Positions 1-64,000 of a DNA stretch of 64,000 bases are shown here, piece by piece. The notes below the pieces were generated by a model. It was given only the letters and a program-made list of their open reading frames with translations, was not told where the DNA came from and ran no database searches. The stretch lies in the NCBI GenBank assembly GCA_950295325.1, contig OX485804.1, positions 29,574,001-29,638,000 of the forward strand, in the 5' to 3' direction. Position numbers and translations under genes: made by a program. Source of the DNA: Polytrichum commune (Eukaryota > Streptophyta > Polytrichopsida > Polytrichales > Polytrichaceae). Each line of letters opens with the position of its first letter. Positions within the stretch are counted from its first letter, which is position 1.

Positions 1-1
1 A

Positions 2-304
2 CTACACTAAATATGATATTTAGTGTTTGATTAGATTTAGTGTTTTACCACCCTACTATGCTCAACACTAATTTTCAATTCTTTGATAATTAGTGTTAGA
101 CATAAATGCGCCGCCGCCGCCTTCCTTGTTGCCACCTCTTTCCTACTAAACACTAAATTCATGCATGTAACTTTCACATATTACCATAGATGATATTTAG
201 TGTTTGAGTTTACATTTAATGTTACTTACTTTCATAGGGTTAGTGATATTTAGTGTAGTGTTCGTATTTAGTGTATCTAACACTAAATATCATATTTAGT
301 GTAG
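2..304. mobile_element. short TIR element, family A, copy 1
   Basis: The ends are inverted copies of CTACACTAAATATGATATTT, facing each other across about 300 bp. The motif TTTAGTGT and its complement recur inside. A shorter copy lies at 26591-26814. There is no coding capacity. The left flank is cut by the window edge, so the target duplication cannot be read. The core contains CACTA, but a CACTA-type assignment would need a 3-bp duplication, which is not seen. Confidence 0.7.
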
Positions 305-329
305 TTGTGGCACCTTCTTGTGGCCATTA

Positions 330-1210
330 TAGTATTTGCCATAATGTAGGTTGTAAGCTCCAACCGATATACTTAGTTGCTCAAATTCCATTATGGCACA
401 TGGACCCTTTTCCTTGGGAGGTTTATTGCTATAGTTGGCACATGATATAATACCCATAGGGACACATGATCCAATCTCTTGCGTGCAAGATTCTCCAAGA
501 TGACTAGATCATTGTCATCCAACAACCCATCCACATTGTTGCCATTGGTATAGCCCAGGTGTTACATAAGTTGCTCAAACGGAGTGCAACCATAGTCCAT
601 TTGAGAAAGCCCATGCCACTCCATTCTTTGCATGTCCACAATATGACCAAATTAGCACAATGATTTACAAAAAGTGGAAGTTGTAACAATTAAACCAAGC
701 ATCACTTTGTATTAGGAGAAGCAATCACCTCTCATGTCAACTCTTAGGATTTCCAGTACAACACATGTACGACTTAACCAAGATATCCCACTCTACATGG
801 TCTACATCCGGATTGATCTCATGAGCCAACTCTTCCTCCATGGAAATGTAGAAGTCATAAAGGTCCTTGTATTTGTGCATGAAGTTTTCCCTCTTGACAT
901 CATGGCAATCACATACAACTAAATGAAGGGCCCTATAAAGAGTGTCCATATGGACCGCTTCTTCATTGCAAACTCTAAACCATACATCACACAACAAGGA
1001 AGTAATAATAACACCATTTATGCCTTCACCACCCAACCTTTCCTCCGATTGGATGCTATTCTCAATGTGGAGTGTCCAATAGAAGTCATCATATGCCACT
1101 AACTCCCTAACCTTTGCGTCAATTGTGATCCTTGTGTTCTCATCATAGTCCTCCCTATCAATTTGTAGCACTTGATATGGAATCCATGCATTGAAGTTGT
1201 AACCAATTCA
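330..1210 (-). pseudogene. unrecognised degenerate coding relic
   Basis: On the minus strand an open stretch of about 155 codons (roughly 1207 to 737) is rich in D and E and reads like protein, for example EELAHEINPDVDHVEWDIL. Downstream, another frame reads further protein-like sequence (GNNVDGLLDDNDLVILENL, around 560-450) broken by stops. There is no in-frame ATG near the start of the open stretch. I recognise no family. The likeliest explanation is a decayed transposon ORF or a captured gene fragment, since all surroundings are repeats. Confidence 0.3.
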
Positions 1211-4200
1211 AATTGAACCCATGCCACACAAGTGTATCAACATTCTCTTCATTGCATTTGACAAATGAAAAAACTAAACACAAATGTCACTAAACCTAAT
1301 AACCTATGCCGCTAGGTTATAATAGCTTGTGCTCGCCTTTGTGGTTACATATAGACCCATGTCATTGGTGGGTAGTAATAATACCAATCATCAATTTTTT
1401 GGGATCACCTTCACCATTGTGCACATCCTTCAAGACCCCTCTAAGGCAAGTCCACTCACTAAAGTTCAACAATGTGAATGGAGCCACAATGATATACACC
1501 GGAAAACTACAGCCCGACTTGGTTTTGTCTTAATATGATGAAGGTACTAGTTAAATTCCCTAAAAACGTTGTTTTTAAACCAAACATGATGCCATCAGCC
1601 ACAAACCCTTTTCAACCAATTGTTTATGACCCGGAAAGAAACGAAATTAGGTGTCAACCCCACTAATCATCTCCACTTGTGGTTAATCTTGTTAAGAGCC
1701 CACATGACATCCACATTTGGAGTCTAGTCCATTTGAAAGGGTTGCATGGCTCCAATAAGGAAGGAAGAATGTTGTGCACCACAAGATCATTGGGGAGGCC
1801 GAGAATGTACAAGACTTTATGATCCTCCAATGTGTACCTAATGGATAAGGTTGTCTTTACAATAGGGGTGATAGAATCTCAAAACATGGAACTTGCTATG
1901 GAGTATCATCCATCAACATGTGCACGACAAAACCAAAAAATATACCATCTCAAGAAATGGACTAGACTATGTGATTATGAGACAAAGTGAACACACCAAA
2001 ACAATAGAAGCCGATGGTATTAGGAGGAGTTGGTATCATTAAGAGAACCTAGACTAATGTTTTGAACATAAGTTGCATGATTGAGATAAACAAGGAGTTG
2101 ATCTCGTTACAATGGAGCTTGGGTGTTGAATTTGGGTAACTCTCTTGCAATTGAATTTTTAATTTGTGCCAAAAAGAAATACAATGGAGCTTGGGTGGCA
2201 TCAATTCCAGATAATTATAAGTGGCCTCAATTGGACATGAAGTATTTCAATTGCATATTTACCAAAGTCAGCATACACAAAGTCCAATACATAATTGTGC
2301 AAAGATACTCAATAGCCACACCGATTCACAAGGAATATTCCCATTCCAAATACATAGATTTTTTTTCATAATAGCCACACGTGGAGCTAGAAATGAAATA
2401 AGTGCAAAGTGACACACATTTCCATTTGGACCACTCCACAACGTTGCAATCACAAAAGCCACACATAGGGCTTACATAATAAATGGTTCTATCAAACTAT
2501 TTGCTAAAGCCACACATAGAGCTCATACAAGAAAAACTACATCCTAAACCCTGAGCCCTCAGCCACACATGGGGATGATTCCTCCAAAAAAAAATTGAAA
2601 GGAAGTTGCACATGAAACTATCATGTCCACATATGCGCATTAATACAACTCATTAATCAAGTAATATTATTTACCATGCAAATAATGAACATTGTTTAGT
2701 TTTTGTTGTTTTGAGGAAAGGTGCATAACATTATTCATGGATGTGGGCCCACAAAACATAACATTGGAATGTTGGGAGTTCACATTGAATCTATGTCTTC
2801 ATGTGCAACTTTTCGGACATCCCACTATTATATTAAGAGGGCCCACGAAACAAGAACTGCACGCTGAGTAATGTTGTGTGCAACATTACTCTTCTAATAA
2901 TGTTATAAAGTAAAAGGTGAGAGGTCAAAGTAACATTTCTTTCATATGTGACACTTGAGTCCTATCATCAATGAATCATAAAATCATTCGCGACACCTAT
3001 GGTCAGTGGTAAACATGTATCTCAATAATCAACTATTGTCAAACAAGTTGCTCCTCCCACCAATAAAGGCCACGCGTTTTCCTAATGAAGCCCCTTCCTA
3101 ACATTAAGATTTGAGGATCATAGGACTCTAAAGGGTTCTCTCTCACTCTCTCAATGAATGGTGAGCGATACATTTATGATATACAAGGATTTCATGTTTG
3201 AGAATGACATATTAGTGCAAAAGTTTTGAAAGTCGATCACTGAGTGAGTTGTTTTACAATGAGTATAGAAGTTGCTCTAATTATTGAACTTTAAATGATG
3301 TTCATAGTTTGAGCATCCAATCCAATCTAATTATAATAGACGTTTAATTATTCTTTAATGTGCAATGATAACTAATGTAATTAGTTTTTGGCAAAAAAAA
3401 ATCGCTAGTCAGCGGCCAATTTTTTGAAAATCAATACTTGGTTGAATGAATTCGTTGATTTTCTTCACGACTATTTTATTAATGAGACCCCGTTATTATT
3501 ATCACAACCAGAGTATGAGGAGTTATACATGAACACTCAATTAGTAAACTTATCAATCTTAAAATTCCAAAACCTAACATTAAAACTTTCATGAAAAACA
3601 TACATCAAAATGCCATCAAATATCTCACATATCTTGTCCTAAACAAAAGAAAACTCGACAATAAACAAACACCCGTCCCCCCCCCACCCTCATGAATTCA
3701 TAAACTACCAACACACCACCTGAATAAATTTGGAAACTACTAAGCCCACCTCCCACAGAGGCAAAATACCTTGAGTTGCATCACAAATAACCGTGATCAA
3801 CATTAGGTTAACGGGCTCACATTCATGCCGGTACCTTGATATGGGCATTATCTTTTCTTTCTTTAATGAGATGAAATCGCTAAAACAATCATTATACTTT
3901 ATAAGCATGTGTTGATTGTGAGAATGCCCATCATCTTAACATCATGCTCCCACATTGGTTTTGGAACTCTACCCACAAAACTTTGAACACTTATAACTTT
4001 TGCATACAAAATGCGAAGATGACATAGTGGGGTGCCATAACAATACACAACGTTTGGTTGCAGCCCATGGGATCGAGTATCAACATGAGCATAATTCTTC
4101 TTTGATTCCAGGATTCCCCGTTTATGGGAATCACACATGATGTATCTTGTGAACTTTTCATCAAGCAACTGTAAATCATCAGAGTTTTAAAATTCACAAC

Positions 4201-4308
4201 CTCTCTCTATGGGAAAAAAAACATCATCATGTAGTTGCTTAATAATGTTGTGGTGTCGAAATCCCTTGGCAATTGCTCACATAACTCATGTAAACTTTGT
4301 TCAACATA
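1211..4308. other. intergenic, nothing recognised
   Basis: AT-rich sequence with only short chance open frames on both strands. No terminal repeats, RNA gene or conserved protein motif was seen. Confidence 0.5.
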
Positions 4309-4898
4309 CAATAATCTCCCACTTAAGTACGCACTTTGAACTAGTGCCATGGTGCGCACTTAGTTGGTAGGTGCGTACTTTACTCATATTGCTTTTTAGA
4401 CCCTCTGCTTTAATGAATCACAGTGGGAAACGGATGAAACTTGAGGCACCCCGCTTGACCAAAGCCCAACGATGTGAAATCATTGCAAAGTTGAGCAAGC
4501 ATGCGTTGGGGCGGGAGTATGAAGTCAATGAAGGTGCCATTCGGAAAGTTTGGGACAATCGGGAGAACATACTGCAACGAAATCCACCTATCGAGACATT
4601 TGCTAAATTTGAAAGTGCTACCGACTTCCAAGGCTTTGAAGCTCTACATAGCACTGTCCTCGACCTTCACGACGAATTGCTTGGCTGCGACGTTCAAACG
4701 GAAGATGGATATATGTAAGATGAATTGCGACGATCGTTTGAGACGTTTCAACGAAATGTCAAGCATAAAGAAGTCATGCATCCATGACAAATGACTCTGT
4801 ATGACATGTTCAAACAGTGAAGTATGAATCATGACTTCTATGTAAAAAAAATCGCGCAATTAACCGGGATGCGTACTTATATAAGCGGGAGATTACTG
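4309..4898 (+). mobile_element. pogo-like (Tc1/mariner superfamily) deleted element 1
   Basis: The left end CAATAATCTCCCACTTAAG and the right end, read in reverse as CAGTAATCTCCCGCTTATAT, are inverted copies. Both abut TA dinucleotides (4307-4308 and 4899-4900), the target duplication expected for Tc1/mariner and pogo elements. At 590 bp it is far shorter than an autonomous element. It encodes the transposase N-terminal helix-turn-helix joined to a C-terminal tail, with the catalytic core missing. Confidence 0.8.
4413..4718 (+). pseudogene. core-deleted pogo transposase: HTH joined to C-terminal tail
   Basis: The frame opens with an ATG and gives 101 residues. Residues about 13-55 (PRLTKAQRCEII, then REYEVNEGAIRKVW and NRENIL) match the CENP-B/pogo N-terminal helix-turn-helix that binds the element ends. 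From about residue 75 the text (FEALHSTVLDLHDELLGC) resembles the acidic C-terminal region of plant pogo transposases, so the DDE core of some 300 residues is deleted. After the stop, the same frame continues with DELRRSFETFQRNVK and, past a second stop, QMTLYDMF (4788-4811), a PIP-box-like peptide. As it stands it could encode only a DNA-binding fragment. Expression is unknown. Confidence 0.65.
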
Positions 4899-4977
4899 TA
4901 ATTAATAACATAATGTGTGACCATCTTCTTATTACCTGATGGTGGAATTTTCCAAAGCATGCCAGAGGATGAGAGTA

Positions 4978-5962
4978 CAGTCCACCCTCTATAAGTGTTA
5001 CCTCTATAAGTGTTAAAATTCCATAAGTGTTAACATTTTTTCTACTCCCTACTTGGGGAGACTACAATAACGTTAAGTGTTAAGTGTTAACTGATTGGCT
5101 ACTCCCCTCTTTGTAATTTTGCCCTCTATATCTGTTAACTTATTATTATACTATATAATACCATACAATACAATATACTGTAACATAACACATGTAATAT
5201 AATGTAACATACTGTAACATACCCCCCATTTAGAAATTATTAGGGTTTAGGATATTGACTGCAAGTCCCTCCCTCGTCAACTCAGTTTACCCTAGCAGGT
5301 TGAGCCAGTCTACCAGCGTTCGAATTTATGAGAATGTTGTTTTTGAATTTCAGACTTGTAGGGCGAATCACATACCATTAGAAAGCTATTGAGGCGACGA
5401 TTCCAATGGTAGTAGTTTTGTCGAATTCTGACTTCTAACGAGTGAGTTATGGTTGGCCGAAATCTGCCTTCCAAGTCTCCTGCGGCAGCGGCGGCGAGTT
5501 TTGTCTGATTAATTTTGAGGGTGTTGTATTATTTTTTGTGGATAGGGTTTGTGTCCTTGTGGTTTAGAGTCAGTTTGCAACTGTCTTTCAATTTAATCTA
5601 GGACAGTAGAGATGGGGAAGGCTTCAGAGTTCAATTTGGCTCAGCAGAGCTCTACTGATGTTATGCATTTGGTCAAGAAATTAGAAAAGTTTGAGAAAGA
5701 GATTGATCACCTACATGTGAATCAGCTCCAGTAGACCTCTATAGATGCCTTCTTCCATCCTAGAGGAGTGGAAATGGAGGAGTGAGACTCCTCAATTGTA
5801 TTTTGGAACTTCATTTGGTATTATAACAATATTTTACTTGTGTTACATTTATACATGTTATGTTTTGATTTGTTAAACTCTATATTTCTATAAGTGTTAA
5901 CACTCTATAAGTGTTAGCAATATTACCACTCCGAATTGTTAACACTTATAGAGGGTGGACTG
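4978..5962 (+). mobile_element. pogo-like deleted element 2 (Emigrant/Lemi-type ends)
   Basis: The left end CAGTCCACCCTCTATAAGTG is matched exactly in inverse orientation at the right end, with TA duplications at 4976-4977 and 5963-5964. The CAGT...CCTCTATAA pattern is that of plant pogo elements such as Emigrant and Lemi. Subterminal copies of TCTATAAGTGTTA are stacked at both ends. At 985 bp it keeps only a C-terminal transposase fragment. Its TIRs differ from those of the neighbour at 4309-4898, so these are two separate insertions 79 bp apart. Confidence 0.85.
5612..5785 (+). pseudogene. pogo transposase C-terminal remnant with PIP box broken by a stop
   Basis: In-frame from ATG 5612 it reads MGKASEFNLAQQSSTDVM, a charged helix-like stretch (KKLEKFEKEIDHL), then TAG at 5732, then TSIDAFFHPRGVEMEE and a TGA. 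The bases before the ATG look like a splice acceptor (tctaggacag). If the TAG was originally CAG, the peptide is an exact PIP box (Q-x-x-I-x-x-F-F). The position just before the protein end matches where pogo transposases carry PCNA-binding motifs. The assignment to transposase rests on the element ends and this motif, not on the catalytic core, which is absent. Confidence 0.55.
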
Positions 5963-5964
5963 TA

Positions 5965-8900
5965 CTAGAACCGGCAGCAGCTTTGAGTGCAGTGTGGGCA
6001 GTTTCGTTATACTACGCTGAACTTCCACAGTCAACTGCAATAAGTAAAGTACATCGTCATCGACTTAATTCATGATGTTCAATGCTGGTGAAAATAATAA
6101 TTTTGCCTCTCGGCCTGCTATCATCACACTTATTACTGTATCTTAACTTACATTTATAGTTCTCACTGCAAAAGCCTCAGTGGAAAGAGACCTATGCTAT
6201 ATGACAAAGTAGAAAATATCTGCCCAAAAGTCACACAAAGTGGCGTGTAGTTCTATATAGCTGACTCATCAGAAGCTACAGATTCTAGGTATAATATAAT
6301 CCGTCTCTCATCATTTGTGACATAATCACAAGTACTTTAACACTGTTTACAGTGGTAACGTAGAAGCGCCTATCTTATTGCAGACACTTTTATTAGCACT
6401 ACAATCCTCAACGCCTACCTAACCAAGACAAAATTTCCAATACTTTATTTGGATAAGCAATCACATTATGAGCACAACACCATCCATAACATTAGCGGAC
6501 ATAAGAGCTCACTTCCAAGCCTAAATAATCACACACTTTTTCTTTTTAATCTCGGTTAGTTATATTGTTGGTGATGGTTTTTTTCCCTGTTGATTGGAAT
6601 GAGGCGAGAGTAACCATGAGGAAGCCAAAGGTCACATTGATATTGTTCACTTTTGCAAGTGAATCAACGTTATATTCTCAACATCTTTGGAGCATGGCTC
6701 ATGGCCCACCCAAACTCCCCAGGTTTGTTGGGTAATGTCATGTTGAGATCACATGAAATGTATATCATATCTATTGTTTATAGATTTGTACAAAGTCATA
6801 CACCTCCTTTGACACTTCCTAGTCACATAGCCCCTCTTCAATCCCTTCTCAACGTGGACATTGTTGATAGTTGACATAGTGTGTACTTTAGCTAACGAGT
6901 TGCATTTCAATCACTAGAACGATATAAATAGTGTTCATGTTTAAGTACACAATGTTCTACTTTGGGGGAAAAAAGTAGGTGTCAAAATTGGGGTCAATGA
7001 TTGGATTGAGTGCTTCTATCTTATCGGGTGTCACTTAGGGTTGTCTTATACACGTGACCAGGGGATGTGAAAAATAAAGGATCTCTAATTTCTCTTGGTC
7101 TTGGTCGGTGGTTTGAAGCCATGACCAAGAGAAATCATGTCAATCTCCAAAGTCTCAATCATGAGATATAGTGTAAAGCGAACTTACATTGAGACGTAGT
7201 GTTCTTCAGTAAAAACATGTTTATCATATATATGTGATTTCTTAGACAATAGTTCACTAAGAACATGCATGACTATGACCAATTTTATTCATGACAACCA
7301 CCTCATTTTTTTGTTGAGCCAATCTTTTTGGATTCTCTTGTTGCAAAATCCAAGTGACCACCAAACATTACTAATTTTTTTACATGTAAGATTCCATGTT
7401 CCTTTCTCATTCATTTTTTGACATGGTCATACTTATTTTTGGTGACCTTGTGTGCACCAATTGTGGGACCGCAGCTCGTTTATCAACCAACAAGGGAATT
7501 TAGAAAGTGGTGATCATGGTTTATGGTCACTTTATGTATACATGGCCCAACTATTTTGAATTATGCAATGTTGTACCCGATAATTACAATATCCACATAT
7601 AGTATACGCAACCTTGTGAAGGTATGAAAGTAATAAACTTACTATAGCATTAAATGAATAACTATAGATGGTTCAATTCTATAAAAGACATCAAAGAGCC
7701 CATATTAGTCTAGCGTGGTCTAGTTGGAATGAAACGCCCCCCAACCTTGTGGGGACTTTGTTTTTCCTATAGCCCATTTGGGCACGATGGATGGGTTTAC
7801 ATAGATGCCTCAATTCCCAAGCAATTTGAGTGATGATTTGTGAAGTGCATAGCATAATAATTAAATACATGTTGCAAATGTCAAACCCTTTGACATTTTA
7901 ACTCAAACTGAGAACTTATACTTGCAATTTTTGACAGTTTGATACTTGGATTTGACAAGCTTTTATACAAAGATGAAACTATTGAGAACTTCACCAATCT
8001 TCAAGCTCTTCATAATAATTTGAGGAAGTGTATAAAGTGACCATTTTCAAAGGGAGATATCAACGTCGGGGGGGGGGGGTGTATGGTAGTAAACATTGGC
8101 ATATTTATGACAACCAAAGGATGCTTAGAAGCATGTTGGCTTGGGGCCCTAATCACAAGAGTTCAAACTCTTCACATTCCTATCCGACCTCTGTGAGGTT
8201 ACTTGGGATTTGACCAAGAGATTATCATAATACACTGAGACTTTGTCATATATATTCTATAGATCTCATCAAGCTACATTTCATCAAAGTGAATTTTCTC
8301 TTTCTCTTTAAACGACCACATTGGCCCTCACGGTATGTGAACAATATCTATGTTTTTGAGCACATAGTCCAATCTCATAACCAATTGTGGTTGACTAGGA
8401 TTGCAAGGTTAATTTGAATGACGTGATGACTATCATTTGCCTCCAAAATTGGCATTTTAGTGCACAACCTCACTTACCACTATGATTTGTAGAGAGGCGA
8501 GGGCAATAACTAGATGCCCACTTCTTTGAGTTGGGCCCCACCAATATAACCGAGGTAAAGGGGGTATAGGGAAAACCTAATCCACATAGGTTGTGGTAAA
8601 TTCATCTCAAGTGGTCCCTCTAGACTAATTCAAGTCCCTTTATACTAATTACATAGTCAATTTCCTACCCCAAAAATCCTACAAACGTTGACATACGTTG
8701 ATTGCGTTTTCACCTTGGGTAACACTTGTGGGGGCCTAGATCAAAGCTCTTAAGAGATGTACGTCTAGCCCTGGTTGTATAATATCAAATTTGGATCCTA
8801 CTGTATTTTTATGACTAGTCACAAAAAAATTCTACAAGGATATGTGTTCATCAAATAAGATAGACATGCCTAAATCTAGCCTAAAAATAATGTGGACACC

Positions 8901-9160
8901 TATATTTGAGCAAGATGTGGTAAAGTGTAGATCTCATGATACACCAAAAAGATTTGTGTTCCAATGAGATTACAACGTGTGCTTCAAATTTGCTAACCAT
9001 TCTAGGCTATGTAGTCAACATGATTGGCGAGACCTATATGACCACTCCATGAGCATGAGAATCTTCACTTTGACATTGAATAAGATAATCATATGAGCTC
9101 CAAAATTATGATGCAAGTGGCTACGTGCATGATTTGGATATGCCAATCATTCCATAGTAA
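5965..9160. other. intergenic, one small perfect hairpin
   Basis: No gene or element boundary was recognised. A 13-bp perfect inverted repeat, ATTTCTCTTGGTC at 7088-7100 and its complement at 7123-7135, forms a short hairpin with a 22-base loop. A run of 12 G lies at 8068-8079. Confidence 0.5.
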
Positions 9161-9379
9161 GGGCCACTTCCCACATGAGACGGAAGGCAATGTGACCATT
9201 GCATTCTAAGATCACTCATTAGTTGAAAAGGCCAAGATTGTCCAAGTTCACTTCACACTAGAAGGCGAAGGCCTGAGGACCCCATGAAATTATCATGGTC
9301 AATGGTACAACCTTTGGATGAAATCAAGGGCCCTCATAATTATATGGTGACGACCCTTGGCTCATGTGTGAAGTGGCCC
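9161..9379. mobile_element. Tourist-like (PIF/Harbinger) MITE, copy 1
   Basis: The ends are GGGCCACTTCCCACATGAG and, inverted, GGGCCACTTCACACATGAG. The interior (GTGACCATTGCA, CCAAGTTCACTTCACACTA) matches the right part of the element at 40196-42140. The left flank is TAA, but the right flank is CAATTAA, so the target duplication has decayed here. Confidence 0.75.
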
Positions 9380-9919
9380 CAATTAAGGTTGAGGCATCTA
9401 TAGTCGACTAGGTCCATCGAATTGCGCACTAGGGTCAAGTAATGCCGACATGGATGAGATCTAACTTTTTCAAGCGAACAAAGTTAGAATTTATGTGGTG
9501 GTAGCTTATGATTGATAACCCTCGTAAGAGCTATGACAATTGCCGTAGCCAAGCATTAGCATGTAGATGAGTGATTATGGGTTAAAGTATAGATCAACTA
9601 TGTATTACCCTAGCTTTGCCACTTTGAAAATTGTAGCAATTTCCATCTTCATGATTTTTTTTTGTTGTTGTTTGCATTATCCTTAGAATATATGTTTCTT
9701 TGCAAGAAAAATGGTTTCCTGCTATTCCTCATCCTAAACATATGCAAAATTTGCTATTTTATCGGTTATAGATGTATCAACCTTATTCGCTTCATTCTGT
9801 CCTAACATACGAGAAGTGGGTGTCGAGAGAAAAACATTCAAATAACACACATCTACCTTACTATAATATTCCAACCACCTTTGACTTGGCAGTTGGAAAT
9901 CAGTCCTCGTTCAAGCTCA
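9380..9919. other. intergenic, nothing recognised
   Basis: AT-rich sequence without recognisable motifs or boundary repeats. Confidence 0.4.
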
Positions 9920-10107
9920 ACCATTGACAGGGAGGTCACACACATTCAAAAACGCCGGTTTCAATAGAGATCGGTGGTGGCCAAGGTAAAATAATTCCGG
10001 CTTCGACATGTGCCTCACTTTGAGGAGCTCAGTGTCAAGCTCGGTTCCTCCTTTTTGGGTTAAAACCGTCCGTTTCCAATCGGAGTTGGAAACGGAAGTT
10101 CTAAGTC
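9920..10107 (-). repeat. single inverted copy of the 216-bp repeat unit
   Basis: Read on the minus strand this arm contains CTTGACACTGAGCTCCTCAA, GAGGCACATG, TTTTACCTTGG and TTTGAATGTGTGTG in the same order as the tandem units at 11571-12220. It therefore forms an inverted pair with them across the Harbinger-like insertion. Confidence 0.75.
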
Positions 10108-10329
10108 TTAGAGCGTCCCCACCAGGCTGGGTACCTGGCAGGTGAACGGCACTCCGGGTATATCGCTGCCGGGGCCGCCAAGTCCCAACGTCCATCAGTC
10201 ACCGCTATCTGGTAAAAGGGTCCCGGGGCGGGCATTTCAGAGGAGTTCGCTGGGTATTTTCGCCTCGGTTACCGAGCTTCCCACGCCAACGCCATCGCCC
10301 ATATTTCCTTTCTTTGGATTTATTCTAAT

Positions 10330-10464
10330 ATGTCAGCAAGGGGAGAAGATGTGGCTACAACGGGTGGGAGGACAAAGAAGGGCAGGAACTTCTGCCCGGA
10401 GGAGGAAGAAGTATTTAATGTAGGGGTATTATGTCTAGATGTTAGATTTGAACACACCGTTTAA
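10330..10464 (+). CDS. Myb/SANT-like ORF1 fragment of the Harbinger-like element
   Basis: ATG to TAA, 44 residues. Residues about 18-30 read KGRNFCPEEEEVF, close to the RGxNFxxEEDELL start of the Myb-like DNA-binding domain encoded by ORF1 of PIF/Harbinger elements, which assists transposase binding. Only the first helix region remains. An intron may follow, since an acceptor-like tattgcag precedes the next ORF at 10947. Truncation makes function unlikely. Confidence 0.45.
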   Translation: MSARGEDVATTGGRTKKGRNFCPEEEEVFNVGVLCLDVRFEHTV

Positions 10465-10946
10465 TTATATAATTCCCTAATATGGTGTATTATTATGATG
10501 TCTTACTATAGTTATAACTCACATAAGATTTTTTTTTCAACCCTATGTTCATTATAAAAAATTAGCTCACCCTATTTTTTGTTTAAGGATTGCCTATGTT
10601 CATTACAAAATTCATTTGACATGCAATGAGAACCAAATCTATTGGGATTTAAGAATCCTATGGACCCCAGTTGCACTACTTGGGGTCTTTGTTTTTTACT
10701 TTCTACTTAATTTAATACACACTTTTACTTTTTAAATTGACATTTTTACATTTAGGGTCACACTTTTAAATACACACTTTTACATTTACTTTTAATACTT
10801 TTAAATTGAAAAGTATGGTAAAAGCTTTTACAAGTAACTATATAACGAGGATTTTTTATTTATTAAAATATATCCAAAGTATTTAGTGCCTTACATTCTA
10901 CTACCTTACATTCTATTAGTCTATAACCATTCATTTTATTGCAGAG

Positions 10947-11249
10947 ATGGTTGAGCTTGAGATACATGAGGCAAAAAAGCCTAGAATTGCACAAGTCATT
11001 GCTCTTAACTTCATAGAATCTACAAAGATTTTAGAGTTAGTTTATGATTCAAATACAAAAGGTTGTAAAACTCCTGGACACACTCAGAAGTTGTATGATC
11101 GTTTGTATGTTATTCCGTGTACAAAAACCCTAGAGTGGCATTATTTCCATAAAATATTTATGGACGCAACATCTAGGGTAGAATTGACTGTTCATACAAA
11201 ACATCAATATTACGTTCATTATTGCCCCCACATGAATTGGATTTGCTAA
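10947..11249 (+). CDS. uncharacterised 100-residue ORF inside the Harbinger-like element
   Basis: ATG to TAA, immediately after a good splice acceptor (ttttattgcag at 10933-10943). The product is mostly hydrophilic and K/H/Y-rich in its second half, with no signal peptide, membrane segment or motif I recognise. It has Cys residues at both ends. It may be a later exon of the element's ORF1 or captured host sequence. I do not assign a function. Confidence 0.35.
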   Translation: MVELEIHEAKKPRIAQVIALNFIESTKILELVYDSNTKGCKTPGHTQKLYDRLYVIPCTKTLEWHYFHKIFMDATSRVELTVHTKHQYYVHYCPHMNWIC

Positions 11250-11570
11250 TTATCTCGTATTAGTGTAGTGTTTTATTTCATTCCCGGGCGGGGCAATAAA
11301 ATTCGTGCAGTGAAACCGGGCAGAAAATATATTCTCGGGCAGGGCATCTAATCACGGGCAGGGCTTCGGGGCCTGCTTATCCCGGGCGGGGCTCGGCCTC
11401 GGAGCGGGTCTGCAAGCCGGTATGTACCGGGGCTAGTGGGCCTCAGGGGATGTGCCGGGCATCCCACACTGTGCCGGGGCTGCCACCGAGGCCATTATGC
11501 TCGGGGCGGTGCCCGGGCTAGTGGGGATGCTCTTACAAATCCACTGTGTTATTGGAGTTGAAAACACACA

Positions 11571-12220
11571 TTTATACCCAGTAAAAGAAGGGACTGATCT
11601 TGACACCAAGCTCCTCAAAATCAGGCACATGTGAGGGTTGAAATCCTTTTACTTTGGCTTCATCACCAAACTTCGTTGTGGAACCGGTGTTTTGAACGTG
11701 TGTGGTCTCCACATGAGCCCCAGATCGGTCCTTCCCCAAATTCAGGGAACAAATAGATAGATCCACCATTGGGATTGGATAAATGGTTTATACCCAGTAA
11801 AAGAGGGGGCTGACCTTGACACCAAGCTCCTCAAAGTCAGGCACATGCGAGGGTCGAAATCCTTTTACCTTGGCTTTATCACCAAACTCCGTTGTGGAAC
11901 CGGTGTTTTGAATGTGTGTGGTCTCCACATGAGCCTCGGATCGGCCCTTCCCCAAATTCAGGGAATGAATAGATAGACCCACCACTGGGATTGGATAAAT
12001 GGTTTATACCCAGTAAAAGAGGGGGCTGACCTTGACACCAAGCTCCTCAAAGTCAGGCACATGCGAGGGTCAAAATCCTTTTACCTTGGCTTCATCACCA
12101 AACTCTGTTGTGAAACCAACATTTTGAACGTGTGTGGTCTCCACATGAGCCCCACATCGGCCCTTCCCCAAATTCAGGGAACGAATAGATAGACCCACCA
12201 CTGGTTTGAAATTGGATAAA
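11571..12220 (+). repeat. three tandem 216-bp units
   Basis: TTTATACCCAGTAAAAG recurs at 11571, 11787 and 12003, a period of exactly 216 bp, with high identity between units. Units two and three share a reading frame (LDTKLLKVRHM, FYLGF, GVLNVCGLHM) and differ by few stops; 216 is a multiple of three, so the frame is kept. A fourth, inverted copy lies at 9920-10107. Confidence 0.9.
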
Positions 12221-12299
12221 TGGTTTGAAATTAAACCACTGTAACTTTCTACTCTAGTCCGGACCCTCTCCCTCCCTCTCGTGTCCTTTAGCGCTTGGT

Positions 12300-13835
12300 G
12301 AAGAGGAATCACAGCAAGAGAATTTTTGGTTCACAAGCAAGTCGGCAACAAACAAAGTCAAACGTCGAACCTGCTTTAAATAGAGGCCATGGCAACAAGT
12401 TGGCACGCCACAAAGTCAGCACCAATAAAGAATTAATGTATGTATATATGTATATGCATGAGGTGGATATACAACCAAAGTCAACTCATGTGTAGAAGAA
12501 TTCAATCACCGTATTATATTAGGAACATGTGTGTTGTCTAACTTCACATGTAGAACAAAATCGTGGATATTTATTTAGGCACGACAGCAGGTGTATAGTG
12601 TGATGCAGATGCCCTCGATCGCAACCTTCACAACTGTGAAGGAAATTCGCGTGTTTACACACATGCATGAACTTGTTCTTTAGGAAGGTGAAATTAGACC
12701 GAAATATTTATAGAATTGTTATCTAGATTTCATGGTAGCTTGACTTCATAGATGACATCAGAGACCCGCAAAAAGGGGTAGTAGTTAAGCTCTACTTGGA
12801 ATGAATTGGCTCTCAAAATTAGGAGGGGTTGGTTTCTACTTATGCTTTTTTTTTCGTCTACAATGGATGAGTTTATGTAGACACTGCAGATCTTGAGCCT
12901 ACCTTCATGGGAATATAATGGAGCAAAATGTTTAGTGTATGATGTTTGTCCTTGTGGAAAGTGAGTGCACCTAGCATGAATCGTGACTTACAATGGGCTT
13001 TGATGTATAGGTATGTGTCCAATATGAAATAGGCAGATTTCAAAGAAATCCATTTATAGTCCTCAACACAATTTAGTTATCGTGAAAGTGCATATTGGGG
13101 TAAGTTCCTCCTAGTAACAATCATACACATACTATAAACTATGAAATAAGAGCAATAAACTATTGCATCTATCTAAAGTGTGAAGAGCATGCCTCACCTA
13201 GACCAATAACACCCAACATCATTGCAATGATGTTAATTCTTGCATGCAAAGTGAATATCAATAACGTCGAGTTGTCATCCATGTCACACACTCACATTAT
13301 ATTATAGTTTACTGTCATATTTGAAATCCCATTCAAAGCTCATTACAAGAAAACACTCATGAACATTAAAGCGTATTCATTGGCTATGTTGAGCTCTCTC
13401 AAGTTGAGTTATCGACCTATCAATTTACCATGAGTGCTCTCACACTTAACATGTATCTACCTCCTCAGTAAGTATAAACAATTTGAGCGACTCTCTCACA
13501 TGAGGAGTAGGTTTACAATATATATTGGAGTACATAGGAAAGGTAAGTTCCCAAAAACCCTAACATGCAACCCTAGTTAAACATTGTGGTTACACTTTTA
13601 ACCATGGTTAATTACATTGATTGTTTTATATTTCTATCATGGCTTATGACATGGTAGATTGATTACTTTCAAGAAAAATCAATATTGGTTAAATTTAACC
13701 AACATTGCGACATGAAAAACAACTCAATAGGAAATTAGCAAACTCTTTCATTTTAGTACAAACAATAAGTTGCATTCTTTAGTAACTATAGAAGAAAAGA
13801 AAAGAAACACAAAGGTGTTATTTTATATAGCGTGA
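12300..13835. other. intergenic, nothing recognised
   Basis: AT-rich sequence with short chance frames. It may contain the lost 5' part of the Copia element that follows, but I found no gag or protease motif and no LTR pair. Confidence 0.4.
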
Positions 13836-13839
13836 ATGG

Positions 13840-16019
13840 GGGCCCGTGCTTTCCTACCGTGGTCAAAAGCTCAACAAGAATGTTGCCCTCGATTACACCT
13901 AAATAAGCGTGAAGCGGGAGGAGACCTTCGATTACACATATGCATGCATTTGGATGCATTGCTTATGCGATGGTGTCCGATAAAAATATGGGTAAACTTG
14001 ATGCAGAAGGTACAAAGTGATTGTTCCTAGAATTTTGTGAAGATACCAAAGCGATAGTCTCATGTGCATACAAACCAAACCAAAATGATCATCAGAATTA
14101 GAGTTGTTGTATTCATGGAGGAAATACGAGTATTGGGAACGATGTGGAGATGCGTCCATGTGGAAAAAAAATGAAGCTTTTATGGTGAACGGGGTGGACA
14201 AATCTTTCAAAGCACCTTTGATTGTTTTTAGTGAAGATATTGAGGAGTGCAAGGAACAAAGTGGGAGATACTTATGTTGCAGATCAAAAGGCAAGGGATG
14301 AACTAGCATAGCATGACTTTGACGATGAGGGATTCGGCGAAAAACAAATATACCTCATAGAGGAATTTGTTCACTTGGAGAGTGGTAGAAGAACCATATT
14401 TTGCCTTGACATGATGTAAAATGGACCAATGTGACATCTCTTGTCGATTTTTTGAATTTATATAATCTCATGAAATATGAAGATACGAGCAAGTAAAAGG
14501 CCGCAATGCAAGAAGTATACGACTCCCTCATAGCCAATGGAACATGAGAATTGATTCTCCTTCCAAAGTATCACAAAATTGTATGATGCAAATAAGTGTT
14601 TTGCACCAAGAGGGATGTATTGGGCGAAATTGTTAGGCACAAGGCAAAGTTGGTAGGAAAGGGATAGTCTCAAGTTGTCAAAATAGACTCCAATGAGATT
14701 TTTCTCTCTATTGCCAAGTTCATCACCATTAGATGCATATTCACAATTGGAACCGCCATGAATTAGGAGATCCACTTATGTAAAGACAACGTTTTTGAAT
14801 GGAGAGTTGAAGGTGGAGATCTATATGTATTAACCTGAAATAAGAGGTGAAGGAACATCTTGTGTGCAAACCCAAGAAAACATTGTATGGGTTCAAACAA
14901 TCACTGAGGATGTGGTACCATTGCATCCACTTGTTCTTTATCAATGAGGATTTTTCTAGAAGCAAAATGGATCATTCATTGTATGTCAAACAAACGAGTG
15001 AGTTATTGTTATTGGTAATTCTCTATGTCGATGATTTTATCACTTTGGCAAATGATGTTGCCAAATTGAAGTGGTTCAAATCGAAGCTTGATAATGAATT
15101 TGAAACGAGTGATCTCGGAGAGTTGTACTATTGCCTCCAAGTTGAATCGGAAAGAAATAGGAAAGTCCTTACCATTGTTATGAGCCACTGGAGGTATATT
15201 GAGGAGGTAGTTAAACGCTTTAACATGGAAGTATGCGAACCAATTAGAACCCCATCTAATGTGAACTTCACGTTGTTAAGACTTTTCGACGAGGAATTTG
15301 GGAATGTGCAAGGAGAAATGGAAGGCATTGGTAACTCATATGCACGATGGTGGGTACAAAGACCGATATTGTGTTTGCAGTAATTACGGTGAACCGATTC
15401 ATGTTTACGGTTGGTCCACCACATTGGATAGATGTAAAATGCATCATGAAGTATTTGAAAGGCATGTTGGACTTCAAATTATGTTTTAGAGGCAAGAGTA
15501 CTGCTTTGCAAAGATTTTGTGATGCCGATTGGGTGGGAGATGCAAACAACGAAAGATCCACCATGTGGTTCATGTTATTTGTGGATGTTGGAATTCTTTT
15601 GTGGAAATGCAAGAAACAAACATTCATTACATTATCTACAATGAAGGTAGAGTACATGGTCACTAATCATTGCATAAAGTAGGCCATTTGGCATAGGCAA
15701 CTTTTGACGGATGTGGGATTCATGCAAGAAAGAGTAGCATCCATCATATGTGACAATCAAGGATGTATAATGCTTGCAAAGAATCCCGTGTATCATTCGC
15801 ACACCCAACATATCGATGTACAACATCATTTCATTTGAGAAAAAGGAAACAAGAGAAATATGCTTGAAATATCGTCCAAACGAGGATATGATAGCCGACA
15901 TGCTTATAGTAACACTTACAATAGATAGGCATCAAGGACTAACTAGGGCAACGGGATTACAAACCTTTGACTACTTACAAAGTGGGATTGTTGAGGTTAA
16001 AGCATTAGGTTGCTCATAG
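13840..16019 (+). pseudogene. Ty1/copia pol relic (integrase end, RT, RNase H)
   Basis: Shifting plus-strand frames give an ordered Copia polyprotein. The integrase C-terminal part is at 13850-14040 (SGRRPSITHM, AFGCIAYAM). The RT start is at about 14560-14800 (KRDVLGEIVRHKAKLVGKG, TTFLNGELKVEIYM). The RT core is at 14847-15290 (KTLYGFKQSLRMWY, ILYVDDF with the catalytic YVDD intact, SDLGELYYCLQVE). RNase H is at 15390-16010 (FCDADWVGDANNERST, MKVEYM, DNQGCIMLAKNP, HIDVQHHFI). At least two frameshifts and many stops (for example after residue 178 of the RT frame and at 15680) prevent a full product. Gag, protease and most of integrase are missing. It replicated through RNA in the cytoplasm when active; this copy is dead. 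Confidence 0.9.
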
Positions 16020-16249
16020 TCATAGGGTTGTAAAAGTTAGAGTTATACGAATGACTAAGGTTCGAATAAATTCATATGCTTCGTGGGAAGTGGGAGTTGA
16101 GATATCCCATATCCCTTGTACGAACCAAGGTGGGAAAGTGCAATAAAGAATAAGGCAAGGGATGAAGGTGATCATCTCATCTAAACATTGTTTATATGCC
16201 TTTGTATATGTGTAATTGCTTGTGCAATCTAATCTCTAGTCCTATTGTG

Positions 16250-17260
16250 CTTGAATAAGGGGATCACGACGATAATGATTGTTAGTGGGGTGGCTTTTGG
16301 TATAGTTTGCCATTTTTTGGAGAATTCAAAGGTGTGTCTGATCAATGTGCATTGTATGTGGTGGGATTTTACTTGTGTGTTGGTTAGTTCTAGTATGTTG
16401 GATGTGAGTGTGTCGGTGATTTGATGGTTGCTGCGAGGGGTTCTTTAGTTGTGTATTGGTTCTTGTGTTTGTGGAGGTATTTTGGCCATTTGGATGTGGG
16501 AGTGTATTTTATGATGTTGGGGGGGGGGGGGGGGATGAGGATTGTATACACATCTTCTTGTTTGGCAAGGGAGTGGGGTTAGTGTGGTTGTATAATCATG
16601 GTTATGGTGTTGCAATTTTTTCCCACGGCCATTCATGCCTAGTGCATGGATTTTATCATGGCATTGTGGTCTAGGGGTTGGGCTAGTATGAGGCATGTCC
16701 ATTTTGAGGAATTTGTTGGCCCTTATGAGCCAAATAGTAGGTCTAAGTTATGTGGGAAATTGTTTTGTGTTAGTTGTAGTGGGCATGTGCGGGGTGAGGA
16801 GTAGTACGATTGTGTGAGTTGGTAGGCGTTAATTAATGTGTTTATTGTGGCTAGGTGGAGTATTTGGTGGTTGTTGGAGGGGTTTTGTGTTTTTTCTTTT
16901 TCTTTTGGAAAGTAGTGATGTATCTTTGTGCTAGCCATATAATTGTTGTGATGAAATTTGGGGCGGGGTTTGTAGAAAGTTGGCCACATTGTGTGTTTGG
17001 TTATGGGTGAACATGTCCCACAACCATTGGGAGTCTTGTGAGAGGGAGAGTGGTGATGTATATCCCTCTATGGTCAAGTGTATCCACATATTCTTCATTG
17101 ATTGAATAATGTAATTGTACTATATGCAATGTCCGGGTTCTTAATGATATAACTTTTGAGTATTTTGAGTTCCTTATGGTGTATTTCCTAATCCAATTGT
17201 AGGGTGCATAAGGCTTAAGAATCATGGAAAATATGTGAGGAGGTCCCATTAACACCTACC
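16250..17260. other. GT-skewed kilobase, possible Copia 3' LTR
   Basis: The plus strand is markedly rich in T and G and poor in A and C from about 16260 to 17000, with runs such as a G16 at 16519-16534. The start lies 230 bp after the RNase H end of the Copia relic, where a polypurine tract and 3' LTR are expected. I could not find a second LTR copy upstream, so the LTR reading is inference only. Confidence 0.3.
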
Positions 17261-19534
17261 CCCTACATGCTAATGATTGATTCATCCTAACACATCTTTA
17301 ATAAACTAATTTAGGGCCTTTGACATTAATTCCAAAGTCAAAATATTCAAAATAACTATAGTCAATAAGGGGCTTTCAACGCCTTCACCTTCAACGTATC
17401 CCTGGTCATGTTTGGTGACAATGTACATATGTTTTAAGAATGATGACTACAACTTTTTCACTCTCCAAGACACACCACCTCAAATTGTGAAATATAATAG
17501 ATGTTTTGTGAAAAGTCTAGTATAACAAAACTCCATCATCTAACAAACTCTTAAAATGAGGATGATTGACTTGACTTGTACGCTGAAGAGAGTTACAAAT
17601 TATATAATGGCCATTGGGCGGACTCAACTAAGTGGTGGGTGTGGCCAGGGGTTGGGTCCACCCAATGGCTATAGTCTACAGTAATTACTATGGGGAGGGA
17701 ATCATGCAAATCATTAAAATAGAAATCAGAACAAACAACTTTGTAAACAAGTCGTTGGACCATTTTAGATTGTGTGAGTGAAGTGGATGTGTTCAAAAGT
17801 ATGATTCACCAAAAACAACTTTGGGCAGAGGGCATATTGTATCTACACTATGAATCCACAATACATCCATACTATGTACAAAAACTACATGCTAAGATGT
17901 GTTGAAACCATGTTTTAATTATCAACAAACTACAACAAGATTATAACAATTCCAATGTAGACAAATGGTTGGATGATTAAAGGTTGACCGTAGGTTTAGT
18001 CATTTTGATTGTCACTTGAGAGAGAATAGTTACATTCAACCATACCTCTCACCATCCATCCTTGTAATTTCCACTCCTTTCCAATTCATCTCAAATGTGT
18101 CTAACTAGATTATCACAGATCTTTGAAGTCAATCATGGTGTCACATCTACAACAAAGAATAACTATATGGAATGCATATTGTCATATAACATTTGTTGGA
18201 CGAATGAGAGGAATGCATTGATATTGGATTGGTAGTGTCCTTTTTGATATCATCCCGGGTTTCTATAATGAGGTATTTTGGATTTTTTTTCACATCAATA
18301 GGGTTTGGGCATTTGACAATATTTATGTTCTCAATGCCATTCGGGTCTATTTATCATGCAAGAAACTTCATAGCCATGCAATATGGTGTGCAATGAAATC
18401 GACCCAAATCACAACTTGAGTATACAATGATTCTCTCACCTGGAGATGTCCACCAAATATCATTACTTGACTTGTATTACAATTTTGATACTCACGGGTA
18501 GATTTTTAATGTCATCATCGATGTTGACTCTTCATACCCATACACTTATATACTAGTCCAACATGGGTACACATGCTCATATGTGGTAATTCCCTCTCGT
18601 CTACATTAACTTATCCCTTCCACTTGGAAGTCACATTAAGCTACCAATATTGAGCCAGGGTGTCGAGCCAACAATGATTGGTTTGATTCTCTTACACCTA
18701 CCGAGGGGGGCAATAGTAAAAGCTATCCTTGCATGTTGGTTGTTGATTTATCCGAGTTCAAGCTCACTAGACTAATTTCATAACATCACTAAGCAACTAC
18801 GCGATGGACACTTTCCAAAGAAAGAGAGTGCAATTAAAAAACTTTGATAATGTACAAATGCTTGCCGAAACGTTTATAGTACACAACTTGAGTGCTTCCC
18901 ATAATTAAAGTACAATACTCATGTGATATATGGTCCTACAAAATGCAACCAAGGAGCTATATATTTTTATGTTGGGGTCTTTGATCCCAAATATGAGACT
19001 ACACACTCTAACATCCCCAATATCACACATGTGGCAACCAAAGTGCACATGATATTAAGGAGGTGCGTAGTGTTAACATGGGTGCATGATACTAGAGAAT
19101 TAGTGCAGCATGTGACATTATGAAACAACACAAAGTCAACTTTGCAATAATGACAATAATTACAACGTGATGCGTGGTTTGAATTCTTTGGTGGATTATT
19201 TTAATGTAAAAATTTGTGATATATGACAGGGAGATGTGACAACAAGGAGAGAGATTCATTGAGCACATCCGTTGCGTGGGGTTTCGGGATATAGAAGAAG
19301 GAGTGACATTATGAATGGGTGATGTTACAAACAATGTTCAAGTTTGAAGTGCACACATGCAATTCAATGTGAAGGGCTTCAAAACAACCACACTTCACCC
19401 AAAAAAAAAAACTTTACATTGGTTGTTTTGTATTGAATATGAAAATAATAGGATGTCTCACTATATTGAAGAAGTACACGCAATGAAACGATGCACTAAA
19501 ATGATTTAGATTCCCTACATAATGCACTTAATCA
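17261..19534. other. intergenic, nothing recognised
   Basis: AT-rich sequence with no long open frame, terminal repeat or RNA gene that I can support. Confidence 0.4.
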
Positions 19535-19800
19535 TCATCCCAATTCCAAAGGCAAAGCCCTCGGGTTTTTGGTCGATTTCCAACTGTCAAAAATTATAGC
19601 CCAATCCATAGTTTCCATCGGAAGACCGCATAAGGACACTCGCATCAATGCATCCAATGTCTCAAGTTTCAATCGACTTCTGCGGTCACTCTTCACCCAC
19701 TTATGTTTGGAAACTCCACGGCCACATATAGTTGTGCTTGCCAAGCCGAAGTCGCAGTCGGTGGCAAGTCGAAGTTGCAAGAATTATCGAAATTTGGAAG
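19535..19800 (-). pseudogene. probable hAT-type transposase C-terminal fragment
   Basis: The minus strand encodes about 80 residues ending at a stop, with the pattern SKHKWVKSDRRSRLKLETLD followed by ALMRVSL and IFDSWKSTKN. This resembles the end of the hAT dimerisation domain (K-x-R-x-R-L-x-x-E-T-L-x-x-L-M-R-I, then a W-containing tail), which assembles hAT transposases. No N-terminal zinc finger or catalytic part is visible nearby. The match is by eye and modest. Confidence 0.4.
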
Positions 19801-20099
19801 TGTTTGCTAGAGTGCCAAGATTTCCGTCCAAACTATGTTTCTACTTGCAAATCACAACCATTATATTTTGCGACATACAGTTTTTGCGCAAGGCCGTTTC
19901 ACTACGACTGATGGAAACCTTACATAACACATTTATGTGAAATCCCCCCCCCCCCCAAAAAAAAACAACAGCAACAACACAACAACTTTTCTGACGGCCA
20001 AAATGACATTTGATAGGTGTAGAAGTCTTCAATATTGAACATTGGTTACGGAGGTTAGGGTGGTAACGTTCATGAAACAACGACGCCCGTGCTTCACAC

Positions 20100-20860
20100 T
20101 ACAATAATCTACGTTTTTCATCCATCCATCCTCCCCCGGTTAAGTCTTCCCCGCAATAGGTGGTGTGAACATTCCATTATTTCCCACACCGGGTGGGCCG
20201 GAGGTGAAACCGTCGTGGACACTTCAATTATTATTGTTATATGATGGCTCCCGATCGACCACCCCCCCTACCCGACGGGATTCCGTCCCGGAAAGTGGGA
20301 GGGTTGTGGGGATTCTCATCCACATCCATCTGACCAGAATCTCACGCGCCGGGGCCCACCTGCCAATCGTTCAGATTCCGGGATATTCAAAGAGGGCACG
20401 GTGGGCCCCACACGCATCCCCGCTGCCCCCTCCCCCCCAAAATAGGCAAGCCCACAGCCCACCCTTACCACCCCTTTTACTAGCTATAGAGTCCCTTCCT
20501 TCCTTGCTTGCTTGCTTTTTCCCATTGACCTTTCCTTTCATTGTGTTTATTCCCTACCCTTCCTTGGTGGCAGCCCCGAATAAGTAATGCCCAATGTCAA
20601 CGAATAACTTTGCTAATTATTTGGTGTGGCCAGCTACGCCTCATTAATTATTAGGCACGCACCCCTCCCTCCCTCCCTCCTTCCTACCTACCTAGCCCTC
20701 CCTCCCTAGGGCGGTATAAGGAGTGTATTAATAACTTAGTAGGAGCTTCTTCCAAGGTTTGGCGCATCATAGGAGGAGGAGGAGAGGAAGAGTAGTGTTA
20801 TAATATGGTAAGGGAAGTGAGCCTAAGATGGACACTTTCCCGATGAACCCTTTACGTCCC
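20100..20860. other. GC-rich patch with hairpin and CT repeats, no gene found
   Basis: Base composition is clearly richer in G+C than the surroundings. It holds CCGACGGGATTCCGTCCCGG (a hairpin at about 20272-20291), a CCCT-type microsatellite (20665-20690), CTTGC repeats (20500-20517) and a TATA-like GGTATAAGG at 20713. The composition is promoter-like, but I cannot see an exon that would follow in either direction. Confidence 0.35.
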
Positions 20861-21109
20861 CTAAGGTTGACTCGTGTCTATGGCGAACACTTTGAGCACT
20901 ATGCTCGCTTACGTAACCCAAACAAGTTATCTAATGTTGTATTGGATTCGCAATTACGTTGTGAGCACAATGACGTTACGGTCACATGAACTAGAGCATT
21001 TTTTTTATTTTTTTTAAGAATAGAAATGTTCAAGTGCATAAACCTCAATCGATCCTTCCCAGTCACACCCCTCCCCAAAACGAGGGAAAAAAAACTACAA
21101 AGAAGGTAG

Positions 21110-21340
21110 ATATAATGAATGGGGAGAACTGGCCGTTAGTTACAAATATGCGGGTTGAGTTTGAGAAATGACTGATTGAAGTTCAAGAACGATGAGAAAT
21201 TTACCGGTCATTTTAAAGGAATCTATGAAATACACCTCACAAATAATAAATAGAATTGGATGATCACAACATGGAGTTGGTTGGACTTGGAAACACTAGG
21301 AGTTTTCTTTTCTTTTGATTGTGCCCAAAAATCTCCCCGA
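21110..21340 (+). repeat. terminal-arm repeat, family B (left-type copy)
   Basis: The order TTAGTTACAAAT, GAGAAATGAC, CATTTTAAAGGAAT, GGACTTGGAAACACTAGGA and CCCAAAAATCTCCC matches the arm at 33690-33900 and, inverted, those at 34130-34330 and 36600-36780. It is probably one end of a larger DNA transposon with long inverted repeats. Confidence 0.6.
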
Positions 21341-22919
21341 ACATTGAGTGGACGTTGTTGATTGTTGACATCTTGGCTCCTTAAATCAATTGAGTTGGGT
21401 TTTGAGTTCTTAGAATGATGCAATTCGTGTCATGTTGAAATGCATAGTTGCCAATCTGAAGGAAAAGTAGGTAGCAGGATTGGGTGCTTCTACCTTAACA
21501 TGCAATTCAGGTAGATGAGCAAACCTAGTACAATCACTTCCAAGAGATTTAGCCTCTTTTGATGTGTAGAAAATTCATAAAAATAAACTTGGTCAACTAA
21601 CAAATCTTGTACAAATCCAATGTCACAAGAATGAGATTAAGGTGACAAAATCTTGAATTTGTGATACGTTTTCAAAGAGCAGAGGCATATGCAATCTCCT
21701 TGAGTGGTTCTCTGGGTTCTGCCTAAAGTGGTTGGTGTTGAGTGGGTGTTGAGCATTGTTTTTTTTACTAAGTATCCCAACCAACAAGCCATTGTATTAA
21801 TTTTTCGAACAACGTTCGTTATTTGAGAGGAGGATGGACTCATTTTGCACCCTAAAAGTAGGTGTTTGAATAAGGTTGATGTTTGCATGAGACATGTCCA
21901 TATCAATATGAGACGATCTTGAAATCCAAATTAAAATGTAGCCATACTCCTTGTAGTGTTTTGAGTTCATATAAATACCCTATGCATTTTCAAACCAAAT
22001 ATTTTCTTCTTCTTAAATAATCATATAAGTCCCCTTGCTCGCGTTGATAAGTTGATAACAAATTTTGATCAATTACTGACACGTGGCCAATCTCTTTTAA
22101 ACCGTTTCTCTTTTTGGTGTCCGTTCTTGAATCAAAAGCTAATCATCCACAAATCAATATAGGTGATTTCTCAAAATAGGTGACCGAATTAGGCCCATTC
22201 ACCTTAGTCATTTGTTTTAGATGGGGACCAACATTCCTTAAAACATGTGGAACGCTTGTGCATGAAATGGTAACATTTGTAAGGATCGGAAGAGACTCTT
22301 TCACACGTCGAACATGATGTTTTCTATTTCACCGCATGAACTTACAACGTGCATTCAAGAAACAAGTATCTTACCTTTAGGTCCTAATATTAAGAAGTTT
22401 AAAGTTATAGTGGATTCATAATATGAATAGGGTGATCAAGAAAGTCCACCACCAAAGGGGCGGGGTACAATCATAAGTGGAAACAAAAGGGCACGGTCAG
22501 CTCCCATTGAAGGTGAAAATAATTTGTGTGAATAAAGCCTCTCACCAAACACAACATTTTATTCAATCAAGAACCCAGGGAAGAAAGGGGGGGGGGGGGG
22601 GGGCACTAGAAGGAATGGGGGTCCTTTCTAACACAAAAAGGACACATAAATGACAGTGTGTTTGGGTCATGACATGTGTCATGAAGTAAAGCAGCCCTGT
22701 GGGGTACTGTCATCCTGGACCAGTCCTATTTTTTACCAAGTGAGTGTTAGAAATGTTTAAGGCCTTTGACTGCGACCGTAATTAATGATTTTGACGGCCG
22801 TGGCAATTAATGACCTTGATCGCCGCGATAATTAATGATTATGTGGAAATTGCAGAGGTACATTAATTTAATCTCATATAATATGTCTCCTTAAAAGAAA
22901 TCTCCATTAATAAATGCAA
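21341..22919. other. intergenic, short GCCG-type repeats
   Basis: No gene recognised. Around 22770-22840 the phrase AATTAATGA plus a GC-rich spacer is repeated three times. A run of 17 G lies at 22587-22603. Confidence 0.4.
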
Positions 22920-23088
22920 TCCTCACCCTCCACCCAACCCACCCCTTTAATAGGCACATACATCCAAGTGCCTAGCCATATACCTACCAAGGAAGGATAA
23001 GCCAAGGGCGGGGGGGCCAAGGGATTTGATCCTTGAACCACTTGGCTCCCACATGGAGGCCTTAGCCACTAAGCCACCACTCCGCGCA
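22920..23088 (-). mobile_element. tRNA-derived SINE head
   Basis: On the minus strand TGGCTTAGTGG (23076-23066) fits the pol III A box and GGATCAAATCC (23032-23022) is close to the B box GGTTCRANTCC, with 33 bases between them. This arrangement is that of a tRNA gene or SINE promoter. The flanking sequence does not fold into a full tRNA cloverleaf by eye, so a SINE head is the better call. The 3' end is not defined. Confidence 0.5.
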
Positions 23089-23134
23089 TGATACATGAGG
23101 AGTTTTCAAAACCTTTGTATGTAGAGACCCCAAG

Positions 23135-23770
23135 TTACTTTTTATTTATTTACTGTCTACTATTTACTGTCTATTATTTACTGTCTACTATTTACTGTCT
23201 ATTATTTACTGTCTACTATTTACTGTCTATTATTTACTGTCTACTATTTACTGTCTATTATTTACTGTCCAGTATTTACTGTCCAGTATTTACTGTCTAC
23301 TATTTACTGGTTATTATTTACTGCCCAGTATTTGTTTTTACTGTGTATTATTTACTATTAACTGTCTGGTATTTTCTATTTACTGCCTCGTATTTACTGT
23401 TTATATTCTAATATTTACTATGTACTACCTAATATTCAATGTTTATAGTTTTATTTTTTATTTTTAATATTTTTAATATTTTTATTTTCAGAATTTTTTA
23501 TTATCTATTTTTTATAGTATACTATTTACTATTTATGGTCTGGTATTTAATATTTAATATTTAATGTATATTATTACTATTAATGGTATGATATTCGTTA
23601 TTTTCATAGTTATATTATTATATACTGTATATAGTATATTATTTACTATGTATGTCCGATGTTTACTATTTACTATTTATAGTATACTGTTTTACTATTA
23701 ACGGTATTTTATTTATTATATACTATAAATTGTCTACTATTTACTGTGAAATATTTATTGTTTAGTATTT
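23135..23770. repeat. minisatellite, 14-bp unit TATTTACTGTCTAC and variants
   Basis: From 23145 the phrases ctactatttactgt and ctattatttactgt alternate in near-perfect 28-bp pairs, decaying to looser TATTTACT repeats by 23770. The long frame across it is a product of the repeat, not a gene. Confidence 0.9.
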
Positions 23771-23872
23771 ACTATGTACTATCTTAATGCTTTGATGTCG
23801 GATGAATGAAAGATACACTTGTATGCGGTAATTTCCTCTCTCCTACCTTAGTACTTAATGAAGTAGGTGAGT

Positions 23873-24060
23873 CACATTTAGGTAGTTAATTAAGTAGGTG
23901 ACTTACATCTACGTCAAAGTCTAGCTAGAAGATCTATGAAACGCCTTAATTATAGAACATTCCTTCACATTTAGGTAGTTAATGAAGTAGGTGACTTACA
24001 TCTAGGTCAAAGTCTAGTTAGAAGATCTATGAAACGCCTTAATTATAGAACATTCCTTCA
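23873..24060. repeat. tandem duplication, 93-bp period
   Basis: CACATTTAGGTAGTTAAT starts at 23873 and again at 23966. The two units differ at only a few positions and both end at GAACATTCCTT. The low divergence suggests a recent duplication. Confidence 0.9.
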
Positions 24061-24322
24061 TGGACCAAACTAATGACATTAGAATGACACAACTTCCACA
24101 CATGTTGAAATTATATGTCGCGGAGCTCAAAATTCAAGCTCAAAATTCAAGCGTGTGGAAACTTGCGACACGGAGGGCCCTCCGTGTCGAAGGGGGTATG
24201 TCGAAGGGGACCCATTCCTTCTAGTGGGGGGGGGGAAGAATTTGTCCAATTTTGGCAAGTATTTTGCGAAGATGTCCTAACGGATACTGAAATGAGGGTC
24301 AACTCCATCGAGGGGCCCTGGG

Positions 24323-24660
24323 CTAGATCATATCTTCATTTGGGTGGGCCCCGTCCCTCCCACTCCTCCTTCACTGCACGGTCTTCCTGCCTGCACATGT
24401 GTGGGAACTCTTCCTTGTTGGGAACCAATGTGACAGTATCCGGTCAAAATAACAAATAATCAAGTTGACATCACTTTCGTTATTCTCAAGTTAATTGATG
24501 GAGTTCCTTCACATGTCAAAGGACCTTAATGGCTTAAGTGACTGGGAATTGTCATATTGGTTCCCAACAGAGAAGAGTTCCCACGCAAGTGCGGGCGCGA
24601 AGACTGAGCAGTGAAGGAGGTGTGGGAGGTGGGGCCCAACCGAATGAAGATGTGATCTAG
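24323..24660. repeat. fold-back element, about 120-bp arms
   Basis: The left arm starts CTAGATCATATCTTCATT and ends with GGGAACCAATGTGACA; the right arm (24540-24660) is its imperfect reverse complement. The loop is about 100 bp. No coding content. It could be a fold-back MITE, and a transcript across it would form a long hairpin. Confidence 0.8.
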
Positions 24661-26590
24661 CTCGGAGCTGGAATAAGTTGCTCAAAATAAAACACCTCAA
24701 AATGTGTCACAAGTGAGTTTTTACTTTATATTATTGGTTGTTTTGTTTTTGGTTACTTCTTTGCTTGTTTACTTGTTTACTTGTTTGTTTGGTTCATTGC
24801 ACTCTTAAATATGTTGATTAAGGTGGTGCACACTAATTGCGATCCTTGGTGCAACTTCCTATTTCCCGATTGTGGGTGACTTAATACCATCTTGAAGTGT
24901 CACACAACGTGAAGGCATTGTTACAGAACATGGTTGTTTTGAACACTTGTCTTCAACATGGATTTTTGGGTGTCAAAATCCACGCTCTTTTGGACCACCA
25001 ATATTGAAGCCATTTTGTCATTTGGGTCACCACTAATTTTGTGTTATCAATATTCTAGATCATAATCACGTTCTTGTGATGCCGTCTTGTTATATTGTTG
25101 GCCATGTGAAAGGTCTGCAAAGTTTTTGTTATATTTTTGGCTACTTATTAGATATAGATTTCATTCAAGCTTATGCATGGTATCTAAATTCCATGCATAT
25201 TATTGAATGTACAAAATGAAGGAACTTATGTTCTCTCTTTGTTTGATTTAAAGATCTTCTTATAGTGATCTATTTCCCCTCCTCCAGATTATTATATTTT
25301 TGGCTACTCAGTCAAGCTTACACACTAGACTTCGTGTTTATTATTGAAGGAATCTATATTTGTTTGGTTTTAGAGAACTTATAGATGTAGATGTGAGTCA
25401 CCTTCCTAAGTAATTATTAATGTGTGAGAGAGAATCACCGTATACAAATGTGTTTTCATTCGTCCAACAAAGAAGCATTGAAATAGTAAATGGTTTAGGG
25501 ATTTACATTCATATATAATCATAAACATAAGCATACAAATATACTTTTGAATAACAATCGACCCTTACCATATGTAAAATGCAAAACCATAGCATTCATC
25601 CTAAAGTCGTTGAGATTTTTTCATCCCCTGGATGTAGCATCATAAGTCCACTTGTTGTTGGCCTTTTCGATGTGAACATAAGCCAATCTCCATGTTTGAT
25701 GAGCGGTCCACCAAGTCAATTGGATCCTTACACTCCACCCACCAAGTACCAACTTTTCTACACATCTTATTAACCCACCTAACACACCAAATCAGAAATG
25801 AAGCTGATTTTTTTGGTCTACCACATCTTTAACAATTCTAGTTTTAGGTGGGTTCTAGTCATAATTTTCCTTGCTTGCATCTTGTAGTTCTCATAGCAAT
25901 CAAAACTCAAAGTGTCTTAAACAAAAAAACTACTCGACCCGTTTATTCCACTTGTTAATTAATCTCTGTCATGCATGCTTTAATAAGAGCCACATCTTAA
26001 TTTGGAGATAAGACAAGCATTGTGCTCTCTATTCAAAACCAATAATTTATCTATAAACACTTATTGTTGTTTTCACAATCAAATACACCAAACCACTAAT
26101 GTGTCAAGCACCCAAAAGGAGGTAGGGCCAATGTAAAACACATGAAATGTATGAGGGAACGAGGAATTTTGAGCACCCTCGCAATTTCAATGAATTTTCC
26201 AGCTGGAATTTGTGACAAGACTTAAGTTCAAGACGGAACGTGCAAATGGACATGATGCAACCCTTGGCCATCACATCACATCACAAATGATGTGATGCAC
26301 ATTGACGTGGTTTTAATTTTATTTATTATTATTTTATTACAACAATATATTGTAAAAAATGTTTTTTTGGGTCAATTTCTTTATTTGATTTCTCTTAGTA
26401 GTGAACTTTACTTGAGAAAAAAAATTCAAAATTCCAAAACCGTTTACAGAAAAGATGTTAGATGCAAGATCTAACTGTCCACAATTTGTTGGGAGTTTTT
26501 TTTTAAATTATTAATAATAATAATGTTTTAAAAATAAATTTCCTTATTTTTTCTCTTTCTAGGAATCCACTTCTAGTACCAATTGACCGG
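24661..26590. other. intergenic, nothing recognised
   Basis: AT-rich sequence. A small palindromic stretch (CATCACATCACATCAC facing GATGTGATG) lies at about 26270-26298. No gene was seen. Confidence 0.4.
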
Positions 26591-26814
26591 CTACACTAAA
26601 TATGATATTAAATGTCACTTACTAATGGGAGTTACACATTCCTATATGTTTTCTCTATTAGCTTAGTTTTTGACCATGTAAAGATGTCAATGTTCTATAA
26701 GGTCCAAACAACCAATTCAACCTTTGTTGGTAAAAAAATGAGATGTATAGTAGATAGTTATAGTGTTGCATAAGTCCGGATAGTAAGGGACACTAAATAT
26801 CATATCTAATGTAG
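26591..26814. mobile_element. short TIR element, family A, copy 2
   Basis: The ends CTACACTAAATATGATATTA and (inverted) CTACATTAGATATGATATTT match those of the element at 2-304. The flanks ttgaccgg (26583-26590) and ttgactgc (26815-26822) agree at six of eight positions, which hints at an 8-bp target duplication. Confidence 0.7.
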
Positions 26815-27211
26815 TTGACTGCAATAGTCAGTTTTGAGTAGTCGACCAACCAGTTGATTGCTTGACCAAAAGAACAATTCCAAAAATGGACCGTTAGATT
26901 TTGTAGTCAACAAGATCTAACGGTCTATAATACATTTGGATTTTATTTTATTTTATTGCAATTGACCAAGGGGTTGACCGTGTCAGTTTACCCTTGGGTA
27001 AACAATCAAATTTACCCCCACTGACGTGACAATTTTTGGTCTACCATCACATTGCCATGACAAAATGTGACATGAAATCCCTGCTTCTAAGTCACTTAAT
27101 GCCTGCGATCAATACTTACATCAACCACTTGCATCAATCATATGCATCCACTTTAATCAACCTCCACAAAGAAGCATGGCCCGTTCCTCTTGCAACCCTA
27201 AGTAAGAAGTG

Positions 27212-27669
27212 AACACAATATTCAATATTTTGAGAGAGTAGGATCCTCTCAAAATAATATTGGCCATTTGGACACCTAAAAGTCATGTTAGGTTGATAAA
27301 TACTAGATTATACTTCAGATGTGTAGTTTCCATTAAAATGATAGTATGTTAAGTTGGGAAATCGACTCATTTAGGTTGAGTCGACCTAAATGAGGACAAT
27401 TATGTTAGTCAATTTAGGTTGAGTCGACCTGAATGAGGACAATATGTTAGTCAATTTAGGTTGAGTCGACCTAAATGTGTCGATTTCCCAGCTTAACATA
27501 CTCTCATTTTAATGGAAACTACGGCAGAATTTACAGCGGATAATCAAATGTTATTTTTTTACTTGTACTCTACAACTTTCCAGTGGTTTTCATTTCATTA
27601 TTGGATTAATAGTTTGCTTTATATACTCTCAATTCACTGGAAAACTCTCATTTTAATGAATATTGTGTT
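27212..27669. mobile_element. MITE family C, copy 1, with palindromic tandem units
   Basis: Inverted ends AACACAATATTC...GAATATTGTGTT are flanked by AGTG on both sides (27208-27211 and 27670-27673). The interior has three units of about 42 bp, each containing TTTAGGTTGAGTCGACCTAA, an interrupted palindrome. A second copy at 41267-41763 has four units. No coding content. Confidence 0.85.
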
Positions 27670-28996
27670 AGTGACCTCATTCTGAACTCAACGACCCCTT
27701 CCAAAATCCTAATATTGCCTCTTCCGTACATGCATGAATGAGATAAGGAAATGAAAAAATTGTTCATCCGAGTTGCATCCAATATTAAATATTTATCTCA
27801 TCAAGTCTAATGACACTACCATACAAGTACAAAGGTCATATATTTTCTAGAGGTCCTTCATACATGCACATAACTATGAGCTATAATTTGTGTAGCATAT
27901 GTATACGTAATATGGCAAAGTTCAAACTAATACCCCTTTTATTCACTCACATATACTCATATGTGTTATGAAAGGTGCACCCCTGGGGCACTGGTCCAAA
28001 TCGAATTTAAAGATCACTACATCAACACCTCGCACTAAGTTAGTAAGTTCCATTTCAAATGATCACATAAGGCCTCCTTTTAATGTTGTGGTTTGAGAGT
28101 TATGTGGATTGATCTATAAACCCCATACTATTTGTACTTTCTTCTTAGCTGAGAGGATAAGTAGAAGAGTTTTGAAAACTGAAAGGTTTGCACTTGAAGC
28201 ATGGCTCTAGGGGCCGAAATCTTCACAAAGGAGTTAGCACTAACCTTGTAGGTGGCTATGTACCTAAGGCATGAACAACACTCTTTGGACCACCTTAGGA
28301 GCCATGGACCAAAATTTGAACACGCACCAAATGGACCCTTTTGACTCTTTTTGTGTCAAAACAAGCATTTGAAAGAACCATGTTTTGTATTCGTGAGGGT
28401 CGGTTAATGACTTCAAAACATGTGGGAGCATAATTGTTTGTTGGCTCTTTTAGGGCGTGATCGAGTCAACTATCAAGTCGTACATGGCACTCACATATAT
28501 TGTGACATGGTTGAAGAGTTGAAAACTTGAGTTTATGTGAATCAACACTAAGTCACCCGAATTCTCTTAATGCTTACATTACCATACATAAAGAATGGTG
28601 TTGGGCTATTGCAAATTGGCTTTCTAGCTTGTCTTACTTTGATGCTGGGCCAAGCGAGCCTTGCACATGCCGATATGAGATTTAGGACATTGGGTCCCAT
28701 GCCTATATCTTATTTTAAATCCCAAACTTCTTTGAATGTTTGAGAGGTGGAACAAGAGGTCTCAAAACATTCATCCAAGTTTAAAATAGGCTCCAATACA
28801 CGACGAGCTTAATGGAAAGTTTTCTTTAAGAAGGATCAAACCCACGGTTTCATCCCTCTTTGAGGGACTTTACAAATAACTCAATGATAGTATGTGTTTA
28901 AAACATGGGGTTGTAATTAGTTTTTTTACTGAGTTTGTGATAAACCTTGATTAAGAGATTATTGATTGATATGCAAGCATGAGAGACTAACCATAC
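27670..28996. other. intergenic, nothing recognised
   Basis: AT-rich sequence with no supported feature. Confidence 0.4.
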
Positions 28997-29128
28997 TTTG
29001 TTGTACTTAGCATGTGAGTAGATGATATTTGGTGTCAAATTTTGCTATACTTAGCAAGTGAGCAAATGGTGTTTGGAATCAAACTTTGTTGTACTCAACA
29101 TGTGAGCAAATGTTGTTTGGAGTCAAAC
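28997..29128. repeat. three tandem 44-bp units
   Basis: Units begin TTTGTTGTACTTAGCATGTG at 28997, with variants at 29041 and 29085. Each ends in a TTTGG-GTCAAA hairpin motif. The array runs directly into the hairpin series that follows. Confidence 0.9.
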
Positions 29129-29430
29129 AACTCCAAAGAAAGAAATAATAACCCAAGAAAGAATGGTGCACAAGGGCCAAAAAACCCATGAAGGAGTTAT
29201 GTGTAGGAGTTAGACAACATCTTTGCATTGGAGTTAGATGGCTCCAAATAGGAGTTAGACACCTCCCCTCGGAAGATCTTTGTGTTGAAGTTAGACAACT
29301 CCTAGTGGATGGTTGTCATTCATTGGAGCTAGACAACTCTCAATGAATAAATGGATCTAGTTGCAATTAGATAGTTCTAAGTACAAAAATACATGAATCA
29401 AGTTGAAATTAGACAATTTCAACTAGATGA
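29108..29430. repeat. series of short hairpins around a TTAGAC core
   Basis: At least six imperfect palindromes follow one another, for example GGAGTTAGATGGCTCC, GGAGTTAGACACCTCC, GAAGTTAGACAACTCC and GTTGAAATTAGACAATTTC. Each has arms of 5-9 bp around TTAGA(C/T). Arm sequences change from unit to unit while staying self-complementary. No family is known to me. Confidence 0.6.
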
Positions 29431-29502
29431 TTATGATTGAGGTAAAGATAGAAGATTCATAGTGGAACCAAAGATAGAACTATGAATAAAAGACTTTAAC
29501 TA

Positions 29503-29652
29503 CCATAGAGGGCTCCTTATTTCATCTTAACTTGTGCTTAAATGTAGTTTCCATGTGGGATACAAATGAGTTGTGGCAAATGTGAGCATGACAGGTGGCA
29601 AATTTTGAGGGGAAACTAATTATTTTGTGTTGGGATAGAGAGCCCTCTATGG
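29503..29652. mobile_element. MITE family D, copy 1 (TA duplication)
   Basis: The ends CCATAGAGGGCTC and GAGCCCTCTATGG are perfect inverted repeats, flanked by TA on both sides. At 150 bp with TA duplications it is Stowaway-like in form. The reverse-complement copy lies at 58295-58450. Confidence 0.85.
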
Positions 29653-29654
29653 TA

Positions 29655-30949
29655 TATGAGAAATAGAAAGTAAAATTAGTGCCTTTGGCATAAGAAGGAG
29701 CTTGGGGAAGAAGATAGGATCTTTTGTCTCTTTCCTATAGTTGGGTGGTTTAAGCTTATTAGCAATCACAATATTGTTGTTAAGTAGTAAAGCTTTTCTA
29801 ATTTACAAAGCTTGAAAGTTCACGATACTAATGTCTCATGTATATTTATGATTGCATTATTTTTGTGCAAAAGAGGAACATGACAATCTTGGTGGTAGGT
29901 ATAGGCGGATGCTAAAGTAACCCCTACAAAAAAAAAATTAGGGGGGGGGGGGTGTGTGGTGCAAGAATTGAGATTTTTTTGGGTTGCTCACTTGTCAAGG
30001 TGATTGACCAGTTCAGGTGATCACCATTGCAACGATGGAAGGATACGCCAAGGGGGGGGGGGGGCATTCATGTCCTTCAAGGGGAGAGTCCTTCACCCTT
30101 CACCTCTACCCCATGTCACTCATTAGTGTCATTCATTGGTGTCCTTCCATGTCAATGACAAATCCTTCACAATTTGGCTTGTGATATGATTTGCTATGGT
30201 TTGCAATGATCGTGAGTGATGGGTGAAAGACTACATTGTTGGTGAGATTAGACATGATGTAGTGATGGAGTGCTCTTGTCTTTTCTAGAATTTTGCAATG
30301 AATGCAAATAAGCAACGAATAAGCAACTTGGGGTGATTAGGAGGTCCATTGTGCACAAATTCACAGCACTTGAAGGGCTTCAACATGAGCACAAGTGCAT
30401 GCATTGGGTGCTTCCTTCTATTGTTATTCATAGCTTGCATGTGGAGCTTTTCTTGGCTAATTTGAGCAATTATTATTGTTGAGTTTTCCCTAGTTATTTT
30501 GAGTGACCACTGAATGAAGAAGTGAGGTTTCCATTGTGCATCTTCATGGCCATGGCAACACATCAAGTCAAGTTTAAAGTCCACATGCCATCCAAAGAAG
30601 CGCAATTGCCATGGACTACAACGAGGTTGGTTCTAGAGGCTTTTCCTTATTGATTGCACATGGTTGAAGATCCTCACATGCTTGACTTGTTAGGGTGTGC
30701 AAAGTTCATGGAGCTTGTCATCTTTGGTGCTATAGGTTGGCCAAAAATGGTAAGTTTCTTCCATTCTTTGTTTTTTTCGGTTTAAGGTTATTGTTTGTCG
30801 CTTTTGGGTCTCCCCTAGATCATTTGCACTCTCGTTTTTTCTCTCTCTCTCTTGGATTGCCATAGGATCGCTATTGGATTGTCACCTTTACTCGCCTATC
30901 ATTTTTCCTGGTAGCTCGACTTCTCCTTGGTTATGTAATTTAGTTATTT
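29655..30949. other. intergenic, nothing recognised
   Basis: No gene recognised. G runs occur at 29941-29952 and 30052-30064. The text before the second run (GGAAGGATACGCCAAGGG) echoes 22991-23008 inside the SINE-bearing region. Confidence 0.4.
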
Positions 30950-31345
30950 GAGCAACTCATGTTTCCTTTGCGGACGATGGACTTTGTTGTGGTTTTTCAA
31001 GGCTCTTGGCTCTCCTAATTCTCTTTCCAAGGATGCTTGGAGTTTAGGGTTGTGAAGGATGCCTCATGGGTCCCCATTGAGTTTATTGGTTACTCTTTAG
31101 AGTCACATGGACACCCACTGGGTTAGATTGTTACAATTATTACCCCTTGCAAAGTCCAAATACTTGGATCACAATTTCTTGTCATTTTCACTCCTTAGCG
31201 CTCTTGTTTCCTTTGCGGCGATCTTATTCTTTTTTAGGCACTTTGCGCTCATGTTCTCTTCCAAAGAATGCTTTTAGTTTTGAGGTTGCAAAGGATACCT
31301 CATGGATCCCATTGTGTCCGTTGATTACTCGTTTGAATCTATATT
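30950..31345 (+). repeat. diverged direct duplication of about 150 bp
   Basis: GTTTCCTTTGCGG starts a block at about 30959 and again at about 31206. Each block continues with a CTCTTCCAA/CTTTCCAA segment, then GGTTGCAAAGGATACCTCATGG or the variant GGTTGTGAAGGATGCCTCATGG. Both read as related peptides (KDASWVPIEFIG, KDTSWIPLCPLI). They may be remnants of a repeated exon or transposon ORF. No family recognised. Confidence 0.5.
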
Positions 31346-32024
31346 TTGTAGGGGTATTTTGATGGCATGGACTAATTAAATGGACCATTCAGTTACCAAC
31401 TTATATAATTCAAGGTGTTTCAACGGTCCATATAATTACTAACATATTATGAAGGAAAGGTGTTTTTCTAGCCCCTAATTTTTTTATAAAAATTTGAAGT
31501 AATTTAGAAAAATGAAATTCAAATAATAAATATAAAGATATTTCTAACATATTGAGTGCCAAAACTAAGACCAAGTTATCAAGGAATGGCACTAGAAAAT
31601 ATTGAGTTCCACATGGAAGGTTTTTTTTGGTATTAACGACCTTGACTTCTAGCTTCAATAACTTAGGTTTTAGAAATGTTGCCATTACACACTCAATGGC
31701 ACAAACAATAGACAAATGCTCCATTATCAACATGACCATAATTTAGCCTACATGGTATATTATATCTAAAAAACATTGGATATGTTATATAGGACCTTAT
31801 ACTACTTATATGGAGTATTTAATCCATCACATGCTACCTCTAAAAAATTTCAAATTTCATGTAAAATAAAATAAAATACATCATATCTTTGGTTGCACCA
31901 TTCTAGCTAAAATTTTCTAAGTCACCCCCCATGCCCATAGAGGGAGGGCACACATGATCTTCAACCCACTCCTTTGAAGACCCACAATCTAACCACGAAG
32001 GTTGCCATAAAACCACAATAGTCG
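31346..32024. other. intergenic, nothing recognised
   Basis: AT-rich sequence with short chance frames only. Confidence 0.4.
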
Positions 32025-33281
32025 TTGTCGCGTGGAAAACCATGGCGGGAGGTGAAGAGGGTCATCCAACACGTGAAGTTTGAAGAACTAGCAAGAAGAA
32101 CCTTCCCCTCGGAAATACCTTCACAACACCCTTCAAAAGGGCACTCACATAAAGAAGAGAATGAGGAGGACACCTCTTTAGTGGCTCCACCAATTTACTT
32201 GGATGTGCAGTTGAAATATGTGGACACCACATTTGTTCAATGTGATTTTTGTGTTGATTGAAACCCCAAATGTGAGGAATATTCTGTGGAATACTATCAG
32301 TCCCACAAGAACAATGTTATGGATCTGAATAATGTTATGTGTGCAAGTGTGTCATTCAACCTTGTTCTATATGCTATCTTACTCGAGCAAAGGTCAAGGA
32401 AGTTGCATGGGATGGTGCCAAGCTTAAGTTTCCAAATGGAAACAATGGTTGTGTTCCTCTTCCACTTCCCCATATTGATGTGAATGGGTTGTACATCCTC
32501 ATCAATGAAGTGGATGTCGTGTGGACCAAAGAACTCACCAAAGATCCTCATGCTTGCATTCAACACCCACACAAGATGCTAGAGGATGAGACCCTTAGGT
32601 TGAAAATTAGCGGTGCTTCACTACGATCTAGGCAAGCATGTTGAAGTGGTGGACAAGATCATGGGCTCAATAGCAAGGGCCGCACACAAAGGGCTCGCTA
32701 ACATGATGAGGATGCAATTTCTTTCGAGCTTGCAGACATGTAGTTTGGGGACGGCATATCCGAGCAAAGAAAAGAGAATTGTGAAGAGGTATCGTGCCAT
32801 TCTCATTTCATTGTCATTCAACAATTACCGTTCAAGTGTCATTTTTTTTTCATGAAGTAAGTGTGTGTGTGTTTTCCTCCATGTACGCAAGGTTTCTTTA
32901 TCTATTGTGCATTTTGTTTGTTTTGCATTATCTATTCGCAAAGACATGGACATTGGGTTTGATGTGGTTGGAGGCTTGCAAAGGTAAAACAAATGCGTGC
33001 CTATGAGGCTAGGCAAGGTGGTGGATGGTCTTATGGGCCTTGCAATGCATGCAACTCAAATGGCTTTGTTGCGGATTTGGTGGGAGGAGCCCACGGTTGA
33101 CATCGCATCAAACATTCATGTTACTCAGGTGTTGTTGATTGACTTCCCACAATGTGCCCAAGTGAGTTCAAACCATACTCGATTTGGGTTCATTGCCGAG
33201 GTACAAGAGGCAATGAGTTTGGATGGACTTGAACCTCCCAATGTTTTCGCAGAGGGCGTTGGATGGTGTAGATGGCAATAA
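32025..33281 (+). pseudogene. cluster of unrecognised coding-like relics
   Basis: Successive plus-strand frames read like broken protein: 32040-32258 (VKRVIQHVKFEELARRTFPS, then APPIYLDVQLKYVDTTFVQC), 32339-32644 (WDGAKLKFPNGNNGCVPLPL, HIDVNGLYILINEVDVVW) and 33000-33281 (RLGKVVDGLMGLAMHATQMA, then LRIWWEEP). Base composition is less AT-rich than the flanks. The frames are separated by stops and shifts and no start is convincing. I recognise no family. They may be exons of a captured gene or an unclassified transposon, given the flanking repeats. The segment near 32290-32345 recurs loosely at 61250-61305. Confidence 0.35.
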
Positions 33282-33689
33282 CACTTACAACATGTCCATT
33301 AGTCACCTCTAGAAGGAACTCCATGTCACGCTAGTGAAGTTACTTATATCTCTTGCATCACTTTCCCCTTCTGAACAACTTTGCACAATCCTTGCACACA
33401 CATGGAACTTCGACTCACACTCAATTTCTAGTAGGAAATTAGCATTGGCCACACAAAATGTTTTCCTAGAAGGTTAATGTGGGTAATTATTTTATTTTGT
33501 GTTATTTTTTCCTTTTACTAATATTGGATGTGTTTGTTGGAAGTTTTCATGAAGACTTGGGGAAAGACTTGGGCTCTTGGACCCATGTCCATTCCACTTT
33601 GACTAGAAAATTAATGTGCCCCACACTATTTATTTCCATGTTAATTTTCCACCCACACTAATAAGACCATCTAGTGTAGTTACAAATGA

Positions 33690-34330
33690 ACCAATTCAAA
33701 TGAAAAATAACCACTTGAAGTGACTTTAGGAAAATTACTGATCATTTTAGTGGGATTTATAGAATATATCTAAATTAAATCAAGAAAAAACCAAAAGATG
33801 TCAACATGTAACCGGTTGGACATGGAAACACTAGGATATCAACTGATTAGACCCAAAATCTCCCTGGATACTGGCTTCATGGTATCAACATGTTTCACAT
33901 GCTTCGGGAGGAAGTTTGAGCAATGGTTATTCTGTTGATGTATACAATTATCCTAATAGAGTTTTTTTTGTAAAGACCCTAAAAAGGGAAGGAACCAAGG
34001 GTTTGATCCTTCTTTGAGAAAAAATTCTATTAAGAGCTTGTTAGCTCGTTGTCTTCTAGAATCTATTTTGAAAAGCTAGGTGAAACTTTTGAAATCTTTT
34101 CTTTCCATTTCTCAAACTTTGAGACAATGTCCGGGGATATTTTTGGACATAATTGGTAGAGATCTTAGTGTTTCCAAGTCTAACCGGTTACATGTTGACA
34201 TCTTTTGGTTTTTCTTGATTAATTTGAGGTGTATTTTCCAAATTCCTCTAAAATGATAAGTAATTTTTCACAAAGTCTTGAACTTCAACTGGTTATTTCT
34301 CAAACTCAACCAACTCATCTGTGACTAGTA
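33690..34330. repeat. long inverted repeat, family B arms
   Basis: AAAAGATGTCAACATGTAAC at about 33797 faces its reverse complement at about 34190, and the similarity runs over roughly 200 bp outward on each side (CTAAATTAAATC, ATGATCATTTTAG-type text). Arms also match 21110-21340 and 36600-36780. The structure is a fold-back or the two ends of a compact transposon. Confidence 0.7.
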
Positions 34331-34599
34331 GTCGGCTCTCCCCATTCATTGCAATTGAGAGAATTTCAGGATCTAAATCAAGGTATGTGCATGGGACCCA
34401 ATATCCTTATTCCAGATGAACCTATGCAAGGCTAGCTTGACCCACCCATCCTAGTAGAACAAACTAGAAAGCCGGTTTTCGATAGCCCAACACCACTCTT
34501 TGCGTATGGTAATTTAGGTATTATGAAAATTTTGGTGACTTTGTGTCAATTCTCATAAACTTAGGCTTTGTGACTAAGCCCACAATTTCATTTGCTTTA

Positions 34600-36580
34600 C
34601 TTTACTTATAGGCTAGCCCTAATAATATGACACCTCAATTATACGATGCATTTCCCGTCGACCAAAGTTTCTAGTGTTAGTTTACGCGGATAATACGAAT
34701 ACAACACTCGTAATATGACATTTTCTAAACCTGATTTGTCATATATGAGAGGTAATTAATGTATGTATGTGGTGGGATCCACAATATGAATTTCCTTGGG
34801 ATCGAGGAGTACATGGAGAATTCATCAATGGGTTAACTTAACATAACTCAAGTTATTTGTTTTACACCTTGGTTTCAAAATGAATGTTGCACTTTTGAGT
34901 CTTTGGGTTCGGGTGGAGGGTGAAAGGTTTAGAGATTGGTAGATCTGCAAACTAGAATTACGAAGTTGTTTATTTCTCTTCTTGTTTCAAAGTTGTCCTC
35001 ACACCTAAATCTCACATCTCTTTAGATTCAAAATTCTTGTCCTTGTCGACTTATGCTCCAAGATTAGCCCATGCCACTCTTGGCTCTAGAGGTGACAACA
35101 GTCTTGAGTGGTGGATGCTTTTCGTTTCGGTTTTATTTTCAACAATTTCGATGTTGATGACCACGTCTCCACACAAAACAACTTGCACACAATTTGGTAA
35201 GCACTAACCTCCTCCGCAATGGTTATGGCAACCAGGAGATGTTTATAATATGGATGATACTATTTTATTTTATCGTGCCCAACCAAACAAGACACTAAGC
35301 ACAAGGAAAAGTTCGTGGGCACAAATTTTTAGAAGGACCGTTTCACTCTTGCTCTTGTTGTAAAGATGATAGGCATTGACAAGTCGAAACATGTGATTGC
35401 TTACAAATCTCTACGCCCAAGATTATGTGTGGTGGTTTGCAGCCCAAACAACCTAGCTGACATCATATGTATTTGACACTTGGATGATGAGCCTCAATTG
35501 CACATTTTCAATCTCAAATGTAGAAGGTGCTTTTAATTATGTATAATTTTGCTACTCATTCCCTTGCGCATGTTGGTAGGGGTGAATCATTTGGTTTCTC
35601 AACCTTGCAATTGAGCAATATTACTATTGCTTTCTTACCACCCAATGTTACGAGTGTGGTACAACCCTTGGATTAGGGAATACTTGCTTCATTCAAAGGT
35701 TAGTGTAGGAATAAGCTTTGGAAGGGGTCTCTCTGCGTTCAATTCTTCTACTACTCACCAGGACTTGAGGGAATTAGTGCCTAATGTAAGGCAAACTACT
35801 ATGTGATGCTCTCAAGTGTGGAGGAAGATGAAACCCCAAATCATATGAAACAATTGAAGGATGTCCAAGATTTTACCTATAGATAGGAGTGCCGATTTTG
35901 CCATGGATGGTGAACGTGAGAAGTTGAGGATGAAAGAAGCAACAAATGAATTGGTAAGTCTCATTTCCACTTTGAATCTTGGAAGTGAAGAAATGCCTTT
36001 TGAAGAATATGTGCAATTGGTGAGAGAAAAAAATCGTTGATGCAGAGTACAACATGGCTGAGTTGGTGGAATTGGCATGGGGTAGGTAGAAAAATCCGTT
36101 TGGGTTGAAATTTAAATGAAGAGCCAATGGAGGGGAATGATGTGGATGACCAACCAACACCAATAGTCAAGCTTCTCGAAGCCTACAACTACGTCCAATT
36201 ACTATCAAATTTTGCCGTGGAGCATCTTGTAGAGTTTTTAGTTATAGATGTGACGAACACGCAGTCCTTTATGGACAAATTGAGCAAGATGTCAATTTCC
36301 AACACCAACAAACATCATCAGAAGACAATAAATTTTTACTTTTGTAGTGTGCGACGACATCATCATGGGACTATATTTTTCCCTTAATTCCACATCGTGC
36401 GACATTGTGAGCATAGTTCTTCAACAAAAATGCTCTTCCACACTTACATATCTTCATTATGATACCAAATGACATTTTACATCGACATAGGCCACTTTCT
36501 TAAAAACCTCGATCGTACGACACTTGAGGCCAAACATATTATGCAGAATACGGTACTCGGATAATACAACACTTTCTTGC
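34600..36580 (+). mobile_element. pogo-like element 3, limits unresolved
   Basis: The transposase relic at 35160-36387 is flanked on both sides by short repeats of the form GATAATAC-GAC (34690-34720; 36405-36420, 36505-36520, 36555-36570), as expected for subterminal binding sites of such elements. I could not find matching CAGT-type ends with TA duplications, so the boundaries are approximate. Confidence 0.4.
35160..36387 (+). pseudogene. pogo-type DDE transposase relic
   Basis: Shifted plus-strand frames give the catalytic region of a pogo/Tigger transposase. YNMDDTILFYR with PNKTLSTRK holds the first aspartate (35253-35255). LLIMYNFATHSLAH is the second motif, where the aspartate codon has become TAT, tyrosine (35542-35544). 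FLPPNVTSVVQPLD is the third motif with aspartate at 35671-35673, followed by a stop where glutamine is usual. Further on come GEREKLRMKEATNELVSL and VREK-IVDAEYNMAELVELAW, then VKLLEAYNYVQLLSNFAVEH and a terminal QKTINFYF (36319-36342), a PIP box. Active copies cut and paste DNA at TA sites. This one is dead through frameshifts, stops and the lost aspartate. No helix-turn-helix part is recognisable upstream. Confidence 0.85.
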
Positions 36581-36599
36581 ACGACCCAAACGTGTCTTA

Positions 36600-36780
36600 T
36601 CAAAGGAGGAGAACAATACATGTTGACATCTTTTGCCTATTTCTTCATTGAACCAGAGAATATTCTGAAAACTCCTGTAAATGGATCGATCATGTCCCTG
36701 AAGCCTTGAACTTCAACTGGGTATTTCTCAAACTCAACCAGTTCATCTGCAACTACAGTACGCGTCGATTCTCCCCATTC
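36600..36780 (-). repeat. terminal-arm repeat, family B (right-type copy)
   Basis: ATGTTGACATCTTTTG, then CTTGAACTTCAACTGG, TATTTCTCAAACTCAACCAG and CTCCCCATTCATCG match the right arm at 34130-34330. By orientation its element lies to the left, so this arm could pair with the one at 33690 and enclose the pogo relic. Confidence 0.6.
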
Positions 36781-37200
36781 ATCGACGCCATGTCAGGTCG
36801 CCAAGTACTTCAACGCATTGATGCATGCATGCATGAGGAGGTTTGCAATCACAGCAGCCCAGTTGATTCAAGTGCTCCCGAATCTGTTGCTGTGTTTGAT
36901 TGTGTTGGAAAAAGCAAGCTGGAGGACTCAGATTCGTCGGGTGCGGCATGCATACAGAGGAATTTTAGTTGCAGTGCTTCATTCGTTCGTTGAGAGTCGA
37001 GCTAACTTACTTGCAAGCTGATGAGCGAGCGTGGGTTCCCTGCTGCATGCATCTGCAAAGAAGAGAGCCTGATGATGAGTGGACTTGTTTTTTTGTGATG
37101 CGCCTCGGCTTCGATCGATAACTTAGTCGTAGAGGGAATCCGGGGCCTGAAAGTTTTTGTACGATTTTGTCATACTTAAGTTACGGCCGGCCTACCATAG
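36781..37200. other. GC-richer, gene-like patch of unknown nature
   Basis: Composition rises to about half G+C. One frame reads FSPFIDAMSGRQVLQRIDAC and continues to a stop at 36993. Another reads a hydrophobic helix (AQLIQVLPNLLLCLIVLEKA) ending at 37021. Neither can be matched to a family, and I cannot say which, if either, was coding. It abuts a transposon end and may be captured host sequence. Confidence 0.25.
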
Positions 37201-37210
37201 CCATCCACAA

Positions 37211-37218
37211 CTTGCTTG

Positions 37219-37253
<35 letters not shown>

Positions 37254-37270
37254 TGCCTTGCCTTGCCTTC
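37211..37270. repeat. (TGCC)n then (CCTTG)n microsatellite
   Basis: About nine TGCC units are followed directly by four CCTTG units. Confidence 0.95.
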
Positions 37271-40195
37271 CATGATGAATGGGTCTGACTTTGGGGAGGC
37301 GATGACAACCACATAGCTGCTCAGTAACTACTGACGTTGGAGGAGTCATGGTTCTCAGTACAAAAGAGGAACATTGATAATGTTACCTCACTTAATTACA
37401 AACCCCGAAACGGCCAAGGCATCGCTGCCCAACACTCTCAGAGTACATGTTTATGTGGATAGCTGAGCAGATGTGTAAATAATCTTAACTATAGTAGAGG
37501 CTCTTAGTCCCGATCACGACCCCACCGGCAATTTATTGGGTACCATGATTTCGATTGGGATTGGACTTAATGTTGATATGGTTAGGACTGAATTTTGATC
37601 GGGATGGGACTGAGTGTTGATATGGCTAGGGTTGAACTTTGATCAGGCTAAAGGCAATAGTGTCATGACACATGTCCTAGTTTTGAGTGTTAAAGTGAGG
37701 AGGAATGAACGGTTACAATGAGCAGTCATGGCATACTCTAGATATTGGTAGTATGTTTAAGCCAACTTTTGGCCTCAAAAATTCATAGTAATTTCAATTT
37801 AAAGGAATGATATTACCAAAAAATGGGGCAATCCTCTTGATTTCTATCTTCCTACACAGGGAAAAATATGCACGGTCTTACACTTCTCTCCAGATTTGGC
37901 ATGAAATCTCTTAAGTGATCGGTTATAGGCGCCTAAAGATCTCTACTCTACATGAAGATGTTACTCACACAGTCATATCTGTTATAAGTGGCGTTGATTT
38001 TCTTTGATAAGTTGTTGAATCAGACTAAACTAGTTTAGGCGATTTGGGAAAGGTTTTTCTTCGGCCCTTAGGGATTAAGGTATGTGGGTGTTATTTGGTT
38101 TGTTTTCATGTTCCCCAACTTCCACTCATTAGATTTCAGCAACGAAACGTGGGTTGCATTAGCAAATCTATGTTGAAGCATCAACAAAAATCGGACTGCA
38201 AGATTGGATGTCCCTTGATTTAGTTAAGATTTTCAAAAGGACGTGCTTATTGGTTCTTTAAATGAATACCGAGGTCCCTCAATTGTCTTGAATTATTGTG
38301 GTTCATAAGTTTGAGCATTTAGGTGGATCTCTTTTGAACACATATCTTGGTGGACTTCATTCTAAGATTTAACCTAACCATACACCACTCAAATGCATGT
38401 GTCTAATCAAGATAAAGGCATGTGTATCTTATGTTTATATGCATAAGGTTGTATGATGCAATGTTGGCCAATAGAACATCACAAGGTAATCCAAATCATG
38501 CCCCCTATTCATAGCTTTCTCAAGCATGTGTAGGACAATTTCCTTGTATGCTAGCTTCAAGAATAAATCCAAGAATCAAGGTCCTTGATTACATGCACGA
38601 CTCCCAAGCATTTCAAGCAACAAGCTCCTATTAGTCGACATCTCATTGTTACCTATCTTCAAACAAACTTGGCTTCTCTCATCAACCAAGATTTAACTAA
38701 AACTACTATCCAAAAAACAATTCTCGCCAAGTGTCTCAAAGATGCTTATCTAGGGTGAACGCTTGCTACAACGCTTAAGAATGTTATGTTCCCTATGTTA
38801 CCAATGGCCACTAGGGGCAACTGTAAGTGCTAAGTTATGTGGGCCTTATGTGGTCACTCTCCTTAATGGGATACCTATGTTTGAGTGATATGCGGCAGGG
38901 CTTGTAAATTAAAATGGGCATCCAATAAAGATGTGTCACAATGTTTGGTCTATGTGCTCAAAATTCGGACTTCATTCTAGATTCAATAGTTAATGTAACG
39001 AGGAGGATCATGTGATACCTTAGAGAGAGAGAAAATGTTCACTTCGATGTCTTACAACTATTGCATGGCAACTCCAACCTTGAAACTTAGTGAAAATCTT
39101 TGTGAATTTTTATAATTGCTAATTGGATGAAATAATTTCCAAACTGATTAAACAATCAAAATTGTTGATGTAATTGGAAGTGTCCACAATAGGTCCATTT
39201 TTCTTAGAACAACTCTTTCACTAAAAAGTTGGCAAAAAAAGGAAGAAGCCATTATCATATTTTTTAATCCCTAAGTGCATAAAAGACCATTTTTTTTTAT
39301 CTTCCTCGCCATGTCAAGATAGTTGAAGGTTCAAGGGTACCTCCAAGATATTTGTGCAAAATTTTGGTGGGTTCAACCTCAACCCAATGAGACCCTTTTA
39401 AAAAAACTTTAAAAGAACAAAAAAAAACGTAGGTTGTCAAAGTCATGCACAACACCTTTTTGTTTGTTTGTTTGTTTGTAGTGTAGCCGAAAACAAAGAA
39501 TTTTGGGTACACGTGACACATACGATGGCTTTTTTCTTGTAGATTTATTAAACATGCTAAGGTGGATGCGTCTTAAGTGGCTCGTTTTTTTGATTGGACC
39601 CCCTAGATTTCATTGGTATGTGGTCTAGTAAGAATCAAAGAGCAAACATCGTAAAGACACACGTTCAAAAGAGAATTGACTATGTCTTCAAATATTAATA
39701 ATTATTCTTACACTCAACAGTGAACACAATTGGGAGGACCTATGCATTTAGTTAAGAAATCAACAAACATGCACTTCCAATAATCATAACTACATCAAAG
39801 GAGGTCCAATTTTGATCCAGTTTTTGTGGTTGTTTCATTGTAGATTTGCTAATGCAACATGTGCTTTGTTGTGTAAATCTAAGCGGTAGAAGTTGGAGAA
39901 CATGGAAAACGAACCAAATACCACCCACATACCTTATGCTTTATGTATGCAGAAATTATGACAGAAAGAAACAAGTTAAAAGAATTCTATGCTACATATA
40001 TGAGATCATGTTTTCATACCACTATGCTTTAAACTTCTAGGATAAATATACTAGGCCTCACTCCATGTACCAACCCTACAAATGTGTGCAATGATTCATT
40101 TTCAACGACTTTGTCATAGGATGTTTTCTCTTTTGTATTACGCAACTTTCTATTTATACTCAATCTTGGAAATGAAGAGGACTGTTCAGCATTTA
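37271..40195. other. intergenic, nothing recognised
   Basis: AT-rich sequence. A loose 45-bp duplication (GTTGATATGG(T/C)TAGG flanked by GATCGGGA/GATCAGG) lies at about 37560-37645. A (GTTT)n run is at about 39461-39478. No gene was seen. Confidence 0.4.
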
Positions 40196-40320
40196 GGGCC
40201 ACTTCACACACGAGCCAAGAGCCATGACCATGTAATTGTGAGAGCCCAAATGACAGTGCCCAAAGGCCATCCCAACACACCTCCAAATTCATGTAGTGTG
40301 GTCACGGACCCTTAAGTGTA

Positions 40321-41262
40321 CCGTACGTTAAGGGCAGCTTCGGCACAAAATAATTCTAAAAATAGAAGCCGAAAATTTTGGAAAATCATTGGCATTTTTT
40401 GCCGAATATAAAATTCATTATTTTTCAAAATTGCCGAAAAGTAAGAAATTTTTACTTCTCACTAGAGTTTTACTTACAGTGGAAGCATATGTAAATTTTG
40501 AAAGAGAGAAGGTGCTCCTTTTGTAATCAAGCTCACTTACATTAGTCCACAAAGAATATGGGTTAAGAAGTAGCAAGACTCTAGGTGAGGCTTTTCAAAT
40601 GTGTTGTACACAAATTTTTGGAGTCCAATTGAGCATAGAAGATGAAGTTTTATAGAATTTTGTCCAACTAACAAAAGTTGAGAAATCAATCCTTCTTCCA
40701 CCTCCAATAAGTTTTGTGTCAAAATAAGTCTTTATGCAAAAGATATGGACAAAACATTGCAGCCGTGTAAAGATCAAAAAATTAAAATGCGTTCATAACA
40801 GTTTTTCGGAGCTCATTTGTGCATAGAAGATCAACTTTTTTGGAATTTTGTTGGTCTAGGAAAAGTTTAAAAATCAAGTAATCTTTCACCTCCAACAAAT
40901 TTTATGTCATTTGAAGACTCTATGCAAATGTTATGCGAGTTATAAAAATGAAGTCTAACTCGGTGCTTCACCTCAAAGTTTACATATCCCATATGCATTG
41001 TTGAATACAACTCCACTCTACTTGCATAAAGCACAGAGCATTCTCTACTCTTCACTCACATCTTACTTGTCATTCAATGCAAGAGAGATGTACAAGATAT
41101 AAGCTTAAATAGAAAATTAAAAATGAATTTAAGCTGAATTTCAAAAATTAAAAGAGAAAATTGCCGAAAATATGAATATACTATTTCTAGGTGCCGAACA
41201 CTATTTTTTTACTTTTAATAATTATTCGGCAAGAGAGCACCGAAGCTGCCCTTAACGTACGG
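40321..41262. mobile_element. TA-flanked TIR element nested in the Tourist-like element
   Basis: The ends CCGTACGTTAAGGGCAGCTT and its reverse complement match perfectly for 23 bp and are flanked by TA (40319-40320 and 41263-41264). Further GCCGAA/TTCGGC motifs lie near both ends. The interior is AT-rich with no coding content. The TA duplication fits Tc1/mariner, but the ends match no family I know. Confidence 0.8.
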
Positions 41263-41266
41263 TAGT

Positions 41267-41763
41267 AACACGATATTCAATATTTTGAGAGAGTGGGATC
41301 CTCTCAAATAATATTGGCCATTTGGGCACCTAAAAGTCATGTTAGGTTGATAAATACTAGATTATACTTCAGACGTGTAGTTTCCATTAAATTGAGAGTA
41401 TGTTAAGTTGGGAAATCGACTCATTTAGGTTGAGTCGACTTAAATGAGGACAATATTTTGTCAATTTAGGTTGAGTCGACCTAAATGAGGACATTATGTT
41501 GTCAATTTAGGTTGAGTCGACCTAAATGAGGACAATTATGTTAGTCAATTTAGGTTGAGTCGACCTAAATGAGTCGATTTCCTAGCTTAACATACTCTCA
41601 TTTTAATGGAAACTACGGCGGAATTTACGGCGGAAAATCAAATGTTATTTTTTTACTTGTACTCTACAACTTTCTAGTGGTTTTCATTTCATTCTTGGAT
41701 TAATAGTTTGCTTTATGTACTCTCAATTCACTAGAAAACTCTCATTTTAATGAATATTGTGTT
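41267..41763. mobile_element. MITE family C, copy 2
   Basis: Inverted ends AACACGATATTC...GAATATTGTGTT are flanked by TAGT on both sides (41263-41266 and 41764-41767). It carries four palindromic 42-bp units against three in copy 1 at 27212-27669; the rest is nearly identical. The left duplication includes the TA of the neighbouring element, so it inserted after that element arrived. Confidence 0.85.
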
Positions 41764-42143
41764 TAGTGTGAAGCCATATGTGACCGGGCCCTCAACCAAA
41801 TGCTATTTCAATGAATTTCTATTCATGGCAGGTCTTCACACGTGATAGAATGTAATAAAACAACGGTTGTGAGCATTTAGAGTGCCATGATCTCCCGGTT
41901 TTGTGTTAGGCCTACCTCAAAGAGGTGGTTTTTGAAAATAGTCCAAGTGACCATGCAACATGATCCATTCGATGCCACGTGGAAATCCAAGTAGACTTTA
42001 CATGCATCTTGCATTCACATACTCCGTTGGTCCCTCAAGCGTAGTGTGAAGCGAACTTGGACCGGCTCCGCCTTTTCTACCAATGAGAGTGCTTGAAGTG
42101 TAATGGTCACGGGCTCTCAGCCTCGTGTGTGAAGTGGCCCTTA

Positions 42144-43940
42144 GAGATTGAAACCCACCCAACAAAAATCACTGTAAAACATCTTTGTAACCTGTGTTGC
42201 ACCTTGCATTAATATATATGACCTTGGCAATTACTCAGAGAACATTAAAAGTTAACTCTCTACCGGTTGTGTGGAGATGTACTTATGATCACACAAATCA
42301 ACACACAATGTTGATAAAAACCTCACACTAAGGCAAATTGAAAAATTCTATTTAAAATACTCACAGAGTAGCACAATTATGAAGGGGTTATGAAGGATAT
42401 GCTTGCAGGCATTACCATTCCATTAGTCCCATTCCGCAAAGTCCAAGAATTCAACAGAGTATTGGAAACAAGAGCAAGTTCACCATTGCAATTTGAAACT
42501 AGGATGATTAATTTATGAGTAAAGAAGGGGACCATTCAATCATCCACATAGTTTGTTAAAACGACCACAAAGATGCGTCACACAATCACATGACCTGTCA
42601 GAATTTGAATTTCATCGTACATATGAAAAAGACCAAGTATTCAACTATGTGTTAGAATTCATAAACTTGGCCAATGCTTATGTGTGCGACTTTGTGGTCG
42701 TTTTAACTAGTGTGTGATTGATTTAATGATCCCCTTGAGGAATCCCTAGAACATCCCATCTACCATGTGGTAGGCATTAAACCTTGCACATGGGGCCATT
42801 CACGGTTGGGGTACTACTTTTGGGACAAAGGACTTAAGGACTTTGTCGCATTGATCTTGGTTTTTACCATGACTTACTATTATTTGATCAATAAATTTTA
42901 CATAAATAAGTAGATAGTTCATAAGCTTTATCAAGAAAGATTTTTATTATTATTTAATAATCACCCTAAACCCTAAACCCTAGGCCATATCAGTGGCATT
43001 TTTTTGCTATTTAGGTGTGCATTGGTGGTCAATTATTTCTTGTTATGTATCTTGGTACCTTGGTAAAAGTGTCATGTGTCCATTCATATAATTTTTTTTG
43101 TCCAATTCTAATACTAGACGTTCCTTTTACGTGTGGCCATGAGTATATGTATATTTGGACATGTTTGGTGCCACATGTAAAGTTGGGCAATTGCTATTCA
43201 ATACATATTTGGTTCTATTGGTACACACTTGAACGATGAGTGTGAGGAAAAAATTTGGGATCGTTTCGATTGATTCTTGTTGTCCTTTTCATTCCTTGAT
43301 CCTAAGGTGAACAATTAAGACAGCACTCCTGAATGTCCTTTAAGGAATCAAAAGGATATCTTAGATGACCCTATTCCTTCTAAATTAACTTTGTCAGTGT
43401 ACTCGATGTGGAGTATGAAATGTAGGTATGATCCAAAATATGCTTCACAATACAAATCTAAGCATACCAAGCATGTGAAGTTATCCAAAAAAGTCCGTTT
43501 TCCGTTAGATGGCCAAAAGTAGTACCCGAACCGTGAATGGCCCCACATGTCTCATGGGATACCTCATGATCGCCAAGTTATAATGCCATATGCAACATTC
43601 AAGATAAACGTGCTCTTATTCCCATCGGTGTTGACACATTGATGTTGATTTTTCTTTTTCTTTTCTTCTTTATGCCAATGTGCTTCAGCAAATAAAATCC
43701 TAATGCGAAGATCCTGGAATTATGGGCTTGAAGTTTCAATTTTAGGGAGCTACTCTGGATTTTCGGTAATTTTGGATTAAGGGCAGCTACGAAAGGGCAT
43801 GAGGTAGTATAAAATAAGGAAAGAAAAAGAAAAGCAGCATTTGGTACTTTCAATGTCCAAGTTTGGAGGTCATATACTTAAGTCTAGCTGGGTCAAAAGT
43901 TCATGTATTGGGTGTGGGTGATTTGCATATTGGACAAGAA
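42144..43940. other. intergenic, short telomere-like motif
   Basis: No gene recognised. CCCTAAACCCTAAACCCTAG at 42964-42983 contains two and a half plant telomere units, too short to be an interstitial telomere array. Confidence 0.45.
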
Positions 43941-45450
43941 GTATATGCAAGTCGATGTCTCTGTTCATGTTTTGTTGATTTCAAAAAAGTGTTCGCCATG
44001 ATTTATGTGATGAGCGTTGGGAACACATCCAACAATTAGGTGTACCACTTTATTTACAAAAAGATGTGAAAGTTATGTATACCACGACTTATGCAAAAGT
44101 ACAAATTAATGGTGATACACATGGTGAAGTAATGTCTAACATTGGTGTTAAACAAGGATGTCCCCTTTCCCCCACACCATTCAACTTGTACGATGATGAA
44201 CTTGAAACATATTTGGATGAGATCAATGGGAATTCTATGTGTTTATTTAACATAGTGATTGTCATTCTCCTTTATGCTAACAATGTCGTTCAGTTCTCTA
44301 AGTCACGAGCAAAGCTTACCAACAATTTTCAACAAGCTAAGTGAGTTTTGCACTTCCTTTAGCCTTGACATTAACTTATCTAAGACTAAAATCATGATCT
44401 TTGGCCGCAACAAAAGAAAATTGTAGCAAGAGGCATTTTACCTGGGCAAGGACCAAATTCAGATTACCCATGAATACAAATACCTTGGGATTGATTTCTA
44501 TTCACATGGTTACTTTGAGCCATCAAGTAAAAGGCAACGAATTGCATGTATGAAAGCCTGGATGGCTACCTTAAGGAAAGAAGCAATAGTTGGAGCCACT
44601 TGTTTGGAACTCAAATCCCATATGTTCAAGGCTTTGGTGCTTCCAATTTTCACATATGAGAATGAGACCCGACTGGCATTTGGGGAGGTGACTTGAAAAA
44701 CTCTCATTGGAAAGTTTTTGAGAAGGGCATAAAGATACACATGATCTCTCGCGACGAAGTCCGTTCTTTGACAACCTACCATATTTTGTTGGCCAAATTT
44801 GGAGAAAATCCCATGGGATTATATGCTCTTAAGCTAACTATAGGTTTTCAACAACGGCTTGCCCACCTACCCTCCTCTTGGTTTATCACTCAAGCAGCCT
44901 CACTCTCTCAACACCTTGCCAAAGAAGGATTTGAAACCTAGCACAAATTGATAACCATGGGGTCTATCTCATTGGGATCCCATGATAACCCACCACCATC
45001 AAAAATCACATTTGATGATCTCAAGGAGGCTTTTCTTGCTAAAGTGTGGAACTCTTTCCATCTCTCGGGGGAAGAAACTAGATTACTTCCACCTCAAGGA
45101 TTTTCTCAAATATGATTGTGAAGTGTACTTGAAGCAACCATTGACACCACCATAACGCAAGATCATTGCTGCTTTATTGCACCTCGAATCATAGACTTGC
45201 CATTGAGATATGATGTTGGTCGACTATCCTTATCTCTAGAGATAATAGATTTCATCATTTTGGGTCTAATAAATGTAATGAAAACGAGGCACACCTTGTC
45301 CCTAAACTCCACTAGAGATAAATATCAACCAGTATAGAAGAATGTAGCATTAGGGAGTCTCAAGTCCTTTCAATTGAACCATCAAATCAATATTAGCTTC
45401 TATCTCACGGGGGCTACCACACTCTGCCACTCTAGAAAATTAACTAGTTC
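43941..45450 (+). pseudogene. LINE-type non-LTR reverse transcriptase relic
   Basis: Shifting frames give CFVDFKKVF (RT block, about 43965), then in one frame from 44017 WEHIQQLGVPLYL, VQINGDTHGEVMSN, GVKQGCPLSP and LLYANNVVQFSKSRAKL. The catalytic YADD is altered to YANN (44274-44285). Later text (NLSKTKIMIFGRNK, YKYLGIDFYSHGYF, MATLRKEAIVGATCLELKSH, FKALVLPIFTYE, HWKVFEKGIKIHM) follows the usual order to the C-terminal region near 45400. Stops and at least three frameshifts disrupt it. No endonuclease domain is visible upstream, as expected for a 5'-truncated copy. No poly-A tail or target duplication was identified. Confidence 0.85.
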
Positions 45451-46598
45451 ATTGCAATCTAATTGTACTTCCGATAAGCCTCTTGGCTTCCCGGTGTTTA
45501 GCATCAATACCATTTTATTTGGTCATGGGTATCACATTCGGTATTGGTGTTGTCAAAATCACAAGATGTAGCAGATTATTAAAGTAGACAATGGCTCACC
45601 TCCACACTCGTGACAATGAGGGGCATTAAAGGGCAACATAGGGTTACAAGGCCAACATCACAAACACAACAAGGTCATTACTGTGGTTGAACATATACAC
45701 TGATCCCTTGACCCTACCACACAAACCACAACCTAATAATCTGCATGATAAACATGATCAATTTTGAGAAAAGCAGGCTAAAATTCACCAATAATCATGG
45801 TTGTGTTGTGATCATGAGCAACCAGACGGACAAGCTTGACGAAGTATGGACAAGGGCAGTCCACATGAAGATGGCACATACTCATGCCCTATTGCAACTT
45901 CACTTGCTTCAACATCAATGGACATTTATGACAAACAAAAGATGCTTTCCACCAGAGGAGCATTTTTTCAAAAACCATCGCTCCTTGTAAGTGCAAATTG
46001 AAACTTTAGAGACTTGAGGTAATGTGAAAAAACCAAAACCAGGTTTGAACTGTACCTTAGTACCTTGGCAGGGTTGGTATTGTGCTAGTATTTTTGAAGA
46101 TGTTGATGTTAGGGAATTAATTTGAAAATAACTTTGGTACTTGTGAAGAAAACATTGCAACCATGTGTAAATATTAACGTGTTTAAGAACCTGGTAAATA
46201 AATCATTTGAGAAAACTTTAACAGCTGCCAAGGTACTAAGATAACCGTGGGATCAGAGCTGAGAAAAATCTTACTTGTCTACAATCCCATGGCGTCACTC
46301 ATTAAGGTCCAGAAGTACAAACAATGCTTTCGCCCAAATTTAGTGACTTGACAAGCCCAGAATGACTAAATCCAGAGTAATTTAGAGTAAAGAACGTTAC
46401 AATACCCCTCACAAACAGAGCCTCCAATACACTCAATGTAGTGGAACAAACCATTTTTCAACTCATTTAGTACTACCTACGTATAGATAGTAAATTTTGA
46501 AGTTCAGGCAAGGGACCCTCACTGTACTGGCATGCAAAACACATGCCTCTCCTACAAAATAATTATCAGATTGCCTTTCCATGCAATATTGTCACACC
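45451..46598. other. intergenic or 3' UTR of the downstream minus-strand gene
   Basis: AT-rich sequence. The minus-strand transcript of the zinc-finger gene probably ends within the upper part of this stretch (after 46598), but I cannot fix a poly-A site. Confidence 0.4.
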
Positions 46599-46858
46599 CT
46601 GCAGAGACAAGAGCAGAGAGTTATTAGTTTGAAATCTACAAAGACACAGTTTAAAATTAAGAAAACTGACAAGGAGCAAATTCAAAAATATATATATCAA
46701 GAAAAAACTATTATTGTAAGATCTCCAACTACTCTAGCCAAGTTAGCACAGCCAAGACAGTAAAACCGTATAAACTCTTCAACAATGTCTACAAGGCTGA
46801 ACCACATACACAAATTCTATTGTGCCCCATTTCCTATTTGATGAACAATCGAAAGTAC
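46599..46858 (-). other. putative 3' UTR intron of the zinc-finger gene
   Basis: On the minus strand, 10 bases after the stop codon, ACAG/GTACTTTC is a donor. CTTGTCTCTGCAG at 46611-46599, preceded by a T-rich tract, is a strong acceptor. An exon junction this close to the stop would not be expected to trigger nonsense-mediated decay. Inferred from splice signals only. Confidence 0.4.
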
Positions 46859-46868
46859 CTGTCAAATG

Positions 46869-49800
46869 TCAAATAACTGAAACGCCTCCAAGTGATTGCT
46901 GTGCTTGGTTTCCTTGGACTCCTGTCGCACATAACGAACCAGATTAGGAGTTCATTACAATCCTTGACACCTCGTTCTATGTTAATTCTCAATGTCAATA
47001 CTTCTTGAACCAAATAGCAGAACTCAGAGCAGATGGGTCACAAAGAAACAAATAAGAAGTGCAAAATTGTGATGAATGGAAATTCCTAGTTTAAATGACA
47101 TACCTGCTAAGTTTGTGCCCAAAACCGGCATGCCTTGGACAGGCCTCCCTTTACCCATAGCTAATTGTCCATTCTCTAAGGGGACCCCAGAAAGCAGATG
47201 ACCAGATGCTCCAGACATAGCATGCGCAGACATCGGCATACGGGAGTAGTCCAAAGACTGGACGAGTCCAGGTTCAGTCTTCACCCGCGACATGGGCATC
47301 ACTTGAACTGGTGACCCTTTCTTATCTCTTTGCTTTGCAGACTGAGTAAAAATGAACACCCATGGCCAATACACAACAAAAACATCATCAGTCTTTCAAA
47401 AGTGACAGACAACAATATCAATTGAATTAGATACCATTACATGCAGTACACTAAACATATGATTTGGTGTAGCCCACACTAATCATCATCCACCCAAATT
47501 AATTGTCTTGAAATCACTGATAGCAATTAGAGAGGGTGTCATATGACACTTTGTGCTGCATGACAAGTCATTAACATGGCACACCAATTTTATTGCCACA
47601 CTAAATCAGGTGTTTAGTGTTGTAGTGTAGCAATGCACATATTACAGGAGGACGTCAAACTCTTTTGTAACAAGCCCTATTTTATTTCTGGAGGTTTAGG
47701 ACAAATCTTCAATAGGAATTGCATCTGCAGGTATATGCAAAGAAATTCACCTTTTTTTGGTTGAATCCTAAAAGTTGAGCTTTCTGCAAGTCAGAGGACA
47801 GATCTGAGGTTATTGGGACAGCAGAAACTTGGCCACCCATCTCTCCTGACAGTCTGTCTGGGCTGTTACCTCCATTAGAAACAGCAGGTCGATTGCATGC
47901 ATCTCGAAATAGAGACCCAAGAACGGCACGCATCCGTTGCTGGGTCCTGAGACAGTACACCTTAGTTGCCATTGGTAAGGGATCAACCACAACTGCCAAA
48001 CGCCAGAGAAATACATGGTCAAGACGCGTTCTTTGGATTCAACTCAGAAAACAGAAACCAAGTGTCCAGTTTGGAAACCAGGGGACTGGACAGAACAGCA
48101 AGTTCTCACCAAAATCCAATAAAGCACCTTGGGTAACAGCAGAATAACAAGCGCCTTATCTTACAGGCAATTTCAAAGTAATGACCAATTGAGTTCATGC
48201 CTTAGAATAATGCATTTTACACCAAATAATTGCTTTACACTTTGTCACCAGGAATTTAGTAAAGCAAAAGGCTAATTGATTTCCGTCGAACACGAGCTCA
48301 CCATCGTTGTTAACAACATTCCCAAAATCTCTGTGAGTGACTCTGACATGCTTTAAAACTAGAGTAGAAGGACATCTAGAGTAGTTAAGAATGTTGAAGG
48401 AGCAAATCAAAACTCTCACAGAACACAATAGACCAAGTATTCTTCAAGACCAGACAAACCAGGTGTATATAGTATTATTTTGCAGATTTGTAGTGTAACC
48501 TGATTCATGGATACTTCATTCATTCTTAAAGGTGATATTGGTACAAAAGCTTTTGTGGGCTTCTTTCATGTCATCCACAATGAACAAATAGAGTTTACTG
48601 CTGCATATAAGACCATCCATGACACAGTACAGGAACCATTTAATAGGTGATGACAAGCGATAAACATGTGCACAGGAATGCTGGATAATAATTTCATGTT
48701 TTATGTTTTGTGGACACCATGGCATTTTGTGGGTGAAACCATCAGTCACATTGGCGATGTAGACATTAAATTAGCAAAAGTGTATTGTCAAGCATCGCAT
48801 TACATGCAAAAACATGCCAATTTCATGCACACATCATAACAATTTGACAACATTAACTTGCCCAAACAACCTGAGGGTTGTTGGATTCCTAATTCCAAAA
48901 CTAGCCACTGATAGATCATAAACGTCCATAATGCATCTCTCTCGGTATGGTACATAGGAGTGGGAGATATTAACCACAATCCCAAAAGGACCACACATCC
49001 ACTATGTTCATCAATTTTTTAAGTCACAAGTAACTACCCATACATGACCTTGCACCCATTTGCAGATCAACAATCATGGGCTTTAAGATAGTACACAAAT
49101 ACTCTAAATAATGATAGCTAGCTTCCCTTACTTCAGATAGTACATAATATGGCAGTACAATTCATGCTATTAATGAAGGCCTTTTGTATCTCACGGTAGT
49201 ACAGTAATTACAGCTGTGGTATGAGGTATGAACACCCACATTGTCACACTAGGTGGATAATTGGATGTTTGAGAACTCTCTACATTCACAAGAGGATAAA
49301 GAACTTGGTTGAGACAGCTCGAGACTCTAAGCTCTAGGGTTGGCTCTAGCAATGCAAATCTTGGAGAACTTGTGTCATCAGTGTGGTCATGAGTATGGCA
49401 AGGTGATTCTATTGGTATACCTCTAACAGCTCTCAGGAAGGGTAGCTATCATGCAACCTAAAGTAGGAGCTCGAGATTAATAACATCACTGTTGAGGTTG
49501 ACTACAAACAGATGCATACCTACTTCGTGTAAATGAATTTAGGTGGTACAAAAAAATGCAAGAGATGAACATTGCACTTCTTAGAGATAATTTATTTTTC
49601 TATCTACACAAGAAATACACAAGAACACGCAAGAACATAAACAGGCAAATTTGACAAGGAACTTTGTTGTGGTTTAAGGCTATAATTGTAAGAATTTGAT
49701 CTTACTAAGGAGTTTAAAATGCAAATTGACAAGCAACAAATATTGTGAAGCTGAGTTAAGTACGAATCCAACCTTTATGATCACCAAAAAGAAGCTACCC

Positions 49801-52800
49801 TCACCAACATGGCAGGTGTTTTCCTTCAATTATGCTGTGATGACTGACTAAAATGCACTTGTTCACAATTAAATTAAAAACTCTGGATATGGAAGCAGTT
49901 ATTTATGATCCACATATGACCATAATCTACAAAGAACCATACTTTTCTGGAATCCAAGTTGTGTTATATTGTAGCAGTAAACCTGGTGCAGTCTTGTGTG
50001 GCAAACCTATCCTCGCATAGCATCAATAAAATTCGGACAAGAAAACCCAGAAAGTTGTTGCTAAGGGATTCAGTAATCAGACCTCGTTAAAAAAAAGGTG
50101 ACTAGAAACAGAGATGTGAAAGACACAACGTGCGGCACAGACGGACACACAAACATTCATAAAGAAATGACCACCATAGATTCCTCTAATACCTGTGTGA
50201 AGAACAAACACTTCATGAAAATGTAAAAAAATAACTGAGTATATTATAAAGGGTAAGAAATGGTAGTGGCAAGTAGCCTTGTCCCATGTTGTTACTTATG
50301 AATGATACCAGTGTGTGCAGGTAGTTAAATTTAATAAAAGATGGAATGATAAGGTGCTCAAATGTGCAGACCTTATAAAGTATCTTGAAAGTGGGGGGTG
50401 ACTCACCAAAGGCTACCTACCCGTATCATGTGGCTTGCCAGCATAAGCTGCAGCGAGTTTGTTGGCTTTGAACTCTTGTAGCAGCACCTCAAAAGGGCGT
50501 CGCCTACCTGTCACTGCTCGTTTGCTAGACTCTGAATGCAATTTACCTGGAATATAATCATTGTCAGCAGATGCAAATATTAAAACTTGAACCAAATGGT
50601 GTGTGACTGACACATTAATCCACCTCAGCCTTATTATATCACATAACAAACACCTAAATTCAGAGCAAGTCTCAAGAGAATTGTGACAGGCTGAAGCTCA
50701 TCCTATACTTTCCTCTTCGTGACATGTCAAAGCAAGATATAGTGGACATCACAAGATGGCAATCAAGTGGCACTCACATGTTAAGGATCTGCGACACATC
50801 ATCCCTGTTTGAACATTCAGCACCCCGCAAAGCGTGTCCAGCTCTTCAATTGTCAATCTACAAAAGATAAACCAGTAAAGTCTAAGCACTTCAATGTGCA
50901 GAATGCCCTCAGGACAACAAAAGTACATAGCAGCCATCCTACATACCTCTGAAATGTTGCATTCTTGGCAGAAGACTCAATGACAACAACAATTTTCAGA
51001 AGCAAACTTGGAAGTTTAAAACACATAGAAGTCAATTTGATACATTAATGAATTGTATATTTAAGGGGAACTATAACAGAAAATTAGGCAACATCCAACT
51101 ATGCCTTTGTACATGAGGTGAGGTACATTTTTGGTCGCTTAGGGGCTGTCTGTGTAGCATCGGCATACATCGTCCCTCCTGAACCTCCCGCTGTACCATC
51201 ATCTGCCACCACATCGTATCAGGAAAAACAATGATTCAGAGTAAGGAGTCACTAGATGGAGTTGGGCTGCCTAAAATTCATCTCCACTTCATTTAACTCT
51301 ATGCTGAATTGGTCAATTTCTGTTAGTCCATTTTATTTGTTCAACTTACCAAAAAATTCTTTAACAAGTAAATCCTTTCTGAAGAAACTTGGATGTTCCT
51401 GAGTGTCATTATTTGTCCATCACATGTGAAGATCACAACAAAAAACTTCCAAAAACCAGTGAAAACTTCCAATAGGGGCAAGAGACCGGTAAAGTACCTC
51501 CAGGTGCAACAAGGACTGTCTTGCGAGGTCTTCCAACTTTTGGTGCAGCAACAACAGTTCCTTCTGATATATTCATGACTTCTATACAATGTGTACAGAC
51601 ACATAAAACATGTCAGAAATGTATATATATATTCATAAAGACAACCCTTCAAGCACGTATGGCCACATAGTACTCTTATCAAATATTGCCAAGCCCAGAA
51701 AGACACACTCCAACTGACTCTAAACACAATACCTCCTCACCATAAAATGTCTGCCTACAAAACTATCTACTTACTATCTACATCATAAATATCTTTCAAG
51801 TCTGTGGGATGTCCTTAAGATCTTGAGACAAGGGAGTGCAGGTAAATAATCTTGCAAATGCGTACAAGGGTCCAAATGCATAAAGGTCTTGAAAAATATC
51901 AGTAAATGGGGCGCCCAAACTTACTTTTAGTTCCTCTCACAGAGCCATATGCAGGGGGTTGATCTTCATAACCTCCACCAGAGGTCCCTGCTGTCTCAGA
52001 TAGAAGGACATCATCTTCCACAGCTTGGAGTCTATCTGAATCACCTGCTGAAGTATGGCCTATACAAAGCTTAAGGATAAGCATGGCAGAAAATTTTAGC
52101 TGATACTTCTATTCCCTTCAATAGTGAAGAAATAATCAGACAACAAAGCAAAGTATCATAAGATATGAGCATGGCAAATTACTTTACATCATGTCTACTA
52201 TGGAGGATACTGTCTTGAGAAGGTAGCAACTTTTTTCTTGCCTTCCGAGGTGGCTTTTTATAGCCAGCTCCACCATCCAATTCAGTAGTAGAGTCATCTT
52301 GAGCAATTAAGGACCTACATCTGTCTGCACACCCACACAGAACAAAATTTAAACCCGCACTTCTTGACCATTCCCAGATCTTCAGGCAATTTCAAATTCC
52401 TTTCTAAACATGAGGTCTGATCAACAACCACAAAACTAAGAACCAGCTCATGATTAAATAACTTCCACATAGACTCCTGGTTAAGTAACAGTGCATCCAC
52501 ATTATGAAGTAGACCATGTCAATCTACAGGGATGTCACCTACAAAAAAGTCCCTTTAATTACCCTACACACATAACCAGAAATACGTAAAGCGCATGAGA
52601 AGCAATCTGTCAACCTTAAAATACTTTAAGCTTAAGTGCTGGAGAACAAACTACATGTAGAACCCTAAAAGAAGATTGACTCACCTGCATGTGCAGCAAA
52701 CTGACTTGTCTTGATGGGCTTTTTACACAAATTGCAAGAAACCTGTCAAAGATTAAATTCACACATCCATGAGAACTCGACATTAGGAGCAGTAACATTT

Positions 52801-53794
52801 TTATAAAGGACAAACAGAAAAAAGATAAATTAATCTGGATATCTTGAATAAGTACCAGGCTGAGGGTGTCTGCCAGTGGCTCCCGATCAAATACATGCAT
52901 GTCTGCCAAATTCAAGTGAAACAGCCTCAGAAACAATGCACTCCACAAAAGAGTGAACCCAAACATGAAGATGCTGCGATGCAACTATCCTGCCAGCTGC
53001 CTGCTGCAAGGACGTTGTCTCTCAAAGCATATGTCCAAACATAAAGCTTGATAATAAGACAATGTAGACGTCCACACAACTAGCATTTCAACTCCCTCAG
53101 TGCATTTCGATGCATATTCATCACTTTGAATAGGAACTTAGTATAGAAGTGATATAGCCACTTGATTGTTACCGTCTTCCTCAAGAAGGTTGGGTTCATC
53201 AGCCTCTTCCAGTTCTCTTTGCACAGCTAGTATATGTGCTTTCTGCTGGGCTTCTTCCTCTGAAGGCACCACATATAAGCAATTAAGAAATACTTCTACA
53301 GGTTCTTTGGACATGGAGAAATGCCAAGAGCATAACATTAGCTTGTGCAGAGACTCTTAGTGTTGACTTAAGTGAGTCACACCTGCTGAACCATTGGTAA
53401 CCAGGCACTACCATGAGGGCACTTCAAGTGAGGGAGATTGCATCACAGGCAACCAAGCAAATACAATGCATATCATTTAAGATGTCACAGAAATTAAAAA
53501 TAGCTAAAGACACCACTGTAGGACTATTTGAAGCGTCAATTCAGAACATTCGAGTGGACTCCACCAACAATCAATTTTTAATTTCATCGGTAGCAGCAAA
53601 CTTAGCCTCCGTAAGTTTGAGTTGTGTATCAAATTCAGTATCATCTCTTTCCTTTCCACTACATTACTTCCCAAGTGACACCCACGCATTGATTCTGTCA
53701 CATGGAAAGACATATCTGACTAGAGAAGTTATCACAAACCTGCAGATAATTCTGCTGGAGCTCCACTATTAAGGAGTTTTGCCATTAATGACAT
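46869..53794 (-). CDS. Sgf11-type zinc-finger protein, probable SAGA-linked regulator
   Basis: The 14 exons (minus strand, high to low) are 53794-53740, 53259-53173, 52902-52856, 52742-52685, 52324-52211, 52059-51925, 51581-51498, 51202-51127, 51006-50947, 50857-50778, 50546-50421, 47992-47751, 47341-47104 and 46921-46869. All junctions are GT-AG and all phases agree, giving 484 residues. Residues 19-50 are acidic and helical. C66, C69, H81 and C85 form a finger (C-x2-C-x11-H-x3-C) with Sgf11 spacing; in the SAGA deubiquitinase module that finger binds nucleosomes. Basic patch [10 protein letters not shown] is at about 99-108, AT-hook-like GRPRK at 182-186, and [13 protein letters not shown] from 279. 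The C-terminal 100 residues are M/G/P-rich. Nuclear location is inferred. The exon 8/9 junction is least certain (donor 51126, acceptor 51007). The exon 1 frame stays open upstream of this ATG to 53831, so the true start may lie further 5'. The protein is much longer than animal or yeast Sgf11. Confidence 0.8.
47993..50420 (-). other. large intron of the zinc-finger gene
   Basis: This 2.4-kb intron separates exons 11 and 12. It is AT-rich, without transposon ends or nested genes that I can see. Minor open frames on both strands show no motif. Confidence 0.6.
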
Positions 53795-55199
53795 CTTTCC
53801 TTTCCCGACCTCGACAGGGTTTGTGGGCAACCTACAATATCAACAAGAAGGGTCAGCAAAGAGAAAACGTATTGTCAACAATAAGGAGCCAATTTCATCC
53901 AGCCAATTTTATGAGACGCCATTCAAGACTAGTTATAAAAAATTAATCAGAATGCATTTCTTGATATCAGGCGGAAGTTAAACTAACGTGTCCACAGACG
54001 GCGGGAGCATGCGTGCACATTCAGGAGGCTACTTATATTGCCCAAAAATCAACTCAAACAAGAACGTCGAACACTACTCTATTCGAAGACAAAATATGGG
54101 TTCCCACAAATTCCTTAAAAGGTAGGCCTTAAAAATACCACATCCTCCAAAGACAGAGAAGGTGGTCTCCAACGTCTTTTTCAGTGGCTGACATACAAAC
54201 TACAAGCCAATTTCTAATAAAATTCCACAAACTCTCATGGGGTACACATGTACCTGTAAACAAATCCCAAAGACCTACTATTGTTACTTATGCTGCATAT
54301 CCAAGACCGTTCAAATTCCCAGACTTCACCTTGCCTTGGAAGGGACGCTCTCAATGGCTTCTAAGCTAATAACAGGAGGAGTGGGAGCAGGAGGAATGCG
54401 AGGAGTTTTGATTCTTGAATGTGCAACATCCCTCATCCCACAGCCTAGTCAGCTACAAGTGAAGGCGGTGTTTAAACTTCCAAGTGTCATGCACCACTCA
54501 ATACTCGTATTCTCACGTCTTACACAACGCAGTTGTAGCAAGTGTGCCAGAGCGAGCCTCTACTGACAATAGAAACTTTGACACCAGATAGTAATAGTGA
54601 CGCAATAAAAGGTCACTGGGTATCATTGATGATACGGACATGGAACCGTTTTCCTTGTATGGATCCACTTCAGCTGAAATGGAGTGGCAGGTGCCTGCCG
54701 ATCTTGGAAGTTGCGAGACACAGAGTCACGCCGGCATGAAAATCCAGGTCGAGTGACTTTGGATTACTGTGCAACACGAATTCAAAAGCAGCCGCCAGCT
54801 GGTATGTAATCAAAACAAAAGAAACTTCGATTGAGAGTCGACTCTGAGTTCACGCGAGCCTAGCAATAACACGAAGACAACCAGTAAGCATGTTAGCCAG
54901 TGATTGGTGTGCGCGGAGTTATGACATGCTACTGCATGCATGCGAAGTAGGTCTCGAATATATGCATCAATTCACTAGTAGAGCTCAAGGGCACGAAAAA
55001 TAAGATCCGTTCGCGTCCTATTCCTCGTCAAGCACAATGCCACCGACAATATTGAATGAAAGGGTCCTTGGAGTCTTAGAGGAGACTAGAGTCGAGAGAA
55101 AGGGCTAGCCAGCCAGCCAGCCAACAAGTGATGGCGATGAAACCATTGTAAATGAGTTGAGGTAAATGAGCCACCTCTTCTCCAAATTGGCAGTGCGAT

Positions 55200-55860
55200 T
55201 TCTTATAAACATCTTCAAGGCCCGATTCTCCTCGAATATCACGAAACACCAGCTACTGATGTTCTCCCGAGAGTCTTCTCAACACTGTTCTCCACTCACA
55301 GCACACCCTCCCCGCGCCATTCTTGCATGCCCGCACCCCAAACCCTAAGAAACCCTAGTCGTATCTTGCACGTCCCCAAGTCAAAAGACGAGCTCCAAGA
55401 GCCAGAGGGCGCCCTATCCCAGGCGGCAGCGACCGGCGAGCCCGTCCGCGGAGACAGAAGCTGGCGGCACCTACGCCAAGAGCGGGTGGCGACGTCAGTG
55501 CACGGGATCCCTGTATTACAATTGTCGACAAGGCCTGGTGACAAGGGATCCACAATCCTACTCTACTTCCCACGTGTGCCCCATCGCCCCTTAGCGACAT
55601 AACACCGAGAAACAAGAGTCCGCGTGCACAGCTGAAGGCACGACTGGATCGGGCGCCAGAGTGGCAAAAAGGAAGAGGCGATCGGGAGCAGAAGCAGGAA
55701 AGAGGGCGAGTAGAGCGTGCATAGAAACGAGTATAACTTAAGCGAGTGAAGCAAGGCCGGAGACAAGGAACGCACGAGGAGCGAAGAGAGAGAGAGCGAG
55801 AAACCACGACGACGACGACGACGTAATTAGGGTATATAGTATAGTATTGTATCGTACAAT
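55200..55860 (-). promoter_or_regulatory. probable promoter and non-coding first exon of the zinc-finger gene
   Basis: This is the most GC- and CpG-rich stretch near the gene and lies upstream of the first recognised exon. It holds two telo-boxes (AAACCCTA type) within 55336-55358, common in plant promoters and 5' leaders of growth-related genes, a CGT/ACG trinucleotide run at 55806-55823, and TATA-like ACTATATACC at 55830-55839 read on the minus strand. A donor-like GTGAGT lies near 55297. Position of the transcription start is inference. Confidence 0.45.
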
Positions 55861-55864
55861 GTAT

Positions 55865-58290
55865 ACGATACCATGTACCGTATGCTTCGGCCTTATGTTG
55901 GAGCGTGTTACCCAGCCTTTTTTTGGAGTATTTTGAAAATAGATTGATTGGCTTTAGGTAATCGCACATTGATGCACATGTGGCGATGACAAACATGTTT
56001 ATTTATTATGTATTTAAAAATTAATTATATATTTTTCACTCATTGGCTATATATAACGAAAGTAAAGATTGTAATATATGGCGATACTTATAATTAATAA
56101 ATAGTAGGTATAGGCGATACATAAATCATGTGTCTAAAAATAGTTGTTAGGACCTAAAGTCAAACCTCGAATTTGCTAAAAACATGAATTTCTCTCATAC
56201 ATTTGGTTCGAGTGTGAGGGGCAGACCTCCTAGGCATGTCAACTTTACAATGGCATTTGCTCGGGTAGGGATGGAGCACTCAAGATCAAAATCTTGCTCC
56301 TATAGGAGGATGCCTCCAATTCATGAGCCAAGCGAGCACACTTGCGAGCAGAGGGCAAATCCAAAGGCCTTGGATTGCACACATTCCTCGAGCTTACGAA
56401 ATATAGTTTGAGGACAATGTTGCACTTCAACTTACCCCCTTTGACATGATTGTGATTGACAAGGATTCAATATTCACGTTCAAGGTTGGTCGTGGAAGGA
56501 GGGTCAGCAGCACAATTACCAAGAGGACCAAATTACTAGGAGAGCAGTTTACCATGAGGACTAGATCACGGAGGGAGCAAATTACCAAGAAAGCAAGATT
56601 CACCTTGCTTGCGCTCATACCAAAAAGCGAGATTCACCTCACATTCAAACCACATCACATACTATACCAACGACTTTCATAAGAACAACCACAAATTATA
56701 GCAAACCAACACAAGATGTAACATAAATGAGGGAGGGTTTGAGCTTCCCTATTTGGTCGAGGCAGTTGTGCGCAATCAAAGTATCAACCCTTGCATCCAC
56801 CCCCCCCCACACACACACACACACAATCACAAAAGCTCTATCATGACTTCAATCATGACCGCCACGAGATAGTTGTTCATCACTCCTCCAACTCCACTAT
56901 ATTATGAAATGCGCAAGTATGAACTTCCCGTCAAGGAATGGAAACTTAGCAAGTTGGAACGAAGAAGTAATCAACAAAGAGATTCATCATTGGTCATTGC
57001 AATTACCATCACTAAGTATCAGCATCCAATGCACATTCATCCTAGGCAATGAACCAAACACAAAGGCGCTACCAAAGGTGATGGTGGAGTAACAGTTTGT
57101 GGTTGCTATGGCAATGAAGATCTCGGAGGCAATGAACAAAGTGGTGATGAAGAGCTTGGAGGCGATGAACAAAGTGGCAACAAAAACCTGAGGGAGGGGG
57201 GAAATGAACATGGGAGAGCTCACATGTGGTGATGGAACTCAAATACGCCAGGCAATGGCTACATCAATGGCTACATGTAGAGGGGGACGGTACCTAATAG
57301 AAGACAAGTAGGGCCTCCAAGTTAGTGGAGGGTGGCACTCGTGAAGCTTCGTGGCTCTGGCTAGGTGGCAACCGAAGTAATGATGGCCCCTACCATTGTG
57401 TGAACTTGGAAACTTGAACACATATTTTTCGTGGTCCCCAAATTTGTTTCGGTATTTAGCCCCTTTCAACCCTCACAAAACAAGTCGGTGTTACCATTTG
57501 TTTTGTCTCTCTAACCAATTGCCTTTATACCTAGGGCAATGCACCAAACCAATAGGCCCTTGTATACATAAGTAAGGGTGGGTTTAGATTAGGATTTGGT
57601 CCAAAGATAGTTGGGGTCCAAAACACAACCTAGTTCTTAAAATGTTTGAGAGGTCTGTTCTTTCATTTTTAGTCAATGATATCAAACAAGACCTAATCTA
57701 AAATGAATCTAATTTTCAAGTGCATCTTTTCAACTGGTTGAATATCTTGATGTTATTGAGGATTTAAGTTCAAATACACAATATATGGGTGTCGTTGGAT
57801 GCAAATATATATGTTATAATTTGATCATCTATATCAAATATGAATATGTAAAATAAGGTTTCAAACCCATAAATATATAAAATATGATTTGGAAATTTGG
57901 TGAGGCCCATGTAAATTTGTATATGGTTGTATATTGGGACACTCCTCATACATCAACTATACCCTACAATTGTGTTAGCTGTTGATTTCAGTTTTGTGGG
58001 GATATTAGCACATAATGTTAAAATAAAAATAACATTGTTGTTTTTATTTGCATTGATGTGAATGGGACCATGTTTTTCCTTATCTTAATCTTGTTTTACT
58101 AGGTGATAGAGTAGGCCTACTTCCTACCTTCCAAAAGGTGGGTTCCTTTAAATAATAGTTTCACAAAGGGGGGGTAATGTTTATGATTTTTTCGTGAATT
58201 GCGTGTGGGTATTTGAGTTTATGGGGGCATGTCGACTAGGGCTTGGTTGTTGTCAAGTTTTATTTATTTATATATATAAGGACAAGGTAT
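55865..58290. other. intergenic with small repeats
   Basis: No gene recognised. Two direct 33-bp units (GGAGGC(A/G)ATGAACAAAGTGG core) are at 57119-57184 and an (AC)n run is at about 56809-56825. Confidence 0.45.
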
Positions 58291-58294
58291 CTTA

Positions 58295-58450
58295 GGTAAT
58301 AGAGGGCTCTCTATCATGACATAAAATATTTATGTCCCCAACAAAAAAACTTGCCACATGTCATGCTCGCATTTGTCACAACCCACTTGCATCCCACATG
58401 GAATCTACATTCCGGCACATGAAAAATGAAATAAGGAACCCTCTATGGTA
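58295..58450. mobile_element. MITE family D, copy 2 (inverted relative to copy 1)
   Basis: Its reverse complement follows 29503-29652 throughout (TTCCATGTGGGAT, GAGCATGACA, GATAGAGAGCCCTC). The end at 58295-58300 has lost bases compared with the perfect TIR of copy 1. Confidence 0.8.
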
Positions 58451-58842
58451 GTTGGAGATATTGGAGACCATGATCCCATCAAAGGCGTTGTTTGGCTAAT
58501 GATGGGGTTGGGGGGGTATATATCATCAGCTTGGGAGAGTGTTTCTTAACCTACAAAGCATGGTAGGGCAAGAGAAATGTGTTTTGAATGTGATTATTGT
58601 GTCATTGCGTCATTATTATTGTGCTCACGGTATCGAGGGGTGTGGCCAATTCACATGGGTGATTTCATCAATGCAATCACATCAAGTGGTGCCTTTTAAA
58701 TCTAGTTATGAAATCTCAATTTCATGCTTTATGTTGATTATGAGGCACCAAACTTCATCATCTTGCAGATTCCACTTCTACATTATGCCACATCTTCATA
58801 CGTAGTTGCATGTCACTGGACAGACCAAATAAGAACTTGCTC

Positions 58843-59462
58843 CAGGGTGCAAGCATGGTAAAGTGGACCAAAAAAGTGCTCTGGTATACTAAAACCATAA
58901 TTTTTTTGGTCAAAGGCCTAAAAGTAGTAGCAAAGAGTTACTTAAATTGGATTCTTTTTTATGATGACCTCTATTGTTGTGTTAAATACTCAAATGTAGA
59001 ATATCAAGTTGAGATCTTCAATACTTAGCATCAAAAGTGATGCTCAAAAACAAATGGTTGAGTTTGGTTTTGGATGTAGATTTCATGACCTTAGCTATTT
59101 TGAAGTTAGAATTTGTTTTATATTCCTTGAATTCATTATCTACTTGAGGGCATCACCACAAAACTTTGTAAAAAACCATCAATTTAATATTATTTTATCA
59201 TATTTTAAACAAATTTTAGACAATCACTTATTCAATATCACCTACTTGCACGCCACTTGCACCGTCTTCTAAAATAGGTAGACTTTTCTTGGAATTCTTC
59301 TTGTCATCATAAATTGCTTGGCTTTGTAGATCAAGATGTTTTTTAAATGTCTATGGTTTATTTCTTCACAAAATTCAAAGTTAGTACATAGAATTGAATC
59401 ACTTTCACTTAACACTAGGCATGGATCAGGAGTTGTCCACTTTACCGTGCTTGCACCCTCTG
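58843..59462. mobile_element. non-autonomous TIR element, possibly hAT
   Basis: The left end CAGGGTGCAAGCATGGTAAA and the right end, inverted CAGAGGGTGCAAGCACGGTA, continue to GTGGAC in both arms. CAGGG-type ends suggest hAT, but the 8-bp flanks (acttgctc and gagatttt) do not match. The interior has no transposase motif. Confidence 0.6.
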
Positions 59463-62400
59463 GAGATTTTTGAGTAGGATGTAATTAAGTAGTTTTCACA
59501 CATGTCCATTGTTTTATCTACCAAGCAATGAATGTTGGATAGTTTTCGTCCCATCCCCAAAATGCCTTATTACTCATCTATCTTACCATTGGTTTTTATT
59601 AATGAAGCTCCTTGTGTCCTCATAGTAAAGATTAAAAACAACCAATCACAAGGGCGGGAGGCGACACTTTTAAAGGTCCTACATTCTTGTCTTATGTCTA
59701 GGTACCGATGGGAGGGTTGGTGCTTGCTATAATGGCCACACCGGGAGGTCTAGCTAGGGCCCCCCCAGAGGATGGGCCGGCCTCCAGGGTGCTAGGGACA
59801 CAGTCTTGAAGGTCCCCAACTAGCTGGATGTAAGATGTGATATTGATTAAATAAATATATACTTATTTTTGTTAAGAAATAGGTTTTATTTTTGCAAGTG
59901 TGATTTCCAAAAACTTTTGTGGAGTATATTACACTAAAATTTATACTTAGTCTCACTAATTCCACTTGTTTTGCTCAATACCAAACACTAAGTGTAAACC
60001 TAGCATTATTTGTCATTCCTCGTACAAGCTTTTAGGCATTATAGATTTACAATGTTGCAATTACTTACTAAGTTATTTTTCATCCAAATTTCAATCATCC
60101 ATGTCACTATTCTATACATAAATGTTAAGATGCATAATATACCATACTTTGTTTCAATGAAAGTAAGTTGCAACAATCGTACTTGTATCTATAAGGAGTG
60201 TCATTAAAAAGTCACCTCAAGGAGATGATATACACAACAATTGCTTCACTATTATAGCATTAAAATCAGATTATAGCAATACACTTGACTTTTTAAAGCA
60301 TACACATATACTATTTACTAGGAGCATACTTCTATTATGTAACTAATATAATTATAACGTTGATAATTGGAAGAAATACAAATAATTTGATCATATTGTG
60401 GTCACAACTTTCCACCAATTTATACTATTTGTATTTGTATTTGGACAATGATATTTGGAACTATTATACCCAAAAAATAAAAAAATAAAAAAATTCTTGA
60501 TTTGTTATGGAAGGACTAGAAGTATTTATTTTGTAATTATGGGCATGACCATTTATTTATAAACCTTGAGGGTTCAATAGGAACGACAAGGAAAAATCTT
60601 CAAAAAATTGCTCTTGCTCTCTAGCACTTGTTTGAAAACATAGAATGTTACAATTCAAAACAAAGTTAACTTCTTGAAATTTATAACAAAACACTTAGTA
60701 AAATAATCTACACCCAAAATCCACTGCCAAAATGTTACACTAGGACCTACGTGCTCGACTATATACTTAAAAGACAATTTGAAGATTTGTTAACTTGTTA
60801 ACTTGTATCTCAACTCATGAATGCCCGATCAAAATTCAAAATGTAATTTAATCGTATTCAAATGTTCAATAAACGGGTTGTATATATGAGTTTGCATCAT
60901 TGTCTTGAATACTTACATGGATGCCACCTAAAAATCTCGGATGCATATGTCGATTAGGGAACGACTGGGCTTGACCTAATTCATCTCCCAAACTAATAAC
61001 GAAGGATATTGAACATAGTTGTTGGAGAGCATTACATATGTAGGATTGGGCGTGTTGCCGTCCCAATCAGTCAAACCCAAGCATGTAAGTTGGTATCCAT
61101 GGTCATTCCCACACCGTTTGCTCAACATGCTATTGTTGCTGGTTGACCGTTTTGAAACATTTGAACGACGTTTGCATCAAAACATTATTCAAATCCATAC
61201 CAATGTTCCACATTAAGATTGAACGTGGAAAATATCCATGAATATTTTCTGGAATAATGTGAGTCCCACATAACATTGTTATGGATCTGACTAATGTTAT
61301 GATCACCACCCACCCCTAGTCTATTGTTCTTTAGATTTATCTAGAGTGTTATCAAAGAAAAATCTCATGTCATTGGTCCATGGATGGTACAAAACAATTT
61401 TGTATGAATTCATGGGTGCATGCATGGCATGCTATAGTATGATTTCATATGGAATTTAATTTACGTGAGGAGACACATCTATTCAAATTGTCAACAATTT
61501 TATGTGAAGAGCAAAGTTTCCTTATAGGGAAGAAAGATAGCAATAAAGGTTGTTAATGGGTTTATACAAAGAGCAAAGGTTTTACACACATGCTATTCCT
61601 AGAGAATTATATAAATCCTTTTCATGGATGCTTAATTATTCCTTGGAAGCTTGACTTCAACCTTTATTGCTATTTTTCCTCCCAAAACTCCTATTGTCTA
61701 CCACTGCATTATAAAAGAAGTTGTCGACTTGTATTTAAAACATGACTACGATGTTCCACATACTTATAACAAATGATCAAATGTTGTACATAACTTGCTA
61801 TGATCGCTTCTTCGGAAACAAACTCACTTGCTACATCTTAAATTGAGATGTCAGATAAAAAAGTAAATTTGATTGTGGATAAATTTGTGTATGAGAAATA
61901 CAAAATATAAAAAAAAATCATCAAAAATAAAGTGGTCATTAGATTTTATTTTTTGATAAAAATTAAGAGTGTCACTAAATCAAAATTTTATTGGCTCTGT
62001 CTGTAGGACAGAGACTATGCATCAACTTCTATGTTTCAAGAGCAAATTTCCTAACCACATTGCATTCGCACTTGGATGTTACTTGTTCCTACTATTTTTG
62101 GTCTAGTCTATTTAACATGAATGATGAAAGCTTGCATACCTTGGACAATAACCAACTAATTCAACTACTAGTCAACTAGTTGCCTTTCGTAACTATAGTT
62201 GTTCGCGATTTGACCTGCCAAAAGATGTAGTTAACTATAGTTGTTCTAAAATATGGTTAATTATAATTAACTATATTTTTCCCTAAAATGTATTTGAAAA
62301 ATCTAATTGATTATAGTTGGTTATAGGTTTAGCAAATAGCCATCAACTGGCATGAGCAAAGTGTACAACTACAATTATAGTCTTTCATAAGAAAGGACAG

Positions 62401-62660
62401 AGCCTCACGGTTCCACCGTTTTCTTGTTAATTAAAAACTCAAAATGACTCAAAATGATTATTTTAATCAAATTGAAAGCTTAATATAAAATTCAAATAGG
62501 AATGAAAAATTCTAATGAAAATGAAACAGAGGAGATGACATGGAGGCTTGACATATGTGGGTTTAAACAATAAAAAAGAAGGGGGGACATGACTATCAAA
62601 CATGACTCAAGATAAATCTAAAGCTCCCTTCCCCGGTCACGGGGTTCTATTATAGTAGAT
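59463..62660. other. intergenic, nothing recognised
   Basis: AT-rich sequence without supported genes. Text at about 61250-61305 (AGTCCCACATAACATTGTTA) loosely repeats 32300-32340. Confidence 0.4.
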
Positions 62661-62821
62661 TCCAGATTGAGGAAAGAATTGCTTTGGAATTTGGTCGGCC
62701 CTGGTGTTGATGCAAGAAGACAATTCACTGTCCTAACTAAAAAGCTAGGAGAGTCCTGGCCGGGCATAGGCACAGACACGTCATATGCGGAAGCCTGCCA
62801 ACTCAGCTATTTCAGCCACAT

Positions 62822-63157
62822 TCAAATGAGAGGACGCCACGTGCCTGGAGACACGAAAGGACGGCACTCCTTCCACGACGAGATTCGTTGTCTACATTCA
62901 AGAACTTCTTTGACCAAAACCTTTTCAAATTCTCGTGCAAATGCATCGATTGTTACCTGCAGTCGATGGAATTCAATCCTTCTATGGCCACAGTGCACAA
63001 CAACAACTGCGGGGCGGGTTGTGGAACGCTTGGAAGATTGCACTGGAAGCCTTTGAATCAAGCTCCTCAAATATGTGAGTTCACATGAGGGGATGTCTGA
63101 GGGTGCGCCGTGGCTGTATAGCAACATCAATAGGAGGAAGAGATTGGCGGCTTGCAT
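62822..63157 (-). CDS. possible small secreted-type protein, unrecognised
   Basis: From ATG 63157 the minus strand stays open for 111 codons. The first 17 residues (MQAANLFLLLMLLYSHG) look like a signal peptide, followed by a soluble, R/E-rich region with cysteines near residues 26, 63, 91 and 101. Composition is richer in G+C than the flanks. An overlapping plus-strand frame (62667-63056) is equally open, so one of them may be chance. There is no homologue I recognise and no promoter evidence. It could be an exon of a larger gene or a captured fragment. Confidence 0.25.
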   Translation of the reverse strand: MQAANLFLLLMLLYSHGAPSDIPSCELTYLRSLIQRLPVQSSKRSTTRPAVVVVHCGHRRIEFHRLQVTIDAFAREFEKVLVKEVLECRQRISSWKECRPFVSPGTWRPLI

Positions 63158-63416
63158 CTCCTGTAGAGCAAAGAGCCACTCGCCAACATGATGGAGATCA
63201 CTCTGGACATTCAAATGTAGAGCTCCATGAGCTTAACGTCAGATTCATGCATGTCAGGTTCAAGGTGACCTTCGATTGCCCTGATCTATGCCTTTCCACT
63301 TCAAAACAGAAGCACTAGCGATGTAGTCTTCCTTGTTCACGCATTTAATTTCCTTCCTTCAATTCTGAAGAGAGCGCCTCTCCTAGGGCGTAGTAGTCCT
63401 TGGCCCCTCAGCCATG

Positions 63417-63600
63417 CTCCCTAAACTTGACTTGCATTTATATTTGAGTTTGCGGCTTTTGATCAAGGGAAGCATATGTTGGTGTCATCTCTCTTCTACA
63501 TTGAGACAACTCCCTAAACCTGACTCAAACTTACATTTGAAATCGCAGCTTTGATCAAAGCGTATGTTTACATCATGTCTCCCTCCTTCATTGAGACAAC
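63417..63600. repeat. diverged tandem duplication, 93-bp period
   Basis: CTCCCTAAAC(T/C)TGACT begins at 63417 and again at 63510, and both units end at CATTGAGACAAC. The units differ at many positions, so the duplication is old. Confidence 0.75.
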
Positions 63601-64000
63601 GAAGCCCCGGTGAAAGGAAAGGCACATGTATAGTTGAAGCTATTTTATATTTTATGAGTTGTTGATTGATCTGCAACTTCGTAACATCCCATGTGGCAAG
63701 TCTTCCTTTTTGTTTCTAATGAATTGACGATTTGTTAGAAATCAAAGACAAGCAACAACATACTTGGGAAGAGGGCGTGACAAGGAATCCATTAATATCC
63801 CTTTGTGTCTGAACTAGAATAAAAGGTTTATACTTTCAAATGTTGTTGATAAAATTAACTAGAAGTTGGAGTTGCAATCCATACATCCTTGGGATATATT
63901 TTCACTTCAAAAAAAATTTGGACATTTTTTTTTGGATTTATAGACTTAAAAATGCTTATAACATGAAATAAACTCCAAAATAATGCTTCGGGTTTAAAAT
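63601..64000. other. intergenic, nothing recognised
   Basis: AT-rich window end with no supported feature. Confidence 0.4.

Follow-up and report, generated by a model that had tools for sequence, protein, structure and literature searches.

A predicted PCNA-binding octet in the C-terminal tail of a decayed pogo-type transposase from Polytrichum commune, in register with the PIP box of an intact relative

A stretch of 64,000 nucleotides of Polytrichum commune DNA (contig OX485804.1, positions 29,574,001 to 29,638,000 of the forward strand; hereafter the window) very probably preserves a decayed gene for a cut-and-paste transposase of the pogo superfamily, in which a PIP box had been passed down through the family as part of the C-terminal tail. 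Direct translation of the forward strand at 36319–36342 gives the octet QKTINFYF, as the preliminary description of this DNA had reported, and the octet fits the PIP-box consensus Q-x-x-[ILM]-x-x-[FY]-[FY]. It occupies the register of QARITDFF, the PIP box of an intact transposase that we refer to as L002, both in a tblastn alignment and in a MAFFT alignment of the two sequences.

The preliminary description had recognized a pogo-type transposase relic from motifs of the DDE region. This identification is borne out by a match to the Pfam family DDE_1 (PF03184) and by five colinear tblastn pieces against L002. The Pfam match has an E-value of 1.2e-9 for the read-through of the relic and of 1.9e-8 for the single-frame piece from 35524, in which one stop is written as X. 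The five tblastn pieces, obtained with permissive settings and with composition adjustment off, extend over 35226–36348 in frames 3, 2, 1, 2 and 1, with a combined E-value of 8e-15, and all lie on the forward strand. The first (35226–35306, 48% identity) holds the first catalytic aspartate in the motif NMDDT..FYR. A DDE_1 piece in another frame, with one stop, follows at 35318–35455 (39% identity), and the core of the domain, found by both Pfam and tblastn, lies at 35500–35697, where FLPPNVTSVVQPLD is read together with two stops. A piece at 35768–35995 (21% identity, three stops) links this core to the C-terminal tail, which is represented by the last piece at 36115–36348 (26% identity), aligned to residues 471–546 of L002.

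The D-D-D triad of the relic is incomplete: the first and third aspartates are present, and a tyrosine (MYN) stands where L002 has VDN. Counted by eye on the translation, 42 residues lie between the position of the second aspartate and the third. We read the missing aspartate as a sign of decay, in a copy whose aligned pieces also contain six stops and several frame changes, and we class this copy as a relic of the family and not as a working member; to judge from its sequence, it cannot make a working transposase. Upstream, no N-terminal DNA-binding domain of the CENP-B/Tc5 type was recovered: tblastn gave no significant piece before 35226 among the 25 matches listed, and Pfam gave no such domain in the region searched, 34956–35363. 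A blastn search with 34601–36620 gave no further copy within the window, and no Rfam match was found in the window. A search of PDB sequences with the C-terminal piece of the relic returned four matches with E-values of 1.6 or worse, which we take as chance.

The octet lies in an open frame of 92 codons (36109–36387). The relic had been described as ending with the octet, which is correct in substance and wrong about the end of the frame, so that the claim is only partly confirmed. The same frame continues for 14 codons past the octet (CSVRRHHHGTIFFP) up to the TAA at 36385–36387, so that the extension with its stop occupies 36343–36387; a TAG at 36345–36347 is in a different frame. By homology, the octet is nevertheless placed near the true C-terminal end of the protein, since in intact L002 three residues separate the PIP box from the stop codon.

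L002 was located with a degenerate DNA pattern for the FLPPNxT..QPxD motif. It is an intact frame of 547 amino acids encoding a pogo-type transposase on a contig of 3118 nucleotides (WPAE01000098.1), in a metagenome bin labelled Ignavibacteria. It contains DDE_1 (E-value 3.3e-42) and HTH_Tnp_Tc5 (1.3e-13), as well as a weak HTH_ABP1_N match below the cut-off of that family, and it has matches to the Abp1 and CENP-B DNA-binding domains. Its inverted termini of 27 nucleotides, beginning with TACAGT, are 89% complementary, and its C-terminus reads KQARITDFFSST followed by the stop, with the canonical PIP box QARITDFF. The relic resembles L002 in the order of its DDE_1 pieces and in the register of the PIP box. 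The two differ in that L002 is intact and has 31 residues from the second to the third aspartate, and the identity between L002 and the read-through of the relic is 30%. An AlphaFold model of L002 alone had a mean pLDDT of 34.6 and was uninformative on the tail. Pogo elements are stated to be absent from prokaryotes in the excerpted text of PMC7386202; for this reason the contig is probably of eukaryotic origin, a contaminant of the bin labelled bacterial.

How much weight the octet can bear depends on its position. Over all six frames, the window contains eight stop-free matches to the octet pattern, compared with 6.45 ± 2.65 expected from 60 dinucleotide-preserving shuffles; the count is so close to expectation that the motif alone is no evidence. 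It might then be argued that QKTINFYF is a chance match, made by mutation in a decaying sequence full of stops and frame changes, and that the tail of the ancestor was different. This gains some substance from the standard local alignment: with BLOSUM62, the alignment between the tails of the relic and L002 halts before the octet, so that the register of the octet rests on the permissive tblastn search, in which the last piece places QARITDFF on QKTINFYF, and on MAFFT, which gives an identical register. The same alignment shows, on the other hand, that the homology of the tails is independent of the octet. Its score is 40 whether or not the octet is included, and this score was reached by 46 of 5000 shuffles with the octet and by 35 of 5000 without it. 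The position of the octet is thus a separate observation. From the window-wide rate, the chance of a PIP octet at the homologous place is 0.0017 (11 codons, three frames), and in local shuffles a PIP octet fell within 15 nucleotides of that place in 13 of 5000 cases, so that chance would put one there in about 0.2–0.3% of cases. Against an accidental origin, which we hold to be unlikely, stands therefore the coincidence of the octet with the C-terminal register of a canonical PIP box, at a probability of about 0.002–0.003. Between the relic and L002, all four anchor positions of the octet are kept, and position 6 is phenylalanine in the relic and aspartate in L002. In this single pairwise comparison identity amounts to 3/8 in the octet and to 19/62 in the remaining tail piece, which is not clearly an excess for the octet.

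An inherited PIP box is in line with what has been published on the family. The preliminary description mentioned a reported PCNA-binding motif in Drosophila pogo, and this agrees with excerpts of a 2017 review (PMC5371812), where pogo is given as a PCNA interactor from a two-hybrid screen (Warbrick et al., 1998, as cited there) and where, with reference to Warbrick (2000), conservation of its PIP box is stated for human Tigger and for Lemi1 of Arabidopsis. The functional relevance of the interaction is called still unclear in the same excerpts; PCNA binding by pogo also appears in an excerpt of PMC4549789. Like the relic, Drosophila pogo has a pogo-superfamily transposase with a PIP box; unlike it, its interaction with PCNA comes from a two-hybrid screen, whereas the relic is a broken copy and its PIP box is predicted from the sequence. 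An excerpt of PMC4103810 further reports that the PL peptide SAVLQKKITDYFHPKK, a hybrid of pogo and DNA ligase, binds PCNA. Its octet QKKITDYF shares with QKTINFYF the four anchors and, by eye, five of the eight residues; this designed hybrid has lysine, threonine and aspartate where the relic has threonine, asparagine and phenylalanine, and its aspartate at position 6 is the residue also found in L002. Something else than PCNA could also account for the conservation of the tail motif in pogo transposases, for instance contact with a different repair factor or an intramolecular fold onto the transposase itself, but both the two-hybrid result for Drosophila pogo and the binding of the pogo-derived peptide speak against such a role, which we regard as very unlikely. 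That the copy is a fragment domesticated as a host gene, with its tail still in use, is scarcely credible: nothing beyond the surviving octet and the 92-codon open frame would favour it, against the six stops in the aligned pieces, the changing frames of these pieces (3, 2, 1, 2 and 1) and the loss of the second catalytic aspartate.

Our preferred reading is thus that of a dead transposase gene with an inherited PIP box. In the ancestral protein, the hydrophobic pocket of PCNA was most likely the docking site of the tail. Such docking would link the transposase to DNA that is being replicated or has just been repaired, and the purpose of this link may have been the choice of insertion sites or help with repair after excision. 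In the broken copy, the octet would be a fossil devoid of function. The preliminary description had proposed that targeting of the replication clamp is an old and retained feature of the family, plants included. Its first half gains, as regards the motif, from the register shared with the intact PIP box of L002. The second half does not extend to the relic: with six stops, frame changes and a tyrosine at the second aspartate the copy is dead, and present-day retention of the motif cannot be shown from it.

Which pogo lineage the element came from can be considered in the light of the spacing in its DDE domain. Lemi elements, by their published description (excerpts of PMC5371812 and PMC7386202), are plant pogo elements, with a PIP box reported for Lemi1, and the range DD29-42D given for them in PMC7386202 includes the 42 residues of the relic; Tigger elements are given there as DD29-36D. 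In excerpts of PMC7325037, the values are DD30-32D for a dicot clade (clade 52) and DD35D for groups 33–40, with Selaginella as clade 38, and the 42 residues of the relic fit neither. Since the ranges of the two papers differ in their fit to 42, the family is not identified by this spacing. The land-plant pogo hosts in these excerpts are 23 eudicots (PMC7386202) and two Selaginella sequences (PMC7325037). Polytrichum commune, the source of the relic, is not in this set, and the spacing in the relic is 42 residues; that the relic represents a deep branch of plant pogo elements is a tentative and rather doubtful suggestion.

We searched for further relatives in collections that were prokaryotic or viral. 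DNA patterns for FLPPNxT..QPxD gave no match in viral contigs, in strict or in looser form, and neither did a third DNA pattern. No relative was found in viral contigs with the relic, L002 or an alignment of both as queries, and tblastn with L002 gave no match in plasmids or phages. In genome contigs, the strict FLPPNxT..QPxD pattern had no match and the looser one, which recovers the relic itself in the window, had three (L001, L002 and L003). Only one of these three, L002, has a transposase; L001 and L003 were rejected as chance matches to the pattern. DDE_1 was found in 1 of 1 (the genome of L002), 2 of 395 (one being the genome of L002), 0 of 2, 3 of 386 and 8 of 395 sampled prokaryote genomes. 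A scan of 18 DDE_1 loci (L004–L021) for the octet found it only in L004, which is the contig of L002. L006, from a separate bin, encodes a DDE_1 protein (E-value 2.1e-11) that looks eukaryote-like by eye, and has no PIP octet. The 16 other loci have no octet in the frames scanned and, by eye, are of the bacterial IS630 type where a motif is visible; L007–L013 are near-identical at the tail, L017–L019 are truncated frames, and L014 was scanned on the wrong strand, its transposase frame being without the octet by eye. The absence of the octet from these other loci would fit a feature of pogo transposases, not a general property of DDE_1 proteins. A search of 42 genomes with the L002 protein returned one broken N-terminal fragment (L022), which matches residues 5–219; its downstream side runs off the start of the contig, and it has no octet. 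Among the eukaryote-type relatives, a PIP box is therefore present in one of the two with a readable C-terminal end (in L002, not in L006), the third, L022, having no such end. All three are pogo-type or eukaryote-like DDE_1 transposases in prokaryote bins, where they are probably eukaryotic contamination.

The ends of the element were also considered. An end-versus-end alignment for terminal inverted repeats of the relic scored 41, a value reached by 149 of 300 shuffles. A possible right boundary, adjoining a TA, lies at 36616–36618 and derives from a repeat that starts at 36617: when 36591–36860 is aligned locally with the copy at 34189, the match starts at that point despite 26 more bases offered to the left, and the copy at 34189 and its inverted partner extend further left. 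This suggests a right-hand boundary of the relic next to the TA at 36617. The repeated segment is present at 36617–36790 (+), 34189–34349 (+), 33672–33810 (−) and 21115–21187 (−), the other copies being 71–76% alike to that at 36617. The minus strand at 36637–36792 is open, with 51 amino acids, and matches no Pfam family above its cut-off.

Other repeats and mobile-element fragments are scattered over the window. A Copia-type reverse transcriptase fragment lies at 14844–15380 (+; RVT_2, E-value 1e-25), and a weak RVT_1 match at 43979–44341 (+; 1.1e-5, below the Pfam cut-off) is perhaps a LINE-type fragment. A tandem array at 11571–12204 has 2.9 copies of a 216-nucleotide unit with 92% matches. 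Two further arrays (27369–27477 and 41423–41573) share a near-identical unit of 41–42 nucleotides with the palindrome-like ATTTAGGTTGAGTCGACCTAAAT, and one at 23146–23323 repeats a 14/28-nucleotide unit around TATTTACTGTCTAC.

That the PCNA-binding motif of pogo transposases is old, and extends to plants, is plausible but already in print in the excerpted PMC5371812. To this published proposal of clamp docking the window adds one fossil and one intact relative in register with it, which is modest support. If the relic does belong to a deep plant branch, the PIP box would be older than the divergence of pogo elements into plant, fungal and animal lineages. If it has been kept across the pogo elements of all three kingdoms, docking to the replication clamp would be basic to a large group of transposons.
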